Shown here piece by piece: positions 1-42,720 of a stretch of DNA of 42,720 nucleotides. Within the stretch, counting starts at the first letter, position 1; every line of letters starts with the position of its first letter. A model generated the notes under the pieces. It worked only from the letters and a program-made list of their open reading frames with translations, made no database searches and was not told the DNA's origin. This DNA is from Thermoleophilia bacterium (GTDB taxonomy: Bacteria > Actinomycetota > Thermoleophilia > BMS3ABIN01). A program made the translations under genes and the position numbers. Location: positions 1 through 42,720 of the forward strand of contig JACWAD010000059.1 of the NCBI GenBank assembly GCA_014874175.1. The letters run 5' to 3'.

Positions 1-38
1 CCAAATTGATAATACAAATGGCTCAGGTCCACCCATGA

Positions 39-145
39 TTGTCATTCCGAGCACTTCGCGAGCTCAGCATAAACTCCGCGAGGAATCTGCTATCATCGGA
101 AAAGCAGATCCTTACGTCGCGCTTCGCGCTCCTTAGGATGACAAA
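39..145. repeat. Imperfect inverted-repeat intergenic element
   Basis: The left half begins TTGTCATTCC and reaches GAGGAATCTGCT. The right half runs from AGCAGATCC to GGATGACAA, the approximate reverse complement. Both halves carry an inner TTCGCG-rich segment. No reading frame stands out. Related GGATGAC or GTCATCC sequences recur at 6062-6131 and 9272-9310, so this looks like a dispersed palindromic repeat. Similar TGTCATCC-type repeats are common in environmental bacterial genomes. Confidence 0.6.
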
Positions 146-168
146 ACCTGAATGAATTGTATGATCAG

Positions 169-271
169 TTTATCCAATATCCAAAGTCCAGCGTCCGGTT
201 TTTCATCCCTTCCCGGGGCTTAAAAACCCGACGCTGGGATTTCAGGTGCTGGATTTTGGATATAAGATAAA
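169..271. repeat. Inverted repeat with 24-nt arms
   Basis: Arms at 169-192 and 248-271 match at 21 of 24 positions when one is reverse-complemented. They share TTTATC and ATATCCAAA and end in TCCAGC. The roughly 55-nt centre contains GTCCGG and GACGCTGG. It belongs to the TATCCAG/CTGGAT family also seen at 11606-11690, 17517-17540, 35675-35695 and 38619-38650. Confidence 0.6.
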
Positions 272-395
272 CCAGATACTGGATACCGGATTCCGGGTCC
301 TGGACAATCTGGCTCCCGGAACAGCAAACGTGCAATCGCCTGTCAGGTCTGTCAGGTTATTATCCGGAATCCGGCGTCCGGAATCCACAATCCGC
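272..395. repeat. Cluster of ATCCGG/TCCGGA short repeats
   Basis: Short units such as GGATACCGGATTCCGGG (about 281-297) and ATCCGGAATCCGGCGTCCGG (362-381) are arranged nearly in tandem. No gene is supported between the window start and the radical SAM gene, so 1-461 is intergenic and made mostly of repeats. Confidence 0.5.
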
Positions 396-461
396 TTTAC
401 ATTGCATCTGGGGGCGCGATGAACTAGGATGCTTTTCGATGAAGGCGGCGAATTCTATGTT

Positions 462-1904
462 ATGAAAGTTCTTCTTGTACAACCTCCGCAGTTCGGCAAG
501 CCCGGCTTTACAAAGGTGGCGCTGGTAGAGCCCCTCGGCCTGGAAATGGTTGCCGGCGCTCTCAGAAACGAGCACGAGGTCCGCATCCATGACATGCGCA
601 TTGATGATGACCTGGTGTCGACGATCCGGTCGTTCAGGCCCGACGCTGTTGGCATCAGCTGCTCTTTCACCATTGATGTTTACCGCAGCCAGAAGCTTGC
701 AGAAACGGCAAAAGAGAGCGGCGCCCCCTTTGTCTTTATAGGCGGGCTGCACGCCTCCCTGAATCCCTCCGATTTCAGCAGCCCGGCGGTTGACTGTGTC
801 GTCATTGGCGAAGGGGAATTCACCTCTCAGGAATTGATAAATGCGGTCCAGGATGGAACCGACTTAAAGCAGGTCCAGGGGCTGGCCATCAACAGCAAGG
901 CGGGACAGCATTTCACAGAGCGGCGTCAGCCAGTCGCCAAAATGGACGATCTGCCGCTGCCGGCCCGCGACCTGTTGCCCCTGGGCCGCCGGCGGAGGTA
1001 TTTCTTTAATTTCTGGAAGCCGCTGGCCACGCTGGAGACAGCCCGGGGCTGCCCCCACCGCTGTAACTTTTGCAGCGTCTGGGCCTTCTTTGAAGGGCGC
1101 TGCCGCACGAAAAGCCCGGAGCGGGTTGTCGACGAGCTGGGGCAGCTGAAGGAAAAATATATTTTCATTACTGATGATAACTTCCTGCTAAGTGTCAAGC
1201 GGGCAAGCAAGATAGCCGACCTGATCAACAGCCGCGGCATTAGAAAGACTTATACCTTCCAGGCGCGCAGCGACACCATTGTTAAGCACCCCGAGATAAT
1301 CGCCAAATGGCGAAGGACAGGGCTTGGGCACATTTTCATCGGTTTTGAAAGCGTCGATCAGGAAGAACTGAAGGCGGTCAACAAACGCAACAGCGTCGAA
1401 ACAAATGAGGCGGCCCTGGAAATCATTCACGAGCACCACATCTCGGTTACGGGCGCCTTTATCATCAATCCGGAGTACGGGCACAGGGAGTTCGAGCGGC
1501 TGCGCAGGTACGTTTCGTCCCACGGCATCAACGTGCCCCAGTTCTCGGTCCTGACGCCGCTGCCGGGAACGGATCTCTTTCGTGAAATCGAGAGCAAGAT
1601 TGTCAACAAGAACTATGAACTGTACGACTTCCTCCACTCGGTGGTGCCGACCAAGCTGGACTCCGCCGAGTTTTACAAGGAACTCGCCAACCTCTACCGG
1701 TCGGCCTACCTAAATTCGGGCATTGTCGTTCAACGGGCGTTGCCCCTGATTGTGGGCCTGGCGACGCGCAGACTGACCCTCAGGCACATGCGCCTGATTA
1801 TGAAATCGGCCCGCGAGTTTGCCGATGCGCGCAATTATCTCAGGCCGCTGGCCCCGGTGAAGCCGCTGAAGCCGGCCAGCAACCCCGGCAAGGCCGGCAG
1901 TTGA
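462..1904 (+). CDS. B12-binding domain radical SAM protein
   Basis: About 480 residues. The N-terminal 130 residues look like a cobalamin-binding Rossmann domain (MKVLLVQPP start, IGGLHAS, GEGE). The radical SAM core follows, with the CxxxCxxC cluster at Cys197, Cys201 and Cys204 (CPHRCNFC). LTPLPGT lies near the C-terminal end of the core. The ATG at 462 is preferred over the one at 429 because the family usually starts directly with this strand; GGCGG lies upstream. Such enzymes carry out methylations or rearrangements on unactivated carbons. The layout, with a C-terminal helical tail, resembles hopanoid C-3 methylase HpnR and BchE-like proteins, but no hopanoid or chlorophyll gene is nearby and the substrate is unknown. 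nrnA follows after 15 nt. Confidence 0.9.
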   Translation: MKVLLVQPPQFGKPGFTKVALVEPLGLEMVAGALRNEHEVRIHDMRIDDDLVSTIRSFRPDAVGISCSFTIDVYRSQKLAETAKESGAPFVFIGGLHASLNPSDFSSPAVDCVVIGEGEFTSQELINAVQDGTDLKQVQGLAINSKAGQHFTERRQPVAKMDDLPLPARDLLPLGRRRRYFFNFWKPLATLETARGCPHRCNFCSVWAFFEGRCRTKSPERVVDELGQLKEKYIFITDDNFLLSVKRASKIADLINSRGIRKTYTFQARSDTIVKHPEIIAKWRRTGLGHIFIGFESVDQEELKAVNKRNSVETNEAALEIIHEHHISVTGAFIINPEYGHREFERLRRYVSSHGINVPQFSVLTPLPGTDLFREIESKIVNKNYELYDFLHSVVPTKLDSAEFYKELANLYRSAYLNSGIVVQRALPLIVGLATRRLTLRHMRLIMKSAREFADARNYLRPLAPVKPLKPASNPGKAGS

Positions 1905-1919
1905 TGCAAGCGCGGTAAC

Positions 1920-2948
1920 GTGGCCGCATCGGGTTCCGTAGACAAGGCCTTGACAGCCGTAGCAGAGGCTTTAAAGGCGGAAACCAGAGTCCTGATAACC
2001 TGCCACGTTAATCCTGACGGCGATGCGCTCGGATCCGTGATTGCCCTTAACCGGGCGCTGGCATCGCTTGGGGCGGACAGCATCATGTTCCTTGCCGGGA
2101 CGGAGCCGGTCGCGCCCGAATGGCGCTTTCTCAAGGGGCTAAAGGAAATAACAACAGGCAATCTTCCCGGCGATCACCAGTTTCGCACGCTCATAGCGCT
2201 GGACTGCGGCAGCGCTGATCGCATCGGCAATGAAGAGCTGGTAAAAGCGGCGCCGCAGATCATCAATATCGACCATCATGCCGACAATACCCGCTTTGGC
2301 GAGATCAACCTTGTCATCAGCCAGGCCAGCTCGACTGCAGAAATCCTGTTTTTTATCTTCCAGAAAATGGGCGCGGAGATTTCCGCCGAGATCGCAGAGG
2401 CGCTCTATACCGGCATTCTGGTTGACAGCGGGCGCTTCCAGTACGCTTCCGCATCTGCCGCCACGTTCCGCGTGGCGGCCGACCTGATCGGGCGCGGCGC
2501 CCGGCATACGGAGATCTTCCGCCATGTTTACGAAACCGTGCCGCTGGCAAAGACCCGCCTGTTCTGCCGTATGTTTGAGAATCTTTCTCTTGGCTGCGGA
2601 GGCCGCCTGGCGGTCTCGGTCCTGGAGGCGGAAGACTTCCGCCGAACAGGAACCAGCGACAACTTAACCGAAGGCCTTGTGGACAGCCTGCGGGCGATAG
2701 AGGGGGTGATGGTGGCGGCGCTTATATATTCAAAGCCCGGCCAGGAAGAAGCAGAAGCTCCATCTTACCGCCTCAGCCTCCGCTCTTCTTCTAGCGCCGT
2801 CAATGTGCAAAGAATCGCCAAGGCAAAAGGGGGCGGCGGCCATCTCCAGGCGGCGGGAGCATCGATAACGGGGGAGACTGCGGAGCAGATTGTCCAGTTC
2901 CTTTCCGACCGGGTGGAAAGGGCTATCGCCAGGGCGGGATTGAAATGA
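1920..2948 (+). CDS. nrnA: DHH-DHHA1 phosphoesterase, NrnA-like (nanoRNase/pAp phosphatase)
   Basis: 342 residues from a GTG start, the usual NrnA length. The DHH domain shows HVNPDGDALGS (D33, D35) and DHH at 118-120, which bind two Mn ions. The DHHA1 domain carries the glycine-rich KGGGGH substrate motif near residue 304. Family members degrade 2-5 nt RNAs and dephosphorylate pAp in the cytoplasm. The gene usually sits between rbfA and truB; here it follows the radical SAM gene by 15 nt and is probably co-transcribed. The alternative within the family is a c-di-AMP/pGpG-type phosphodiesterase, but without the GdpP membrane and GGDEF parts NrnA is the better call. Confidence 0.9.
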   Translation: MAASGSVDKALTAVAEALKAETRVLITCHVNPDGDALGSVIALNRALASLGADSIMFLAGTEPVAPEWRFLKGLKEITTGNLPGDHQFRTLIALDCGSADRIGNEELVKAAPQIINIDHHADNTRFGEINLVISQASSTAEILFFIFQKMGAEISAEIAEALYTGILVDSGRFQYASASAATFRVAADLIGRGARHTEIFRHVYETVPLAKTRLFCRMFENLSLGCGGRLAVSVLEAEDFRRTGTSDNLTEGLVDSLRAIEGVMVAALIYSKPGQEEAEAPSYRLSLRSSSSAVNVQRIAKAKGGGGHLQAAGASITGETAEQIVQFLSDRVERAIARAGLK

Positions 2949-2965
2949 CAACCATGAGGGAAACT

Positions 2966-3083
2966 AGTTCAAAGTTCGAAGTTTAGCCAGAAAGTTTATC
3001 AGGACGGTTTTATTTCCAAGATTTATTGACATGTTTGCAGCTTCGACTCAGAACCTTTAACTCGGAACTTTGAACTTTGAACT
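2966..3083. repeat. Inverted GTTCAAAGTTC-type repeat element
   Basis: The left arm at 2966-2984 contains AGTTCAAAGTTCGAAG. The right arm at 3064-3083 contains GAACTTTGAACTTTGAAC, its approximate reverse complement. About 80 nt lie between them. The element fills the whole gap between nrnA and the glycosyltransferase, so it may carry or disrupt the local promoter or terminator. Confidence 0.5.
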
Positions 3084-3096
3084 CTAAAGGGGCGCC

Positions 3097-4119
3097 GTGA
3101 AAATAGCGATGCTGGCACCGCCGTGGATCAAGATACCGCCTGCTGGCTATGGCGGCATTGAGTGGGTGGTCCATTATCTTTCCGATGCGATGGTGGAGCG
3201 GGGTCACGACGTGACGCTGTTCGCCCCCGGCAGCTCGGTCACGCGCGCCAGGCTGGTGTCGACTTTTCCCGGCGAGATGCCCGACCGGATAGGACAAACA
3301 ATGTATGAAGTCAAGCAGGTGGCCTCCTGCTTTGCGCAGGCTGCCGGTTTTGATGTCATCCATGACCACTCGGGTTTTGCCGCAGTGCCGTTTGCTTCCC
3401 TGATCGAAACTCCAGTAGTGCACACCCTGCACGGTCCTTTCAGTGTCGACATCTGCTCTTTTTACGAGACATTCCGCGACAGCGCCCATCTTGTTGCTAT
3501 CAGCGAGTATCAGCGCAGCTGCTGTCCCGGCCTCCGGTATGCCGGAACTGTTTACAACCCGATCGACATCAGCGACTGGCCGTTTCGTAATCGGGACGAG
3601 AAAGAAGATTACCTGCTTGCTTTCGGCCGTCTCTGCGCGGAAAAGGGATTTCATACGGCAATTGAAGTCGCAAAAAGGACTGGCAACAAGCTGATAATTG
3701 CAGGCGCCGTGCAGCAGGTGTACCGTGATTATTATGAAACAGTGATCAGGCCCCAGGTTGACGGCGACCAGATCCGTTTCGTAGGAGAAGTGAGCCTGAC
3801 GGAGAAATGGAACCTGTTCTCCAAAGCAAGGGCTTTTTTATTCCCGATCCAGTGGCCGGAGCCTTTCGGGCTGGTAATGATCGAAGCGATGGCCTGCGGC
3901 ACGCCAGTGCTGGCATTCCCGGAAGGGTCAGTGCCGGAGGTAGTGTCTGACGGCGTCACCGGCTTTGTCGTAAGCAGTGTGGAACAGATGATTGACCGGC
4001 TCGGAAAAATCGATGAAATTGATCCCGGTGCCTGCCGCCAGTACGTACGGGACAAATTCAGCGTTGCCAGGGCAGCCGATGGTTACGAAAAGATTTACGC
4101 GGATGTCGCTGGCGCGTGA
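3097..4119 (+). CDS. Glycosyltransferase family 4 (GT-B fold)
   Basis: 340 residues. The GTG start follows an AAAGGGG ribosome site by 6 nt. The N-terminal half carries the GYGGIE glycine-rich loop typical of GT4 acceptor domains. The C-terminal half carries the EX7E donor-site motif (E255-PFGLVMI-E263), followed by CGTPV and GSVPEVV. No membrane segment is evident, so it is a cytosolic or membrane-associated retaining transferase that uses a nucleotide-activated sugar. Neighbouring LCP and ugd genes suggest a role in surface glycan or teichoic-acid-like polymer synthesis, but the substrate cannot be read from the sequence. Confidence 0.88.
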   Translation: MKIAMLAPPWIKIPPAGYGGIEWVVHYLSDAMVERGHDVTLFAPGSSVTRARLVSTFPGEMPDRIGQTMYEVKQVASCFAQAAGFDVIHDHSGFAAVPFASLIETPVVHTLHGPFSVDICSFYETFRDSAHLVAISEYQRSCCPGLRYAGTVYNPIDISDWPFRNRDEKEDYLLAFGRLCAEKGFHTAIEVAKRTGNKLIIAGAVQQVYRDYYETVIRPQVDGDQIRFVGEVSLTEKWNLFSKARAFLFPIQWPEPFGLVMIEAMACGTPVLAFPEGSVPEVVSDGVTGFVVSSVEQMIDRLGKIDEIDPGACRQYVRDKFSVARAADGYEKIYADVAGA

Positions 4120-4133
4120 CAGGCGCCTGCGGC

Positions 4134-4163
4134 TTGCCTGCGCCAAAAGCGGCGCAGTATAAT
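4134..4163 (+). promoter_or_regulatory. Candidate promoter for the LCP gene
   Basis: TTGCCT at 4134-4139 and TATAAT at 4158-4163 are separated by 18 nt. A 7-bp stem (CTGCGCC 4138-4144, GGCGCAG 4151-4157) overlaps the spacer. The start point would fall at the hairpin at 4170, so promoter and terminator signals are packed together here. Confidence 0.4.
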
Positions 4164-4169
4164 GTTTCC

Positions 4170-4191
4170 GCCTCCTGGAGGCTGTTTTTTT
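4170..4191 (+). terminator. Rho-independent terminator or attenuator
   Basis: GCCTCCTGGAGGC is followed by TGTTTTTTT. It most simply ends transcription of the upstream glycosyltransferase gene. Because a promoter-like TATAAT lies just upstream, it could also act as an attenuator in the leader of the LCP gene. Confidence 0.5.
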
Positions 4192-4213
4192 ATATGAAAA
4201 GTTGAGAAGGCCG

Positions 4214-5959
4214 ATGAGCATATTTAACCGCGGGAGGCATTACAAAAAAAGGGCGCTGTGGAAGAGAATAGTCAAGTGGACCGTTCTTTCTCTTCTGACG
4301 GCCATCATTGTTGTCGGCCTGGCCGCCTTTATTTTCGTCTATCACACCTTAGGCAAGATTAATGAAAACACGGGCGTGATTGTCCAGGCAAAGCAGTCGC
4401 TTGACATTCCCGCCCCCAATCAGCCGGAAAACATTCTCGTCATGGGGGCAGACCAAGACCCGGACAGCAATACACACCGCTCCGACACGATGATGCTGAT
4501 CAGGGTAAATCCGCAGGGAGCTTGCCTTTCAATCCTGTCAATCCCGCGCGATCTGATCGTCAGCATCCCCGGCCATGGGCAGGACAAGATCAATGCCGCC
4601 TACTCCTGGGGGGGAGTCTCCCTTGCTATTCAGACGGTGAAAAAGCTCACCGGGGAGCCAATCCACCATTTCGTGGTGGTGAATTTTAACGGCTTTTCAA
4701 AGGCGGTGGACGCCCTGGGGGGCATCTATGTCGACGTCGACCACCGTTATTTTAACGACAACAGCACTGCCGCTCCCGGGCAAGCCTACGACCCGATTGA
4801 CATTTATCCCGGCTACCAGCGCCTTGACGGCCACGACGCGCTTGCCTACGTCCGTTTCCGCCATACCGACAGCGATTTCATGCGCATCAAGCGGCAGCAG
4901 TTCTTTATCCAGGATGCAAAATCGCAATCACTGCAATGGGGCAACATCACCAAAATCCCTGAGATTGCAGACGCATTTGCCAGCAATACCACCTCTGATA
5001 TTGGGCAGAGCGAAGTCCTGTCGCTGGCAAAGTTCCTGCTTGACCTCAACAAGGGCCACATTTACCAGGCGCAAGTGCCGGTCAAGGCAACACCGGATAC
5101 GGTACTGCTGGACAAGCCGGCCCTTCCAGGCGTGCTGAAACAGTTCGAGTCCCCCAGCTTTGAAACTCCCCAGCCCGTTATTCCGGGATCGCCGCCGCCG
5201 CAGATTCCCTCAGATAACACAAAGAAGCTTTCCATCGCAGTGCTGAACGGCAACGGGCAGGCGGGCTCAGCCGCTCTGGCGGCTGGACTTTTGAAGCAAA
5301 AAGGTTGCGCCAACGCCAGTGTTGGCGGCGACGCTAACAACAACTACGCCGATAACGAGGTATACTTCCAAAACGGCCAGGATGCGGCGGCAAACGAGCT
5401 GGCCACCCTGTTTAAGCCATGCAAGGTGGAGCCGATGCCGGCCGGCATGAGCAGCGCCCAGCTTGTGATTGTGGTTGGCGCCAGTTTTGCCGGCGCTCTC
5501 ACCCAGCAGCAGCCGGCGGTTAAGGCGCCTCTTCACTTTGTTAATGACTCCAAAACCGGGGAGCGCGACTGGGAAGCAGCTTCGCTCCAGCTTCCGTTCA
5601 AGGTTGAAAAACCCGCGAGCTTCCCCAGGGAATTCAGTTATGCCGACGCCGGTTTTCGCACCTACAATATCGACACTGGCGACGGCCCCAAGCCGGCCCT
5701 CAAGGTTGTAGGACAGGATCAGAACGGCAACTACTGGGGCATCATGGAAACCACTTTCACCCAATCGCCGCTGCTTCAGGCGCCCAGCGTCCAGAAGCAG
5801 ATCGGCGGCAGGACTTACCGCTTCTATTATGAAGGGGATCAACTCCGCTACCTTGCCTGGCAGGACGGCGATGTTGCCTGCTGGATTACAAACTCCTTGC
5901 AGGGCTCACTCGATGAAGAAACTATGGTCCAGCTGGCCACTTCTTTTAAACCCTTGTGA
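4214..5959 (+). CDS. LCP (LytR-CpsA-Psr) family protein with LytR_C domain
   Basis: 581 residues from the ATG at 4214, which has GAGAAGG just upstream; a TTG at 4202 is possible. A basic N-terminus and one membrane helix (about residues 19-43) anchor an extracytoplasmic protein. The LCP domain (about 70-230) shows DQDPDSNTHRSDTMMLI, SIPRDL and YVRFRH, with the conserved Asp/Arg residues of the family. A LytR_C domain follows (about 340-405, VLNGNGQAG), then about 160 residues without a recognised domain. LCP enzymes move undecaprenyl-linked glycans onto peptidoglycan. The adjacent GT4 and ugd genes fit attachment of a surface polysaccharide. The long C-terminal extension is unusual for the family. 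Confidence 0.9.
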   Translation: MSIFNRGRHYKKRALWKRIVKWTVLSLLTAIIVVGLAAFIFVYHTLGKINENTGVIVQAKQSLDIPAPNQPENILVMGADQDPDSNTHRSDTMMLIRVNPQGACLSILSIPRDLIVSIPGHGQDKINAAYSWGGVSLAIQTVKKLTGEPIHHFVVVNFNGFSKAVDALGGIYVDVDHRYFNDNSTAAPGQAYDPIDIYPGYQRLDGHDALAYVRFRHTDSDFMRIKRQQFFIQDAKSQSLQWGNITKIPEIADAFASNTTSDIGQSEVLSLAKFLLDLNKGHIYQAQVPVKATPDTVLLDKPALPGVLKQFESPSFETPQPVIPGSPPPQIPSDNTKKLSIAVLNGNGQAGSAALAAGLLKQKGCANASVGGDANNNYADNEVYFQNGQDAAANELATLFKPCKVEPMPAGMSSAQLVIVVGASFAGALTQQQPAVKAPLHFVNDSKTGERDWEAASLQLPFKVEKPASFPREFSYADAGFRTYNIDTGDGPKPALKVVGQDQNGNYWGIMETTFTQSPLLQAPSVQKQIGGRTYRFYYEGDQLRYLAWQDGDVACWITNSLQGSLDEETMVQLATSFKPL

Positions 5960-6061
5960 GCCACGCCGATAACTGCTGCATGCCCTCCCCGGCAACCGTC
6001 CACGAGCAAAAGCGTATCTCATGCCGTGGCTCGATTTGACCGGAAGCTGTATAAAAGGAAA

Positions 6062-6131
6062 ACTGATATCAAAGTTTGCCCTGAGTAAAGCTAAGGGATG
6101 ACAGCCTTCCTGAGCAAGCTTTATTATCAGT
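6062..6131. repeat. 70-bp element with ~21-nt terminal inverted repeats
   Basis: The ends are ACTGATA (6062-6068) and TATCAGT (6125-6131). Extending inward, the arms agree at most positions (ACTGAT..AAAG.TTGC). The core contains CCCTGAG and GGGATGAC, linking it to the elements at 39-145 and 9272-9310. It fills much of the 192-nt gap between the LCP gene and ugd and looks like a REP- or MITE-type palindromic repeat. Confidence 0.55.
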
Positions 6132-6151
6132 AAAGGAAAGGGCAACTTCGC

Positions 6152-7447
6152 GTGAGCAAAAACGGGGAAAATATCGGCATCGTCGGCGTAGGTTACGTGG
6201 GCCTGGTGACCGCAACCTGCCTGGCGGAGCTGGGCCATAACGTCGTCTGCATGGACATAGACTCGGAAAAGATCGCCCTGCTTACGCGGGGCGGAGTTCC
6301 CATCTATGAACCCGGGCTGGCCGAGCTGATTGGGAAAAACAGGGGGCGCATGACCTTCACAACCGCTCTGGAAGATGTGTTCAGGCAGTGTGAGATTGTT
6401 TTTATAGCCGTTGACACGCCGCCTACATTCACCGGTGACGCCGATTTAAGCCGCGTGTTTGCGGTCATCTCGGCGCTGCCCGGCCTCTCTTCCAGTCATC
6501 ATATCCTGGTGATGAAGAGCACAGTGCCCGTTGGCACGGGCATGAAGATCAGCGTCGAGCTTGCCCGCCAGGAAATCAATAACATTGATTACGTCTCCAA
6601 CCCCGAGTTCCTGCGGGAGGGCTCTGCAATTGGCGACTTCCTCAACCCTGACCGGATCGTGATCGGGTGCAGGGAAGCCGCGGCCCGGCAAAGGGTGGCG
6701 GCGCTTTACCGGCATATGAACGCGCCCGTGCTTGAAACAAACATTCCCGCCGCGGAGATGATCAAGTACGCTTCAAATGCATTCCTGGCAACGAAGATCT
6801 CGTTTATCAACGAAATTGCGAATGTCTGTGAGGAAATCGGCGCCGACGTTGCCGAGGTTGCCAAAGGCATGGGGTACGACAAACGTATCGGCAGCCATTT
6901 CCTCAAGGCCGGAATCGGCTTTGGCGGCTCCTGTTTCCCCAAGGATGTGGCGGCCCTGAAGCAGATAGCCGGCAATTCAGGTTACCACTTTCAGCTGCTC
7001 ACGGCGGTTATAGAAGTTAATGAGCTACAAAAACGCCGTGTCGTCAACAAGCTCAAGAAGCACCTCGGTCCGCTCACTGACAAGACGATTGCCCTCCTTG
7101 GCCTTGCCTTCAAACCGAACACAAACGACCTGCGGGAAGCTTCCTCGATCGTGCTTGCCTCGCGGCTGCTCGGCGACGGCGCCTACGTCAAGGCCTATGA
7201 CCCGGTAGCCATCCCCGATGCCGCCAGGGCCGTCAGGGGCGTTCTCCTCTGCGACGATACGCTGTCGGCAGTCGAGGGCAGCGATGCAGCGGTCCTGGTC
7301 ACCGAATGGGAGGAGTTTGCCCATCTGCCGCTGGCTGATATGAAGAAGCGGATGCGCCAGTACCTTATCATTGACGGACGCAATTTCCTGGATCCGGCCG
7401 AAGTGAAGGCGGCAGGTTTCACATACGAAGGCATAGGACGCAGCTAG
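6152..7447 (+). CDS. ugd: UDP-glucose 6-dehydrogenase
   Basis: 431 residues from a GTG start, with AAAGGAAAGGG about 10 nt upstream. The N-terminal Rossmann fold shows GVGYVG near residue 11 and D/E-rich strand ends for NAD. STVPVGTG and NPEFLREG are family signatures. The catalytic nucleophile is Cys261 in GFGGSCFPKD. The C-terminal UDP-binding domain starts at about residue 310 (LGLAFKPNTNDLREA). It oxidises UDP-glucose to UDP-glucuronate in the cytosol for surface polysaccharides. GDP-mannose dehydrogenase is a less likely alternative. The stop codon overlaps that of the convergent nucleotidyltransferase gene at a shared CTAG (7444-7447). Confidence 0.93.
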   Translation: MSKNGENIGIVGVGYVGLVTATCLAELGHNVVCMDIDSEKIALLTRGGVPIYEPGLAELIGKNRGRMTFTTALEDVFRQCEIVFIAVDTPPTFTGDADLSRVFAVISALPGLSSSHHILVMKSTVPVGTGMKISVELARQEINNIDYVSNPEFLREGSAIGDFLNPDRIVIGCREAAARQRVAALYRHMNAPVLETNIPAAEMIKYASNAFLATKISFINEIANVCEEIGADVAEVAKGMGYDKRIGSHFLKAGIGFGGSCFPKDVAALKQIAGNSGYHFQLLTAVIEVNELQKRRVVNKLKKHLGPLTDKTIALLGLAFKPNTNDLREASSIVLASRLLGDGAYVKAYDPVAIPDAARAVRGVLLCDDTLSAVEGSDAAVLVTEWEEFAHLPLADMKKRMRQYLIIDGRNFLDPAEVKAAGFTYEGIGRS

Positions 7448-8553
7448 AATTTGATCGTTCCGGCCTTGATCAACGTTCCCGGATAAACGCGGATCTTGTT
7501 GGCCAGGACGTTGTCTCCTTCGACGGTGGCCTCCTCGCCAACCACCGCGCCCGAGGTTATTACCGCGCCCGGCCCGATGCGCGCACCGCGGGCAATTATG
7601 CTGCGTCTCACCGTCACATTTTCTTCCAGCATTGAGCCGGCCTGGATGACAGACTCTTCCACAACGCTGCCGCTGCCCACAACACAGCCGGGGCCAATTA
7701 CGGCCATCCGGCCGACCCGGGCGCCCTCTCTGATCACGGAGCCTGCCCCGATAATCACAGGCGGAACCGTCTTGGCGCCGGCCTCCAGGCGCGCCCCCTC
7801 CTCCACACAGACAAAATCCTCGTTCAGGCAAAGGGAAACGGCAGTGCTGACGTTCTTCTCGAGAATGTCGTAATGGGCCTGCAGATACTTTTCCGGCGTG
7901 CCGATATCCATCCAGTAAGAATTGCTGCCGAATCCGTAAAGGCCCTTCCCCACCAGCCTGGGAAAGACGCCCCGCTCGAACGAATATTCAATCCCCGCCG
8001 GGATCAAGTCCAGCACCTCCGTCTTTAGCACGTACGTTCCGGCATTTATCAGATTTGTGTCAATCTGGTCCCAGCTCGGCTTTTCCAGAAATCCAAGCAC
8101 CTCGCCATCCGCATCCGTGCGCACAAGACCATAAGCTGTCGGGTCATCCACGGGCGTAAGGGCAATAGTGCCGCGGGCGTTCTTTTTTCGGTGAAATGCC
8201 ATCAGGGCCCGCAGGTCGAGATCGGTAAGGATGTCGCCGTTCAGTACTAGGAAATCACCATCCTGAATGAGCTTTTCCACATTCTTTACCGCCCCCGCCG
8301 TGCCCAGCGGATGGTCCTCGACCGCGTATGTCAGCCTCATCCCGAGACTTGACCCGTCGCCGAAATATGACTTGATGCCATCAGGAAGATATCCCATGGA
8401 AAAAATAACTTCTTCAACGCCGTTTTGTTGCAGGTGCTCGAGCACGTAGGAGACAAAGGGCTTGTTGGCCAGGGGCACCATGGGCTTGGGCACGCCCAGG
8501 GTTAACGGGCGCAGCCGCGTCCCCTGGCCGCCAACAAGGATGACGGCCTTCAC
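7444..8553 (-). CDS. Sugar-1-phosphate nucleotidyltransferase, probable mannose-1-phosphate guanylyltransferase
   Basis: 369 residues from a GTG start. The nucleotidyltransferase domain begins GGQGTRLRPLT (about residues 8-18), with KPM for sugar phosphate binding and NGDILTD as the metal-binding Asp motif. From about residue 250 a left-handed beta-helix of hexapeptide repeats follows (IGAGSVI, IGPGCVVG, IGPGAVI). This architecture is shared by eukaryotic-type GDP-mannose pyrophosphorylases and some glucose-1-phosphate enzymes. GDP-mannose would feed the gmd/rmd pair at 35725-37696, and this is why guanylyltransferase is favoured, but nucleotide specificity is inferred. The gene is convergent with ugd. 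Confidence 0.85.
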   Translation of the reverse strand: MKAVILVGGQGTRLRPLTLGVPKPMVPLANKPFVSYVLEHLQQNGVEEVIFSMGYLPDGIKSYFGDGSSLGMRLTYAVEDHPLGTAGAVKNVEKLIQDGDFLVLNGDILTDLDLRALMAFHRKKNARGTIALTPVDDPTAYGLVRTDADGEVLGFLEKPSWDQIDTNLINAGTYVLKTEVLDLIPAGIEYSFERGVFPRLVGKGLYGFGSNSYWMDIGTPEKYLQAHYDILEKNVSTAVSLCLNEDFVCVEEGARLEAGAKTVPPVIIGAGSVIREGARVGRMAVIGPGCVVGSGSVVEESVIQAGSMLEENVTVRRSIIARGARIGPGAVITSGAVVGEEATVEGDNVLANKIRVYPGTLIKAGTIKF

Positions 8554-8623
8554 CGGACCACCCGGGGAGAATTGTGTTTCGCGTTAGTTATCAACCGGCT
8601 CTCTTCTGAAAAAAATGAAATGC

Positions 8624-9130
8624 TCACGCCGTAGCATACCCCAGATACCGCCGCCACGACCGGCGGATCTCAGAAACGGCCAGGTGAATAAATGCAAACG
8701 GGTCGGGAGGCCGGGGATTGGTGCGGGGATGCATGCCCGCTTCGCGCGGCAGCCTGTCTCCCTTGCGAGCATTGCAGGGGGCGCAGGATGTGACGATATT
8801 GTCCCAGGTCGTGGTCCCGCCACGGCTGCGCGGAATCACATGATCAATCGTCAGGTGGGCGCGCGAGCCGCAATACTGGCACGAATGACTATCGCGCGCA
8901 AGCACAGCCCGGCGCGAAACCTTGCGCATCTCCCCGTGCGGCACCTTGACAAAATAATTCAGCTTGATGACATCCGGCAGGGGAAAGGAGCTGGTTGTGG
9001 AGCGGAAAAGCCGCCCGGAATTCTCCAGCGCCTCGGCCTTTTGCTTCAGCATCAGCACGATGGCTCTTTTCGCGCTGCAAATATTCAGAGGCTCATAGGT
9101 GGCGTTTAACACAAGCACGTCATCCCTCAA
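8624..9130 (-). CDS. HNH endonuclease family protein
   Basis: 168 residues if translated from TTG at 9130, which has AAAGGAAA about 9 nt upstream; a GTG at 9172 would add 14 residues but lacks a ribosome site. The protein opens with DDVLVLNATYEPLN, typical of this family. The C-terminal half holds the HNH zinc-finger nuclease: two CxxC pairs (CQYC, CAPC) around DHVIPRSRGG and the final N-rich helix. Members are widespread in Actinobacteria and are often single genes next to DNA-repair genes; the cellular role is not established. It is divergent from rarA. Confidence 0.85.
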   Translation of the reverse strand: MRDDVLVLNATYEPLNICSAKRAIVLMLKQKAEALENSGRLFRSTTSSFPLPDVIKLNYFVKVPHGEMRKVSRRAVLARDSHSCQYCGSRAHLTIDHVIPRSRGGTTTWDNIVTSCAPCNARKGDRLPREAGMHPRTNPRPPDPFAFIHLAVSEIRRSWRRYLGYATA

Positions 9131-9271
9131 TTTAACATTTCCTTTCCCTGCGTCAAGCCGACAGGCCCTCACCGGCAGCAGCCGGACAGCCTAGGAAAAT
9201 TTTAGCCTGCCGGGCCTCCTACGGCAAGAACCGGCGCGGTGCATGACAAAAGTTGTTCACACAATTTCCTG

Positions 9272-9310
9272 TCATCCTTTCGCATGGCTCAGGACAAGTC
9301 CTGAGGCGAA
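9272..9310. repeat. GTCATCC-type hairpin upstream of rarA
   Basis: GTCATCC is followed by TTCGC(ATGG)CTCAGGAC, a two-base loop, then GTCCTGAG-GCGAA. The inner 8-bp stem (9288-9295 with 9298-9305) is perfect, and TTCGC/GCGAA extends it. It ends 5 nt before the probable rarA -10 box, so the hairpin covers the -35 region. Confidence 0.55.
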
Positions 9311-9311
9311 G

Positions 9312-9327
9312 TGTTAAAATCAGGCTA
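9312..9327 (+). promoter_or_regulatory. Extended -10 promoter giving a leaderless rarA transcript
   Basis: An extended -10 (TG one base before TAAAAT, 9315-9320) lies 6 nt before the rarA ATG at 9327. No purine-rich ribosome site precedes the ATG. Transcription would begin at or next to the start codon, as in actinobacterial leaderless genes. Confidence 0.5.
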
Positions 9328-10649
9328 TGAGCAATCCAAGGCTTTTTAACCTGCAAAAAGACAAGATTTCAGAAACGAGCGCGCCGCTGGCGCATCGCAT
9401 GCGCCCCCTTAACCTGGAAGAATTCCTTGGTCAGGAAAAGATCCTGGCGCCGGGAAGCGCGCTCTGGCAGGCAATTGAGAGAGACCGCCTGCCGTCAATG
9501 ATTTTTTTCGGCCCGCCCGGCACCGGCAAGACAAGCCTGGCGCGCATTATCGCCGGCAGCACCAAGGCAAATTTTCGCCAGGTGAGCGCCGTCAGCTCCG
9601 GCGTGGCGGAGCTTCGCCGCATATTTGCCGAGTCCGAGGAAGAGCTTGAGGTCAACCGGCGGGCCACCATCCTTTTCATTGATGAGATCCACCGCTTTAG
9701 CAAAGCCCAGCAGGACGCGCTGCTGCCGGTGGTTGAAAGCGGCGTTATCATACTCATTGGGGCCACAACAGAGAATCCCTACTTTGAAGTGACCGGGCCC
9801 CTCATTTCGCGCTGTGAACTGTTTGAGTTTCTCCCCCTGGGGCCGGAGGCGATCAGGGCCATTACGGAGCGGGCGCTCAAGGATTCCTGCCGCGGCCTGG
9901 GAGAAACAGGCCTGAGGCTGGACCGCCAGGGTATGGACGAGATCGTGCGCTCTTCTGCCGGTGACGCGCGGGCGGCGCTGATCATACTCGAAGCCACCAC
10001 CGCGCTCATGCATCCCGCCAAGAAAGGCGTTATTACGCTTAAGACCATTTCTGAAGCAATACGCCACAAGCCCGTTTTTTATCAAAAAGGCGGAGATCTG
10101 CACTATGACGCAATTTCGGCTTTTATCAAAAGCATGCGCGGCAGCGATCCGGACGCGGCCCTCTACTGGCTGGCCGTCATGCTGGCCGGCGGCGAAGACC
10201 CGAAATTCATCGCCCGCCGCATGGTCATTTTCGCGTCCGAGGATGTTGGCAACGCCGACCCGCAGGCGCTGCTTGTCGCGACTGCGGTGTCAAGGGCAGT
10301 CGAGTTCGTGGGGCTGCCTGAATGCCAGCTCAGCATGGCCCAGGGAGTTGTTTACCTGGCTCTCTCGCCAAAGAGCAATTCTTCCACCATGGCGATCGCC
10401 GCGGCCAGGGCCGACGTCGAAGCGGGCGGGACTATGCGCCCCCCAAAACACCTGCGCGACTCGCATTATCCCGGCGCCAGGAAGTTGGGGCATGGCACAA
10501 GTTACAAGTATCCGCACAACTTCCCGGGCGGCTACATCGAGCAGGATTACCTGCCCCCAGGCGTAAAGCGCCGCGTCTACTATCGCCCCACCGGACGCGG
10601 GTTTGAGAAAGAGCTCAGGCGGAGACTTAGGGAACTGAAAGAAAAATAG
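9327..10649 (+). CDS. rarA: Replication-associated recombination protein RarA (MgsA/WRNIP1 family AAA+ ATPase)
   Basis: 440 residues, the normal length. RMRPLNLEEFLGQ opens the AAA+ domain. Walker A is GPPGTGKT (about 62-69) and Walker B is FIDEIHRF (about 117-124), followed by the sensor region GATTENPYF. The C-terminal clamp-loader-like and MgsA domains include FASEDVGNADPQAL and the HLRDSHYPGARKLGHG signature. It acts on stalled replication forks, interacting with SSB and loading-clamp components. Probably transcribed alone, since a terminator follows directly. Confidence 0.95.
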   Translation: MSNPRLFNLQKDKISETSAPLAHRMRPLNLEEFLGQEKILAPGSALWQAIERDRLPSMIFFGPPGTGKTSLARIIAGSTKANFRQVSAVSSGVAELRRIFAESEEELEVNRRATILFIDEIHRFSKAQQDALLPVVESGVIILIGATTENPYFEVTGPLISRCELFEFLPLGPEAIRAITERALKDSCRGLGETGLRLDRQGMDEIVRSSAGDARAALIILEATTALMHPAKKGVITLKTISEAIRHKPVFYQKGGDLHYDAISAFIKSMRGSDPDAALYWLAVMLAGGEDPKFIARRMVIFASEDVGNADPQALLVATAVSRAVEFVGLPECQLSMAQGVVYLALSPKSNSSTMAIAAARADVEAGGTMRPPKHLRDSHYPGARKLGHGTSYKYPHNFPGGYIEQDYLPPGVKRRVYYRPTGRGFEKELRRRLRELKEK

Positions 10650-10650
10650 C

Positions 10651-10672
10651 AAAAAAGGCCCCTGCCTTTTTT
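10651..10672 (+). terminator. Rho-independent terminator after rarA
   Basis: AAAAAAGGC, loop CCCT, GCCTTTTTT forms a 9-bp stem with a T-rich tail that continues as CTTTCTTTC. It begins 2 nt after the rarA stop codon. Confidence 0.75.
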
Positions 10673-10700
10673 CTTTCTTTCATTTTACCGAAACAGCTAA

Positions 10701-10718
10701 TAAGATGGTCCCATCTTA
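10701..10718. promoter_or_regulatory. Perfect 8+8 palindrome before the YtxH-like gene
   Basis: TAAGATGG-TC-CCATCTTA is a perfect inverted repeat with a 2-nt centre, 3 nt upstream of the ribosome site at 10722. It could be an operator for a dimeric regulator or a leader hairpin controlling access to the ribosome site. No T-tract follows. Confidence 0.4.
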
Positions 10719-10732
10719 AATGGAGGTCTAAA

Positions 10733-11599
10733 TTGCCTAAATTTTCCAGATTCATTTTTGGCGGCCTGATGGGCGCAGGCTTGGCGCTGCTGTTCGCGCC
10801 AAAGCCCGGGCGGGAGCTAAGGCGCCTTTTAATGGGGGGCGGAAGGCCGGCGCTGCCACCTCCCGAAGCGGAAACAGCCGGTGCACCCGTTGACCGGGCC
10901 AGCCTCGATTCCAGGATCGAAGAAACCAGGCGGCAGGTCGAAACCCAGCTTGGCGAAGAAGCCGCGCCCGGTGCCCCTGAGGGTGAGGCTGTCATTGGAA
11001 AGACCTCCGAACCCCAGGAAGCCAAAGCCCTGGTAACCGGCAGCGAGACCCCGCCGGCCGAAGCGGCCGAAGAACCCCCAAAAGAAAAAATCACCACCGC
11101 GGGCGAAGCCGGAGAGGAGCTGGAGGCGGCCGCCATGACGGCGGCCGAGGAAGAAGATTTCGTGGTTGAGGAAGCGCCGCCAGAAGAGGCGGCGCAAGAA
11201 GAAGCTGCGGAGGCAGGCGAGACTGCGGCCGGAGGAGACGGCCCGGTTGAGCCATGGGAAGAAGAGATTGCGGAGCTTAAAACCCCTGCGGCAGGTGAGC
11301 CGGAAGTGGGGGAATCCGAAGAGGAAGCAGAAACAACCTCGAGGGAAGAAGAGCCTGCTGCCGAGGCGCCGGTGGACGGGCGTCCTGAACCTTCAGGCTT
11401 TGATCAAGAAGAGATGCGCCGCCGTATTGACGTGACGCGCGCCCGGCTTAAAGCCAAGGCCTTCGATGCAATGGTAAGTGGTGAAACATTTATCGAAACG
11501 GAAGCCGACAAGGCCGGCAAGAAAGAGCAACCCGCGGGTCCCCCGCTGGAAGAAGAAGTCGAAAAACAGATCGACGAATCGCTGAAAGAGGAAGAGTAG
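10733..11599 (+). CDS. YtxH-like protein with long acidic tail
   Basis: 288 residues from a TTG start with a strong GGAGGT site 5 nt upstream. Residues 6-31 form a short hydrophobic stretch (FIFGGLMGAGLALLFAPKPGRELRR) that matches the YtxH signature of one membrane segment plus A-P-K-(P/S)-G-(R/K)-E-L/T-R. The remaining ~250 residues are very rich in Glu, Ala and Pro and probably disordered. SRIEETRRQVE (about residues 61-71) and a near-terminal RIDVTRARLKAKA repeat resemble the tail of the smaller paralogue at 18379-18636. Function unknown; YtxH proteins are general-stress-associated membrane proteins in Bacillus. Confidence 0.75.
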   Translation: MPKFSRFIFGGLMGAGLALLFAPKPGRELRRLLMGGGRPALPPPEAETAGAPVDRASLDSRIEETRRQVETQLGEEAAPGAPEGEAVIGKTSEPQEAKALVTGSETPPAEAAEEPPKEKITTAGEAGEELEAAAMTAAEEEDFVVEEAPPEEAAQEEAAEAGETAAGGDGPVEPWEEEIAELKTPAAGEPEVGESEEEAETTSREEEPAAEAPVDGRPEPSGFDQEEMRRRIDVTRARLKAKAFDAMVSGETFIETEADKAGKKEQPAGPPLEEEVEKQIDESLKEEE

Positions 11600-11605
11600 T
11601 AAATC

Positions 11606-11690
11606 GGATTCTGGATTCTGGATTAACACCACCCACGCCTGAGCAGGCAAGCATTTTATCCGGTATCTAGATCAGGTATCCAGTATCCGG
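11606..11690. repeat. GGATTCTGGATTCTGG / ATCCAGTATCCGG repeats
   Basis: Tandem GGATTCTGGATTCTGGATT at 11606-11624 is followed by oppositely oriented ATCCGGTATC and GTATCCAGTATCCGG at 11658-11690. They lie between the convergent ends of the YtxH-like and HD-domain genes and overlap the last codons of the latter. Same family as at 169-395 and 17517-17540. Confidence 0.5.
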
Positions 11691-12389
11691 GTCATCGTCT
11701 GCTGCTTCTGGCCGGTCCAGCGGCCTGCGGAAATAATTTTGCAGCTCCGGCCAGGAAACTTTCCCCTTCCCGGCCACAACTTCAAAGAAGCCTTTCACGC
11801 GGGCATCAAGATTATCGATATGGTGAAGCACCAGCGCTTCGGCGCTCTGGGGGCGTTTGAATGCTCCCCATTCCAGCTCACCGTGATGACTGATGACTGC
11901 ATGGATGAGCTCCAACTCCTTCGAGCGGGGAAACACGCGCGGCAGTCCGCCAACTCTCTCCTCAATCATCTTCTGGCCGAGGAGGATGTGTCCCAGCAGT
12001 TCTCCCTGATGAGAGGTGCCGATTGTCTCTCCATAGCAAATCTCCTCGGTTTTACCAATATCGTGCAGGAGGGCGGCGGTTACAAGCAGGCCGCCGTTTA
12101 AACGGGGGTATTGAACGGCAACGTGCTGGCACAGGGTCGCAACTGACAGCGTATGCTCCAGCAGGCCGCCCAGGTAGGCATGGTGCGAGTTGACATGCCC
12201 GGGCGCAAGGGCAAACCTTTCCATGAACTCTTGCCGCAGGAAAAATGCCTCCAGGAGGGCCTTGAAGTCCGGGTCGTAAACCTCGGTGAGAAAATACCGG
12301 AGGAAATCCGCCATTTCCGCGCTGCTTCGATATGAGCGCGGCAGATTATTTCCGTGATTCTGGCCTGGCGCTGACGCCTTGTCGGACAT
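11667..12389 (-). CDS. HD-domain phosphohydrolase, YhaM-like
   Basis: 240 residues. The HD domain carries HH near residue 68, ALLHDIGK (about 106-113) and HAVISHHGE, the metal ligands of the family. The layout LLEHTLSVA ... LLHDIGKTEEI ... GHILLG resembles the HD part of the 3'-5' exoribonuclease YhaM, which also has an N-terminal OB fold. That OB fold is absent here; the protein starts with ~25 polar residues. It may be a stand-alone nuclease or nucleotide phosphohydrolase. ATG start at 12389 without a clear ribosome site. Confidence 0.8.
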   Translation of the reverse strand: MSDKASAPGQNHGNNLPRSYRSSAEMADFLRYFLTEVYDPDFKALLEAFFLRQEFMERFALAPGHVNSHHAYLGGLLEHTLSVATLCQHVAVQYPRLNGGLLVTAALLHDIGKTEEICYGETIGTSHQGELLGHILLGQKMIEERVGGLPRVFPRSKELELIHAVISHHGELEWGAFKRPQSAEALVLHHIDNLDARVKGFFEVVAGKGKVSWPELQNYFRRPLDRPEAADDDPDTGYLI

Positions 12390-12488
12390 ACAGGTTTTTC
12401 ATTTCTCCAAAATATTACGGGAAACAATCCTATCACGCCCGGCTCCAGGTGGCTAAATCCTGCAGGTGCTTACTACAGGACTAGCCCG

Positions 12489-12731
12489 CTAAATTGCAGG
12501 AGCAGGCAACGATTGCCCGCGCTCATCCGGTTCAGCTTTTCCTTCAGCTCCCATGGTCCTGTGCGAGCCGCGGAAGACAACAGTGCCGCACTTGATGCAG
12601 ACGCCGCTGAAATCCCCCTCCGGCAGCGGCACGTCAGCTTCGCACCAGGGACATGAAATTTCGACTGCCCGCAGATTTTCATGCAGCGGAAAATCCCTGG
12701 AACAACATCTCTGCCTCCATTTACGCACCAT
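12489..12731 (-). CDS. Small zinc-ribbon protein
   Basis: About 80 residues from ATG at 12731; a TTG at 12749 would add six residues. Two knuckles, CPWC and CIKC, about 17 residues apart, define a zinc ribbon around acidic PLPEGDFSG. The N-terminus is basic (RKWRQRCCSRD). The C-terminus is rich in Glu and Pro. No neighbour explains its job. A GAAAGG sequence abuts the ATG, so the exact start is unclear. Confidence 0.5.
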   Translation of the reverse strand: MVRKWRQRCCSRDFPLHENLRAVEISCPWCEADVPLPEGDFSGVCIKCGTVVFRGSHRTMGAEGKAEPDERGQSLPAPAI

Positions 12732-12902
12732 CCTTTCTTTAGTGGTCAAACTTGCGGTCTTGGCCTCGCCAGCAGCCTATTCTTTTTCTACGCTGTGGGC
12801 GGCTATCCTCTTCGCGCCTTTGCGCCGCTCCGCCACAGTGATAAAGTATTCGGGGTTGATGTGCGGTGTATGGCCGTATAGGTACACAGAATCGGAGGAA
12901 AA

Positions 12903-13109
12903 ATGCAACATGTTGCGCTTAACGTTCCTAAGATGTCCTGCGGACATTGCAAAATGACGGTGGAAAGCGCCGGGGGAGCGCTTGCCGGCGTCAGCTCAAT
13001 AAACGCAGATCCGCAGACAAAAGTGGTGGAGGTTGCTTACGACGAAGGCGCCGTCACCCTGGAAGAGATCAAGCAGGCGCTGGCCACGGCCGGATACCCT
13101 GCGGAATAA
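12903..13109 (+). CDS. Heavy-metal-associated domain protein, CopZ-like copper chaperone
   Basis: 68 residues. GGAGG lies 4 nt before the ATG. The whole protein is one ferredoxin-like HMA domain: strand VALNVP, the metal site MSCGHC (residues 11-16), and the closing EEIKQALATAGYP. In this family the two Cys bind Cu(I) and pass it to P-type ATPases or regulators. No copper ATPase or CsoR gene is in the window, so it is an orphan here. Confidence 0.88.
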   Translation: MQHVALNVPKMSCGHCKMTVESAGGALAGVSSINADPQTKVVEVAYDEGAVTLEEIKQALATAGYPAE

Positions 13110-13129
13110 TTGTTTTCACAGAATATGTT

Positions 13130-13165
13130 GAGGCCCCGGGGCGCCCACCTGCGCCCCAGGGCCTC
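13130..13165. terminator. Bidirectional GC-rich hairpin between copZ-like gene and jag
   Basis: GAGGCCCCGGGGCGC, loop CCACCT, GCGCCCCAGGGCCTC gives a 15-bp stem with one mismatch. ATAAAAA follows on the plus side. It sits between convergent genes, so it can end both; the short T-tracts make it a weak classical terminator. Confidence 0.55.
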
Positions 13166-13178
13166 ATAAAAAGCCTGT

Positions 13179-13925
13179 TTACGAGTTCCCCGAGGGAATT
13201 ATTACCACACGCCGGAAGGGTTCGTTGCCCTCGCTGGTTGTCTCCACACCCTTGCGATCCTGAAGGAACAAGTGCACTATGCGGCGCTCGGACGCCGTCA
13301 TGGGGCTGAGCTCGTAGCGCGGCTTGCCTTTCAGGACTTCGCCGGCCCCGCGCTCGGCCAGCGACCTTAAAACCTCGTTGCGCCTCTCGCGGTAGTCTTC
13401 CGCATCCACAATTACGCGCTTGCGCACCGGCGCTCCCCTAAAAACAATAATGTTTGCCAGATACTGTATAGCGTCTATTGTCTGGCCATGCCTGCCAATC
13501 AGGAGGCCAAGACCGTCTCCGTTGACGCGGGCCACCAGAGCGTCATACCGGTCGTATACGTCAACGGAAGCCTCCAGCTTAAGTCCCTCCAGGACGCGGT
13601 TCAGCAGCCCCGTCAGCTTCTCCATAGCCTCGGCCCCTGCCAGCTCAAAATCTTCACCCTGGTAGGATTCCTCTTGCTGAGAAAACTGCGCTTCAGGCTG
13701 GTAATATTCCGCGCCGGAAACAGAGGCGGCGCCGTCATCCTTCCCGGGGAGAGATGCCTCCACCTGGGCCATCTGAGAGCCCATCCCCAGGAACCCCTTT
13801 GACCCCTCAGAAACCACAACCAGCTCGACTTCATGCCTCTGAAAATGTCCGGCAACCTCCTCCAGCTTGGCCAGCGCATCTGCCTGGGCTTCGACCACTG
13901 TCTTGCCGCTGCCGATCACTTTCAT
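13179..13925 (-). CDS. jag: Jag/KhpB RNA-binding protein (SpoIIIJ-associated)
   Basis: 248 residues. The ATG at 13925 lies 1 nt after the yidC stop (TGA-G-ATG), and the expected Jag-N start MKVIGSGKTVVEA confirms it over a longer frame. Domains in order: Jag_N (1-50), an acidic Gln/Glu-rich linker (about 60-105), a KH domain (about 110-185, with GRHGQTIDAIQYL) and a C-terminal R3H domain (RYELSPMTASERRIVHLFL). Jag pairs with KhpA in Gram-positive bacteria to bind small RNAs and control cell elongation. Last gene of rpmH-rnpA-yidD-yidC-jag. Confidence 0.93.
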   Translation of the reverse strand: MKVIGSGKTVVEAQADALAKLEEVAGHFQRHEVELVVVSEGSKGFLGMGSQMAQVEASLPGKDDGAASVSGAEYYQPEAQFSQQEESYQGEDFELAGAEAMEKLTGLLNRVLEGLKLEASVDVYDRYDALVARVNGDGLGLLIGRHGQTIDAIQYLANIIVFRGAPVRKRVIVDAEDYRERRNEVLRSLAERGAGEVLKGKPRYELSPMTASERRIVHLFLQDRKGVETTSEGNEPFRRVVIIPSGNS

Positions 13926-13926
13926 C

Positions 13927-14658
13927 TCAGCGGCGCTTCTTCTTTGGTTTTGATTTCCTTGCACGTGAAACGCCTCCACTCTTCCTGGCAGGGGGCGGCG
14001 GCGCAGCCGGCTCTGCCGCCGGCTCCATGCCGGTCTCCCTGCCCTTGATCACCTCTCTGACAATCAGCTGTTGACCAACCATCAAAATGTTTGATGTGAC
14101 CCAGAATAAAATCGCGCCCGCGGGAAAATTGTAAATAATGACCCCGAAAAACACCGGCATAAGCAGCATAAGCATCCGCTGCGACTTGTCTGTAGTCGTC
14201 GTAAGCATCAGGCTGGACGCCAGTTGGCTGGCGATGTAGATGATCACGAGAACCAGGTCCCGGCCATTAATGTTGTGAATCCACAGAAACGAATTATCAG
14301 TGGGGAAGGGCTGGCTTCTGATCATCAGGTAAAGAGCCATGGTTATCGGCAGCTGGATCACCATGGGCAGGCAGGAGCCAAACGGGTTTACCTTGTGCTC
14401 CCGGTAAAGCTTCATGATTTCCTCGTTCAGCTTCTGGCGGTCATCCTTGAATTTCTTTTGCAGCTCTTTCATTTTCGGCTGCAGCTTCTGCATCGCCCGC
14501 ATCGATGTATATTGCTTGATCGTCAGGGGAGTAAGCACGATGCGAAGACCGATTGTCAGCACGATGATAGCCAGGGCGTACGACAGGCCCAGGTTGTTAT
14601 GCAAAAAAAGCAGCGCCTGCCGCAGCGGCTCAATCAGGAAATTAAGAGCGCTGGTCAT
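13927..14658 (-). CDS. yidC: Membrane protein insertase YidC/Oxa1
   Basis: 243 residues, typical of the short Gram-positive YidC form without the periplasmic domain. LSYALAIIVLTIGLRIVLTPL gives the first core helix. RAMQKLQPKMKELQKKFKDD is the cytosolic coiled hairpin. GSCLPMVIQLPI and later helices follow, and a basic C-terminal tail (KKKRR) may bind ribosomes. The hydrophilic-groove Arg lies in TIGLRIV. It inserts membrane proteins with or without SecYEG. The start ATGA overlaps the yidD stop by 4 nt. Confidence 0.95.
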   Translation of the reverse strand: MTSALNFLIEPLRQALLFLHNNLGLSYALAIIVLTIGLRIVLTPLTIKQYTSMRAMQKLQPKMKELQKKFKDDRQKLNEEIMKLYREHKVNPFGSCLPMVIQLPITMALYLMIRSQPFPTDNSFLWIHNINGRDLVLVIIYIASQLASSLMLTTTTDKSQRMLMLLMPVFFGVIIYNFPAGAILFWVTSNILMVGQQLIVREVIKGRETGMEPAAEPAAPPPPARKSGGVSRARKSKPKKKRR

Positions 14659-14879
14659 CCGAGAGGCTTCTTTCTCACCGGATCAAAACCGCCGCGTGAA
14701 AACGGGTTGCACCGGAGCAGCCGCCAAGCGGTCATCCTCAGGCCGCGAAAAAAACCCCATTCCTGAAATGCCTCCAGGGCATAGGCGGAGCAGCTGGGGA
14801 AGTACTTGCACCGTTGGGGAAATAGTGGTGAAATCAGCTTCCGGTAGAAGCCGATCAACAACATTGATATTCGCTTCAA
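14655..14879 (-). CDS. yidD: Membrane protein insertion efficiency factor YidD
   Basis: 74 residues from a TTG start. Conserved features: FYRKLISPLFPQRCKYFPSC, the YALEAFQEWG helix and RCNPFSRGGFDPV. It is a small membrane-associated protein that supports YidC. It begins 2 nt after the rnpA stop and overlaps yidC by 4 nt, indicating translational coupling. Confidence 0.95.
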   Translation of the reverse strand: MKRISMLLIGFYRKLISPLFPQRCKYFPSCSAYALEAFQEWGFFRGLRMTAWRLLRCNPFSRGGFDPVRKKPLG

Positions 14880-14881
14880 GA

Positions 14882-15271
14882 TTAGTCTGCTTCCTGAATT
14901 AGGTTCGCCCGCCGGAACAGGTCTCTCATCATTGCGGAGACTGTTTCGAGCCTGTTCTTCTCTATATATTCCGCCAGGCTTGGCCGGGCGATAATTACGT
15001 AATCAAAGCCGGGCGCCACGTCCTCGCAAATGGAACGGAAAGCCTCTTTAAGAGCCCGTTTCACCTGGTTGCGAACGACGGCCCCGCCAATTTTTTTCGA
15101 AACTGAGAGCCCCAGGCGCGGCTGGTCGCCCTCAGTTGAATGGTCAAAATAATAAAGGACGGCGTACCTGCCGGCAACTGACTTGCCCCGGCGGTAAACA
15201 CGCTTGAAATCAGCCGACTTTGTCAGCCGCTGTTTCTTTCCAGCCTGGACCGTTGCCGCTCCTATGCGGAT
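14882..15271 (-). CDS. rnpA: Ribonuclease P protein component, non-standard start codon
   Basis: The readable frame gives [38 protein letters not shown] and an acidic C-terminal helix, a full RnpA with the RNxVKR RNA-binding signature. In frame there is no ATG, GTG or TTG between the RL residues that normally lie about 5 codons from the start and the upstream TAA at 15302-15304. The only standard start, GTG at 15064, lies inside the RNR motif and would remove half the protein. I place the start at ATC 15271, which has AGGA 7 nt upstream and overlaps the rpmH end. ATA 15265 or CTG 15226 (GGAAAG upstream) are alternatives. Confidence 0.85.
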
Positions 15272-15396
15272 AGGGTTTTCCTGCCCTTGTTCCGGCGACG
15301 CTTAAGCACTCGGCGGCCTGCTTTGCTGCTCATTCGCAACCGGAACCCGTGCGTTTTCTTCCTTTTCCTCTTGTTAGGCTGGTACGTCCGTTTCAA
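15262..15396 (-). CDS. rpmH: 50S ribosomal protein L34
   Basis: 44 residues from TTG at 15396, with AAAGGAG about 6 nt upstream. [18 protein letters not shown] opens the protein and is diagnostic for L34, as is the Arg/Lys-rich remainder ending in RKTLSA. The frame could be read further upstream, but the family always starts at this residue. It heads the rpmH-rnpA-yidD-yidC-jag block; the upstream side carries DnaA boxes. Confidence 0.95.
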
Positions 15397-15456
15397 GAAA
15401 GCTCCTTTTGCATTCTGACGAGGTGACAGTATACAGCCACTTTTTCCGGAAGGCAA

Positions 15457-15806
15457 CTTGGCTTTCGCCCACCCCTATGCCTGTGGAAAGTGTGGAAAAC
15501 CGCCGCCCGTCAGACGTTTAAAATCCGGATTACAGCGCCATTCCTGCCTGGGCGTAAATCTTATTAAGAAAGTCAGGAAGCCTGCCATTAAGAAATATAC
15601 CCGCAAATGAAGCTATTTGCAAAAAAAGTGCATAGTGGTCCCGCAGAGGCCCCATTCCGGAAGACAAGCCAACCTCATTAAAATCGGTAAAAGGCAATTC
15701 CGACGGGGTTATCCACAAGCCTTGTCTTTCCTTTCGAACGCTTGCCATTAACCGGATTGCCGGCTCCGGAAGCATGCCACGCAGTTGCCCAAATAAACAT
15801 AATAAA
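15457..15806. other. oriC: Candidate replication origin (oriC) region
   Basis: No gene is supported here. TTATCCACA, the classic DnaA box, lies at 15709-15717. On the minus strand TTTTCCACA (15491-15499) and CTTTCCACA (15482-15490) form a tandem 9-bp pair just upstream of rpmH. The stretch between is more AT-rich than the surrounding genes. In many Gram-positive chromosomes oriC sits between rpmH and dnaA; here the next gene is radC and dnaA is absent from the window. A weak 81-codon minus-strand frame (15530-15775) overlaps it and is probably not real. Confidence 0.5.
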
Positions 15807-16478
15807 TCACAGATATGACTCGCTGCGAAAACTCAGGAAGCGGTTTCGGCTCACAATGACATGGTCAAGCACCTCGATGCCCAGCAGGCGGCCGGCATCT
15901 GCCAGCCTGGACGTGAGCTTCAGATCTTCACGGCTGGGAGACACATCTCCAGAAGGGTGGTTATGAACCAGAATGACTGCAGCCGCCCCGTTGGCGATTG
16001 CCGATCTGAAAACCTCGCGCGGATGGACGATGTTGGCGTTCAGGCTGCCGACGGAGACAACCTCCCGGCTTATCACCACATTCCTGGCGTCCAGGTAAAG
16101 AGCCAGGAAATGCTCCTTGACCGCCATTCTGATGTCCGCCGCGGCGCGGCATGCATCCTGGGGCGTGCGCACCGGGCCCCGGCCGTCATCAGGCCAGAGC
16201 AGGCGTTTGGCAAGCTCTATGGCCGCCGACAGGCGCTCGGCGGACAGAGCAGAAATGCCGCAGGACCTGCTGATCTCATCGGGAGTCACCGGAGAAAGCG
16301 CCCTCCCGGACAGAAGTGCAAAGATGCGGCCCGAGATTGCTGCCAGGCGCTCTTCTCCCCGCTCGTCCAGGAGCGCGGCGACAAGCTCGTGGTCAAACAT
16401 GGCCGGGGTGTCGGGCGCAGTTTCTCCAGCCAGCCCTACCCCTTCTGCATCATTGCAGGATTTGGGCCGGTATGCCAA
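15807..16478 (-). CDS. radC: RadC-family JAB/JAMM-domain protein
   Basis: 223 residues from TTG at 16478, with AAGGCGG about 8 nt upstream; ATG 16400 is an alternative. The N-terminal UPF0758 helical region is short. The C-terminal half is the MPN+/JAMM metalloprotease-like fold: an upstream Glu in the first strand (VKEHFLALYLD), then HNHPSGDVSPSREDLKLT with the H-x-H-x7-S-x2-D metal site near residue 175. Despite its name, RadC has no proven DNA-repair role. It lies next to the candidate origin, in the place where dnaA is often found. Confidence 0.92.
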   Translation of the reverse strand: MAYRPKSCNDAEGVGLAGETAPDTPAMFDHELVAALLDERGEERLAAISGRIFALLSGRALSPVTPDEISRSCGISALSAERLSAAIELAKRLLWPDDGRGPVRTPQDACRAAADIRMAVKEHFLALYLDARNVVISREVVSVGSLNANIVHPREVFRSAIANGAAAVILVHNHPSGDVSPSREDLKLTSRLADAGRLLGIEVLDHVIVSRNRFLSFRSESYL

Positions 16479-16580
16479 TATCTGTCCGCCTTAAAAACGG
16501 GGCAGGCGCCGGGAGGTCCAAGCAGGGGAAGCCATCTTACATATTTATGCCGCACATGGCAAGCAAGTAATTAGAATGTA

Positions 16581-17507
16581 TCAGGCAGGCTGCGCCGGGC
16601 GGATGTCTCCCTCATGAGCCATCGCCCTCAAGATCTCGATCCGTTGCTGAATCGGCGGATGGGTATCAAACAGCCCCCGTGAGCGCTTTTCAAATTTCTT
16701 GATTGGCTGGGCGATAAATAGATGGGCAGTGGCGCGATTGGCGGCAGCCAGAACTTCGTTATCGTCTGCGATCTTCTGCAGGGCGTCGGCCAGGCCGTTG
16801 GGGTCGCGCGTCAGTTGAACCGCCGACGCGTCGGCCAGCAGCTCGCGCTTGCGGGAAATCGCCAGCTGCACCAGACGCGCGGCGATGGGAGCAAGAATCG
16901 CCAGCACCAGCGCTGCAACCAGCAAAATAATGCCGATGGCGCCGCTATTGTCGTCGTTGCTGCGCCGGCTGCCGCCAAAAAGTGTCCAGCGGAGGAAAAA
17001 ATCAGCCATTAGCGCGATTGCCCCAACCATGATCCCCACCAGCGTAGCGAAAAGAATGTCGTAATTGCGCACATGCGACATCTCGTGGGCAATGACCCCC
17101 TGCAGCTCCTCGCGGTTCATCTTTCCCAGCAGTCCTGAAGTTACCGCGATTGATGAATGCGCTGGATCCCTGCCCGTGGCAAAGGCGTTGGGAGCAGGGT
17201 CGTCGATGACGTAAAGAGACGGCATGGGGTTGCCGGAGGCGATGGCCATTTCTTCGGTCACGTTATATAGCTGCGGCGCGTCATCATGGCTTACCGGTCT
17301 GGCATGGCTGACGGCAAGCACCATCTTGTCGCCCCGGTAGTAGCCCGCCAAACCCATGGCGATGGCGACTGCAAGGGCTATAACAAGGCCCAGCCAGCCA
17401 ATGCCTATCGCCATGCCGATGGAATATCCAAGCACAATCAGCAGAGCCGTCACAATGACGATCAGGAAATAGGAAAGATGCTTGTTTTTTGCTATCTGTT
17501 CGTACAT
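16581..17507 (-). CDS. htpX: HtpX-like membrane metalloprotease (M48)
   Basis: 308 residues. Two N-terminal membrane helices (about 13-32 and 37-55) are followed by the catalytic HEMSH (about residue 140) and a further pair of helices (about 155-175 and 190-210). The third zinc ligand Glu lies in RKRELLADASAV. The C-terminal region ends with FDTHPPIQQRIEIL, typical of HtpX. It degrades misfolded membrane proteins from the cytosolic side. It follows lemA on the same strand, a pairing known in many bacteria. A 151-nt gap with repeats separates them, so they may be transcribed separately. Confidence 0.93.
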   Translation of the reverse strand: MYEQIAKNKHLSYFLIVIVTALLIVLGYSIGMAIGIGWLGLVIALAVAIAMGLAGYYRGDKMVLAVSHARPVSHDDAPQLYNVTEEMAIASGNPMPSLYVIDDPAPNAFATGRDPAHSSIAVTSGLLGKMNREELQGVIAHEMSHVRNYDILFATLVGIMVGAIALMADFFLRWTLFGGSRRSNDDNSGAIGIILLVAALVLAILAPIAARLVQLAISRKRELLADASAVQLTRDPNGLADALQKIADDNEVLAAANRATAHLFIAQPIKKFEKRSRGLFDTHPPIQQRIEILRAMAHEGDIRPAQPA

Positions 17508-17516
17508 GCTAAAAAC

Positions 17517-17540
17517 GGATGCTGGATGCTGGACTCTGGG
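17517..17540. repeat. GGATGCTGGATGCTGGA tandem repeat
   Basis: GGATGCTGGATGCTGGA followed by CTCTGGG lies just upstream of htpX. Same family as 11606-11690 and 35675-35695. Confidence 0.5.
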
Positions 17541-17585
17541 AACTGATTACGTTTCATGGTTCACGGAAAAACCTCTTTTTAACAC

Positions 17586-17613
17586 GTTAAACGTGAAATG
17601 TTAAACGTGAAAT
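17586..17613. repeat. Two tandem copies of GTTAAACGTGAAAT
   Basis: Exact 14-bp tandem repeat (17586-17599 and 17600-17613) between lemA and htpX. Versions of the same unit occur at 19731-19752 and 27007-27041. Confidence 0.7.
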
Positions 17614-17658
17614 AATTTACGGATTTTCATTCCGCAACCCAATATACGCATTCCGAAT

Positions 17659-18213
17659 TTATCTCAGCTCCACCTTGACCGGCTCTTTTTCCTCTTCAGG
17701 GGCCTCAAAGTATTCGCGCGCCCTGAAGCCGAATATGGCGGCAATGACGTTTGAGGGAAAAGTCTGAACCCTGTTATTGAAGCTCATGACTGTATCGTTA
17801 TAGAGCTGCCGCGCAAAGGATATTTTGTTTTCAGTCGAGGTCAGCTCTTCCTGCAACTGGGAAACATTCTGGTTAGCTTTCAGGTCTGGGTAATTTTCGG
17901 CCACCGCGAACAGCGATTTCAACGCGCCGGTGAGCATGTTCTCCGCTTTTGCCGAGTCGGCAGGCCCCTGCGCCTGCATGGCCTGTGAGCGGGCCTTTGT
18001 GACATTTTGCAGCACTTCCTGCTCATAAGACATGTAGTTTTTAACCATCTCCACCAGATTCGGGATCAGGTCGTGCCTCCGTTTGAGCTGCACATCTATC
18101 TGCCGCCATGAATTGTCAACCTTGTTGCGCGTCCTCACCAGGGAGTTATAGACGCCAATCAAGGCGGCAAGCAGAAGCACAGCCACGACGATGATAATTA
18201 TCGAAACTATCAC
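17659..18213 (-). CDS. lemA: LemA family protein
   Basis: 184 residues from a GTG start with AAAGGAG a few nt upstream. One N-terminal membrane helix (about 2-22) is followed by the LemA helical bundle: [33 protein letters not shown], then an [13 protein letters not shown] stretch and [12 protein letters not shown]. The known orientation is N-out with a largely cytosolic or surface helical domain. Function is not settled; it is regularly found with HtpX, as here. Confidence 0.95.
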
Positions 18214-18378
18214 GTTTCTCCTTTCCTGCGGCCGGTACGCTTTTTTTATTTTATACCATCTTTTTCCGGGAGTGGCTAAATCTCAAGGCCGGAGGCCCGG
18301 CCGCCTTGCGGGGCAGCGGACAAATATCTAGAATGCGAACCAGCGCATATATAAAACTGCTTCCCTGGAGGCGGAAAG

Positions 18379-18636
18379 ATGGCTACTTGCAAGTATAGAC
18401 GCTGTTGCCTGTTTTTTTTCGGGGCGGGTGTAGGCGCCGCCGCAGGCGTGCTTCTGGCTCCAAAGTCGGGGCGGGAAATTAGAAGGGAACTATTCGGCGG
18501 CTCGCCTGATCTTTTTGCAGAGCCGGGTGCGGAAACTTCGCCGCCCCAAGCACAGTCGCCTGCCGACCTGAAGGCAAGAATCGAGGAAACGAGGACAAGG
18601 CTGAAAGCCGAGGTGGAAGCCGAACAGGATAAGTGA
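18379..18636 (+). CDS. Small YtxH-like protein
   Basis: 85 residues; GGAGGCGG lies about 7 nt before the ATG. The N-terminal segment FFFGAGVGAAAGVLLAPKSGREIRRELFGG is a single hydrophobic stretch ending in the APKSGRE signature. The tail contains LKARIEETRTRLKAEVE, a short helix shared with the larger paralogue at 10733-11599 (SRIEETRRQVE, ARLKAKA). Function unknown. The stop overlaps the first possible start of the next gene (GTGA at 18633-18636). Confidence 0.75.
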   Translation: MATCKYRRCCLFFFGAGVGAAAGVLLAPKSGREIRRELFGGSPDLFAEPGAETSPPQAQSPADLKARIEETRTRLKAEVEAEQDK

Positions 18637-18755
18637 TAATCCGGGCACTATCTCGAATTTCTGCACCGGCTGCCGCCAAGAATCTGCCTCAAAAGTTGTG
18701 TTCTGCCAAGCCCTTGCAGCCGCTCGCGGCTGCATCTGCTCTTAAGGCGCCCTCA

Positions 18756-19709
18756 ATGAACAAGGCTACCCATCCGCTTCTGATGACTGCAATGCTGGGC
18801 GCAGTCACTGCTGTTGCCGGTATTGGCTACATGCTGTACGAGTCCCAATGGCTCCGCTTTGTGCACAGGCAGCTGGAGATCCCGGGGCTCCCGCCAAAGC
18901 TCGAGGGCCTGGGCCTGCTTCACGTCAGCGATTTGCACGCAGGCGCACCCGGCCTGAACAACCGCGCGATTGGCAAGTTTGTTGCAGCGGCCAGGAGCTT
19001 GTCCCCGGACGTCATCCTGCTGACCGGAGACCTGACTGACAAAAAGAAAGATTTGAGCCCGTTCATCGAGGGCCTTGCCTCCCTGGAAGCGCGCCACGGC
19101 AAGTTTGCCTGCCTCGGCAATCACGATCATGGTTTGAGAAAAACCGCAATTGAGAATTTTGCCCGCCGGCTGGCAGGGATCGGCCCTTTCAAGGGCCCGA
19201 CGGAGAAAAAAAACGCAACGGTGGCAAGGATGCGGGAGCTGTTAGCCCAGGCGGGTGTGCGGGTGCTTGAAAACGAGTGCGCCAGTGTCACAATCGGCTC
19301 TGACATTGTTCAACTTTGTGGCATTGACGATTTCAACTACGGCTATGCTGATCTGACCTCAGTCTCCCGCCAACTGGAAAGCAGGGCCGCGCTCCGGATT
19401 CTTCTGTCCCACAGCCCCGACATTATTGGCGAGATAGAGCGCGGAAATTTCCAGCTGGTTCTGGCGGGCCACACGCACGGCGGCCAGATCTGCGTGCCTG
19501 ACCTGCGCCGCGGCAAAATCATGCTTTCCACATCAGGCTCCAGTTACGGAGAGGGGCAGTTCCAGGTTAATGGCACCGTCATGCACGTGTCGCGAGGTGT
19601 AGGCACAACGCTTGTGCCGCTCCGCTTTATGAGCAGGCCGGAAATCACGCTTCTTAAGCTGAAGCAAGAACAGAGCAAGCCAGGCGGCCCCTTCAAATCC
19701 CCCTCCTGA
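18756..19709 (+). CDS. Membrane-anchored calcineurin-like metallophosphoesterase
   Basis: 317 residues from ATG at 18756; a GTG at 18633 overlapping the YtxH stop would add 41 mostly small residues. A single N-terminal membrane helix (about 8-30) anchors the enzyme. The five metallophosphoesterase blocks are present: DLH, GDLTD, GNHDHG, a His in LLSHSPD, and GHTHGGQI. The arrangement matches YkuE/YaeI-type enzymes acting near the membrane, in some species on phosphoesters in lipids or nucleotides; the substrate here is unknown. Confidence 0.9.
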   Translation: MNKATHPLLMTAMLGAVTAVAGIGYMLYESQWLRFVHRQLEIPGLPPKLEGLGLLHVSDLHAGAPGLNNRAIGKFVAAARSLSPDVILLTGDLTDKKKDLSPFIEGLASLEARHGKFACLGNHDHGLRKTAIENFARRLAGIGPFKGPTEKKNATVARMRELLAQAGVRVLENECASVTIGSDIVQLCGIDDFNYGYADLTSVSRQLESRAALRILLSHSPDIIGEIERGNFQLVLAGHTHGGQICVPDLRRGKIMLSTSGSSYGEGQFQVNGTVMHVSRGVGTTLVPLRFMSRPEITLLKLKQEQSKPGGPFKSPS

Positions 19710-19715
19710 CAGGGT

Positions 19716-19757
19716 TATAATATTTTAACCGTTTAACGTTAAACGTTTCACGGAGAT
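19716..19757 (+). promoter_or_regulatory. Promoter region of the GNAT-like gene with palindrome
   Basis: TATAAT lies at 19716-19721. Downstream, GTTTAACGTTAAAC (19731-19744) is a perfect 14-bp palindrome falling in the leader or start point. GGAG is only 2 nt from the ATG at 19758, closer than usual. The palindrome belongs to the GTTAAACGTGAAA repeat family. Confidence 0.4.
19731..19752. repeat. TTAACGTTAAACGTTTCACG repeat
   Basis: A GTTTAACGTTAAAC palindrome followed by GTTTCACG. Related to the tandem repeat at 17586-17613 and the array at 27007-27041. Confidence 0.6.
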
Positions 19758-20348
19758 ATGCATTTTCAGCTTCAAAATCTCACCCAGGCCACGTTTCCAT
19801 TACTGCCGGACAGATGCATCCATTGCGGCTGGTGGCAAGGCCATGACCAGGGCTGGAGCAAAAAAGAGGCGCAGGAATGGGCCCGTACTGCGGAAGCGCG
19901 GTTTGGCCGCTGGGGCAAGCTTGCTGTAGTTGATGAAAAGTTCCTGGGCATGATCCAATTCGGGCCGGCGCCGCTTTTCTCCCGCAGTATTGCCTGCGGT
20001 CAGGCAGACAAGAATTCAGTCTTGCTCAGCTGCGGCCTGCTTTCCGGCGACACCCGGGACTCGGTTGGAAAAAGCCTGGTGCTGACCTTGCTGGCCGAGC
20101 TGAGGAATGATGATTTCGAGCTGGTTGAGGCTTTTTGCCGGCTTGACGAGCACGGCGACGATTGCCGCTTTTTCCAGCAGGGCTTCCTCCGCGACTGCGG
20201 CTTCTTACCGGTGCGCAGCCTGAGAGGAATTGGGCTGACGCGCCTGGAGCTGGGTGGTTTGACTCCTGCAAAGAAGTCTGTCAGGGTCCGGGGCCAGCGC
20301 ATCCTTCGGCGGATCAAGCGTCCCTCGCCTGCGCCGGCGGCTTTCTAG
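19758..20348 (+). CDS. GNAT-like acetyltransferase (probable)
   Basis: 196 residues. The N-terminal CIHCGWWQG and the alternating strand-helix pattern (GKLAVVDEKFLGMIQFGPA, then SVLLSCGLL and a helix GKSLVLTLLAELR) suggest a GNAT fold, with VEAFCR as a later strand. The usual Q/RxxGxG/A acetyl-CoA motif is not obvious; GDTRDSVGKSLV may take its place. The C-terminal ~20 residues are strongly basic. It is convergent with the phasin-like gene, 20 nt apart. Substrate unknown. Confidence 0.55.
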   Translation: MHFQLQNLTQATFPLLPDRCIHCGWWQGHDQGWSKKEAQEWARTAEARFGRWGKLAVVDEKFLGMIQFGPAPLFSRSIACGQADKNSVLLSCGLLSGDTRDSVGKSLVLTLLAELRNDDFELVEAFCRLDEHGDDCRFFQQGFLRDCGFLPVRSLRGIGLTRLELGGLTPAKKSVRVRGQRILRRIKRPSPAPAAF

Positions 20349-20368
20349 CGGTCTCCGGTTTCCGGTTT

Positions 20369-20737
20369 TTAACTCGGCTCTTCTTCTTCAGTGCGGGTGA
20401 TCACGAAACCCGTATCCGGCTCCTCCACCCGCGCTCTCTTTCCGTAAACCTTTGCCTCCAGCACAGCTGTGCGGCGCTCCAGCTCATCAACGTATCCGCG
20501 GCTGGCAATCCCCATCGCCCGCAGCGTATCCTGGTAGGCATCGGAAAAACGGCCCGCTACCTGTGATCCCTCCCTCTCCGCGCCGGCGACTGCCTCGTCG
20601 ACGATTTTCTGCCCTTCTTCCCTGGTCAGCTGGCCGCGCCTGACCATCTCATCCACCAGTTCCGTGATTTTCTCTCGCGTCAGGGAGGCCGCTCCAATTC
20701 CCAACAACAATATTTTTTCTATCAGACTCTCGGTCAT
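20369..20737 (-). CDS. Phasin-like (PhaI/PhaF-type) small protein
   Basis: 122 residues with AAAGGAG just upstream of the ATG. LLLGIGAASLTREKITELVDEMVRRGQLTREEGQKIVDE is the signature of small phasin-family proteins found in Actinobacteria and Proteobacteria. A C-terminal heptad-like LERRTAVLEAKVYG suggests a coiled coil. Phasins bind polyhydroxyalkanoate granules, but many such homologues lie in genomes without PHA synthase, and no phaC is seen here. It follows the otsA-like gene by 22 nt and may be in its operon. Confidence 0.75.
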   Translation of the reverse strand: MTESLIEKILLLGIGAASLTREKITELVDEMVRRGQLTREEGQKIVDEAVAGAEREGSQVAGRFSDAYQDTLRAMGIASRGYVDELERRTAVLEAKVYGKRARVEEPDTGFVITRTEEEEPS

Positions 20738-20759
20738 TGCTTCTCCTTTCTGAAGCGGA

Positions 20760-22235
20760 TCATCTTGACATCTTCTCTCTTATATCAACAAACTGCGCGT
20801 CAATCCATTTATGAATATCATTATGCCTGACCGCGCTTTTAATCATACCCGCCAGTTGCTTTTTCTCATCCCCGGCCATCATGAGCGCCTGGTAAATTGC
20901 CTCCGCCTGGCTTTCGAGGTCGAAAGGGTTGACCGAAATGCAAAACTCGCCCAGCTCCTCGTGCGCCCCGGCATTCTCTGAAAGGATAATGACCCCCTGG
21001 CGCTCGTTGACAAGCCCTGCTTCCTTGGCAATAAGGTTCATGCCGTCGTAAATTGCATTTACCATCAGGACGTCAAACTGTTTGTACGCAGCCACAGACC
21101 TGTTAAAGTTGTCCTGCATCCGCAGGTCGATCGGCATCCAGTTGGGAGTGCCGTGCTTGGTGTTTATAACCTCGACCACCCGCATGATCTTCTCCCGGTA
21201 CTGGACGTATTCCTCCACATCCTCCCGTGACGGCTGCAACAGCGCCAGGAAGCTAAGGCGCTGCTTGAATTCAGGATGCCGCTCCAGAAACAGGTCGAAC
21301 GCCTTGAAGCCGCGGACGATATTCTTTGAAAGATCCATGCGGTCAACACGCAGAAGCAAGTATTCACGCCTCAGCTCCTTGATCTTTTCTTCTTCTTCCA
21401 GAACGGGAGCGCTCATGGCCAGGCGCTCGAACTCCCCGCAATCGATGGAGATGGGATAGGCGCGCACCCAAACCTCCCTGTCTCCGGCAACCACCGACGA
21501 GCTGCTATGATTGACTTCAAGCCCGAGCAGCTCTTCGCAGCTGACTAAAAAATTGCGCACGTAGCGCCTTGTATGGAAGGCGACAATGTCGTTTGCCAGC
21601 AGGCCGCTGATAATTGCGCGGCGGATATTCCGGGGCAGCACCCGCCATGAATCTGACTGGGGCCAGGGGATGTGGACAAACTGGTGCAGGAAAGCATCCG
21701 GATGTCTTTTACGCACCAGCCCGGGACAAGTATAAAGGTGGTAATCATGAAACATCACCACGGGACTCTCGCCACGCCGCTGCTCAAGCTCGTCGCAGAC
21801 CGCATCGGCAAACTGCCTGTTTACAACCAGGTAGCCATTTTCCCACGCCTCCATCTCGCTTTGGCGGATATCGGGGGCCACGGACAGGTCCCAGAGATAA
21901 TGCTGGATGAACCAGATCATGGGATTGGCGATGATACTGTAATAAAGATGGTAGGTATCCGGGTCTGTGAACACAAACCTGAGGCCCAGTTTCTGCCCCG
22001 CCTGACTGACAGAAACGCGACTGCCTCCTGCCCTGAGGCTGACCTCAACGTCCTCTGCTGTTATGGCGCTTGCGATCCAGGAGACGTCGCAGGAGGCGGC
22101 CACCCCCAGGAGGGCAGTAACCAGTCCGCCGCCGCCGCGGACAGTTGTCAACTCTCCCGATTTATCCCGGGTATATGAGATAGGCCCCCGGTTGGACACA
22201 AGAATAAGCTCGTTTTCAAAAGGGCACTGTTCCAT
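20760..22235 (-). CDS. otsA: GT20 family trehalose-6-phosphate synthase (OtsA-like)
   Basis: 491 residues. The N-terminal GT-B half shows SNRGPIS, RGGGGLVTAL, FHDYHLYTCP and FVHIPWPQSD. The donor half shows RMDLSKN (R299, K304, matching the Arg/Lys pair of OtsA), YDGMNLIAKE and LSENAGAHEEL. Family members make trehalose-6-phosphate from UDP- or ADP-glucose and glucose-6-phosphate. There is no phosphatase (TPP) domain. Small changes such as Asn where Gly follows the Lys, and PISID where OtsA has PIGI, could reflect a different acceptor such as glycerol-phosphate. It follows treT by 27 nt. Confidence 0.85.
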   Translation of the reverse strand: MEQCPFENELILVSNRGPISYTRDKSGELTTVRGGGGLVTALLGVAASCDVSWIASAITAEDVEVSLRAGGSRVSVSQAGQKLGLRFVFTDPDTYHLYYSIIANPMIWFIQHYLWDLSVAPDIRQSEMEAWENGYLVVNRQFADAVCDELEQRRGESPVVMFHDYHLYTCPGLVRKRHPDAFLHQFVHIPWPQSDSWRVLPRNIRRAIISGLLANDIVAFHTRRYVRNFLVSCEELLGLEVNHSSSSVVAGDREVWVRAYPISIDCGEFERLAMSAPVLEEEEKIKELRREYLLLRVDRMDLSKNIVRGFKAFDLFLERHPEFKQRLSFLALLQPSREDVEEYVQYREKIMRVVEVINTKHGTPNWMPIDLRMQDNFNRSVAAYKQFDVLMVNAIYDGMNLIAKEAGLVNERQGVIILSENAGAHEELGEFCISVNPFDLESQAEAIYQALMMAGDEKKQLAGMIKSAVRHNDIHKWIDAQFVDIREKMSR

Positions 22236-22262
22236 ATTTCTGGAATTCTGCCGCCTGTCCGC

Positions 22263-23498
22263 TCAAGCAAGCTCTGTAAACATCTTCAGGTAATCCCTGA
22301 GCAGCCTGGGGGCCAGAAAATTTGCGCGCACACGCTCTTTTCCGGCCCGCCCCATTTCCCTGGCCTCCTCCGGGTGGTCGAGCAGCCACATTGTGCGCTC
22401 GGCACACTGCTCGACCGAGTCCACCAGAAAGCCGGTCTTCCCATCCTCGATCTGGGTCGGAATGCCGCCCACATTTCCGCCCACGGCGGGTTTGACCTTC
22501 CACAGTGCTTCGCTTACCGTCAGCCCGAATCCTTCCCGTATGGACTTCTGGATGACAATGTCGGCGCGCGACTGAAAGGCGTTGACCTCGAGGTTGCCAA
22601 CGTTGTTGAGATTGGACAATATGAGCACGTCGCCGTCATCGCCAGCATGCTCGACGGTATTGGTGAAAAAGCTCCAGCCCTCCGGGTCATCCGTCGCCAT
22701 TGACCCTACCAGCGCCAGCTGCACCGAGGCAAACTCCTTCTTGACGATCTTGTAGGCGTCGATTACGCCCAGGGGATCTTTCCACGGATCAAAACGGGAG
22801 ACCTGCAAAAGCAGGGGCGGCCCGGGCTCCAGCCCGAACTGGCTGACTACATAATCGGCGTCCTCGGGGGAAAGCGCCATGTTCTTCGTCGACAGAGGGT
22901 CGATCGCCGGCATGAATATGCGCACAGGAATCTTAAGCCCTGATAAAACATATTTATTTATGCTGAAGATGGCGGTGTCGTAGAGCTGAATATAGGGAAG
23001 CAGATAATCGGCAAGATCATGATGCGGAGAAGACGTATCGATGTGGCAGCGCCATACCCACTTGGCCCCCAGGTCGCCGGCAAAATGGCGCAGCATCAGC
23101 GGCTGGGGGTCGTGAACAACAATGAAATCAAAGCTGCCGCCGAGAGACTCGGCTGCGGCGCGGCTCTGCTCTTCGTAAACTTCTCTTTGAACTGTCTTCA
23201 GGCCGGCCGGACTGCCCTGCAGGCAGTTGTGGATGACCTTTGTCGCTTCATAAAACTCCTGCGGCGCCATGATGACGCGCCAGTCAGTATCCAGGCCGAC
23301 GTCCCGCATTAACGGCACCAGCGTGTAAAGAATCTCGGCAACGCCGCCGCCAAACGAGGTAGCATTGATATGCAGGATTCGTTTTCCCCTCAGGGGATCG
23401 GCAAGGTTCCTGATCTCCTCGATCAGCGGCTTTATCACGACGCTCTGATAGTCGGCCAACGACTTATGACCAACATGAACTTCCTGCAGCAAAAACAT
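22263..23498 (-). CDS. treT: Trehalose synthase TreT-like GT4 glycosyltransferase
   Basis: 411 residues from ATG 23498. GGAGG directly abuts that ATG, so TTG 23492 (6-nt spacing) may be the true start. Diagnostic TreT segments are LHINATSFGGGVAEIL, LVPLMRDVGLDTDW, WRCHIDTS and SIREGFGLTVSEALWK with the EX7E motif. In archaea and bacteria TreT joins NDP-glucose and glucose directly to trehalose (reversibly). The adjacent otsA-like gene would give a second route. Confidence 0.88.
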   Translation of the reverse strand: MFLLQEVHVGHKSLADYQSVVIKPLIEEIRNLADPLRGKRILHINATSFGGGVAEILYTLVPLMRDVGLDTDWRVIMAPQEFYEATKVIHNCLQGSPAGLKTVQREVYEEQSRAAAESLGGSFDFIVVHDPQPLMLRHFAGDLGAKWVWRCHIDTSSPHHDLADYLLPYIQLYDTAIFSINKYVLSGLKIPVRIFMPAIDPLSTKNMALSPEDADYVVSQFGLEPGPPLLLQVSRFDPWKDPLGVIDAYKIVKKEFASVQLALVGSMATDDPEGWSFFTNTVEHAGDDGDVLILSNLNNVGNLEVNAFQSRADIVIQKSIREGFGLTVSEALWKVKPAVGGNVGGIPTQIEDGKTGFLVDSVEQCAERTMWLLDHPEEAREMGRAGKERVRANFLAPRLLRDYLKMFTELA

Positions 23499-23607
23499 CC
23501 TCCAAAAACGCGAAATCCGTTTAAGCCAACTGCCAGGCTGGCGCAGGCATCCAGGTCTTACCGAAATTTATTGGCGGCTCGTGCAACTTGCTTTAGCCAA
23601 CAGGCTG

Positions 23608-24684
23608 TCAAACTGCTTTCCTGCGCCGTTCACCTGAGCCTGATGTTTGCACAATGTTTAAATCTTCACCGCAGAAGGCGCAGTAACCCGCCTTGACATT
23701 GATGTCTTCTACGCGGTAGCCGTCCCGGTGAATAACCACGCGCCTGCAATTGGGACAAACGGTATTTTCACCGGGATGGCCGGGCACATTACCTATGTAA
23801 ATGAATTTGAGCCCCTCTTCCCGCCCTATCTCCATCGCCCGCTCCAGCGTCTCGATCGGGGTCGCCGGCAGGTAATCCAGCTCCAGATAAGGATAAAAAC
23901 GGGTCACGTGCCAGGGAGTCCTGTCCCCGAGACTGGCAGCTATCCAGGTCGCGATGGAGCGCAACGTTTCTTCGTCGTCATTTACCGTTGGTATGACATT
24001 TGTTACTATCTCAACGTGGCAGCCGTGCTTGTGTTTTGCGGCAACGGCGGCATCGAAAATAGGATCAATATCCTTTAGCTTTGCCAGAAATTTGTATGTT
24101 TCCGGTTTGAAGCCCTTGATGTCAACCCGGTAGGCGTCAAGCAGGGGGCCCACGAGGTCCAGTGATTCCTGAGTTATATAACCATTTGTGACAAAAACGG
24201 TATAAAGAAACGGCTGGTGCGCGTGGCAGGCGCGGGCGCCGTCGATCGGGTACTCCAGCCAGATAGTAGGCTCGTTGTAAGTCCAGGCAACACCCTGGCA
24301 ATCATTGTTTACCGCGACAAGCGGCAATTTTTCCGGTGGCAGGTCGCGGAGCTGATCGCTGTCCTGAAGGGCATCGGCATGCGCGATCTGCCAGTTCTGG
24401 CAATGGATGCAGCGCATGTTGCAGCCAAGGGTGCCCAGCGACAGAACTCTTGTGCCGGGATAAAAATGAAAAAGGGGCTTCTTCTCGATGGGGTCCGCCA
24501 CCACAGTGCAGACCTTGCCGTAAATGAGAGTATAGCATCTGCCCCCCACATTCTTCCGCGTCTTGCAGATTCCCAGCCGCCCCTCTGCAATGATGCACAG
24601 GCGGGGGCAGACGTGGCATTTAACCTTGCCGTCGGGGCGGGTTTCATATAAAAGTCCTTCGTGAAGAGAGGCAGTCACTTTCAT
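23608..24684 (-). CDS. amrS: AmmeMemoRadiSam system radical SAM enzyme AmrS
   Basis: 358 residues from ATG 24684; a TTG at 24747 would add 21 residues that overlap the next gene. An N-terminal cysteine-rich segment (CHVCPRLC, C40) precedes the radical SAM cluster CxxxCxxC at C88, C92 and C95 (CNMRCIHC). The core shows TYNEPTIW and VTRFYPY. The C-terminal zinc ribbon has CPNC and CAFC. AmrS-type enzymes usually occur with AMMECR1 and MEMO1 partners; neither is in the window. Reaction unknown; the family resembles pyruvate formate-lyase activases. Confidence 0.92.
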   Translation of the reverse strand: MKVTASLHEGLLYETRPDGKVKCHVCPRLCIIAEGRLGICKTRKNVGGRCYTLIYGKVCTVVADPIEKKPLFHFYPGTRVLSLGTLGCNMRCIHCQNWQIAHADALQDSDQLRDLPPEKLPLVAVNNDCQGVAWTYNEPTIWLEYPIDGARACHAHQPFLYTVFVTNGYITQESLDLVGPLLDAYRVDIKGFKPETYKFLAKLKDIDPIFDAAVAAKHKHGCHVEIVTNVIPTVNDDEETLRSIATWIAASLGDRTPWHVTRFYPYLELDYLPATPIETLERAMEIGREEGLKFIYIGNVPGHPGENTVCPNCRRVVIHRDGYRVEDINVKAGYCAFCGEDLNIVQTSGSGERRRKAV

Positions 24685-24730
24685 GATGATAGGGTTTGAT
24701 TCTTCTTTGCAACCTGGTGGTTGCTGCCCC

Positions 24731-25699
24731 TTATAACGCCTTTCCAAACTTGGCTTTCAGCTTGCCGATACCCGCGTCCACGGCGGCGACTATCTGCGCG
24801 GCCAACTCCGGATTTGCGGCCGCAATGCAGGACATCTGATACTCCGCTGCCGAGCCCAGCAGCAGGCGTCCGTCAAGTGGAAGGCCCCGGCCGTCGGCAA
24901 AAAAGGCTCCTCCCTCGCGGGCAATAAGCCCGGCAGCGGCAAGATCATGGGGAGAATTGTTCAGTATGGCTCCCTTGCCCACTTCCTCGAAAAGACCCCT
25001 GACCTCGGGAACCTCTTCAATCATTCTCGGACCGATGTCAATATAGGCGTCAAGCTGCCCTGTGAGAATGCGGGTAATGGAGAAAGTGGCGCTTCCAAGG
25101 TCAAAAACGGCGCCGTCAACAGATGAAAAGTCAACCAGGTCTCCCAGAACCTCAACCAGGGCACGCGCCGGCCGGCCCCGAAACCCGATAGTCCAAAAAA
25201 GGCGGGCAAGGTCGGTATTTTCCGACAGGACAACCGGGGCTGATTCGCCGTCCGCATCCGTGATTGAAACCCCGCCGCCGCGAGCGGCGGTAAACAGGGC
25301 GCCGCTCTTGACTTCGCGCAGACAGCCGAAAACAACGTCGGCCATCGCAGGCTCGGACTTCAGCTCCGCCACCGCAATCGAGACCATGGCACCCTCCAGC
25401 CCGGCTGCGGCAGGCCTGGTGCCGTCAACCGGGTCTACAATCAGGATGTGCTCGGGCTGGCCAAATCTGACCAGGCCCCGGTCCTCCGAGTACATGGCAA
25501 CATTTGCTCCCTGCTCCTCCAGATAACAGACCAGAAAATCCTCGGCAAGCTCATCAATGGCAAATGTCACGTCGCCACCTACGGCCGTGCCGGCATGGGC
25601 GCGGGCCTGCGCTCGCCCCAGCTGAGGCAAAATCTCATCCCTGATTGCCGCCGACAGGTTAATTGCAAGGTCCTGGATATTGATAGAGGCACGGGTCAC
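24731..25699 (-). CDS. Inositol monophosphatase-like phosphatase
   Basis: 322 residues from a GTG. The metal site is recognisable: E72 in MYSEDRG, then DPVDGT at 89-94, with GAMVSIAV beyond. A later HDLAAAGLIAREGGAFF matches the WDxAAGxLIxxEAGG box, but with His instead of Trp. The fold is that of IMPase/FBPase/CysQ phosphatases, which are Mg-dependent and Li-sensitive. Substrate (inositol-P, fructose-1,6-bisphosphate or pAp) cannot be read. A TATACT box lies 7 nt before the GTG, with no ribosome site, suggesting a leaderless mRNA. 135 nt separate it from the acuC-like gene. Confidence 0.8.
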   Translation of the reverse strand: MTRASINIQDLAINLSAAIRDEILPQLGRAQARAHAGTAVGGDVTFAIDELAEDFLVCYLEEQGANVAMYSEDRGLVRFGQPEHILIVDPVDGTRPAAAGLEGAMVSIAVAELKSEPAMADVVFGCLREVKSGALFTAARGGGVSITDADGESAPVVLSENTDLARLFWTIGFRGRPARALVEVLGDLVDFSSVDGAVFDLGSATFSITRILTGQLDAYIDIGPRMIEEVPEVRGLFEEVGKGAILNNSPHDLAAAGLIAREGGAFFADGRGLPLDGRLLLGSAAEYQMSCIAAANPELAAQIVAAVDAGIGKLKAKFGKAL

Positions 25700-25835
25700 G
25701 GCGGATAGTATATATTATTTTCCGTGGGACATGATGCGAACTTCGGCAGAAGTTCGCTTCGTGTCGCCGGTCTCACAAGCTTTTCCGTGCGGCATGATGC
25801 CCGCCAGGGGATCGAACGGCTGCCGCCAGGTTTCC
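25700..25835. repeat. Direct repeats and hairpin between acuC-like and IMPase-like genes
   Basis: TTTTCCGTG-x-G-x-CATGATGC occurs at 25718-25737 and 25781-25800 (18 of 20 identical). Between them GCGAACTTC-GGCA-GAAGTTCGC (25736-25757) forms a perfect 9-bp stem with a tetraloop. The gap holds no gene. Confidence 0.55.
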
Positions 25836-26999
25836 TTATGAAATCCCGAGGATCGGGAACACTGTCTTCTTGACCAGATCGACAGAATCGCGGGCAGCGG
25901 CTCGGGCGTTTCCCTGCTCCTGAAGCGCAAGCGGCGGCGCTTTTTCACTTACCAGCCAGGCAGGCGCGGGATGCTGCCCCAACCGGGCGCACTTCTGGCG
26001 CCATTCTGCAGGAATTTGATCGTCAAGCTGCCTGCCGGACATCACGGCCACCAGAACCGTCCAGGCGCGCGGCACGGTTGTATATGCCTGGTAACCGCCG
26101 CCTCCCAGGGCCAGCCAGCGGCCGCCGGCATAGTCATGCGCCAACTGGTGCTCAAGCCGGAAAAGCTCCTGAAAGCCGCTCATCGTCAGGGATAGATGGG
26201 AAAGCGGGTCTGACCAGTGAGCATCACAGCCGTTTTGTGTCAAAATTATATCCGGCTGAAACGCCCGCGCCAGCGGCGCCACCAGCTCAGCAAAAACTTC
26301 GAGATAGATGTCATCGCCCGAGTAAGGAGCCAGTGGCACGTTGACTGCGTAACCCCTGCCGCCGCCGCTGCCGATTTCGGCGGCAAATCCGGTGCCCGGG
26401 AAAAGGAATGCTCCTGACTCATGAATGGAAATTGTCAGCACCTGCGGGTCTTCCTCAAAGGCGTACTGAACGCCGTCGCCATGATGCGCATCGATATCCA
26501 GGTAAAGGACGCGGGCGCCGTGGCGGAGTTTGAGGTCGGCAATCGCTATTGCCGGGTCGTTATAGATGCAGAAGCCGGATGCCTTCGCTCTTAAGGCATG
26601 ATGAAGCCCGCCTCCCATGTGAAAGGCGTGCATAAATTCGCCGGCCATTATCTTGCGTCCCGCCGTCAGGGCGCCTCCTGCAGCAGCGGCGGCGGCGGAG
26701 TGCATGCCGGCAAATACCGGATTGTCGCCAGTTCCCAGGCCCCAGCCGGCCGCCGCCGCTTCACCTGCCCCCTGAACGCTGAGCTCCTTGACCTTTTCTA
26801 TATAGGCAGGTTCATGCACAAGCGCCAACTCATCGTCCGTGGCTGGTCCGGGCTCGACCAGAATCACATCGTCAAGCAGCCCGTAAGCGCGGATGAGATC
26901 GTATGTGAACGCCAGCCTCACCGGCTTCATGGGATGCCAGGGACCGAAGTCGTATTTCTGGTAGCTGTCGCTGTAGATGAGGGCAGTGGTGTGTGGCAT
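25836..26999 (-). CDS. acuC: Histone-deacetylase-superfamily protein, AcuC-like
   Basis: 387 residues. HPMKPVRLAFTYDLI near the start is typical of AcuC. The active site is preserved: H133-H134, SGFCIYND, the zinc and base residues in LDIDAHHGDG (D170, H172, D175) and the C-terminal LGGGGY. These enzymes deacetylate protein or small-molecule substrates; in Bacillus AcuC acts on acetyl-CoA synthetase. No acs or acuA gene is in view. No ribosome site precedes the ATG; the upstream region is the 27007-27041 repeat. Confidence 0.9.
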   Translation of the reverse strand: MPHTTALIYSDSYQKYDFGPWHPMKPVRLAFTYDLIRAYGLLDDVILVEPGPATDDELALVHEPAYIEKVKELSVQGAGEAAAAGWGLGTGDNPVFAGMHSAAAAAAGGALTAGRKIMAGEFMHAFHMGGGLHHALRAKASGFCIYNDPAIAIADLKLRHGARVLYLDIDAHHGDGVQYAFEEDPQVLTISIHESGAFLFPGTGFAAEIGSGGGRGYAVNVPLAPYSGDDIYLEVFAELVAPLARAFQPDIILTQNGCDAHWSDPLSHLSLTMSGFQELFRLEHQLAHDYAGGRWLALGGGGYQAYTTVPRAWTVLVAVMSGRQLDDQIPAEWRQKCARLGQHPAPAWLVSEKAPPLALQEQGNARAAARDSVDLVKKTVFPILGIS

Positions 27000-27006
27000 G
27001 GCACAC

Positions 27007-27041
27007 TTTCACGTTTAACGTAAAACCTTTAACGTTTCACG
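27007..27041. repeat. TTTCACGTTTAACG repeat array
   Basis: TTTCACGTTTAACG (27007-27020) is followed by TTTAACGTTTCACG (27028-27041). The first is the reverse complement of the 17586-17613 unit. It lies directly upstream of the acuC-like start and therefore in its probable promoter region. Confidence 0.6.
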
Positions 27042-27114
27042 TAAATCAAAACCATAATGAGGCCGCTCGTCTGGATTTTCAACCAAAGCTGAGAGGACAA
27101 ATCCCACGTAACGC

Positions 27115-27141
27115 GCAGAGACGCGCCGGGCGCGTCTCTGC
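27115..27141. repeat. GC-rich perfect hairpin
   Basis: GCAGAGACGCG, a short CCGGG centre, CGCGTCTCTGC: an 11-bp perfect inverted repeat, 12 bp with the closing C-G. No T-tract follows on either strand, so it is not an obvious terminator. It lies between the divergent ends of acuC-like and htrA. Confidence 0.5.
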
Positions 27142-27240
27142 AAAGGGCATTCCTGTTGGAGCAAAACAGTTCTGCCAAAAAGCCAGCAAGGCTTCGGGAA
27201 ATTTCAGGTCAAGGGGCGGTTAATTCCTTTCGATTATCAA

Positions 27241-28455
27241 TTAGTTCGTCGGCCTTTGGCCAAGCGTCAGATCAGCGTCACGGGAATCCTTGCTGCGCGT
27301 GTAAGTCACCTTGATTTTGTCTCCCGGCTTTTTCTGAACCAGGTACGCCGTGATATCATCCATCGAGCTCATTGCATGACCATCGATTGCCGTAATGATG
27401 TCTCCCTGCTTAAGGCCGGCCTTTTCCGCCGGGCTGCCCGACTGCACCTCGGTGAGGAGCGCGCCGTGGGCCACGGAAAGCCCCTGCGTTTGGGCGAGAC
27501 CCTTGTCCACCGTCTGGCCGACGACTCCCATAAAGGCGTACTGTACATGGCCCGTCTTGATTACCTGGGCCTCGACCTGCTTGGCGATATTGATGGGCAC
27601 CGCGAAGCCGACGCCTTCAGAGCCGCCACTGGTGGTTGCGATCTGCTCGCTAAGGCCGATAACTTCGCCGCGGGAATTAAACAGGGGGCCGCCGCTGTTG
27701 CCGCGGTTGATGGCGGCGTCAGTCTGGATGGCGTTATTGATGGTAAACCCCTGCTGGGGCGATTCAACTGTGCGGTTAACCGCGCTTACGACTCCCGCAG
27801 TCAGCGAGCTCGAGTAAACGCCAAAGGGGCTGCCAATGGCGACCACGGGCTCGCCCACCTGCACATCATTTGAATCGCCCAAAACTGACGGCACCAAATT
27901 GAGTCCCGCCGGATCCACTTTCAGCACGGCCACGTCGCTGCTGGTGAGATCGTAACCGACAACCTGAGCCTGGGCGGTCTTGCCGTTCTTGAACTTTACC
28001 TGGACCTTGGAAGCTTTTTCCGCCGGGCCCCCCAACCCGCCCTGGCCGAGCCCCCCCTGGCCGCTTCCAGTATTAGCGATCACGTGAGCATTGGTGAGAA
28101 TGTAACCATCCTTGGACACCACAAATCCGGAGCCGATTCCCTGTTCGGCCGGCTGCTGGCCCATGTTGAAGATATCACCCTGTCCGCTCTGGCTCTGGAA
28201 GGTGGAATCGATCTCAACGGCGGAATCGCCATACTTCTGGAAAATCTGCTGGGGGGTCATGTTTGCCCCGGACGGAGCCGGCGCCTGCGTAAATTCCTGC
28301 GGCGCCGAGGCCGCGGTCTGCGCCGGTTGCGATGTGCTGGCAGCCTCCTTGCCGATGCCGCCAATATGGAGGGCAAAAGCAATCAGGAGGAAGATAGCCG
28401 CCCCGGCGACTCCTGCCGCCGTGCTGTTAATCAGGCTGAGGATCTTGTCTTTCAT
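27241..28455 (-). CDS. htrA: HtrA/DegP-type serine protease with PDZ domain
   Basis: 404 residues. An N-terminal membrane helix (about 10-32) anchors the protease outside the cell. A Pro/Ala-rich linker follows. The trypsin-like triad is H124 (TNAHV), D174 (SSDVAVL) and S254 (GNSGGP), and one PDZ domain covers about 300-395 (LTEVQSGSPAEKAGLKQGD). The loop after His124 is Gly/Gln-rich (GQGGLGQGG). It degrades or refolds damaged extracytoplasmic proteins. It lies next to a histidine kinase and response regulator, an arrangement seen for mycobacterial pepD with mprAB. Confidence 0.95.
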   Translation of the reverse strand: MKDKILSLINSTAAGVAGAAIFLLIAFALHIGGIGKEAASTSQPAQTAASAPQEFTQAPAPSGANMTPQQIFQKYGDSAVEIDSTFQSQSGQGDIFNMGQQPAEQGIGSGFVVSKDGYILTNAHVIANTGSGQGGLGQGGLGGPAEKASKVQVKFKNGKTAQAQVVGYDLTSSDVAVLKVDPAGLNLVPSVLGDSNDVQVGEPVVAIGSPFGVYSSSLTAGVVSAVNRTVESPQQGFTINNAIQTDAAINRGNSGGPLFNSRGEVIGLSEQIATTSGGSEGVGFAVPINIAKQVEAQVIKTGHVQYAFMGVVGQTVDKGLAQTQGLSVAHGALLTEVQSGSPAEKAGLKQGDIITAIDGHAMSSMDDITAYLVQKKPGDKIKVTYTRSKDSRDADLTLGQRPTN

Positions 28456-28463
28456 AAATGCTA

Positions 28464-28469
28464 TTTATA
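28464..28469 (-). promoter_or_regulatory. Possible second htrA promoter -10
   Basis: TATAAA lies 8 nt upstream of the htrA ATG. No ribosome site precedes the ATG. A leaderless transcript is possible, though no good -35 box is visible. Confidence 0.25.
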
Positions 28470-28527
28470 ACAAAAATGAGCGCGGCACGTTAATATTGCT
28501 GTCAATGCTCTTGGCCGGACTGTAACC

Positions 28528-28591
28528 ATTATACCCGCTTCGCACAAAACTCCAATATAGAACTGGTTAAGAGAAGTTAAGAAATGTTAAG
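28528..28591 (-). promoter_or_regulatory. htrA promoter with three 10-bp-spaced TTAAC boxes
   Basis: On the minus strand TTGGAG (28555-28550) and TATAAT (28533-28528) are 16 nt apart, a good sigma-70-type promoter. Directly upstream, GTTAAG (minus strand CTTAAC) occurs at 28566-28571, 28576-28581 and 28586-28591, exactly 10 bp apart. Tandem phased repeats of TTAAC are typical of OmpR/PhoB-family regulators (Bacillus Pho boxes are TT(A/T)ACA). The adjacent response regulator is therefore the obvious candidate. Confidence 0.6.
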
Positions 28592-28646
28592 TTGACATGC
28601 CTTCAAAGCTTGACAACAAAAGAAGATGGGCGCAGCGAAACAGTTT

Positions 28647-30425
28647 CTATAGGGAAGCGCCAGCCCGCGCCGCTGAGCCGTTGGCCGGCAGGGTTACAGT
28701 AAAAACAGCGCCTCTATCCGCGCATTCTGCCACAATACTGCCATTCATCAATCGAGTAATTTCGTAGGCAATGGAGAGGCCCAGGCCGGTTCCTCTTACC
28801 CTGCCGGCGCTGCGGCCGCGGTAGAACCGCTCGAAAACGCGGGGCAATTCCTCCTTCGGGATGCCCGGACCCTGGTTGGCCACCGTGAAGCTGACCGTCC
28901 CGCCATTGGCGCTGCCGCGGACGGTTACCGTTGAATGCGGTGGCGAATATTTTAGCGCGTTGTCCAGCAGGATTCTGACTAGCTGGGCCGTCCGGTCCCG
29001 GTCGCAGTTTGCCGCCAGATCGGCGGGCAGACTGCCCGTGTCAACGCGGGAGTCGCTATTTACCTGCCGGGCGGCAAACTCCCTAGCGACGGAATCGACA
29101 ACCTCCCTGATCTCCACCCGGCCGGCCTGGACGCTCATTGCGCCCGAATCCATCCGGGACAGATCGAGCAGGTCCCGAGCCAGGCCGGCGAGCCGCTCCA
29201 CCTGCTCCCGCATGGTAGCAACAAACTCCTTCTTGGTCCGCTCTTCGACGTCCTCGTCCTGCAGAATCTCCAGGAACCCGCCCAGCGAGAACAGGGGCGT
29301 TTTTAACTCGTGCGAGGCATTGGCAATGAAATCACGGCGGGAACGCTCCAGCTTCACCTCCTGGCTCACATCCCGGACGACAATCAGGGAAGACAACTCC
29401 GCCTGGTCGGAAAGGAAAGAGCTGCGCACCGCCAATGCCTGCTCTCCTTCCAGCATAAAAGTATCCTCGCGCAGCGGGCTGGCCGCGCTCATCGAGCTCC
29501 AGAGATCATAAATCTCCTCCGGCACGCACTGGCCAAGGGGCGCCGGCGGCTCGATCTGCTTGTTCAGAAGCTGCTCCGCCGCCGGATTAGCGACGATCAC
29601 CTGGCCAGCCGTGTCAATGCCAATCACGCCCTCGCTCAGGTCATCAAGCAGAAGCTTGGCCCGCCGCTTCTCCACATCAATCCGCTCGAAGGCCGAGCCC
29701 AGCTTGTCGCCCATGTCATTGAAAGCAACGGCTAACTGGCCCAGCTCGTCCTGAGACCCCACCTGCACCTTGGTAGCAAAATCACCATGGGCTATCTGCA
29801 ACGCGCCCGTCTCGATACCCCTGACCCGCCGCGCCAGGAAATGAGAGACAAGATAAACCGCCGCCAGCGCCAGCACTAGCGCCAGGCCCGCCGCTATGGC
29901 CAGGAGTCTCTCCACCAGCGAGACCGCCGACTCAACACCACTCATGGACTGGGACACCACGATAACGCCAACGACTCGGGTGCCGCTCGCAACAGGCACC
30001 GCTGACATGGCGTATTTTCTGCCATCGCTCAGGTTGACGACATCTGTGAGTGGGCTGCGCTCGTAAATGGCGCTCCTGGCGATGGAATAATCATTGGGAT
30101 TGTAAGCCTGGCCCTTGAGAGAGTCCGCCAGCAAGTTGCCAGCGCCGTCCATAAAAAGGATGCGGGCGTCGGCCTTTTCCGCGTATTCCTGTGTAAGCAG
30201 GTCAAGGTAAACGGACGAAGCGCCCTGGTTCTGAGCCGCCAGAAAGCTCTCGGAGAACAGGCCGGCATATCTGCTGACGTCCGATTTTTTCTGGTTGGTG
30301 AGATTATTCTCAAGCTGAGGAACAACGGCCAGGTAAATAATAGCCACTACCATCACGAACACAAGCGAAAAGATAAGACTGAGGCGAACGGCGATGCTGA
30401 ACCGGATTTTATTTAAAAGAAACAT
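28647..30425 (-). CDS. Sensor histidine kinase, PhoR-like (HAMP-PAS-HisKA-HATPase)
   Basis: 592 residues. Membrane helices at about 12-35 and 173-195 flank an extracytoplasmic sensor domain of ~135 residues with a Cache-like pattern. HAMP (about 198-250), PAS (about 255-355), HisKA with the phospho-His H372 (FIANASHELKTPL), and HATPase (about 470-585, DNALKYSPP, GPGIP and GTGLGLSI). This order matches PhoR. The CAGGA ribosome site is 5 nt before the ATG. A hairpin (GGGCGCG/CGCGCCC, about 30464-30483) lies between it and the response regulator. The signal is unknown: phosphate and envelope stress are both possible. Confidence 0.92.
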   Translation of the reverse strand: MFLLNKIRFSIAVRLSLIFSLVFVMVVAIIYLAVVPQLENNLTNQKKSDVSRYAGLFSESFLAAQNQGASSVYLDLLTQEYAEKADARILFMDGAGNLLADSLKGQAYNPNDYSIARSAIYERSPLTDVVNLSDGRKYAMSAVPVASGTRVVGVIVVSQSMSGVESAVSLVERLLAIAAGLALVLALAAVYLVSHFLARRVRGIETGALQIAHGDFATKVQVGSQDELGQLAVAFNDMGDKLGSAFERIDVEKRRAKLLLDDLSEGVIGIDTAGQVIVANPAAEQLLNKQIEPPAPLGQCVPEEIYDLWSSMSAASPLREDTFMLEGEQALAVRSSFLSDQAELSSLIVVRDVSQEVKLERSRRDFIANASHELKTPLFSLGGFLEILQDEDVEERTKKEFVATMREQVERLAGLARDLLDLSRMDSGAMSVQAGRVEIREVVDSVAREFAARQVNSDSRVDTGSLPADLAANCDRDRTAQLVRILLDNALKYSPPHSTVTVRGSANGGTVSFTVANQGPGIPKEELPRVFERFYRGRSAGRVRGTGLGLSIAYEITRLMNGSIVAECADRGAVFTVTLPANGSAARAGASL

Positions 30426-30487
30426 TTCATTCCTGTGCGGATACGAATTAGTTCAGCAAATGCGCATAGGGGGCGCGCCACGCGCCC

Positions 30488-31198
30488 TTACTGGATATCC
30501 CTGAATTTATAGCCCGCGCCCCGTACTGTAAAAATATACTCGGGGTCATGAGGGTCCGGCTCGATCTTTTCCCGCAGGTGACGGATGTGCACGTCTACGG
30601 TTCTGGGATCACGGAAATCTGCATCTCCCCAGACCAGCTGCAGCAACGCTTCTCTTCCGAACACGCGCCCCGGATGTCCGACCAACGTCTTCAGCAGCTC
30701 AAACTCCTTGTAAGTCAAATCAACCTTCTCGTCGCCAACATAGACATTCCGCTTGGGGAAATCGATGCGCAGCTTCTCCAGGTCGACCACTTCCCTGGCC
30801 AGCTCGGCGGGCCTGCCCGCCATCCGGGCCCGGCGCAGCTGCGCTTTTACCCGGCTGCGAAACTCCCTGATGCTGAAGGGCTTGGTGATGTAATCATCAG
30901 CGCCGATCTCAAGCCCCAACACCTTGTCAAACTCATCGGACTTTGCCGTGAGCATAATAATTGGAACAGTGCTCTCGGTCCTGATTACCCGGCAGACATC
31001 AATGCCGTTCATGCCGGGAAGCATAATATCGAGAACAACAAGATCGAACTGCTGCTGATGAAATTTCTCCAGCGCTTCTTCGCCGTCGCGCGCCTGGACT
31101 ATTTGATATCCTTCTTTCTGCATAGGATAAGTAAGCAATTTCTGGATTGCCTCCTCGTCGTCAACCAGAAGTATCCTCGGAGCATTGCTTTCGTTCAA
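30488..31198 (-). CDS. OmpR/PhoB-family response regulator
   Basis: 236 residues from TTG at 31198, with GGAGG 7 nt upstream. The receiver domain has the acidic pair DDE near residue 13, phospho-acceptor D57 (VVLDIMLPG), T/S and K in MLTAK and ITKPF. The C-terminal winged-helix DNA-binding domain is marked by YKEFELLKTLVGHPGRVF and RTVDVHIRHLR. Class-wise these proteins dimerise on tandem half-sites 10-11 bp apart, matching the boxes at 28566-28591. It lies upstream of the kinase in the same operon. Confidence 0.95.
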   Translation of the reverse strand: MNESNAPRILLVDDEEAIQKLLTYPMQKEGYQIVQARDGEEALEKFHQQQFDLVVLDIMLPGMNGIDVCRVIRTESTVPIIMLTAKSDEFDKVLGLEIGADDYITKPFSIREFRSRVKAQLRRARMAGRPAELAREVVDLEKLRIDFPKRNVYVGDEKVDLTYKEFELLKTLVGHPGRVFGREALLQLVWGDADFRDPRTVDVHIRHLREKIEPDPHDPEYIFTVRGAGYKFRDIQ

Positions 31199-31311
31199 AT
31201 TATTACCTCCATGAACCTACCGCTGCAGGAAGCCGCCCGGTGCTTGTCATTTTGCGTTTATCCCGCGGCGCGACAGAGGCCTTGCCATGAGTAAACAGGC
31301 CTGTATATTTG

Positions 31312-31340
31312 ATTTTAGACCCCGTGACCGTATGCGACAA
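31312..31340 (-). promoter_or_regulatory. Promoter for the response-regulator operon
   Basis: Minus-strand TTGTCG (31340-31335), 17-nt spacer, TAAAAT (31317-31312). Both hexamers and spacing match the vegetative consensus. The TTG start lies about 115 nt downstream, so the leader is long. Confidence 0.5.
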
Positions 31341-31410
31341 GGAAAAACCCGAATATAATCATCCAGTTTTCTGAGAGCAACCGGAAAAATGATGCACATT
31401 CCCGCGGTCT

Positions 31411-32142
31411 CTAGGCAAGTCCGCGTTCGCGCAACCAGACAAGCCCCTCATAAGCCTTTTGCCGCGGCATCTCAAAAGTCACAGTTACTTCCTGGGCAAG
31501 TGCTTTTAGAGCCCTCATAATGGGATCAAAAACAATCCTTCCTTCTCCCAGGGGCAGGTGCAGGTCCTCATAATAGGTGTCGCCGCCAACATTGTCATGG
31601 ATATGAATGTGGCCAATCCTGTCCGGATAGCTGCCGATGAAGTCAAGCGACTTGTTCTTGTCGCTCAGGAGCTCGCTGTGGCCGATGTCCACTGTCAGCA
31701 CCACGTCCGGGAGGGTTTGCAGCAGCAACTGCATGTCTTCCGCCGCTTCCGCCGTATTTTCACACGCAATCCGGGAACCATAGCTGCCGGCCAGCTCCTG
31801 CAGGCGTCCGATTTCACGCAGCTTGACGTCGACTGACTCAGGAGTGTTCGAGAAAGGCGCCAGAATGGGATGGATGGTGATCGTCCGGGGCTTGAAGACA
31901 GCCGCGTACCTGACCGCTTCTTCGATCCTGGCGATTCCTTCCGGGTTGTCGAGGCGAAGATCGGGCCCGTGAGCAACAAAGAACATGCCCGCCCTGCGGG
32001 CCGCTTTTAATATCTGCCTCTCTTCGCGCCTGATCTTGTCAATCTCATTCAGATTCAGATCGGCGAAATCAAACCCGTGTCCGGCCAGAAAGGAGACTCC
32101 ATCAAGGCCGGCGGCCTGGCCGCCAAAGCTAAGCTTTCCCAT
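31411..32142 (-). CDS. Sugar phosphate isomerase/epimerase-like TIM barrel
   Basis: 243 residues from ATG 32142, which has AAAGGGCGG upstream; the frame is open to 32187. GLDGVSFLAGHGFDFADLN, TITIHP, ACENTAEA, VVLTVDIGH and IGHIHIHDN are the repeated metal-binding strands of the xylose-isomerase-like/endonuclease IV (AP_endonuc_2) superfamily. It probably binds a divalent metal through the Glu, Asp and His residues of these strands. The substrate is unknown: sugar isomerase, epimerase or DNA repair roles are all possible, and sequence length favours a sugar enzyme. Confidence 0.8.
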   Translation of the reverse strand: MGKLSFGGQAAGLDGVSFLAGHGFDFADLNLNEIDKIRREERQILKAARRAGMFFVAHGPDLRLDNPEGIARIEEAVRYAAVFKPRTITIHPILAPFSNTPESVDVKLREIGRLQELAGSYGSRIACENTAEAAEDMQLLLQTLPDVVLTVDIGHSELLSDKNKSLDFIGSYPDRIGHIHIHDNVGGDTYYEDLHLPLGEGRIVFDPIMRALKALAQEVTVTFEMPRQKAYEGLVWLRERGLA

Positions 32143-32235
32143 ATGCGTCCGCCCTTTGTTGTTAATCCGGTTTAATTGTATCTGCATTCTGGCAAATAGC
32201 CAAGAAACCTCGGCTTTCTGACCGGCTTAACCCTG

Positions 32236-32249
32236 ACGGGCTTTAGCCC
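32236..32249. repeat. CGGGCTTTAGCCCG palindrome
   Basis: A 6-bp inverted repeat with a 2-nt centre lies upstream of the FlgM-like gene, followed by GATAATG. It could be an operator or a weak terminator for an upstream transcript; nothing in the sequence decides. Confidence 0.3.
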
Positions 32250-32317
32250 GATAATGTTAGTAGAGTAGGGAACCAGCGGGAAACGGCCAACAACGGAAAT
32301 GGTTCCTTGACATCAAA

Positions 32318-32500
32318 GTGAATCTAATGCCTACGATCGACATGCGAGAACTGGCGCCTGCAGGCCGCCGGCTGCGCGAGCAGAGATTGCGGCTGCTGAA
32401 AAAAATAATTGGGAACCAAGAGTACCTGGTTAATCCAAAGCTGGTTGCCGCAGAGATCCTGGAGGAAGCGCGCCTGGGCGGGACTTTGGAAAACGCTTAG
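32318..32500 (+). CDS. FlgM-like small protein
   Basis: 60 residues from GTG 32318, or 57 from ATG 32327. The C-terminal pattern LREQRLRLLKKIIGNQEYLVNPKLVAAEIL fits the C-terminal FlgM segment that binds sigma-28 (charged helix, then GxYxVxPxxVAxxIL). No other flagellar gene is in the window. It could control another sigma factor, or be a remnant of a lost flagellar system. It ends convergent with ddl, sharing TTAG (32497-32500). Confidence 0.6.
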   Translation: MNLMPTIDMRELAPAGRRLREQRLRLLKKIIGNQEYLVNPKLVAAEILEEARLGGTLENA

Positions 32501-33465
32501 GGCAACAAGGCCGTTCCCAGCATTTTTTCCACCAGCTCCTCATAACTGATACCGGCTGCTGCCGCGGCGGCCGGGAGGTCAGAAGTGCCAGTCATTCCCG
32601 GGATGGTGTTTATTTCGGTCAGCTGCGGCGCTCCTCCGGGCCCCATAATGAAATCAACCCTGCTAAAGCCGCGGCATCCCAGGGCTCTGAAGGCCTGAAC
32701 GGCCAGCTGACGGGCGCGGGCGGCGACTTCTTCTGGCAGCCTGGCGGGCACGATAAATTCGGTCATTCCTTCATGATACTTGGCATGAAAATCATAAAAG
32801 GCGGCGCGGGGCTTAAGCTGCAGCACCGGCAGCGCCTCGACGCTTGCCGCTGACTCCAGCAAACCTACCGTAATCTCTTCCCCGGCGACGAACTCCTCCG
32901 CCAGGGCGTCGGCGTAATCGCGGCAGGTGGTTTCAAAAGCTTCTTTAAGAGAAGCGGGATCATCAACCTTGATCACTCCCAGGCTTGATCCCTCCTCGCA
33001 AGGCTTGACCATTACCGGGAACTTAAGCCGCCGCTCCGCCTCAGCGGCGGCATCGCCCGAATCGGCGCCGCGGGCAGCCACCACAAACGCAGGCGTGGGT
33101 ATCCCGTGCCAGGCTGCAATCTGCTTGGTGCGCACCTTGTTCATGCAAAGGGCACTTGACAGCACGCGCGATCCGGTGTAGGGAATACCCATAAGCTCCA
33201 GCAGGCCCTGCATAACGCCGTCCTCACCAAATCTGCCGTGCAGGGCCAAGAAAGCGACCTCCACGCCTTCGCCCTTTAGCTGGTCAGCAGCCTCGCGGCT
33301 GACATCAATCCCGACGGTGTCATAGCCCAGCGCCTCCAGCGCCGCCCGACAGCCGGCGCCCGACTTAAGAGAAATCTCCCGCTCCCGCGACAGGCCTCCC
33401 ATAAGCACGCCGATGCGCCTTGCTTTTAAATCTGCCTTGTCCAAGACCGCTCCGTTTTCACTCAT
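32497..33465 (-). CDS. ddl: D-alanine--D-alanine ligase
   Basis: 322 residues; GGAGG lies 7 nt before the ATG. An ATP-grasp ligase: N-terminal domain with LMGGLSREREISLKSG and HGRFGEDG, the ATP-binding region with KPCEEGSSLGV and EEFVAGEEITVG, and the closing FSRVDFIMG and LTEINTIPGMT metal motifs. YDFHAKYHEGMTEFIVPA is the region that sets D-Ala versus D-lactate specificity; it resembles ordinary Ddl enzymes rather than VanA. It makes the D-Ala-D-Ala dipeptide for peptidoglycan. It is divergent from the flippase-like gene and convergent with the FlgM-like gene. Confidence 0.95.
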   Translation of the reverse strand: MSENGAVLDKADLKARRIGVLMGGLSREREISLKSGAGCRAALEALGYDTVGIDVSREAADQLKGEGVEVAFLALHGRFGEDGVMQGLLELMGIPYTGSRVLSSALCMNKVRTKQIAAWHGIPTPAFVVAARGADSGDAAAEAERRLKFPVMVKPCEEGSSLGVIKVDDPASLKEAFETTCRDYADALAEEFVAGEEITVGLLESAASVEALPVLQLKPRAAFYDFHAKYHEGMTEFIVPARLPEEVAARARQLAVQAFRALGCRGFSRVDFIMGPGGAPQLTEINTIPGMTGTSDLPAAAAAAGISYEELVEKMLGTALLP

Positions 33466-33522
33466 TCCGCCGCCTCCGGGCGGTTTTATTGCTAAAGCCT
33501 GCTGAGACAGGCACTAATTTAG

Positions 33523-33529
33523 TATTATA
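33523..33529. promoter_or_regulatory. Bidirectional -10-like site between ddl and the flippase-like gene
   Basis: TATTATA at 33523-33529 reads TATTAT on the plus strand and TATAAT (33529-33524) on the minus. It lies in the gap between divergent genes and could serve both. No strong -35 box is visible on either strand. Confidence 0.35.
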
Positions 33530-33572
33530 CTCTGCGGCTGGCAACAGGCCTGCAACCCACATAGGAGCAAAC

Positions 33573-34694
33573 ATAGCCCTAACTGACAAGAACTGGTTGC
33601 GGCATGCCGCGCGCGTTGTGCTGGGCGGCCTGATTTTACTATTTCTGGGCATGCTGCTCAGGCGTGAGATCGACCGTGGCTGGGGGGACATTTTCATTAT
33701 CGGCCACGGCCGTTGGGACCTGCTGCCCCTGGCAGCCGCAGCAATCCTCACAGGCCTGACTTACGGCAAAAAGGGTCTTCGCCTGGCGGCGCAGGCAATC
33801 CTGGTGGGAGCAGTCTTTCTTTTCCTGGGCCGCGCCATCCATGAGGACTGGGGGCAAATTACCGGCCGGGCCTGGCATTTCAAGATTCCCTGGATGGCCG
33901 CCTCACTCATCCTGATGAGCAGCCTCTACCTGTCGCAGGCAAGCGGCTGGCTGCTGATCCTGAAGCGCTTTGGACACCAGGTGCCGCTCCTGCCTGGTGT
34001 CTTTGTCTGGTCCAAGTCCTTGCTGGCGCGCTATGTCCCTGGAAACGTGCTTATGGTTGTAGGCAGAGTAGTGATGATTGAGCCCTTCGGGGTTCCCAAG
34101 CGGGTCTCCTTCACAAGCGTTATTTACGAGCAGTCGCTGCTGGCTGCAGCTTCGGCATCTGTTGTCTCCATTGCCCTGCCGCTGTGGCCGGCCCTCAGGG
34201 GAGTCTCGCCGCTTATCTGGCTGATACTGCTGATCCCGCCCATGGCCGTCATGGGCCTGCACCCAAGAGTCTTCGGCAGCGCCGCCAACTTTCTGCTAAA
34301 GAAAGTCCGCCGGCAGCCGATCGAGGAGTTCCTCCCTTTCAGGACCGTTATTGCCTTCGTCGGTTACTACGCCCTCACCCTGATCCTGTCAGGCCTGGGG
34401 CTCTATTCTCTGGTAAGGGCGGTTACCATGATCAGTTTCAGCGATTTACCAATCGTGATCGCCAGCGCGCCCCTGGCCTGGCTGCTGGCCCTGTTCGTTT
34501 TTATATCGCCCAGCGGCCTCGGGGTCAGAGAGGGTGTTTACACCTTCACGCTTGCGTTTGCTTTTAACCATGAGTCAGGAGTTGCGTCTGCTTTTGCCAT
34601 ATTGGCCAGGTTCTGGCAGACCATGATAGAGGTCTCGTTTGCGCTCACAGTCATGCTGCTGGCGAAGAAATTTCATCGCAGCCGCCAGGGCTGA
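33573..34694 (+). CDS. UPF0104 / lysylphosphatidylglycerol-synthase-TM-like membrane protein
   Basis: About 373 residues if translated from ATA 33573, which has AGGAG 5 nt upstream; TTG 33597 is the next standard option and has no ribosome site. The frame is open further upstream (a TTG at 33420), but that would begin inside the divergent ddl gene. At least eight hydrophobic helices are visible. FVWSKSLLARYVPGNV, YEQSL, PSGLGVREG and FAILARFW are family motifs. Members are flippase-like or polyprenyl-lipid-handling membrane proteins linked to glycan or aminoacyl-lipid export. Confidence 0.85.
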   Translation: MALTDKNWLRHAARVVLGGLILLFLGMLLRREIDRGWGDIFIIGHGRWDLLPLAAAAILTGLTYGKKGLRLAAQAILVGAVFLFLGRAIHEDWGQITGRAWHFKIPWMAASLILMSSLYLSQASGWLLILKRFGHQVPLLPGVFVWSKSLLARYVPGNVLMVVGRVVMIEPFGVPKRVSFTSVIYEQSLLAAASASVVSIALPLWPALRGVSPLIWLILLIPPMAVMGLHPRVFGSAANFLLKKVRRQPIEEFLPFRTVIAFVGYYALTLILSGLGLYSLVRAVTMISFSDLPIVIASAPLAWLLALFVFISPSGLGVREGVYTFTLAFAFNHESGVASAFAILARFWQTMIEVSFALTVMLLAKKFHRSRQG

Positions 34695-34740
34695 AGCGGC
34701 TGTACCTTCGGCGCCCTGCCGGCCTTTCCCTTTCGCGCTG

Positions 34741-34749
34741 TGTTATAAT
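34741..34749 (+). promoter_or_regulatory. Extended -10 promoter of the YugP-like gene
   Basis: TGTTATAAT, an extended -10 (TGn-TATAAT), lies about 50 nt before the ATG at 34800. No good -35 is seen, as is common for extended -10 promoters. Confidence 0.5.
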
Positions 34750-34799
34750 TCGTCCATAAGCCAAACTTGAACTTTTGCATCATCCGGAGGAAAACAAGC

Positions 34800-35501
34800 A
34801 TGTATTTTTTCCCTTTTTATAATCCGCTCTTTCTGGGTAGCCTCATTGTCCTGATTCCGGGCATAATTGCCGGTGCATTGGCGCAGCACAAGGTGAAAAG
34901 CACGTACGCCAAGTACGCAAAGGTCGAAGCTGCAAGCGGCCTGACCGGCGCCCAGGCAAGCCGGCAGCTGCTTGACCGGGCCGGTCTCTCCGACGTCTCA
35001 ATCGAGGAAATCCCCGGCTCCCTTACAGACAATTACGATCCGCGCACCCGGGTGCTAAGGCTGAGTCAGGGGGTTGCCCGCGGGCGCTCGCTGGCGGCTC
35101 TGGGCGTGGCTGCCCACGAAACCGGTCATGCGCTTCAGGATGCAGGCGGCTACGCGCCCATGCGGATAAGATCGACGCTGGTGCCCGCGGCCCAGTTCGG
35201 CTCCAACTTCGGCTGGATAATTTTTATCATGGGGATGATCATCAGCAGTTTTCGACCGCTGATGACCGTGGGCATAGTCATTTTCACGGCGGCGGTGATC
35301 TTCCAGATTATCACGCTGCCCGTGGAACTGGACGCTTCTTCACGGGCCATGAAAATGCTTCAGTCAAACGGCGTCGTTGTCGCCGGCGAAGCCGACGGCG
35401 CCCGCCAGGTGCTCAGGGCGGCCGCGCTGACTTATCTGGCGGCAGCCCTGATGTCGATACTGATGCTCGTGCGCATGCTGATTCTGAGCCGGGAAAGCTG
35501 A
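34800..35501 (+). CDS. Zinc metallopeptidase, YugP family
   Basis: 233 residues from ATG 34800, with GGAGG about 9 nt upstream. The start is placed at MYFFPFYNP, as is usual in this family, not at 34767. An N-terminal helix, an insert, the zinc motif HETGHALQ and two to three C-terminal membrane helices give a membrane peptidase (Zn_peptidase_2). Its substrates are unknown. The upstream promoter and downstream terminator suggest it is expressed alone. Confidence 0.92.
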   Translation: MYFFPFYNPLFLGSLIVLIPGIIAGALAQHKVKSTYAKYAKVEAASGLTGAQASRQLLDRAGLSDVSIEEIPGSLTDNYDPRTRVLRLSQGVARGRSLAALGVAAHETGHALQDAGGYAPMRIRSTLVPAAQFGSNFGWIIFIMGMIISSFRPLMTVGIVIFTAAVIFQIITLPVELDASSRAMKMLQSNGVVVAGEADGARQVLRAAALTYLAAALMSILMLVRMLILSRES

Positions 35502-35545
35502 TAAAGAAGACTTTGAATGCTGGCTTATGGATTCTGGAAAAACCC

Positions 35546-35575
35546 AAAACCGGGGATGAAAATCCCGGTTTTTTC
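35546..35575 (+). terminator. Rho-independent terminator after the YugP-like gene
   Basis: AAAACCGGG (35546-35554), a 9-nt loop, then CCCGGTTTTTT (35564-35574). Nine base pairs with a six-T tail. Confidence 0.8.
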
Positions 35576-35629
35576 TGTTTTGGCTGTCTGTGTATAGATC
35601 GATGATAAGGCTGGCGGAATTAACTTCGG

Positions 35630-35658
35630 TTGGGATATTTTCGGCTTTTCTGTATAAT
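35630..35658 (+). promoter_or_regulatory. Promoter for rmd-gmd
   Basis: TTGGGA (35630-35635), 17 nt, TATAAT (35653-35658). Start point about 60 nt before the rmd TTG. Confidence 0.55.
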
Positions 35659-35674
35659 TGCGCGGTCAAAAAGC

Positions 35675-35695
35675 GGATGCTGGATGATTATGGAT
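35675..35695. repeat. GGATGCTGGATG repeat in the rmd leader
   Basis: GGATGCTGGATGATTATGGA is a member of the GGATnCTGGAT family, lying in the rmd leader. A related GAATGCTGG/GGATTCTGG pair lies at 35514-35537. Confidence 0.45.
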
Positions 35696-35724
35696 AATAC
35701 CGTAAGGCCCCGGCGAGGTTTGCA

Positions 35725-36690
35725 TTGAAAATTTTAATCACGGGAATCACAGGCTTTGCCGGCAGGCATCTGGCTGCTTTTCTAAGCAAAGAATGTAACG
35801 TAGATGTGACAGGAATGGACTTGAGCGTGCCGCCAGAGAAACCTGCCGGTCTGCGGCACGTAATCATCCATTGCTGCGACCTTGCCGACACTGCCCGCGT
35901 AAAAGAGCTGATCCGGCAGGAGCGCCCTGACGCCGTCATTCATCTGGCAGCGCGGGCCCAGGTAGCGGGAGCCTGGGAAGACGCCGCCGCCATCATGGAA
36001 ACCAATGTCGTCTGCACCCAGTCGCTGATGCAGGCGGTGCACGAGTCCGCCCCCCAGGCGCGTGTGCTGCTGATAAGCTCAAGCGAGGTCTACGGAAAGG
36101 TGCCCGCTGAGCAAATGCCGATCGGCGAGGACAGCCCGCTTAAGCCGAACAACCCTTACTCGGCCAGCAAGGTGGCTGTGGAGTTTATCGGCCTCGAATA
36201 TTTTTACGCTTTTGGCGCGCCGGTAATAATCGCCAGGCCCTTTAACCACATCGGTCCCGGCCAGAGGGGAAATTTTGTCGTGCCGGCCCTTGCCTCCCAG
36301 ATTGCCGAAATCGAAGCGGGGCTGAAAGAATCCGTTCTCAAGGTTGGCTGGCTGGATTCGGAACGTGATTTCACCGACGTGCGCGACATCGTGCGCGCCT
36401 ACTGGCTGCTGATTCAAAAGGGCGAGCCCGGCCTGGCTTATAACATCGCCTCGGGGAAGCGCCACAAAATCAGGGAAATACTTGATACACTTCTCGGGCT
36501 GACCGAAATCAGGCCTAGAATCGAGAGCGTACCGGAGCTGATGAGGCCCTCTGACACGCCGGTGGTGGTGGGCGACGCCTCCCGGCTGCGGAAACTGAAC
36601 ACCTGGGGGCCTGAAATTCCGATTGAAGACAGCCTCAGGGATGCGCTTGATTTTTGGCGCCGCAGCGTGGGCGCGCAGTTTTCCGCATAG
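35725..36690 (+). CDS. rmd: GDP-6-deoxy-D-mannose (4-keto) reductase, Rmd-like
   Basis: 321 residues from TTG 35725, with GAGG 7 nt upstream. SDR-extended fold: [11 protein letters not shown] (NAD(P) loop), HLAARA, SSSEVYG, the YSASK catalytic Tyr-Lys pair (about Y141 and K145), [10 protein letters not shown] and a C-terminal NIASGK box. The next gene, gmd, makes GDP-4-keto-6-deoxymannose, so this enzyme probably reduces it to GDP-D-rhamnose. GDP-fucose synthase is less likely from sequence length and motif pattern. 28 nt upstream of gmd. Confidence 0.88.
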
Positions 36691-36718
36691 TCGCGCGGAA
36701 CCAATAGAAAGGGTGCAG

Positions 36719-37696
36719 ATGCAAAAAACCGCGTTAATTACCGGCATCACCGGACAGGACGGCTCTTACCTGGCTGAGTTTCTGCTAGAGAAAGGCTACC
36801 GTGTCTTTGGTATGGTGCGGCGCTCCAGCACCGAGAATTTCGAGCGCATCGAGCACATCCGCCATCGCGTCACCCTGATCCAGGCCGATCTGCTTGATCA
36901 AATGTCACTTATCTCCGCTATGAGCGAATCGCAGCCGGATGAGATTTACAACCTGGCGGCGCAGAGCTTCGTGCCGACTTCATGGACAAAGCCGGTGCTG
37001 ACTGCGGAATTCACCGCGCTGGGGGTAACGCGCATGCTCGAAGCGCTGCGCCTGGTCAAAAGAGACACCAAATTTTACCAGGCTTCCTCTTCGGAGATGT
37101 TTGGCAAAGTCAAGGAAATTCCACAAAGCGAGACCACGCCCTTCCATCCCCGCAGCCCCTATGGAGTCGCCAAGGCATATGGTCATTTCATCACTGTCAA
37201 CTACCGGGAAAGCTACGACCTGTTTGCCTGCTCCGGGATACTTTTCAACCACGAGTCGCCCCGGCGCGGCCTGGAATTCGTCACCCGCAAGATTAGCCAC
37301 TCGGTGGCGCGGATCAAGCTGGGCGTTCAGAACGAGCTGGCGCTTGGCAACCTCGAGGCCAAGCGGGACTGGGGCTATGCTCTTGACTATGTGAAAATGA
37401 TGTGGATGATGCTGCAGCAGGACGAGCCTGACGATTATGTCATCGCCTCCGGCGAAAGCCACTCAGTCCGGGAGTTCGTGGAAGTTGCGTTTGACCATGC
37501 CGGCCTCAACTGGAAAGACCATGTCAAAATTGATCCTCATCTGGTGCGGCCTGCCGAGGTTGACATGTTGATCGGCAACCCTGCCAAGGCCAGGGAAAAA
37601 CTGGGCTGGCAGCCAAAAATTTCTTTCCGGGAACTGGTTGAGATGATGGTTGACAACGATCTCGATCTGGTGAAGAGGCAGATGGTCGCCAGGTAG
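36719..37696 (+). CDS. gmd: GDP-mannose 4,6-dehydratase
   Basis: 325 residues; start at ATG 36719 with AAAGGG about 7 nt upstream. The frame is open to 36623 but the extra 32 codons overlap rmd and are not expected. [40 protein letters not shown] and [11 protein letters not shown] (Tyr/Lys pair) are Gmd signatures; [17 protein letters not shown] and [17 protein letters not shown] complete the match. It produces GDP-4-keto-6-deoxy-D-mannose from GDP-mannose. The likely GDP-mannose source is the nucleotidyltransferase gene at 7444-8553. Confidence 0.95.
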
Positions 37697-37763
37697 CTGG
37701 ATCCAAGGCGAAAGCCTCCGGCAGGCAGAACGCCCGGGGACTTAAGCTCCAGCCGGCAAACAC

Positions 37764-38615
37764 TCAGCGGATAGATTCTTCTTCCAGCCCCGCCAGACGG
37801 CGAGAAAGCTCCGGCATCAAATCATCATCACGGCGAAGTGCGACGTGGTCTATCCTGCGCACCGGACAGATCCCGAGCACGCTGCCTGTCAGGAAGGCCG
37901 CTGTTTCCTGGGGGCCAAGCGCCGCCAGCTTCAGCGCCTCAAACCGGGCTTCGAAACCGAGTTTTGCCGCCAGCTTCAGCAGCTTCGCCCGTGTCACCCC
38001 GGCAAGGATGTTTTCCCCTTCGCCAGCTGTCACCAGGCAGCCGGCATGGATGAAGAAGATGTTGCTGTATGAGCCCTCCAGCATGGCCCCTTCCCGGCCT
38101 GTAAAGACGACTTCACGGGCCCCGCGGCGGCGGGCGTCTTTTCGGGCAAGGATGGCGCCGAGCAGGTTGGTTGACTTTATGGAAGCGTGGTAGCCACGAT
38201 TAAAGGGCACGGTCAGGCAGGAAATTCCCTGCAGGTAGGTCTCCTCGGGATATGCGAACGGTTGAGCTGTGACCAGCAATGTCGGCGAGCTTTCCTTGCC
38301 CGGGTCCGGCCCCCCCGGAGCCGGCGGCGTGCCCCGGCTGACCTGAATGCGAAGGCGGCCTTCCCTGACTGAGTTGGCCTCGGCCAGGGAGACAGCCTGG
38401 TTCTTAAGCCCCTCGCAGTCGAGATCGCCGCTTATGCCTGCCGCTTCCAATCCCAGCGCCAGCCGCCGGAAGTGCTCCTCGAAGAAAACGGGGCGCCCGG
38501 ACATAATCTTGCAGGTTTCAAATATAGCGTCACCGTAGGCATAACCGCGGTCGAAGACGGAGACCAGGGCGGCGCCGGCAGGGATGAGGCGGCTGTTCAG
38601 ATACACAAAGGTCAA
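37764..38615 (-). CDS. pabC: Aminotransferase class IV, probable 4-amino-4-deoxychorismate lyase
   Basis: 283 residues. Fold-type IV PLP enzyme with FDRGYAYGDAIFET, the Schiff-base Lys at K147 (IKSTNLLG), EGSYSNIFFI and TGSVLGICPV. The adjacent chorismate-binding enzyme pabB (52 nt upstream) supports a lyase that yields p-aminobenzoate and pyruvate for folate. Branched-chain aminotransferase and D-amino-acid aminotransferase share the fold and remain possible. Confidence 0.8.
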   Translation of the reverse strand: MTFVYLNSRLIPAGAALVSVFDRGYAYGDAIFETCKIMSGRPVFFEEHFRRLALGLEAAGISGDLDCEGLKNQAVSLAEANSVREGRLRIQVSRGTPPAPGGPDPGKESSPTLLVTAQPFAYPEETYLQGISCLTVPFNRGYHASIKSTNLLGAILARKDARRRGAREVVFTGREGAMLEGSYSNIFFIHAGCLVTAGEGENILAGVTRAKLLKLAAKLGFEARFEALKLAALGPQETAAFLTGSVLGICPVRRIDHVALRRDDDLMPELSRRLAGLEEESIR

Positions 38616-38618
38616 CGC

Positions 38619-38650
38619 GGATGCCGGATTCTCGATGCTGGAAAGTGGAT
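38619..38650. repeat. GGATGCCGGATT/GATGCTGGA repeat
   Basis: GCGGATGCCGGATTCTCGATG, GCTGGA and GTGGAT form a cluster between pabB and pabC; another member of the CTGGAT family. Confidence 0.4.
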
Positions 38651-38667
38651 AAAATGCATTTCTTTGC

Positions 38668-40164
38668 TCATGAATACAGTTTTGAGCCGCGGCGCTGCAG
38701 GCCCTGCCCTTGCCATTGCTCGGCCAGGCGAACCGCCCTGACCATTGCCTCCGCCTTGCGCAGCGTCTCCAGGTATTCCCGCCCCGGGTCTGAGTCTGCG
38801 ACTATGCCTGCGCCCGCCTGCGCATAAACTGTGCCGCCCCGCCGCAGAAGCGTGCGGATAATGATGTTCATGTCCATGTTCCCGTTATAGCCAACGTAGC
38901 CAAAACTGCCCGTGTACGGGCCGCGGCGGACAGGCTCCAGATCGTCGATGATCTGCATGCACCTCACCTTGGGGCAGCCGGTAATGGTGCCCCCGGGGAA
39001 CATGGCCCTTATCAGATCTAGCGCGTCCTTGCCTTCGTGCAACCTCCCCTGGACATTGGAGACAATGTGAATCACGTGCGAGTAAGCTTCATTAACCATC
39101 AGCTCATTTACCCGCACCGAGCCGTAACTTGAGACCTTGCCCAGATCATTCCGCTCCAAGTCAACCAGCATGATGTGCTCAGCGCGCTCCTTTGGATCAA
39201 TATTAAGCTCTTTTGTCAAAATCTCATCTTCGGGACTGTCGGCGCCGCGGCCACGGGTGCCGGCAATGGGGCGTGTCTGTGCCAGGCCGCCGTCAAGCTG
39301 AACCAGACGCTCAGGAGAAGATGAGATCAACTGAAATCCGCCCAGGTCAAGAAAGCCTCCAAAGGGAGACGGGTTTATCGCGCGCAGGGAGTTATAGAGG
39401 CCCAGGCTATCCCCGCCAAACGGCATCTCGAGCCGCTGCGACAGATTCGACTGGAAAATATCGCCGGCAAAGATATATTCCCTGGCCCGGCGCACCATCT
39501 GCTCGTAATCCGCGCGGGTCATGTTAGACCCGGCCGCGGCGCTTAGACCCAGGTCTTGCCTGGCTACAGCGGCGGCGGGCTCCGGCTCCAGGCGGGCGCA
39601 GTTAACCAGAGCCCTGGCGGCATCGTCCATATCGCCGGGGAGCGGATCTTCAAAAAAAAGATGCGCTGCGCCCTCACCGTGGTCATAGCAGATCAGCCGG
39701 CGGGGAAAAATGAAGAAAAGGTCAGGAATCTTGAGGTCGTCAACGCTCCCAGGCCTCAGTTTTTCAATATAGCGGCAGGCGTCGTAACCAACCAGGCCAA
39801 AAGCGCCACCGTCAAGCGGCAGTCCCATCGCCGCCGCCTCAGGGGCGTCCTCCGGCTCAAGCCGCGCCAGCAGCTCTCTTAACAGCGAGAATGGCTCGGC
39901 TGTCCTGAAGCCAAAGAAACCCGTCTCGGGGCAACGCAGGCTGGCAAATCCATCCTTCATGGTGACAACAAGCCTGGGATCCCAGGCCAGGAAAGTAAAA
40001 CGGCACAGCGCCGGAGAGCCGCCGGCGCTGTCCAGGAGCACAAGCGGCGCTTTGCCGGCAAGGCCCAGCTCCCGGATCAAGGGCACCGGTGAAGCAAGCC
40101 ACGCCTTGACTTTTCGATGCGCCACCAATCGGGCGGGGCCAACAATTTCGTCAACCATATGCAT
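38668..40164 (-). CDS. pabB: Chorismate-utilising enzyme, probable aminodeoxychorismate synthase component I
   Basis: 498 residues. The N-terminal domain (FTFLAWDP) is followed by the chorismate-binding core: DIFQSNLSQR, SSSPERL, PIAGTRGRG (299-307), LVDLERNDLGKV, GGTITGCPKVR, and YAQAGAGIVADSDP. Next to pabC, it is most likely PabB. However, the motif is PIAGT, where E. coli PabB has PIKGT with a catalytic Lys; Ala here is usual in anthranilate synthase TrpE. No pabA/trpG glutaminase gene is in the window. ATG at 40164, 29 nt from the dnaB stop. Confidence 0.8.
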   Translation of the reverse strand: MHMVDEIVGPARLVAHRKVKAWLASPVPLIRELGLAGKAPLVLLDSAGGSPALCRFTFLAWDPRLVVTMKDGFASLRCPETGFFGFRTAEPFSLLRELLARLEPEDAPEAAAMGLPLDGGAFGLVGYDACRYIEKLRPGSVDDLKIPDLFFIFPRRLICYDHGEGAAHLFFEDPLPGDMDDAARALVNCARLEPEPAAAVARQDLGLSAAAGSNMTRADYEQMVRRAREYIFAGDIFQSNLSQRLEMPFGGDSLGLYNSLRAINPSPFGGFLDLGGFQLISSSPERLVQLDGGLAQTRPIAGTRGRGADSPEDEILTKELNIDPKERAEHIMLVDLERNDLGKVSSYGSVRVNELMVNEAYSHVIHIVSNVQGRLHEGKDALDLIRAMFPGGTITGCPKVRCMQIIDDLEPVRRGPYTGSFGYVGYNGNMDMNIIIRTLLRRGGTVYAQAGAGIVADSDPGREYLETLRKAEAMVRAVRLAEQWQGQGLQRRGSKLYS

Positions 40165-40193
40165 GAGCAGTGGAGGACGGGCCTCTGCTGTTC

Positions 40194-41546
40194 CTACTGC
40201 TGCCTGTACTTTGGCGCCTGCGACCTAAATGATGTGTATGTTTCCTGAAACTCCAGGTGGACAGTCGCAGTGGGGCCATTGCGGTGCTTGGCGATTATCA
40301 GCTCGGTGCTGGACTGCAGGTGACCGGCTTCATCCCGGGGCCGGTAGATAAACAGCACCAGGTCCGCATCCTGTTCTATGGCTCCCGACTCGCGCAGATC
40401 CGACAGGATGGGACGCGGCGGCTGGCGCGATTCCACCTGGCGGGAAAGCTGAGAGATCGCTATCACCGGCACTTCCAGCTCCCTCGCCAGTATCTTCAGG
40501 GAGCGCGACATCTTGGAAACTTCCTGCACCCTGTTTTCCTCGCGGCCGTCGGGCATCATCAGCTGCAGATAGTCGACCATGACCATGCCGAGCTGAGGAT
40601 GCTTGCTTTTCAGCCGGCGCGTCTTGGCCCTGATCTCCAGCATATTCATATTGGGCGTGTCGTCAACAAAAATGGGAGCCGCCTCCAGCCTCGTGCAGGC
40701 TTCGGTTATCTTGGGCCAGTCGTCGGCGCCGAGCTTGCCGGTCCGGAGGCGGCTGCTGTCGATTCTGCCCTGCGTGCACATCATCCGCTGCACCAGCTCC
40801 GACTCGCCCATTTCAAGGCTAAAGATGGCCACCGGTATCTTCTCTTTTAAGGCAACGTTTTGCGCCAGGTCCAGCGCCAGCGCCGTCTTGCCCATGGCCG
40901 GCCGGGCTGCCAGCACAATCAGGTTCGACGGCTGCAGGCCGGAAATTGTGTCATCCAGATCAGGGAAGCCAGTGGGCACGCCGGTGATCGTCCTCCCTGC
41001 CGCCGCCAGTTTCTCGATACGCTCGAAATTTTCCGAGACCAACTCCTGCAGGGACCTGAACTCCCCCTTGATCTGCTCCTGGGAGATCTTGAACACGAGG
41101 CTTTCGGCGCGGTCCAGCAGCTCGCGCACCTCGCCCGGCCGCTCGTAGCCAAGGACCGCAATCCGGTTTCCCACTTCTATCAGCGACCGGAGGATGGCGT
41201 TTTCCCTGACTATGCGGCCGTATTGAGCAGCGTTGGCTGCCGTCGGGACGGTTGACACAAGTGTATGGATGTAGGCTTTGCCGCCGACCTGCTCAAGGAC
41301 ACCCTTGAGCGTCAGCCGCTCCGTCACGGTTATGGGGTCAGCAGGCTCTCTCTGGGAGTAGAGCGCCATGATGGCGCCGAAAATCTCGCGGTGGGAATCG
41401 CGGTAAAAATCGCCCGCCTTAAGGCCGGTGTCCAGCACTTCGTCAATAGCGCCGGGCTTGAACATCATTGCGCCCAGCACCGACTCCTCCGCCTCAAGAT
41501 TCTGGGGTGGAATGGAAACAGGGGGAGGCTTAAGTTCGCGGGCCAT
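40194..41546 (-). CDS. dnaB: Replicative DNA helicase DnaB
   Basis: 450 residues, the normal length. N-terminal domain with PPQNLEAEESVLGAMM, a linker helix, then the RecA-like ATPase with Walker A ARPAMGKTALALDLA, SLEMGESELVQRMM, Walker B MVMVDYLQLM and RDEAGHLQSSTELIIAKHRNGPT. It unwinds DNA ahead of the fork as a hexamer. It starts 1 nt after the rplI stop with no ribosome site of its own, so it is probably coupled to rplI. No intein is evident. Confidence 0.97.
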   Translation of the reverse strand: MARELKPPPVSIPPQNLEAEESVLGAMMFKPGAIDEVLDTGLKAGDFYRDSHREIFGAIMALYSQREPADPITVTERLTLKGVLEQVGGKAYIHTLVSTVPTAANAAQYGRIVRENAILRSLIEVGNRIAVLGYERPGEVRELLDRAESLVFKISQEQIKGEFRSLQELVSENFERIEKLAAAGRTITGVPTGFPDLDDTISGLQPSNLIVLAARPAMGKTALALDLAQNVALKEKIPVAIFSLEMGESELVQRMMCTQGRIDSSRLRTGKLGADDWPKITEACTRLEAAPIFVDDTPNMNMLEIRAKTRRLKSKHPQLGMVMVDYLQLMMPDGREENRVQEVSKMSRSLKILARELEVPVIAISQLSRQVESRQPPRPILSDLRESGAIEQDADLVLFIYRPRDEAGHLQSSTELIIAKHRNGPTATVHLEFQETYTSFRSQAPKYRQQ

Positions 41547-41547
41547 A

Positions 41548-41994
41548 TTATTTTGCAGTCACAATCAACTTCACGGTGGCGATGGCGCCGGTGTGGACCT
41601 CGATTTCGACCATGTAGTCGCCGGTTTCCTTGATCGGCTCGGCCAGTTTTATCTTCTTTCTGTCGATTCGCGCCTTGCGCGCATCAAAGATGGCGTCAGA
41701 TATGTCGGCGACAGAAACCGAGCCAAACAGTTTGCCGTCCTCGCCTGCCTGGGCAGGGATGGTAAGGACGGTCTTTCCCAGGGTCTCGGCCAGTTCTTCG
41801 GCATGCTCTGCGTCCCGCTTCATCTTTGCCTCCGCCTCTTCCTGGCGGCGGCGGACCTCCTCCACGCGGCCGGGGGTTGCCGTTTCCGCCATCTTGCGCG
41901 GGAGAAGGAAATTCCTGGCGTAACCATCGGCGGCCACGACCACCTCTCCCCTTGAGCCCAGCCCGGTCACGTCCTGCAACAATATCACTTCCAT
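41548..41994 (-). CDS. rplI: 50S ribosomal protein L9
   Basis: 148 residues, the usual length. VILLQDVTGLGSRGEVVVAADGYARNFLLPR is the N-terminal RNA-binding domain; a long charged connecting helix (EEVRRRQEEAEAKMKRDAEH) and a C-terminal domain (GKLFGSVSVADI, LAEPIKETGDYMVEIEVHTG) follow. GAGGAGA lies about 10 nt before the ATG. It is followed directly by dnaB, a common bacterial order. Confidence 0.97.
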   Translation of the reverse strand: MEVILLQDVTGLGSRGEVVVAADGYARNFLLPRKMAETATPGRVEEVRRRQEEAEAKMKRDAEHAEELAETLGKTVLTIPAQAGEDGKLFGSVSVADISDAIFDARKARIDRKKIKLAEPIKETGDYMVEIEVHTGAIATVKLIVTAK

Positions 41995-42077
41995 GCTTAA
42001 ATCTCCTCTCGTTTTATTCCGTGGAACTTTATGATTGCGGAGCGTTACCGCGGGCGCTCCAAGTCCCGATCAAACAA

Positions 42078-42720
42078 TCAAACTGACTTTTTAACCCGTT
42101 TGTCAAAACGGCGTCGGTAGTCAATCCAGATATCAAACAGCCCCAGCCAGCTGGGCAGGGACAGCCCCAACTGCAGAGCCACCAGACAAACGTAAACAAT
42201 CGCCTGCTTTGTCTTGGAAACCTTTAGCCTGGCCAGGAAAAAGATGGTAATTGCCAAAGCCTGGACAAAAAAGAGCGCCTCCGAAACAATCAGGAAGTTA
42301 AGCCCCGCCAGCCGCGCCGGCGCAGCGAAGGCGCCTCCCAGATAAGGCGAGACAAGATAGCAAATCAGTCCAATTATCATCACGTAGGCCAGCGAGAAAT
42401 GAAGCCGTAAATCCCGGAAGCAGAAGCCGTGCGGGAATGGCTGCTGTAGGCGGTCAAAGGCGTGCCTGGCGGCAAATACCGACACTGCTGCGAACGCCAG
42501 CGACGCCAGTAGCAGGAGCGACGGTAATAAATATGGCAATAGATCAAAAAAGCCGCGCAGCTGGACGATGGTGTCCTGCCCCGCCAGCAGCGATGGCGCC
42601 CGGCGGCTGATTTGGAGGGCCTGATCGGTGACGCTGTGAACGGCGGCAACCGGACCCATTCCTGCCGCAACCAGGACCGCCGCCGCCCAGACCAGCTGCG
42701 CTGCCAGGAACAGTGCCGTA
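42078..42720 (-). CDS. YybS-like (DUF2232) membrane protein, N-terminus cut off
   Basis: At least 213 residues; the frame stays open to the window end (TALFLAAQLVWAAAVLV at the truncated edge), so the true start is outside. Five to six hydrophobic helices are visible. IQ(L)RGFFDLLPYLLPSLLLL, YLVSPYLGGA, FLIVSEALFFVQALAI and a charged tail (RRRFDKRVKKSV) match the DUF2232/YybS family. In many Gram-positive genomes this gene lies between rpsR and rplI, so rpsF-ssb-rpsR probably follow beyond 42720. Function unknown. Confidence 0.75.
   Translation of the reverse strand, partial: TALFLAAQLVWAAAVLVAAGMGPVAAVHSVTDQALQISRRAPSLLAGQDTIVQLRGFFDLLPYLLPSLLLLASLAFAAVSVFAARHAFDRLQQPFPHGFCFRDLRLHFSLAYVMIIGLICYLVSPYLGGAFAAPARLAGLNFLIVSEALFFVQALAITIFFLARLKVSKTKQAIVYVCLVALQLGLSLPSWLGLFDIWIDYRRRFDKRVKKSV

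Follow-up and report, generated by a model that had tools for sequence, protein, structure and literature searches.

Three copies of one hexamer, spaced exactly 10 bp apart, stand upstream of an htrA gene in the window, that is, the whole stretch of 42,720 nucleotides analysed here. Are they an operator, and if so, which regulator uses it and for what? The sequence-only reading had taken them for tandem half-sites of an OmpR/PhoB-class regulator encoded next to them, and had placed htrA in a Pho-like or envelope-stress regulon. We compared the locus with its relatives, with the Pho-type sites of the same bacterial family and with known two-component systems.

The box array and the htrA promoter

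The three GTTAAG hexamers are present on the plus strand at 28566-28571, 28576-28581 and 28586-28591, and read CTTAAC on the coding strand of htrA, which is the minus strand. Box 1 (28586..28591) is the farthest from the gene, followed by box 2 (28576..28581) and box 3 (28566..28571). The promoter described earlier as facing htrA was found as well, with a -35-like TTGGAG at 28555-28550 and a -10 TATAAT at 28533-28528, both on the minus strand and separated by a 16-bp spacer. On the htrA strand the succession is TTAAC-ATTTC-TTAAC-TTCTC-TTAAC, then TTGGAG, 16 bases and TATAAT, with 32 bp between the end of box 3 and TATAAT. If transcription starts near 28521, as predicted, boxes 1, 2 and 3 would have their TTAAC cores at about -69 to -65, -59 to -55 and -49 to -45. 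The ATG of htrA, at 28455, is downstream of TATAAT.

The array was then sought elsewhere by pattern searches, a check that had been suggested together with the original observation. In the window, a search for the 15-base core that tolerated 2 mismatches gave a single hit, with 0 mismatches (shuffle mean 0.02). Over the 1.78-Mb genome, TTAAY-N5-TTAAY-N5-TTAAY with at most 1 mismatch recovered the htrA array as the sole match, and the reversed-pattern control gave 0. When an 18-base form was allowed up to 3 mismatches, the whole genome yielded one further degenerate match, and the control also yielded one.

Genes of the locus

On the minus strand, the locus runs from the response regulator through the histidine kinase and the boxes to htrA. 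The regulator gene (30488..31198, 236 aa) encodes an OmpR/PhoB-class protein with Response_reg and Trans_reg_C domains, the presumed binder of the boxes. It is followed by a WalK-like sensor histidine kinase (28647..30425, 592 aa; HAMP, HisKA, HATPase_c) and by htrA (27241..28455, 404 aa), a trypsin-like protease with a PDZ domain (Pfam Trypsin_2, PDZ_2) that scores below the cut-off of the Do-family model. The boxes had been said to lie next to the regulator. A regulator of the announced class does belong to the locus, but it is not directly adjacent to them, as the kinase gene (28647-30425) intervenes.

Against NCBIfam, the best model for the regulator is RpaB (262.9 bits, cut-off 330), followed by YycF/WalR (260.8 bits, cut-off 340) and MtrA (252.1 bits, cut-off 300), and the best model for the kinase is WalK (325.7 bits, cut-off 725); all these scores fall under the curated cut-offs, so that neither protein is assigned to the families concerned. 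Among solved structures, MtrA and RegX3 are closest to the regulator, whose recognition-helix string, PRTVDVHIRHLREK, is identical in all family members. No boxes were found upstream of the regulator gene, which is therefore without an autoregulation signature. Wal operons have likewise been reported to be without autoregulation (PMC9210968).

The segment just upstream of the regulator gene (31199-31410) shows a variation of its own. Most relatives have a coding gene that ends just ahead of the regulator gene and contains a promoter-like TTGTGG...TACAAT. In the window's own genome (G000) and in G001 this gene has apparently been lost, and a similar stretch (GTCTAAAATC / GTCTACAATC) is still found upstream of the regulator gene.

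Conservation of the array in relatives

The locus was retrieved from relatives with the histidine kinase as query. Family loci whose contig continues past the kinase gene were read without any pattern selection, and three boxes precede htrA in them. Overall, all 17 readable family genomes, which span six genera, have three TTAAY boxes with an exact 10-bp period; one of the 17 (G008, locus L023) was counted through a composite pattern search rather than through the unselected reading. Two more genomes, G011 and G015, were left out of the count, their contigs stopping short of the htrA promoter. The array sits at a contig edge in G007 and the contig ends within the leader in G017, so that linkage to htrA itself is not visible in these two. 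Comparison of the htrA upstream region in relatives, also proposed at the outset, hence finds the boxes conserved, and they withstand the refuting condition named there, a lack of conservation among relatives. Box 1 is TTAAY in every readable family genome, box 2 is TTAAC or TTAAT in relatives, and box 3 is an invariant TTAAC in 16 aligned promoters.

The composite pattern allowed the distance from box 3 to TATAAT to vary from 28 to 36 bp. It was found in 16 family genomes, each time with exactly 32 bp, and in none of the 380 genomes searched elsewhere in the class. In G006, the boxes are present and the distance to TATAAT is 44 bp. Among the aligned promoters, information content is 1.89 bits per column over the boxes, with a pairwise identity of 0.94, compared to 0.33 bits and 0.31 for the 15 bp just upstream of them. 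TATAAT reaches 2.0 bits per column, and in the -35 position TTGG hardly varies; as the rows were picked by pattern, these values describe the geometry and the divergence of the flanks, the proof of conservation being the unselected reading. The array is a strong phylogenetic footprint.

The order regulator-kinase-htrA is kept across the family, and also in 7 of the 8 loci from f3, a different family within the class, where the regulator is about 69% and the kinase about 38-40% identical to those of the window. With an identical recognition helix and htrA downstream, f3 nevertheless lacks the triple array, which counts against the reading proposed below. Weak two-box resemblances in the intergenic regions of some f3 loci only were not counted as evidence. 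With the order kept and the triple array absent in f3, the array is a family-level feature superimposed on an older gene cluster.

In sister genera (L015-L022), the 5′ leader of htrA has a predicted fold of two stems, one of them TCGGGTGGCTTGGTCGGCCACCCGA. The window's own genome showed no such fold.

A probable tandem operator upstream of htrA

OmpR/PhoB-class regulators bind direct repeats head to tail, and a 10-bp period places the protomers on the same face of the helix. The htrA upstream region has both parts of such a system: direct repeats about one helical turn apart in each readable genome of the family (17/17), and a regulator with receiver and winged-helix domains encoded in the locus (30488-31198). 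The fixed geometry throughout the family, together with the synteny of regulator, kinase and htrA, supports the initial proposal of tandem half-sites for a regulator of this class. We think it probable, from the sequence evidence, that the boxes form a tandem head-to-tail operator through which a response regulator, most likely that of 30488-31198, activates htrA upon envelope or secretion stress. By gene order and class, the regulator of the locus appears the likeliest binder. We infer the binding itself, the activation of htrA and the nature of the signal.

The series of events could be as follows. An envelope or secretion-stress signal would lead the WalK-like kinase (28647-30425) to phosphorylate the regulator, protomers of which would bind one helix face at about -49/-45, -59/-55 and -69/-65. 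The bound regulator would recruit RNA polymerase to a promoter having a good -10 and a weak -35 (TTGG, 16-bp spacer), and HtrA protease would be made. The boxes being upstream of a weak -35 and a consensus -10, the arrangement suits activation. A more specific proposal, of which we are rather doubtful, is that regulator and kinase would make up a nearly dedicated htrA switch in this family: a WalR/RpaB-class system with one invariant target, three half-sites, an odd number of protomers and an exact 10-bp spacing, told from Pho-type arrays, which can share TTAAC, by helical period and placement in the promoter.

Other explanations start from the same boxes. That they are a chance A+T-rich repeat to which no regulator binds is hardly conceivable: two-box TTAAC repeats do arise at near-background rates, but boxes and geometry are kept in six genera despite diverging flanks and are absent from the 380 other genomes of the class, so that the footprint contradicts a chance origin. 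A genuine OmpR/PhoB-class operator might also be used by a response regulator other than that of the locus. The genome is rich in related proteins, with 24 matches to the regulator, among them an MtrA-like one (G000:C104) whose best model is MtrA, a family whose cut-off the locus regulator does not reach; moreover MtrA-type regulators control actinobacterial cell-wall genes (PMC6265350). Gene order, however, ties the regulator and kinase of the locus to htrA in two families, and the MtrA-like protein has a different recognition helix; we consider binding by another regulator rather unlikely. Alternatively, the boxes might serve a repression of htrA that ends once the bound regulator changes its phosphorylation state, in the manner of RpaB at HLR1 elements near start sites. 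RpaB, the best-scoring model for our regulator, is an activator or a repressor depending on position (PMC11633204). Repressing sites overlap the core promoter or lie close to the start, whereas all the htrA boxes are upstream of the -35, which is moreover weak, and repression thus seems unlikely.

The remaining alternative is a Pho box, with htrA as a member of the phosphate-starvation regulon under a PhoB/PhoP-type regulator. The cyanobacterial SphR Pho box consists of at least 3 tandem CTTAACCT repeats of 8 bp with a 3-bp linker, hence an 11-bp period, and targets phosphate genes (PMC1906773). Its half-site is the CTTAAC of the htrA boxes, also in at least three tandem repeats, and some Pho-type sites of the family itself use TTAAC half-sites. 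The two kinds of array nevertheless differ. Upstream of pstS-like genes of the family, the half-sites are TTCAC, TTAAC, TTTAC or GTAAC with an 11-bp period; for the pstS-like gene of the window's genome (L152, near 5744 on the minus strand of G000:C103) the series is TTAAC-TTCAC-TTTAC-GTAAC, at the same period and without a -35. In the window's genome as in relatives, such arrays with mixed TTCAC/TTAAC/TTTAC boxes lie beside the -10 and lack a -35, whereas the htrA array is always spaced 10/10 bp, stands 32 bp from TATAAT in 16 of the 17 genomes, and keeps a -35-like TTGG. Family pst loci, furthermore, carry a response regulator within the same cluster; that of the window's genome (G000:C103) has PhoB as best model and a recognition helix different from that of the htrA locus, and it is this protein that is linked to the phosphate-uptake genes. 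Because the htrA array differs in period, box number, placement and neighbouring regulator, we judge Pho control highly unlikely and rejected the Pho box assignment. Of the Pho-like or envelope-stress regulon suggested by the sequence-only reading, the envelope-stress direction is retained and the Pho-like one abandoned.

Comparison with known systems

The order regulator-kinase-htrA, found in the window, in the family and in f3, also corresponds to the order mprA-mprB-pepD of M. tuberculosis. MprAB is an envelope-stress two-component system of Actinobacteria having the HtrA protease (PepD) as a direct target and controlling htrA in C. glutamicum (PMC12113857). Our locus resembles it in that its two-component system, presumably of this type, would have HtrA as a target. 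The MprA site at C. glutamicum htrA, TTTTCAGCAA, the single example compared, is unlike the TTAAC array (PMC12113857). In Streptomyces, CutR activates htrA3 from a site at -62 (PMC12802291). CutRS is thus another two-component system in which the regulator activates an htrA gene from upstream, and the htrA boxes are likewise upstream of the -35, but the CutR motif is TAWATAAA, without a three-box array.

As to the operators, the cyanobacterial HLR1, bound by RpaB, is made of direct repeats (G/T)TTACA(T/A)(T/A)NN(G/T)TTACA(T/A)(T/A) with a 10-bp period (PMC11633204). The htrA array has this period, and the regulator scores best with the RpaB model; HLR1, however, has two TTACA where htrA has three TTAAC, the score of 262.9 bits is under the cut-off of 330, and phylum and target are others. 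The WalR box is TGTWAH-N5-TGTWAH, with an 11-bp period (PMC4168254). Direct hexamer repeats, an envelope-controlling regulator-kinase pair and a kinase closest to the WalK model recall WalR (YycF) of Firmicutes, but the htrA array has three boxes at a 10-bp period and does not fit the WalR consensus: on the plus strand, TGTTAA occurs at the box at 28586 only.

The htrA three-box site is new, and the kind of operator is already known and ordinary in its class. An uncultured actinobacterial family gains with it a concrete, testable regulatory site for an envelope protease. This one family also has two operator types able to share TTAAC, which differ in period (10 versus 11 bp) and in promoter placement, and the pair is a natural test of target discrimination by spacing in OmpR-class regulators.

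Other TTAAC sites in the family

The htrA array is the only family-wide site that we found, other candidate targets being few or limited to some lineages, and this also counts against our reading of the array as a stress-responsive operator. Exact two-box sites at 10 bp are few per genome, modestly above the reversed-pattern control. One of them, TTAAC-N5-TTAACTTGAC, lies just after a CAP-domain gene in 4 genomes (L132, L135, L136, L144). Another, TTAACATAAGTTAAC, is upstream of a gene for an SLT-domain secreted protein in two (L139 in G000:C12, L140 in G004:C25), and a third is near a TPR gene in 2 genomes, with TATAAT 31 bp on. Two-box sites near CAP, NlpC/P60, SLT and TPR genes are suggestive of an envelope regulon, a hint that falls short of establishing one.

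Some details of these loci were recorded in passing. In three of the four CAP-domain loci, the site is followed by an NlpC/P60 hydrolase gene and, on the opposite strand, by a tRNA-like stretch, and the G000 copy of the SLT-domain gene is split over two frames. A two-box site of G003 with the htrA geometry, before a PPIase/SurA-like lipoprotein gene, was discarded as a target, orthologues being without the site. A four-box CTTAAC array of G010 and G006, considered as a second target, was discarded too: it actually precedes a Pho-linked, small-RNA-like element.

This element, of about 100 nt, is conserved in 8 family genomes (L169, at G010:C10:288905-289017, and L170-L176). It matches no Rfam family. 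It contains a G+C-rich inverted repeat, with a T-run in most copies; ahead of the element stand tandem TTAAC half-sites, with a period that is mostly 11 bp, and a -10-like box. In 6 of the 8 genomes it is near the cluster of pst genes and PhoB-like regulator, on the same contig. These features suggest a small RNA under Pho control.
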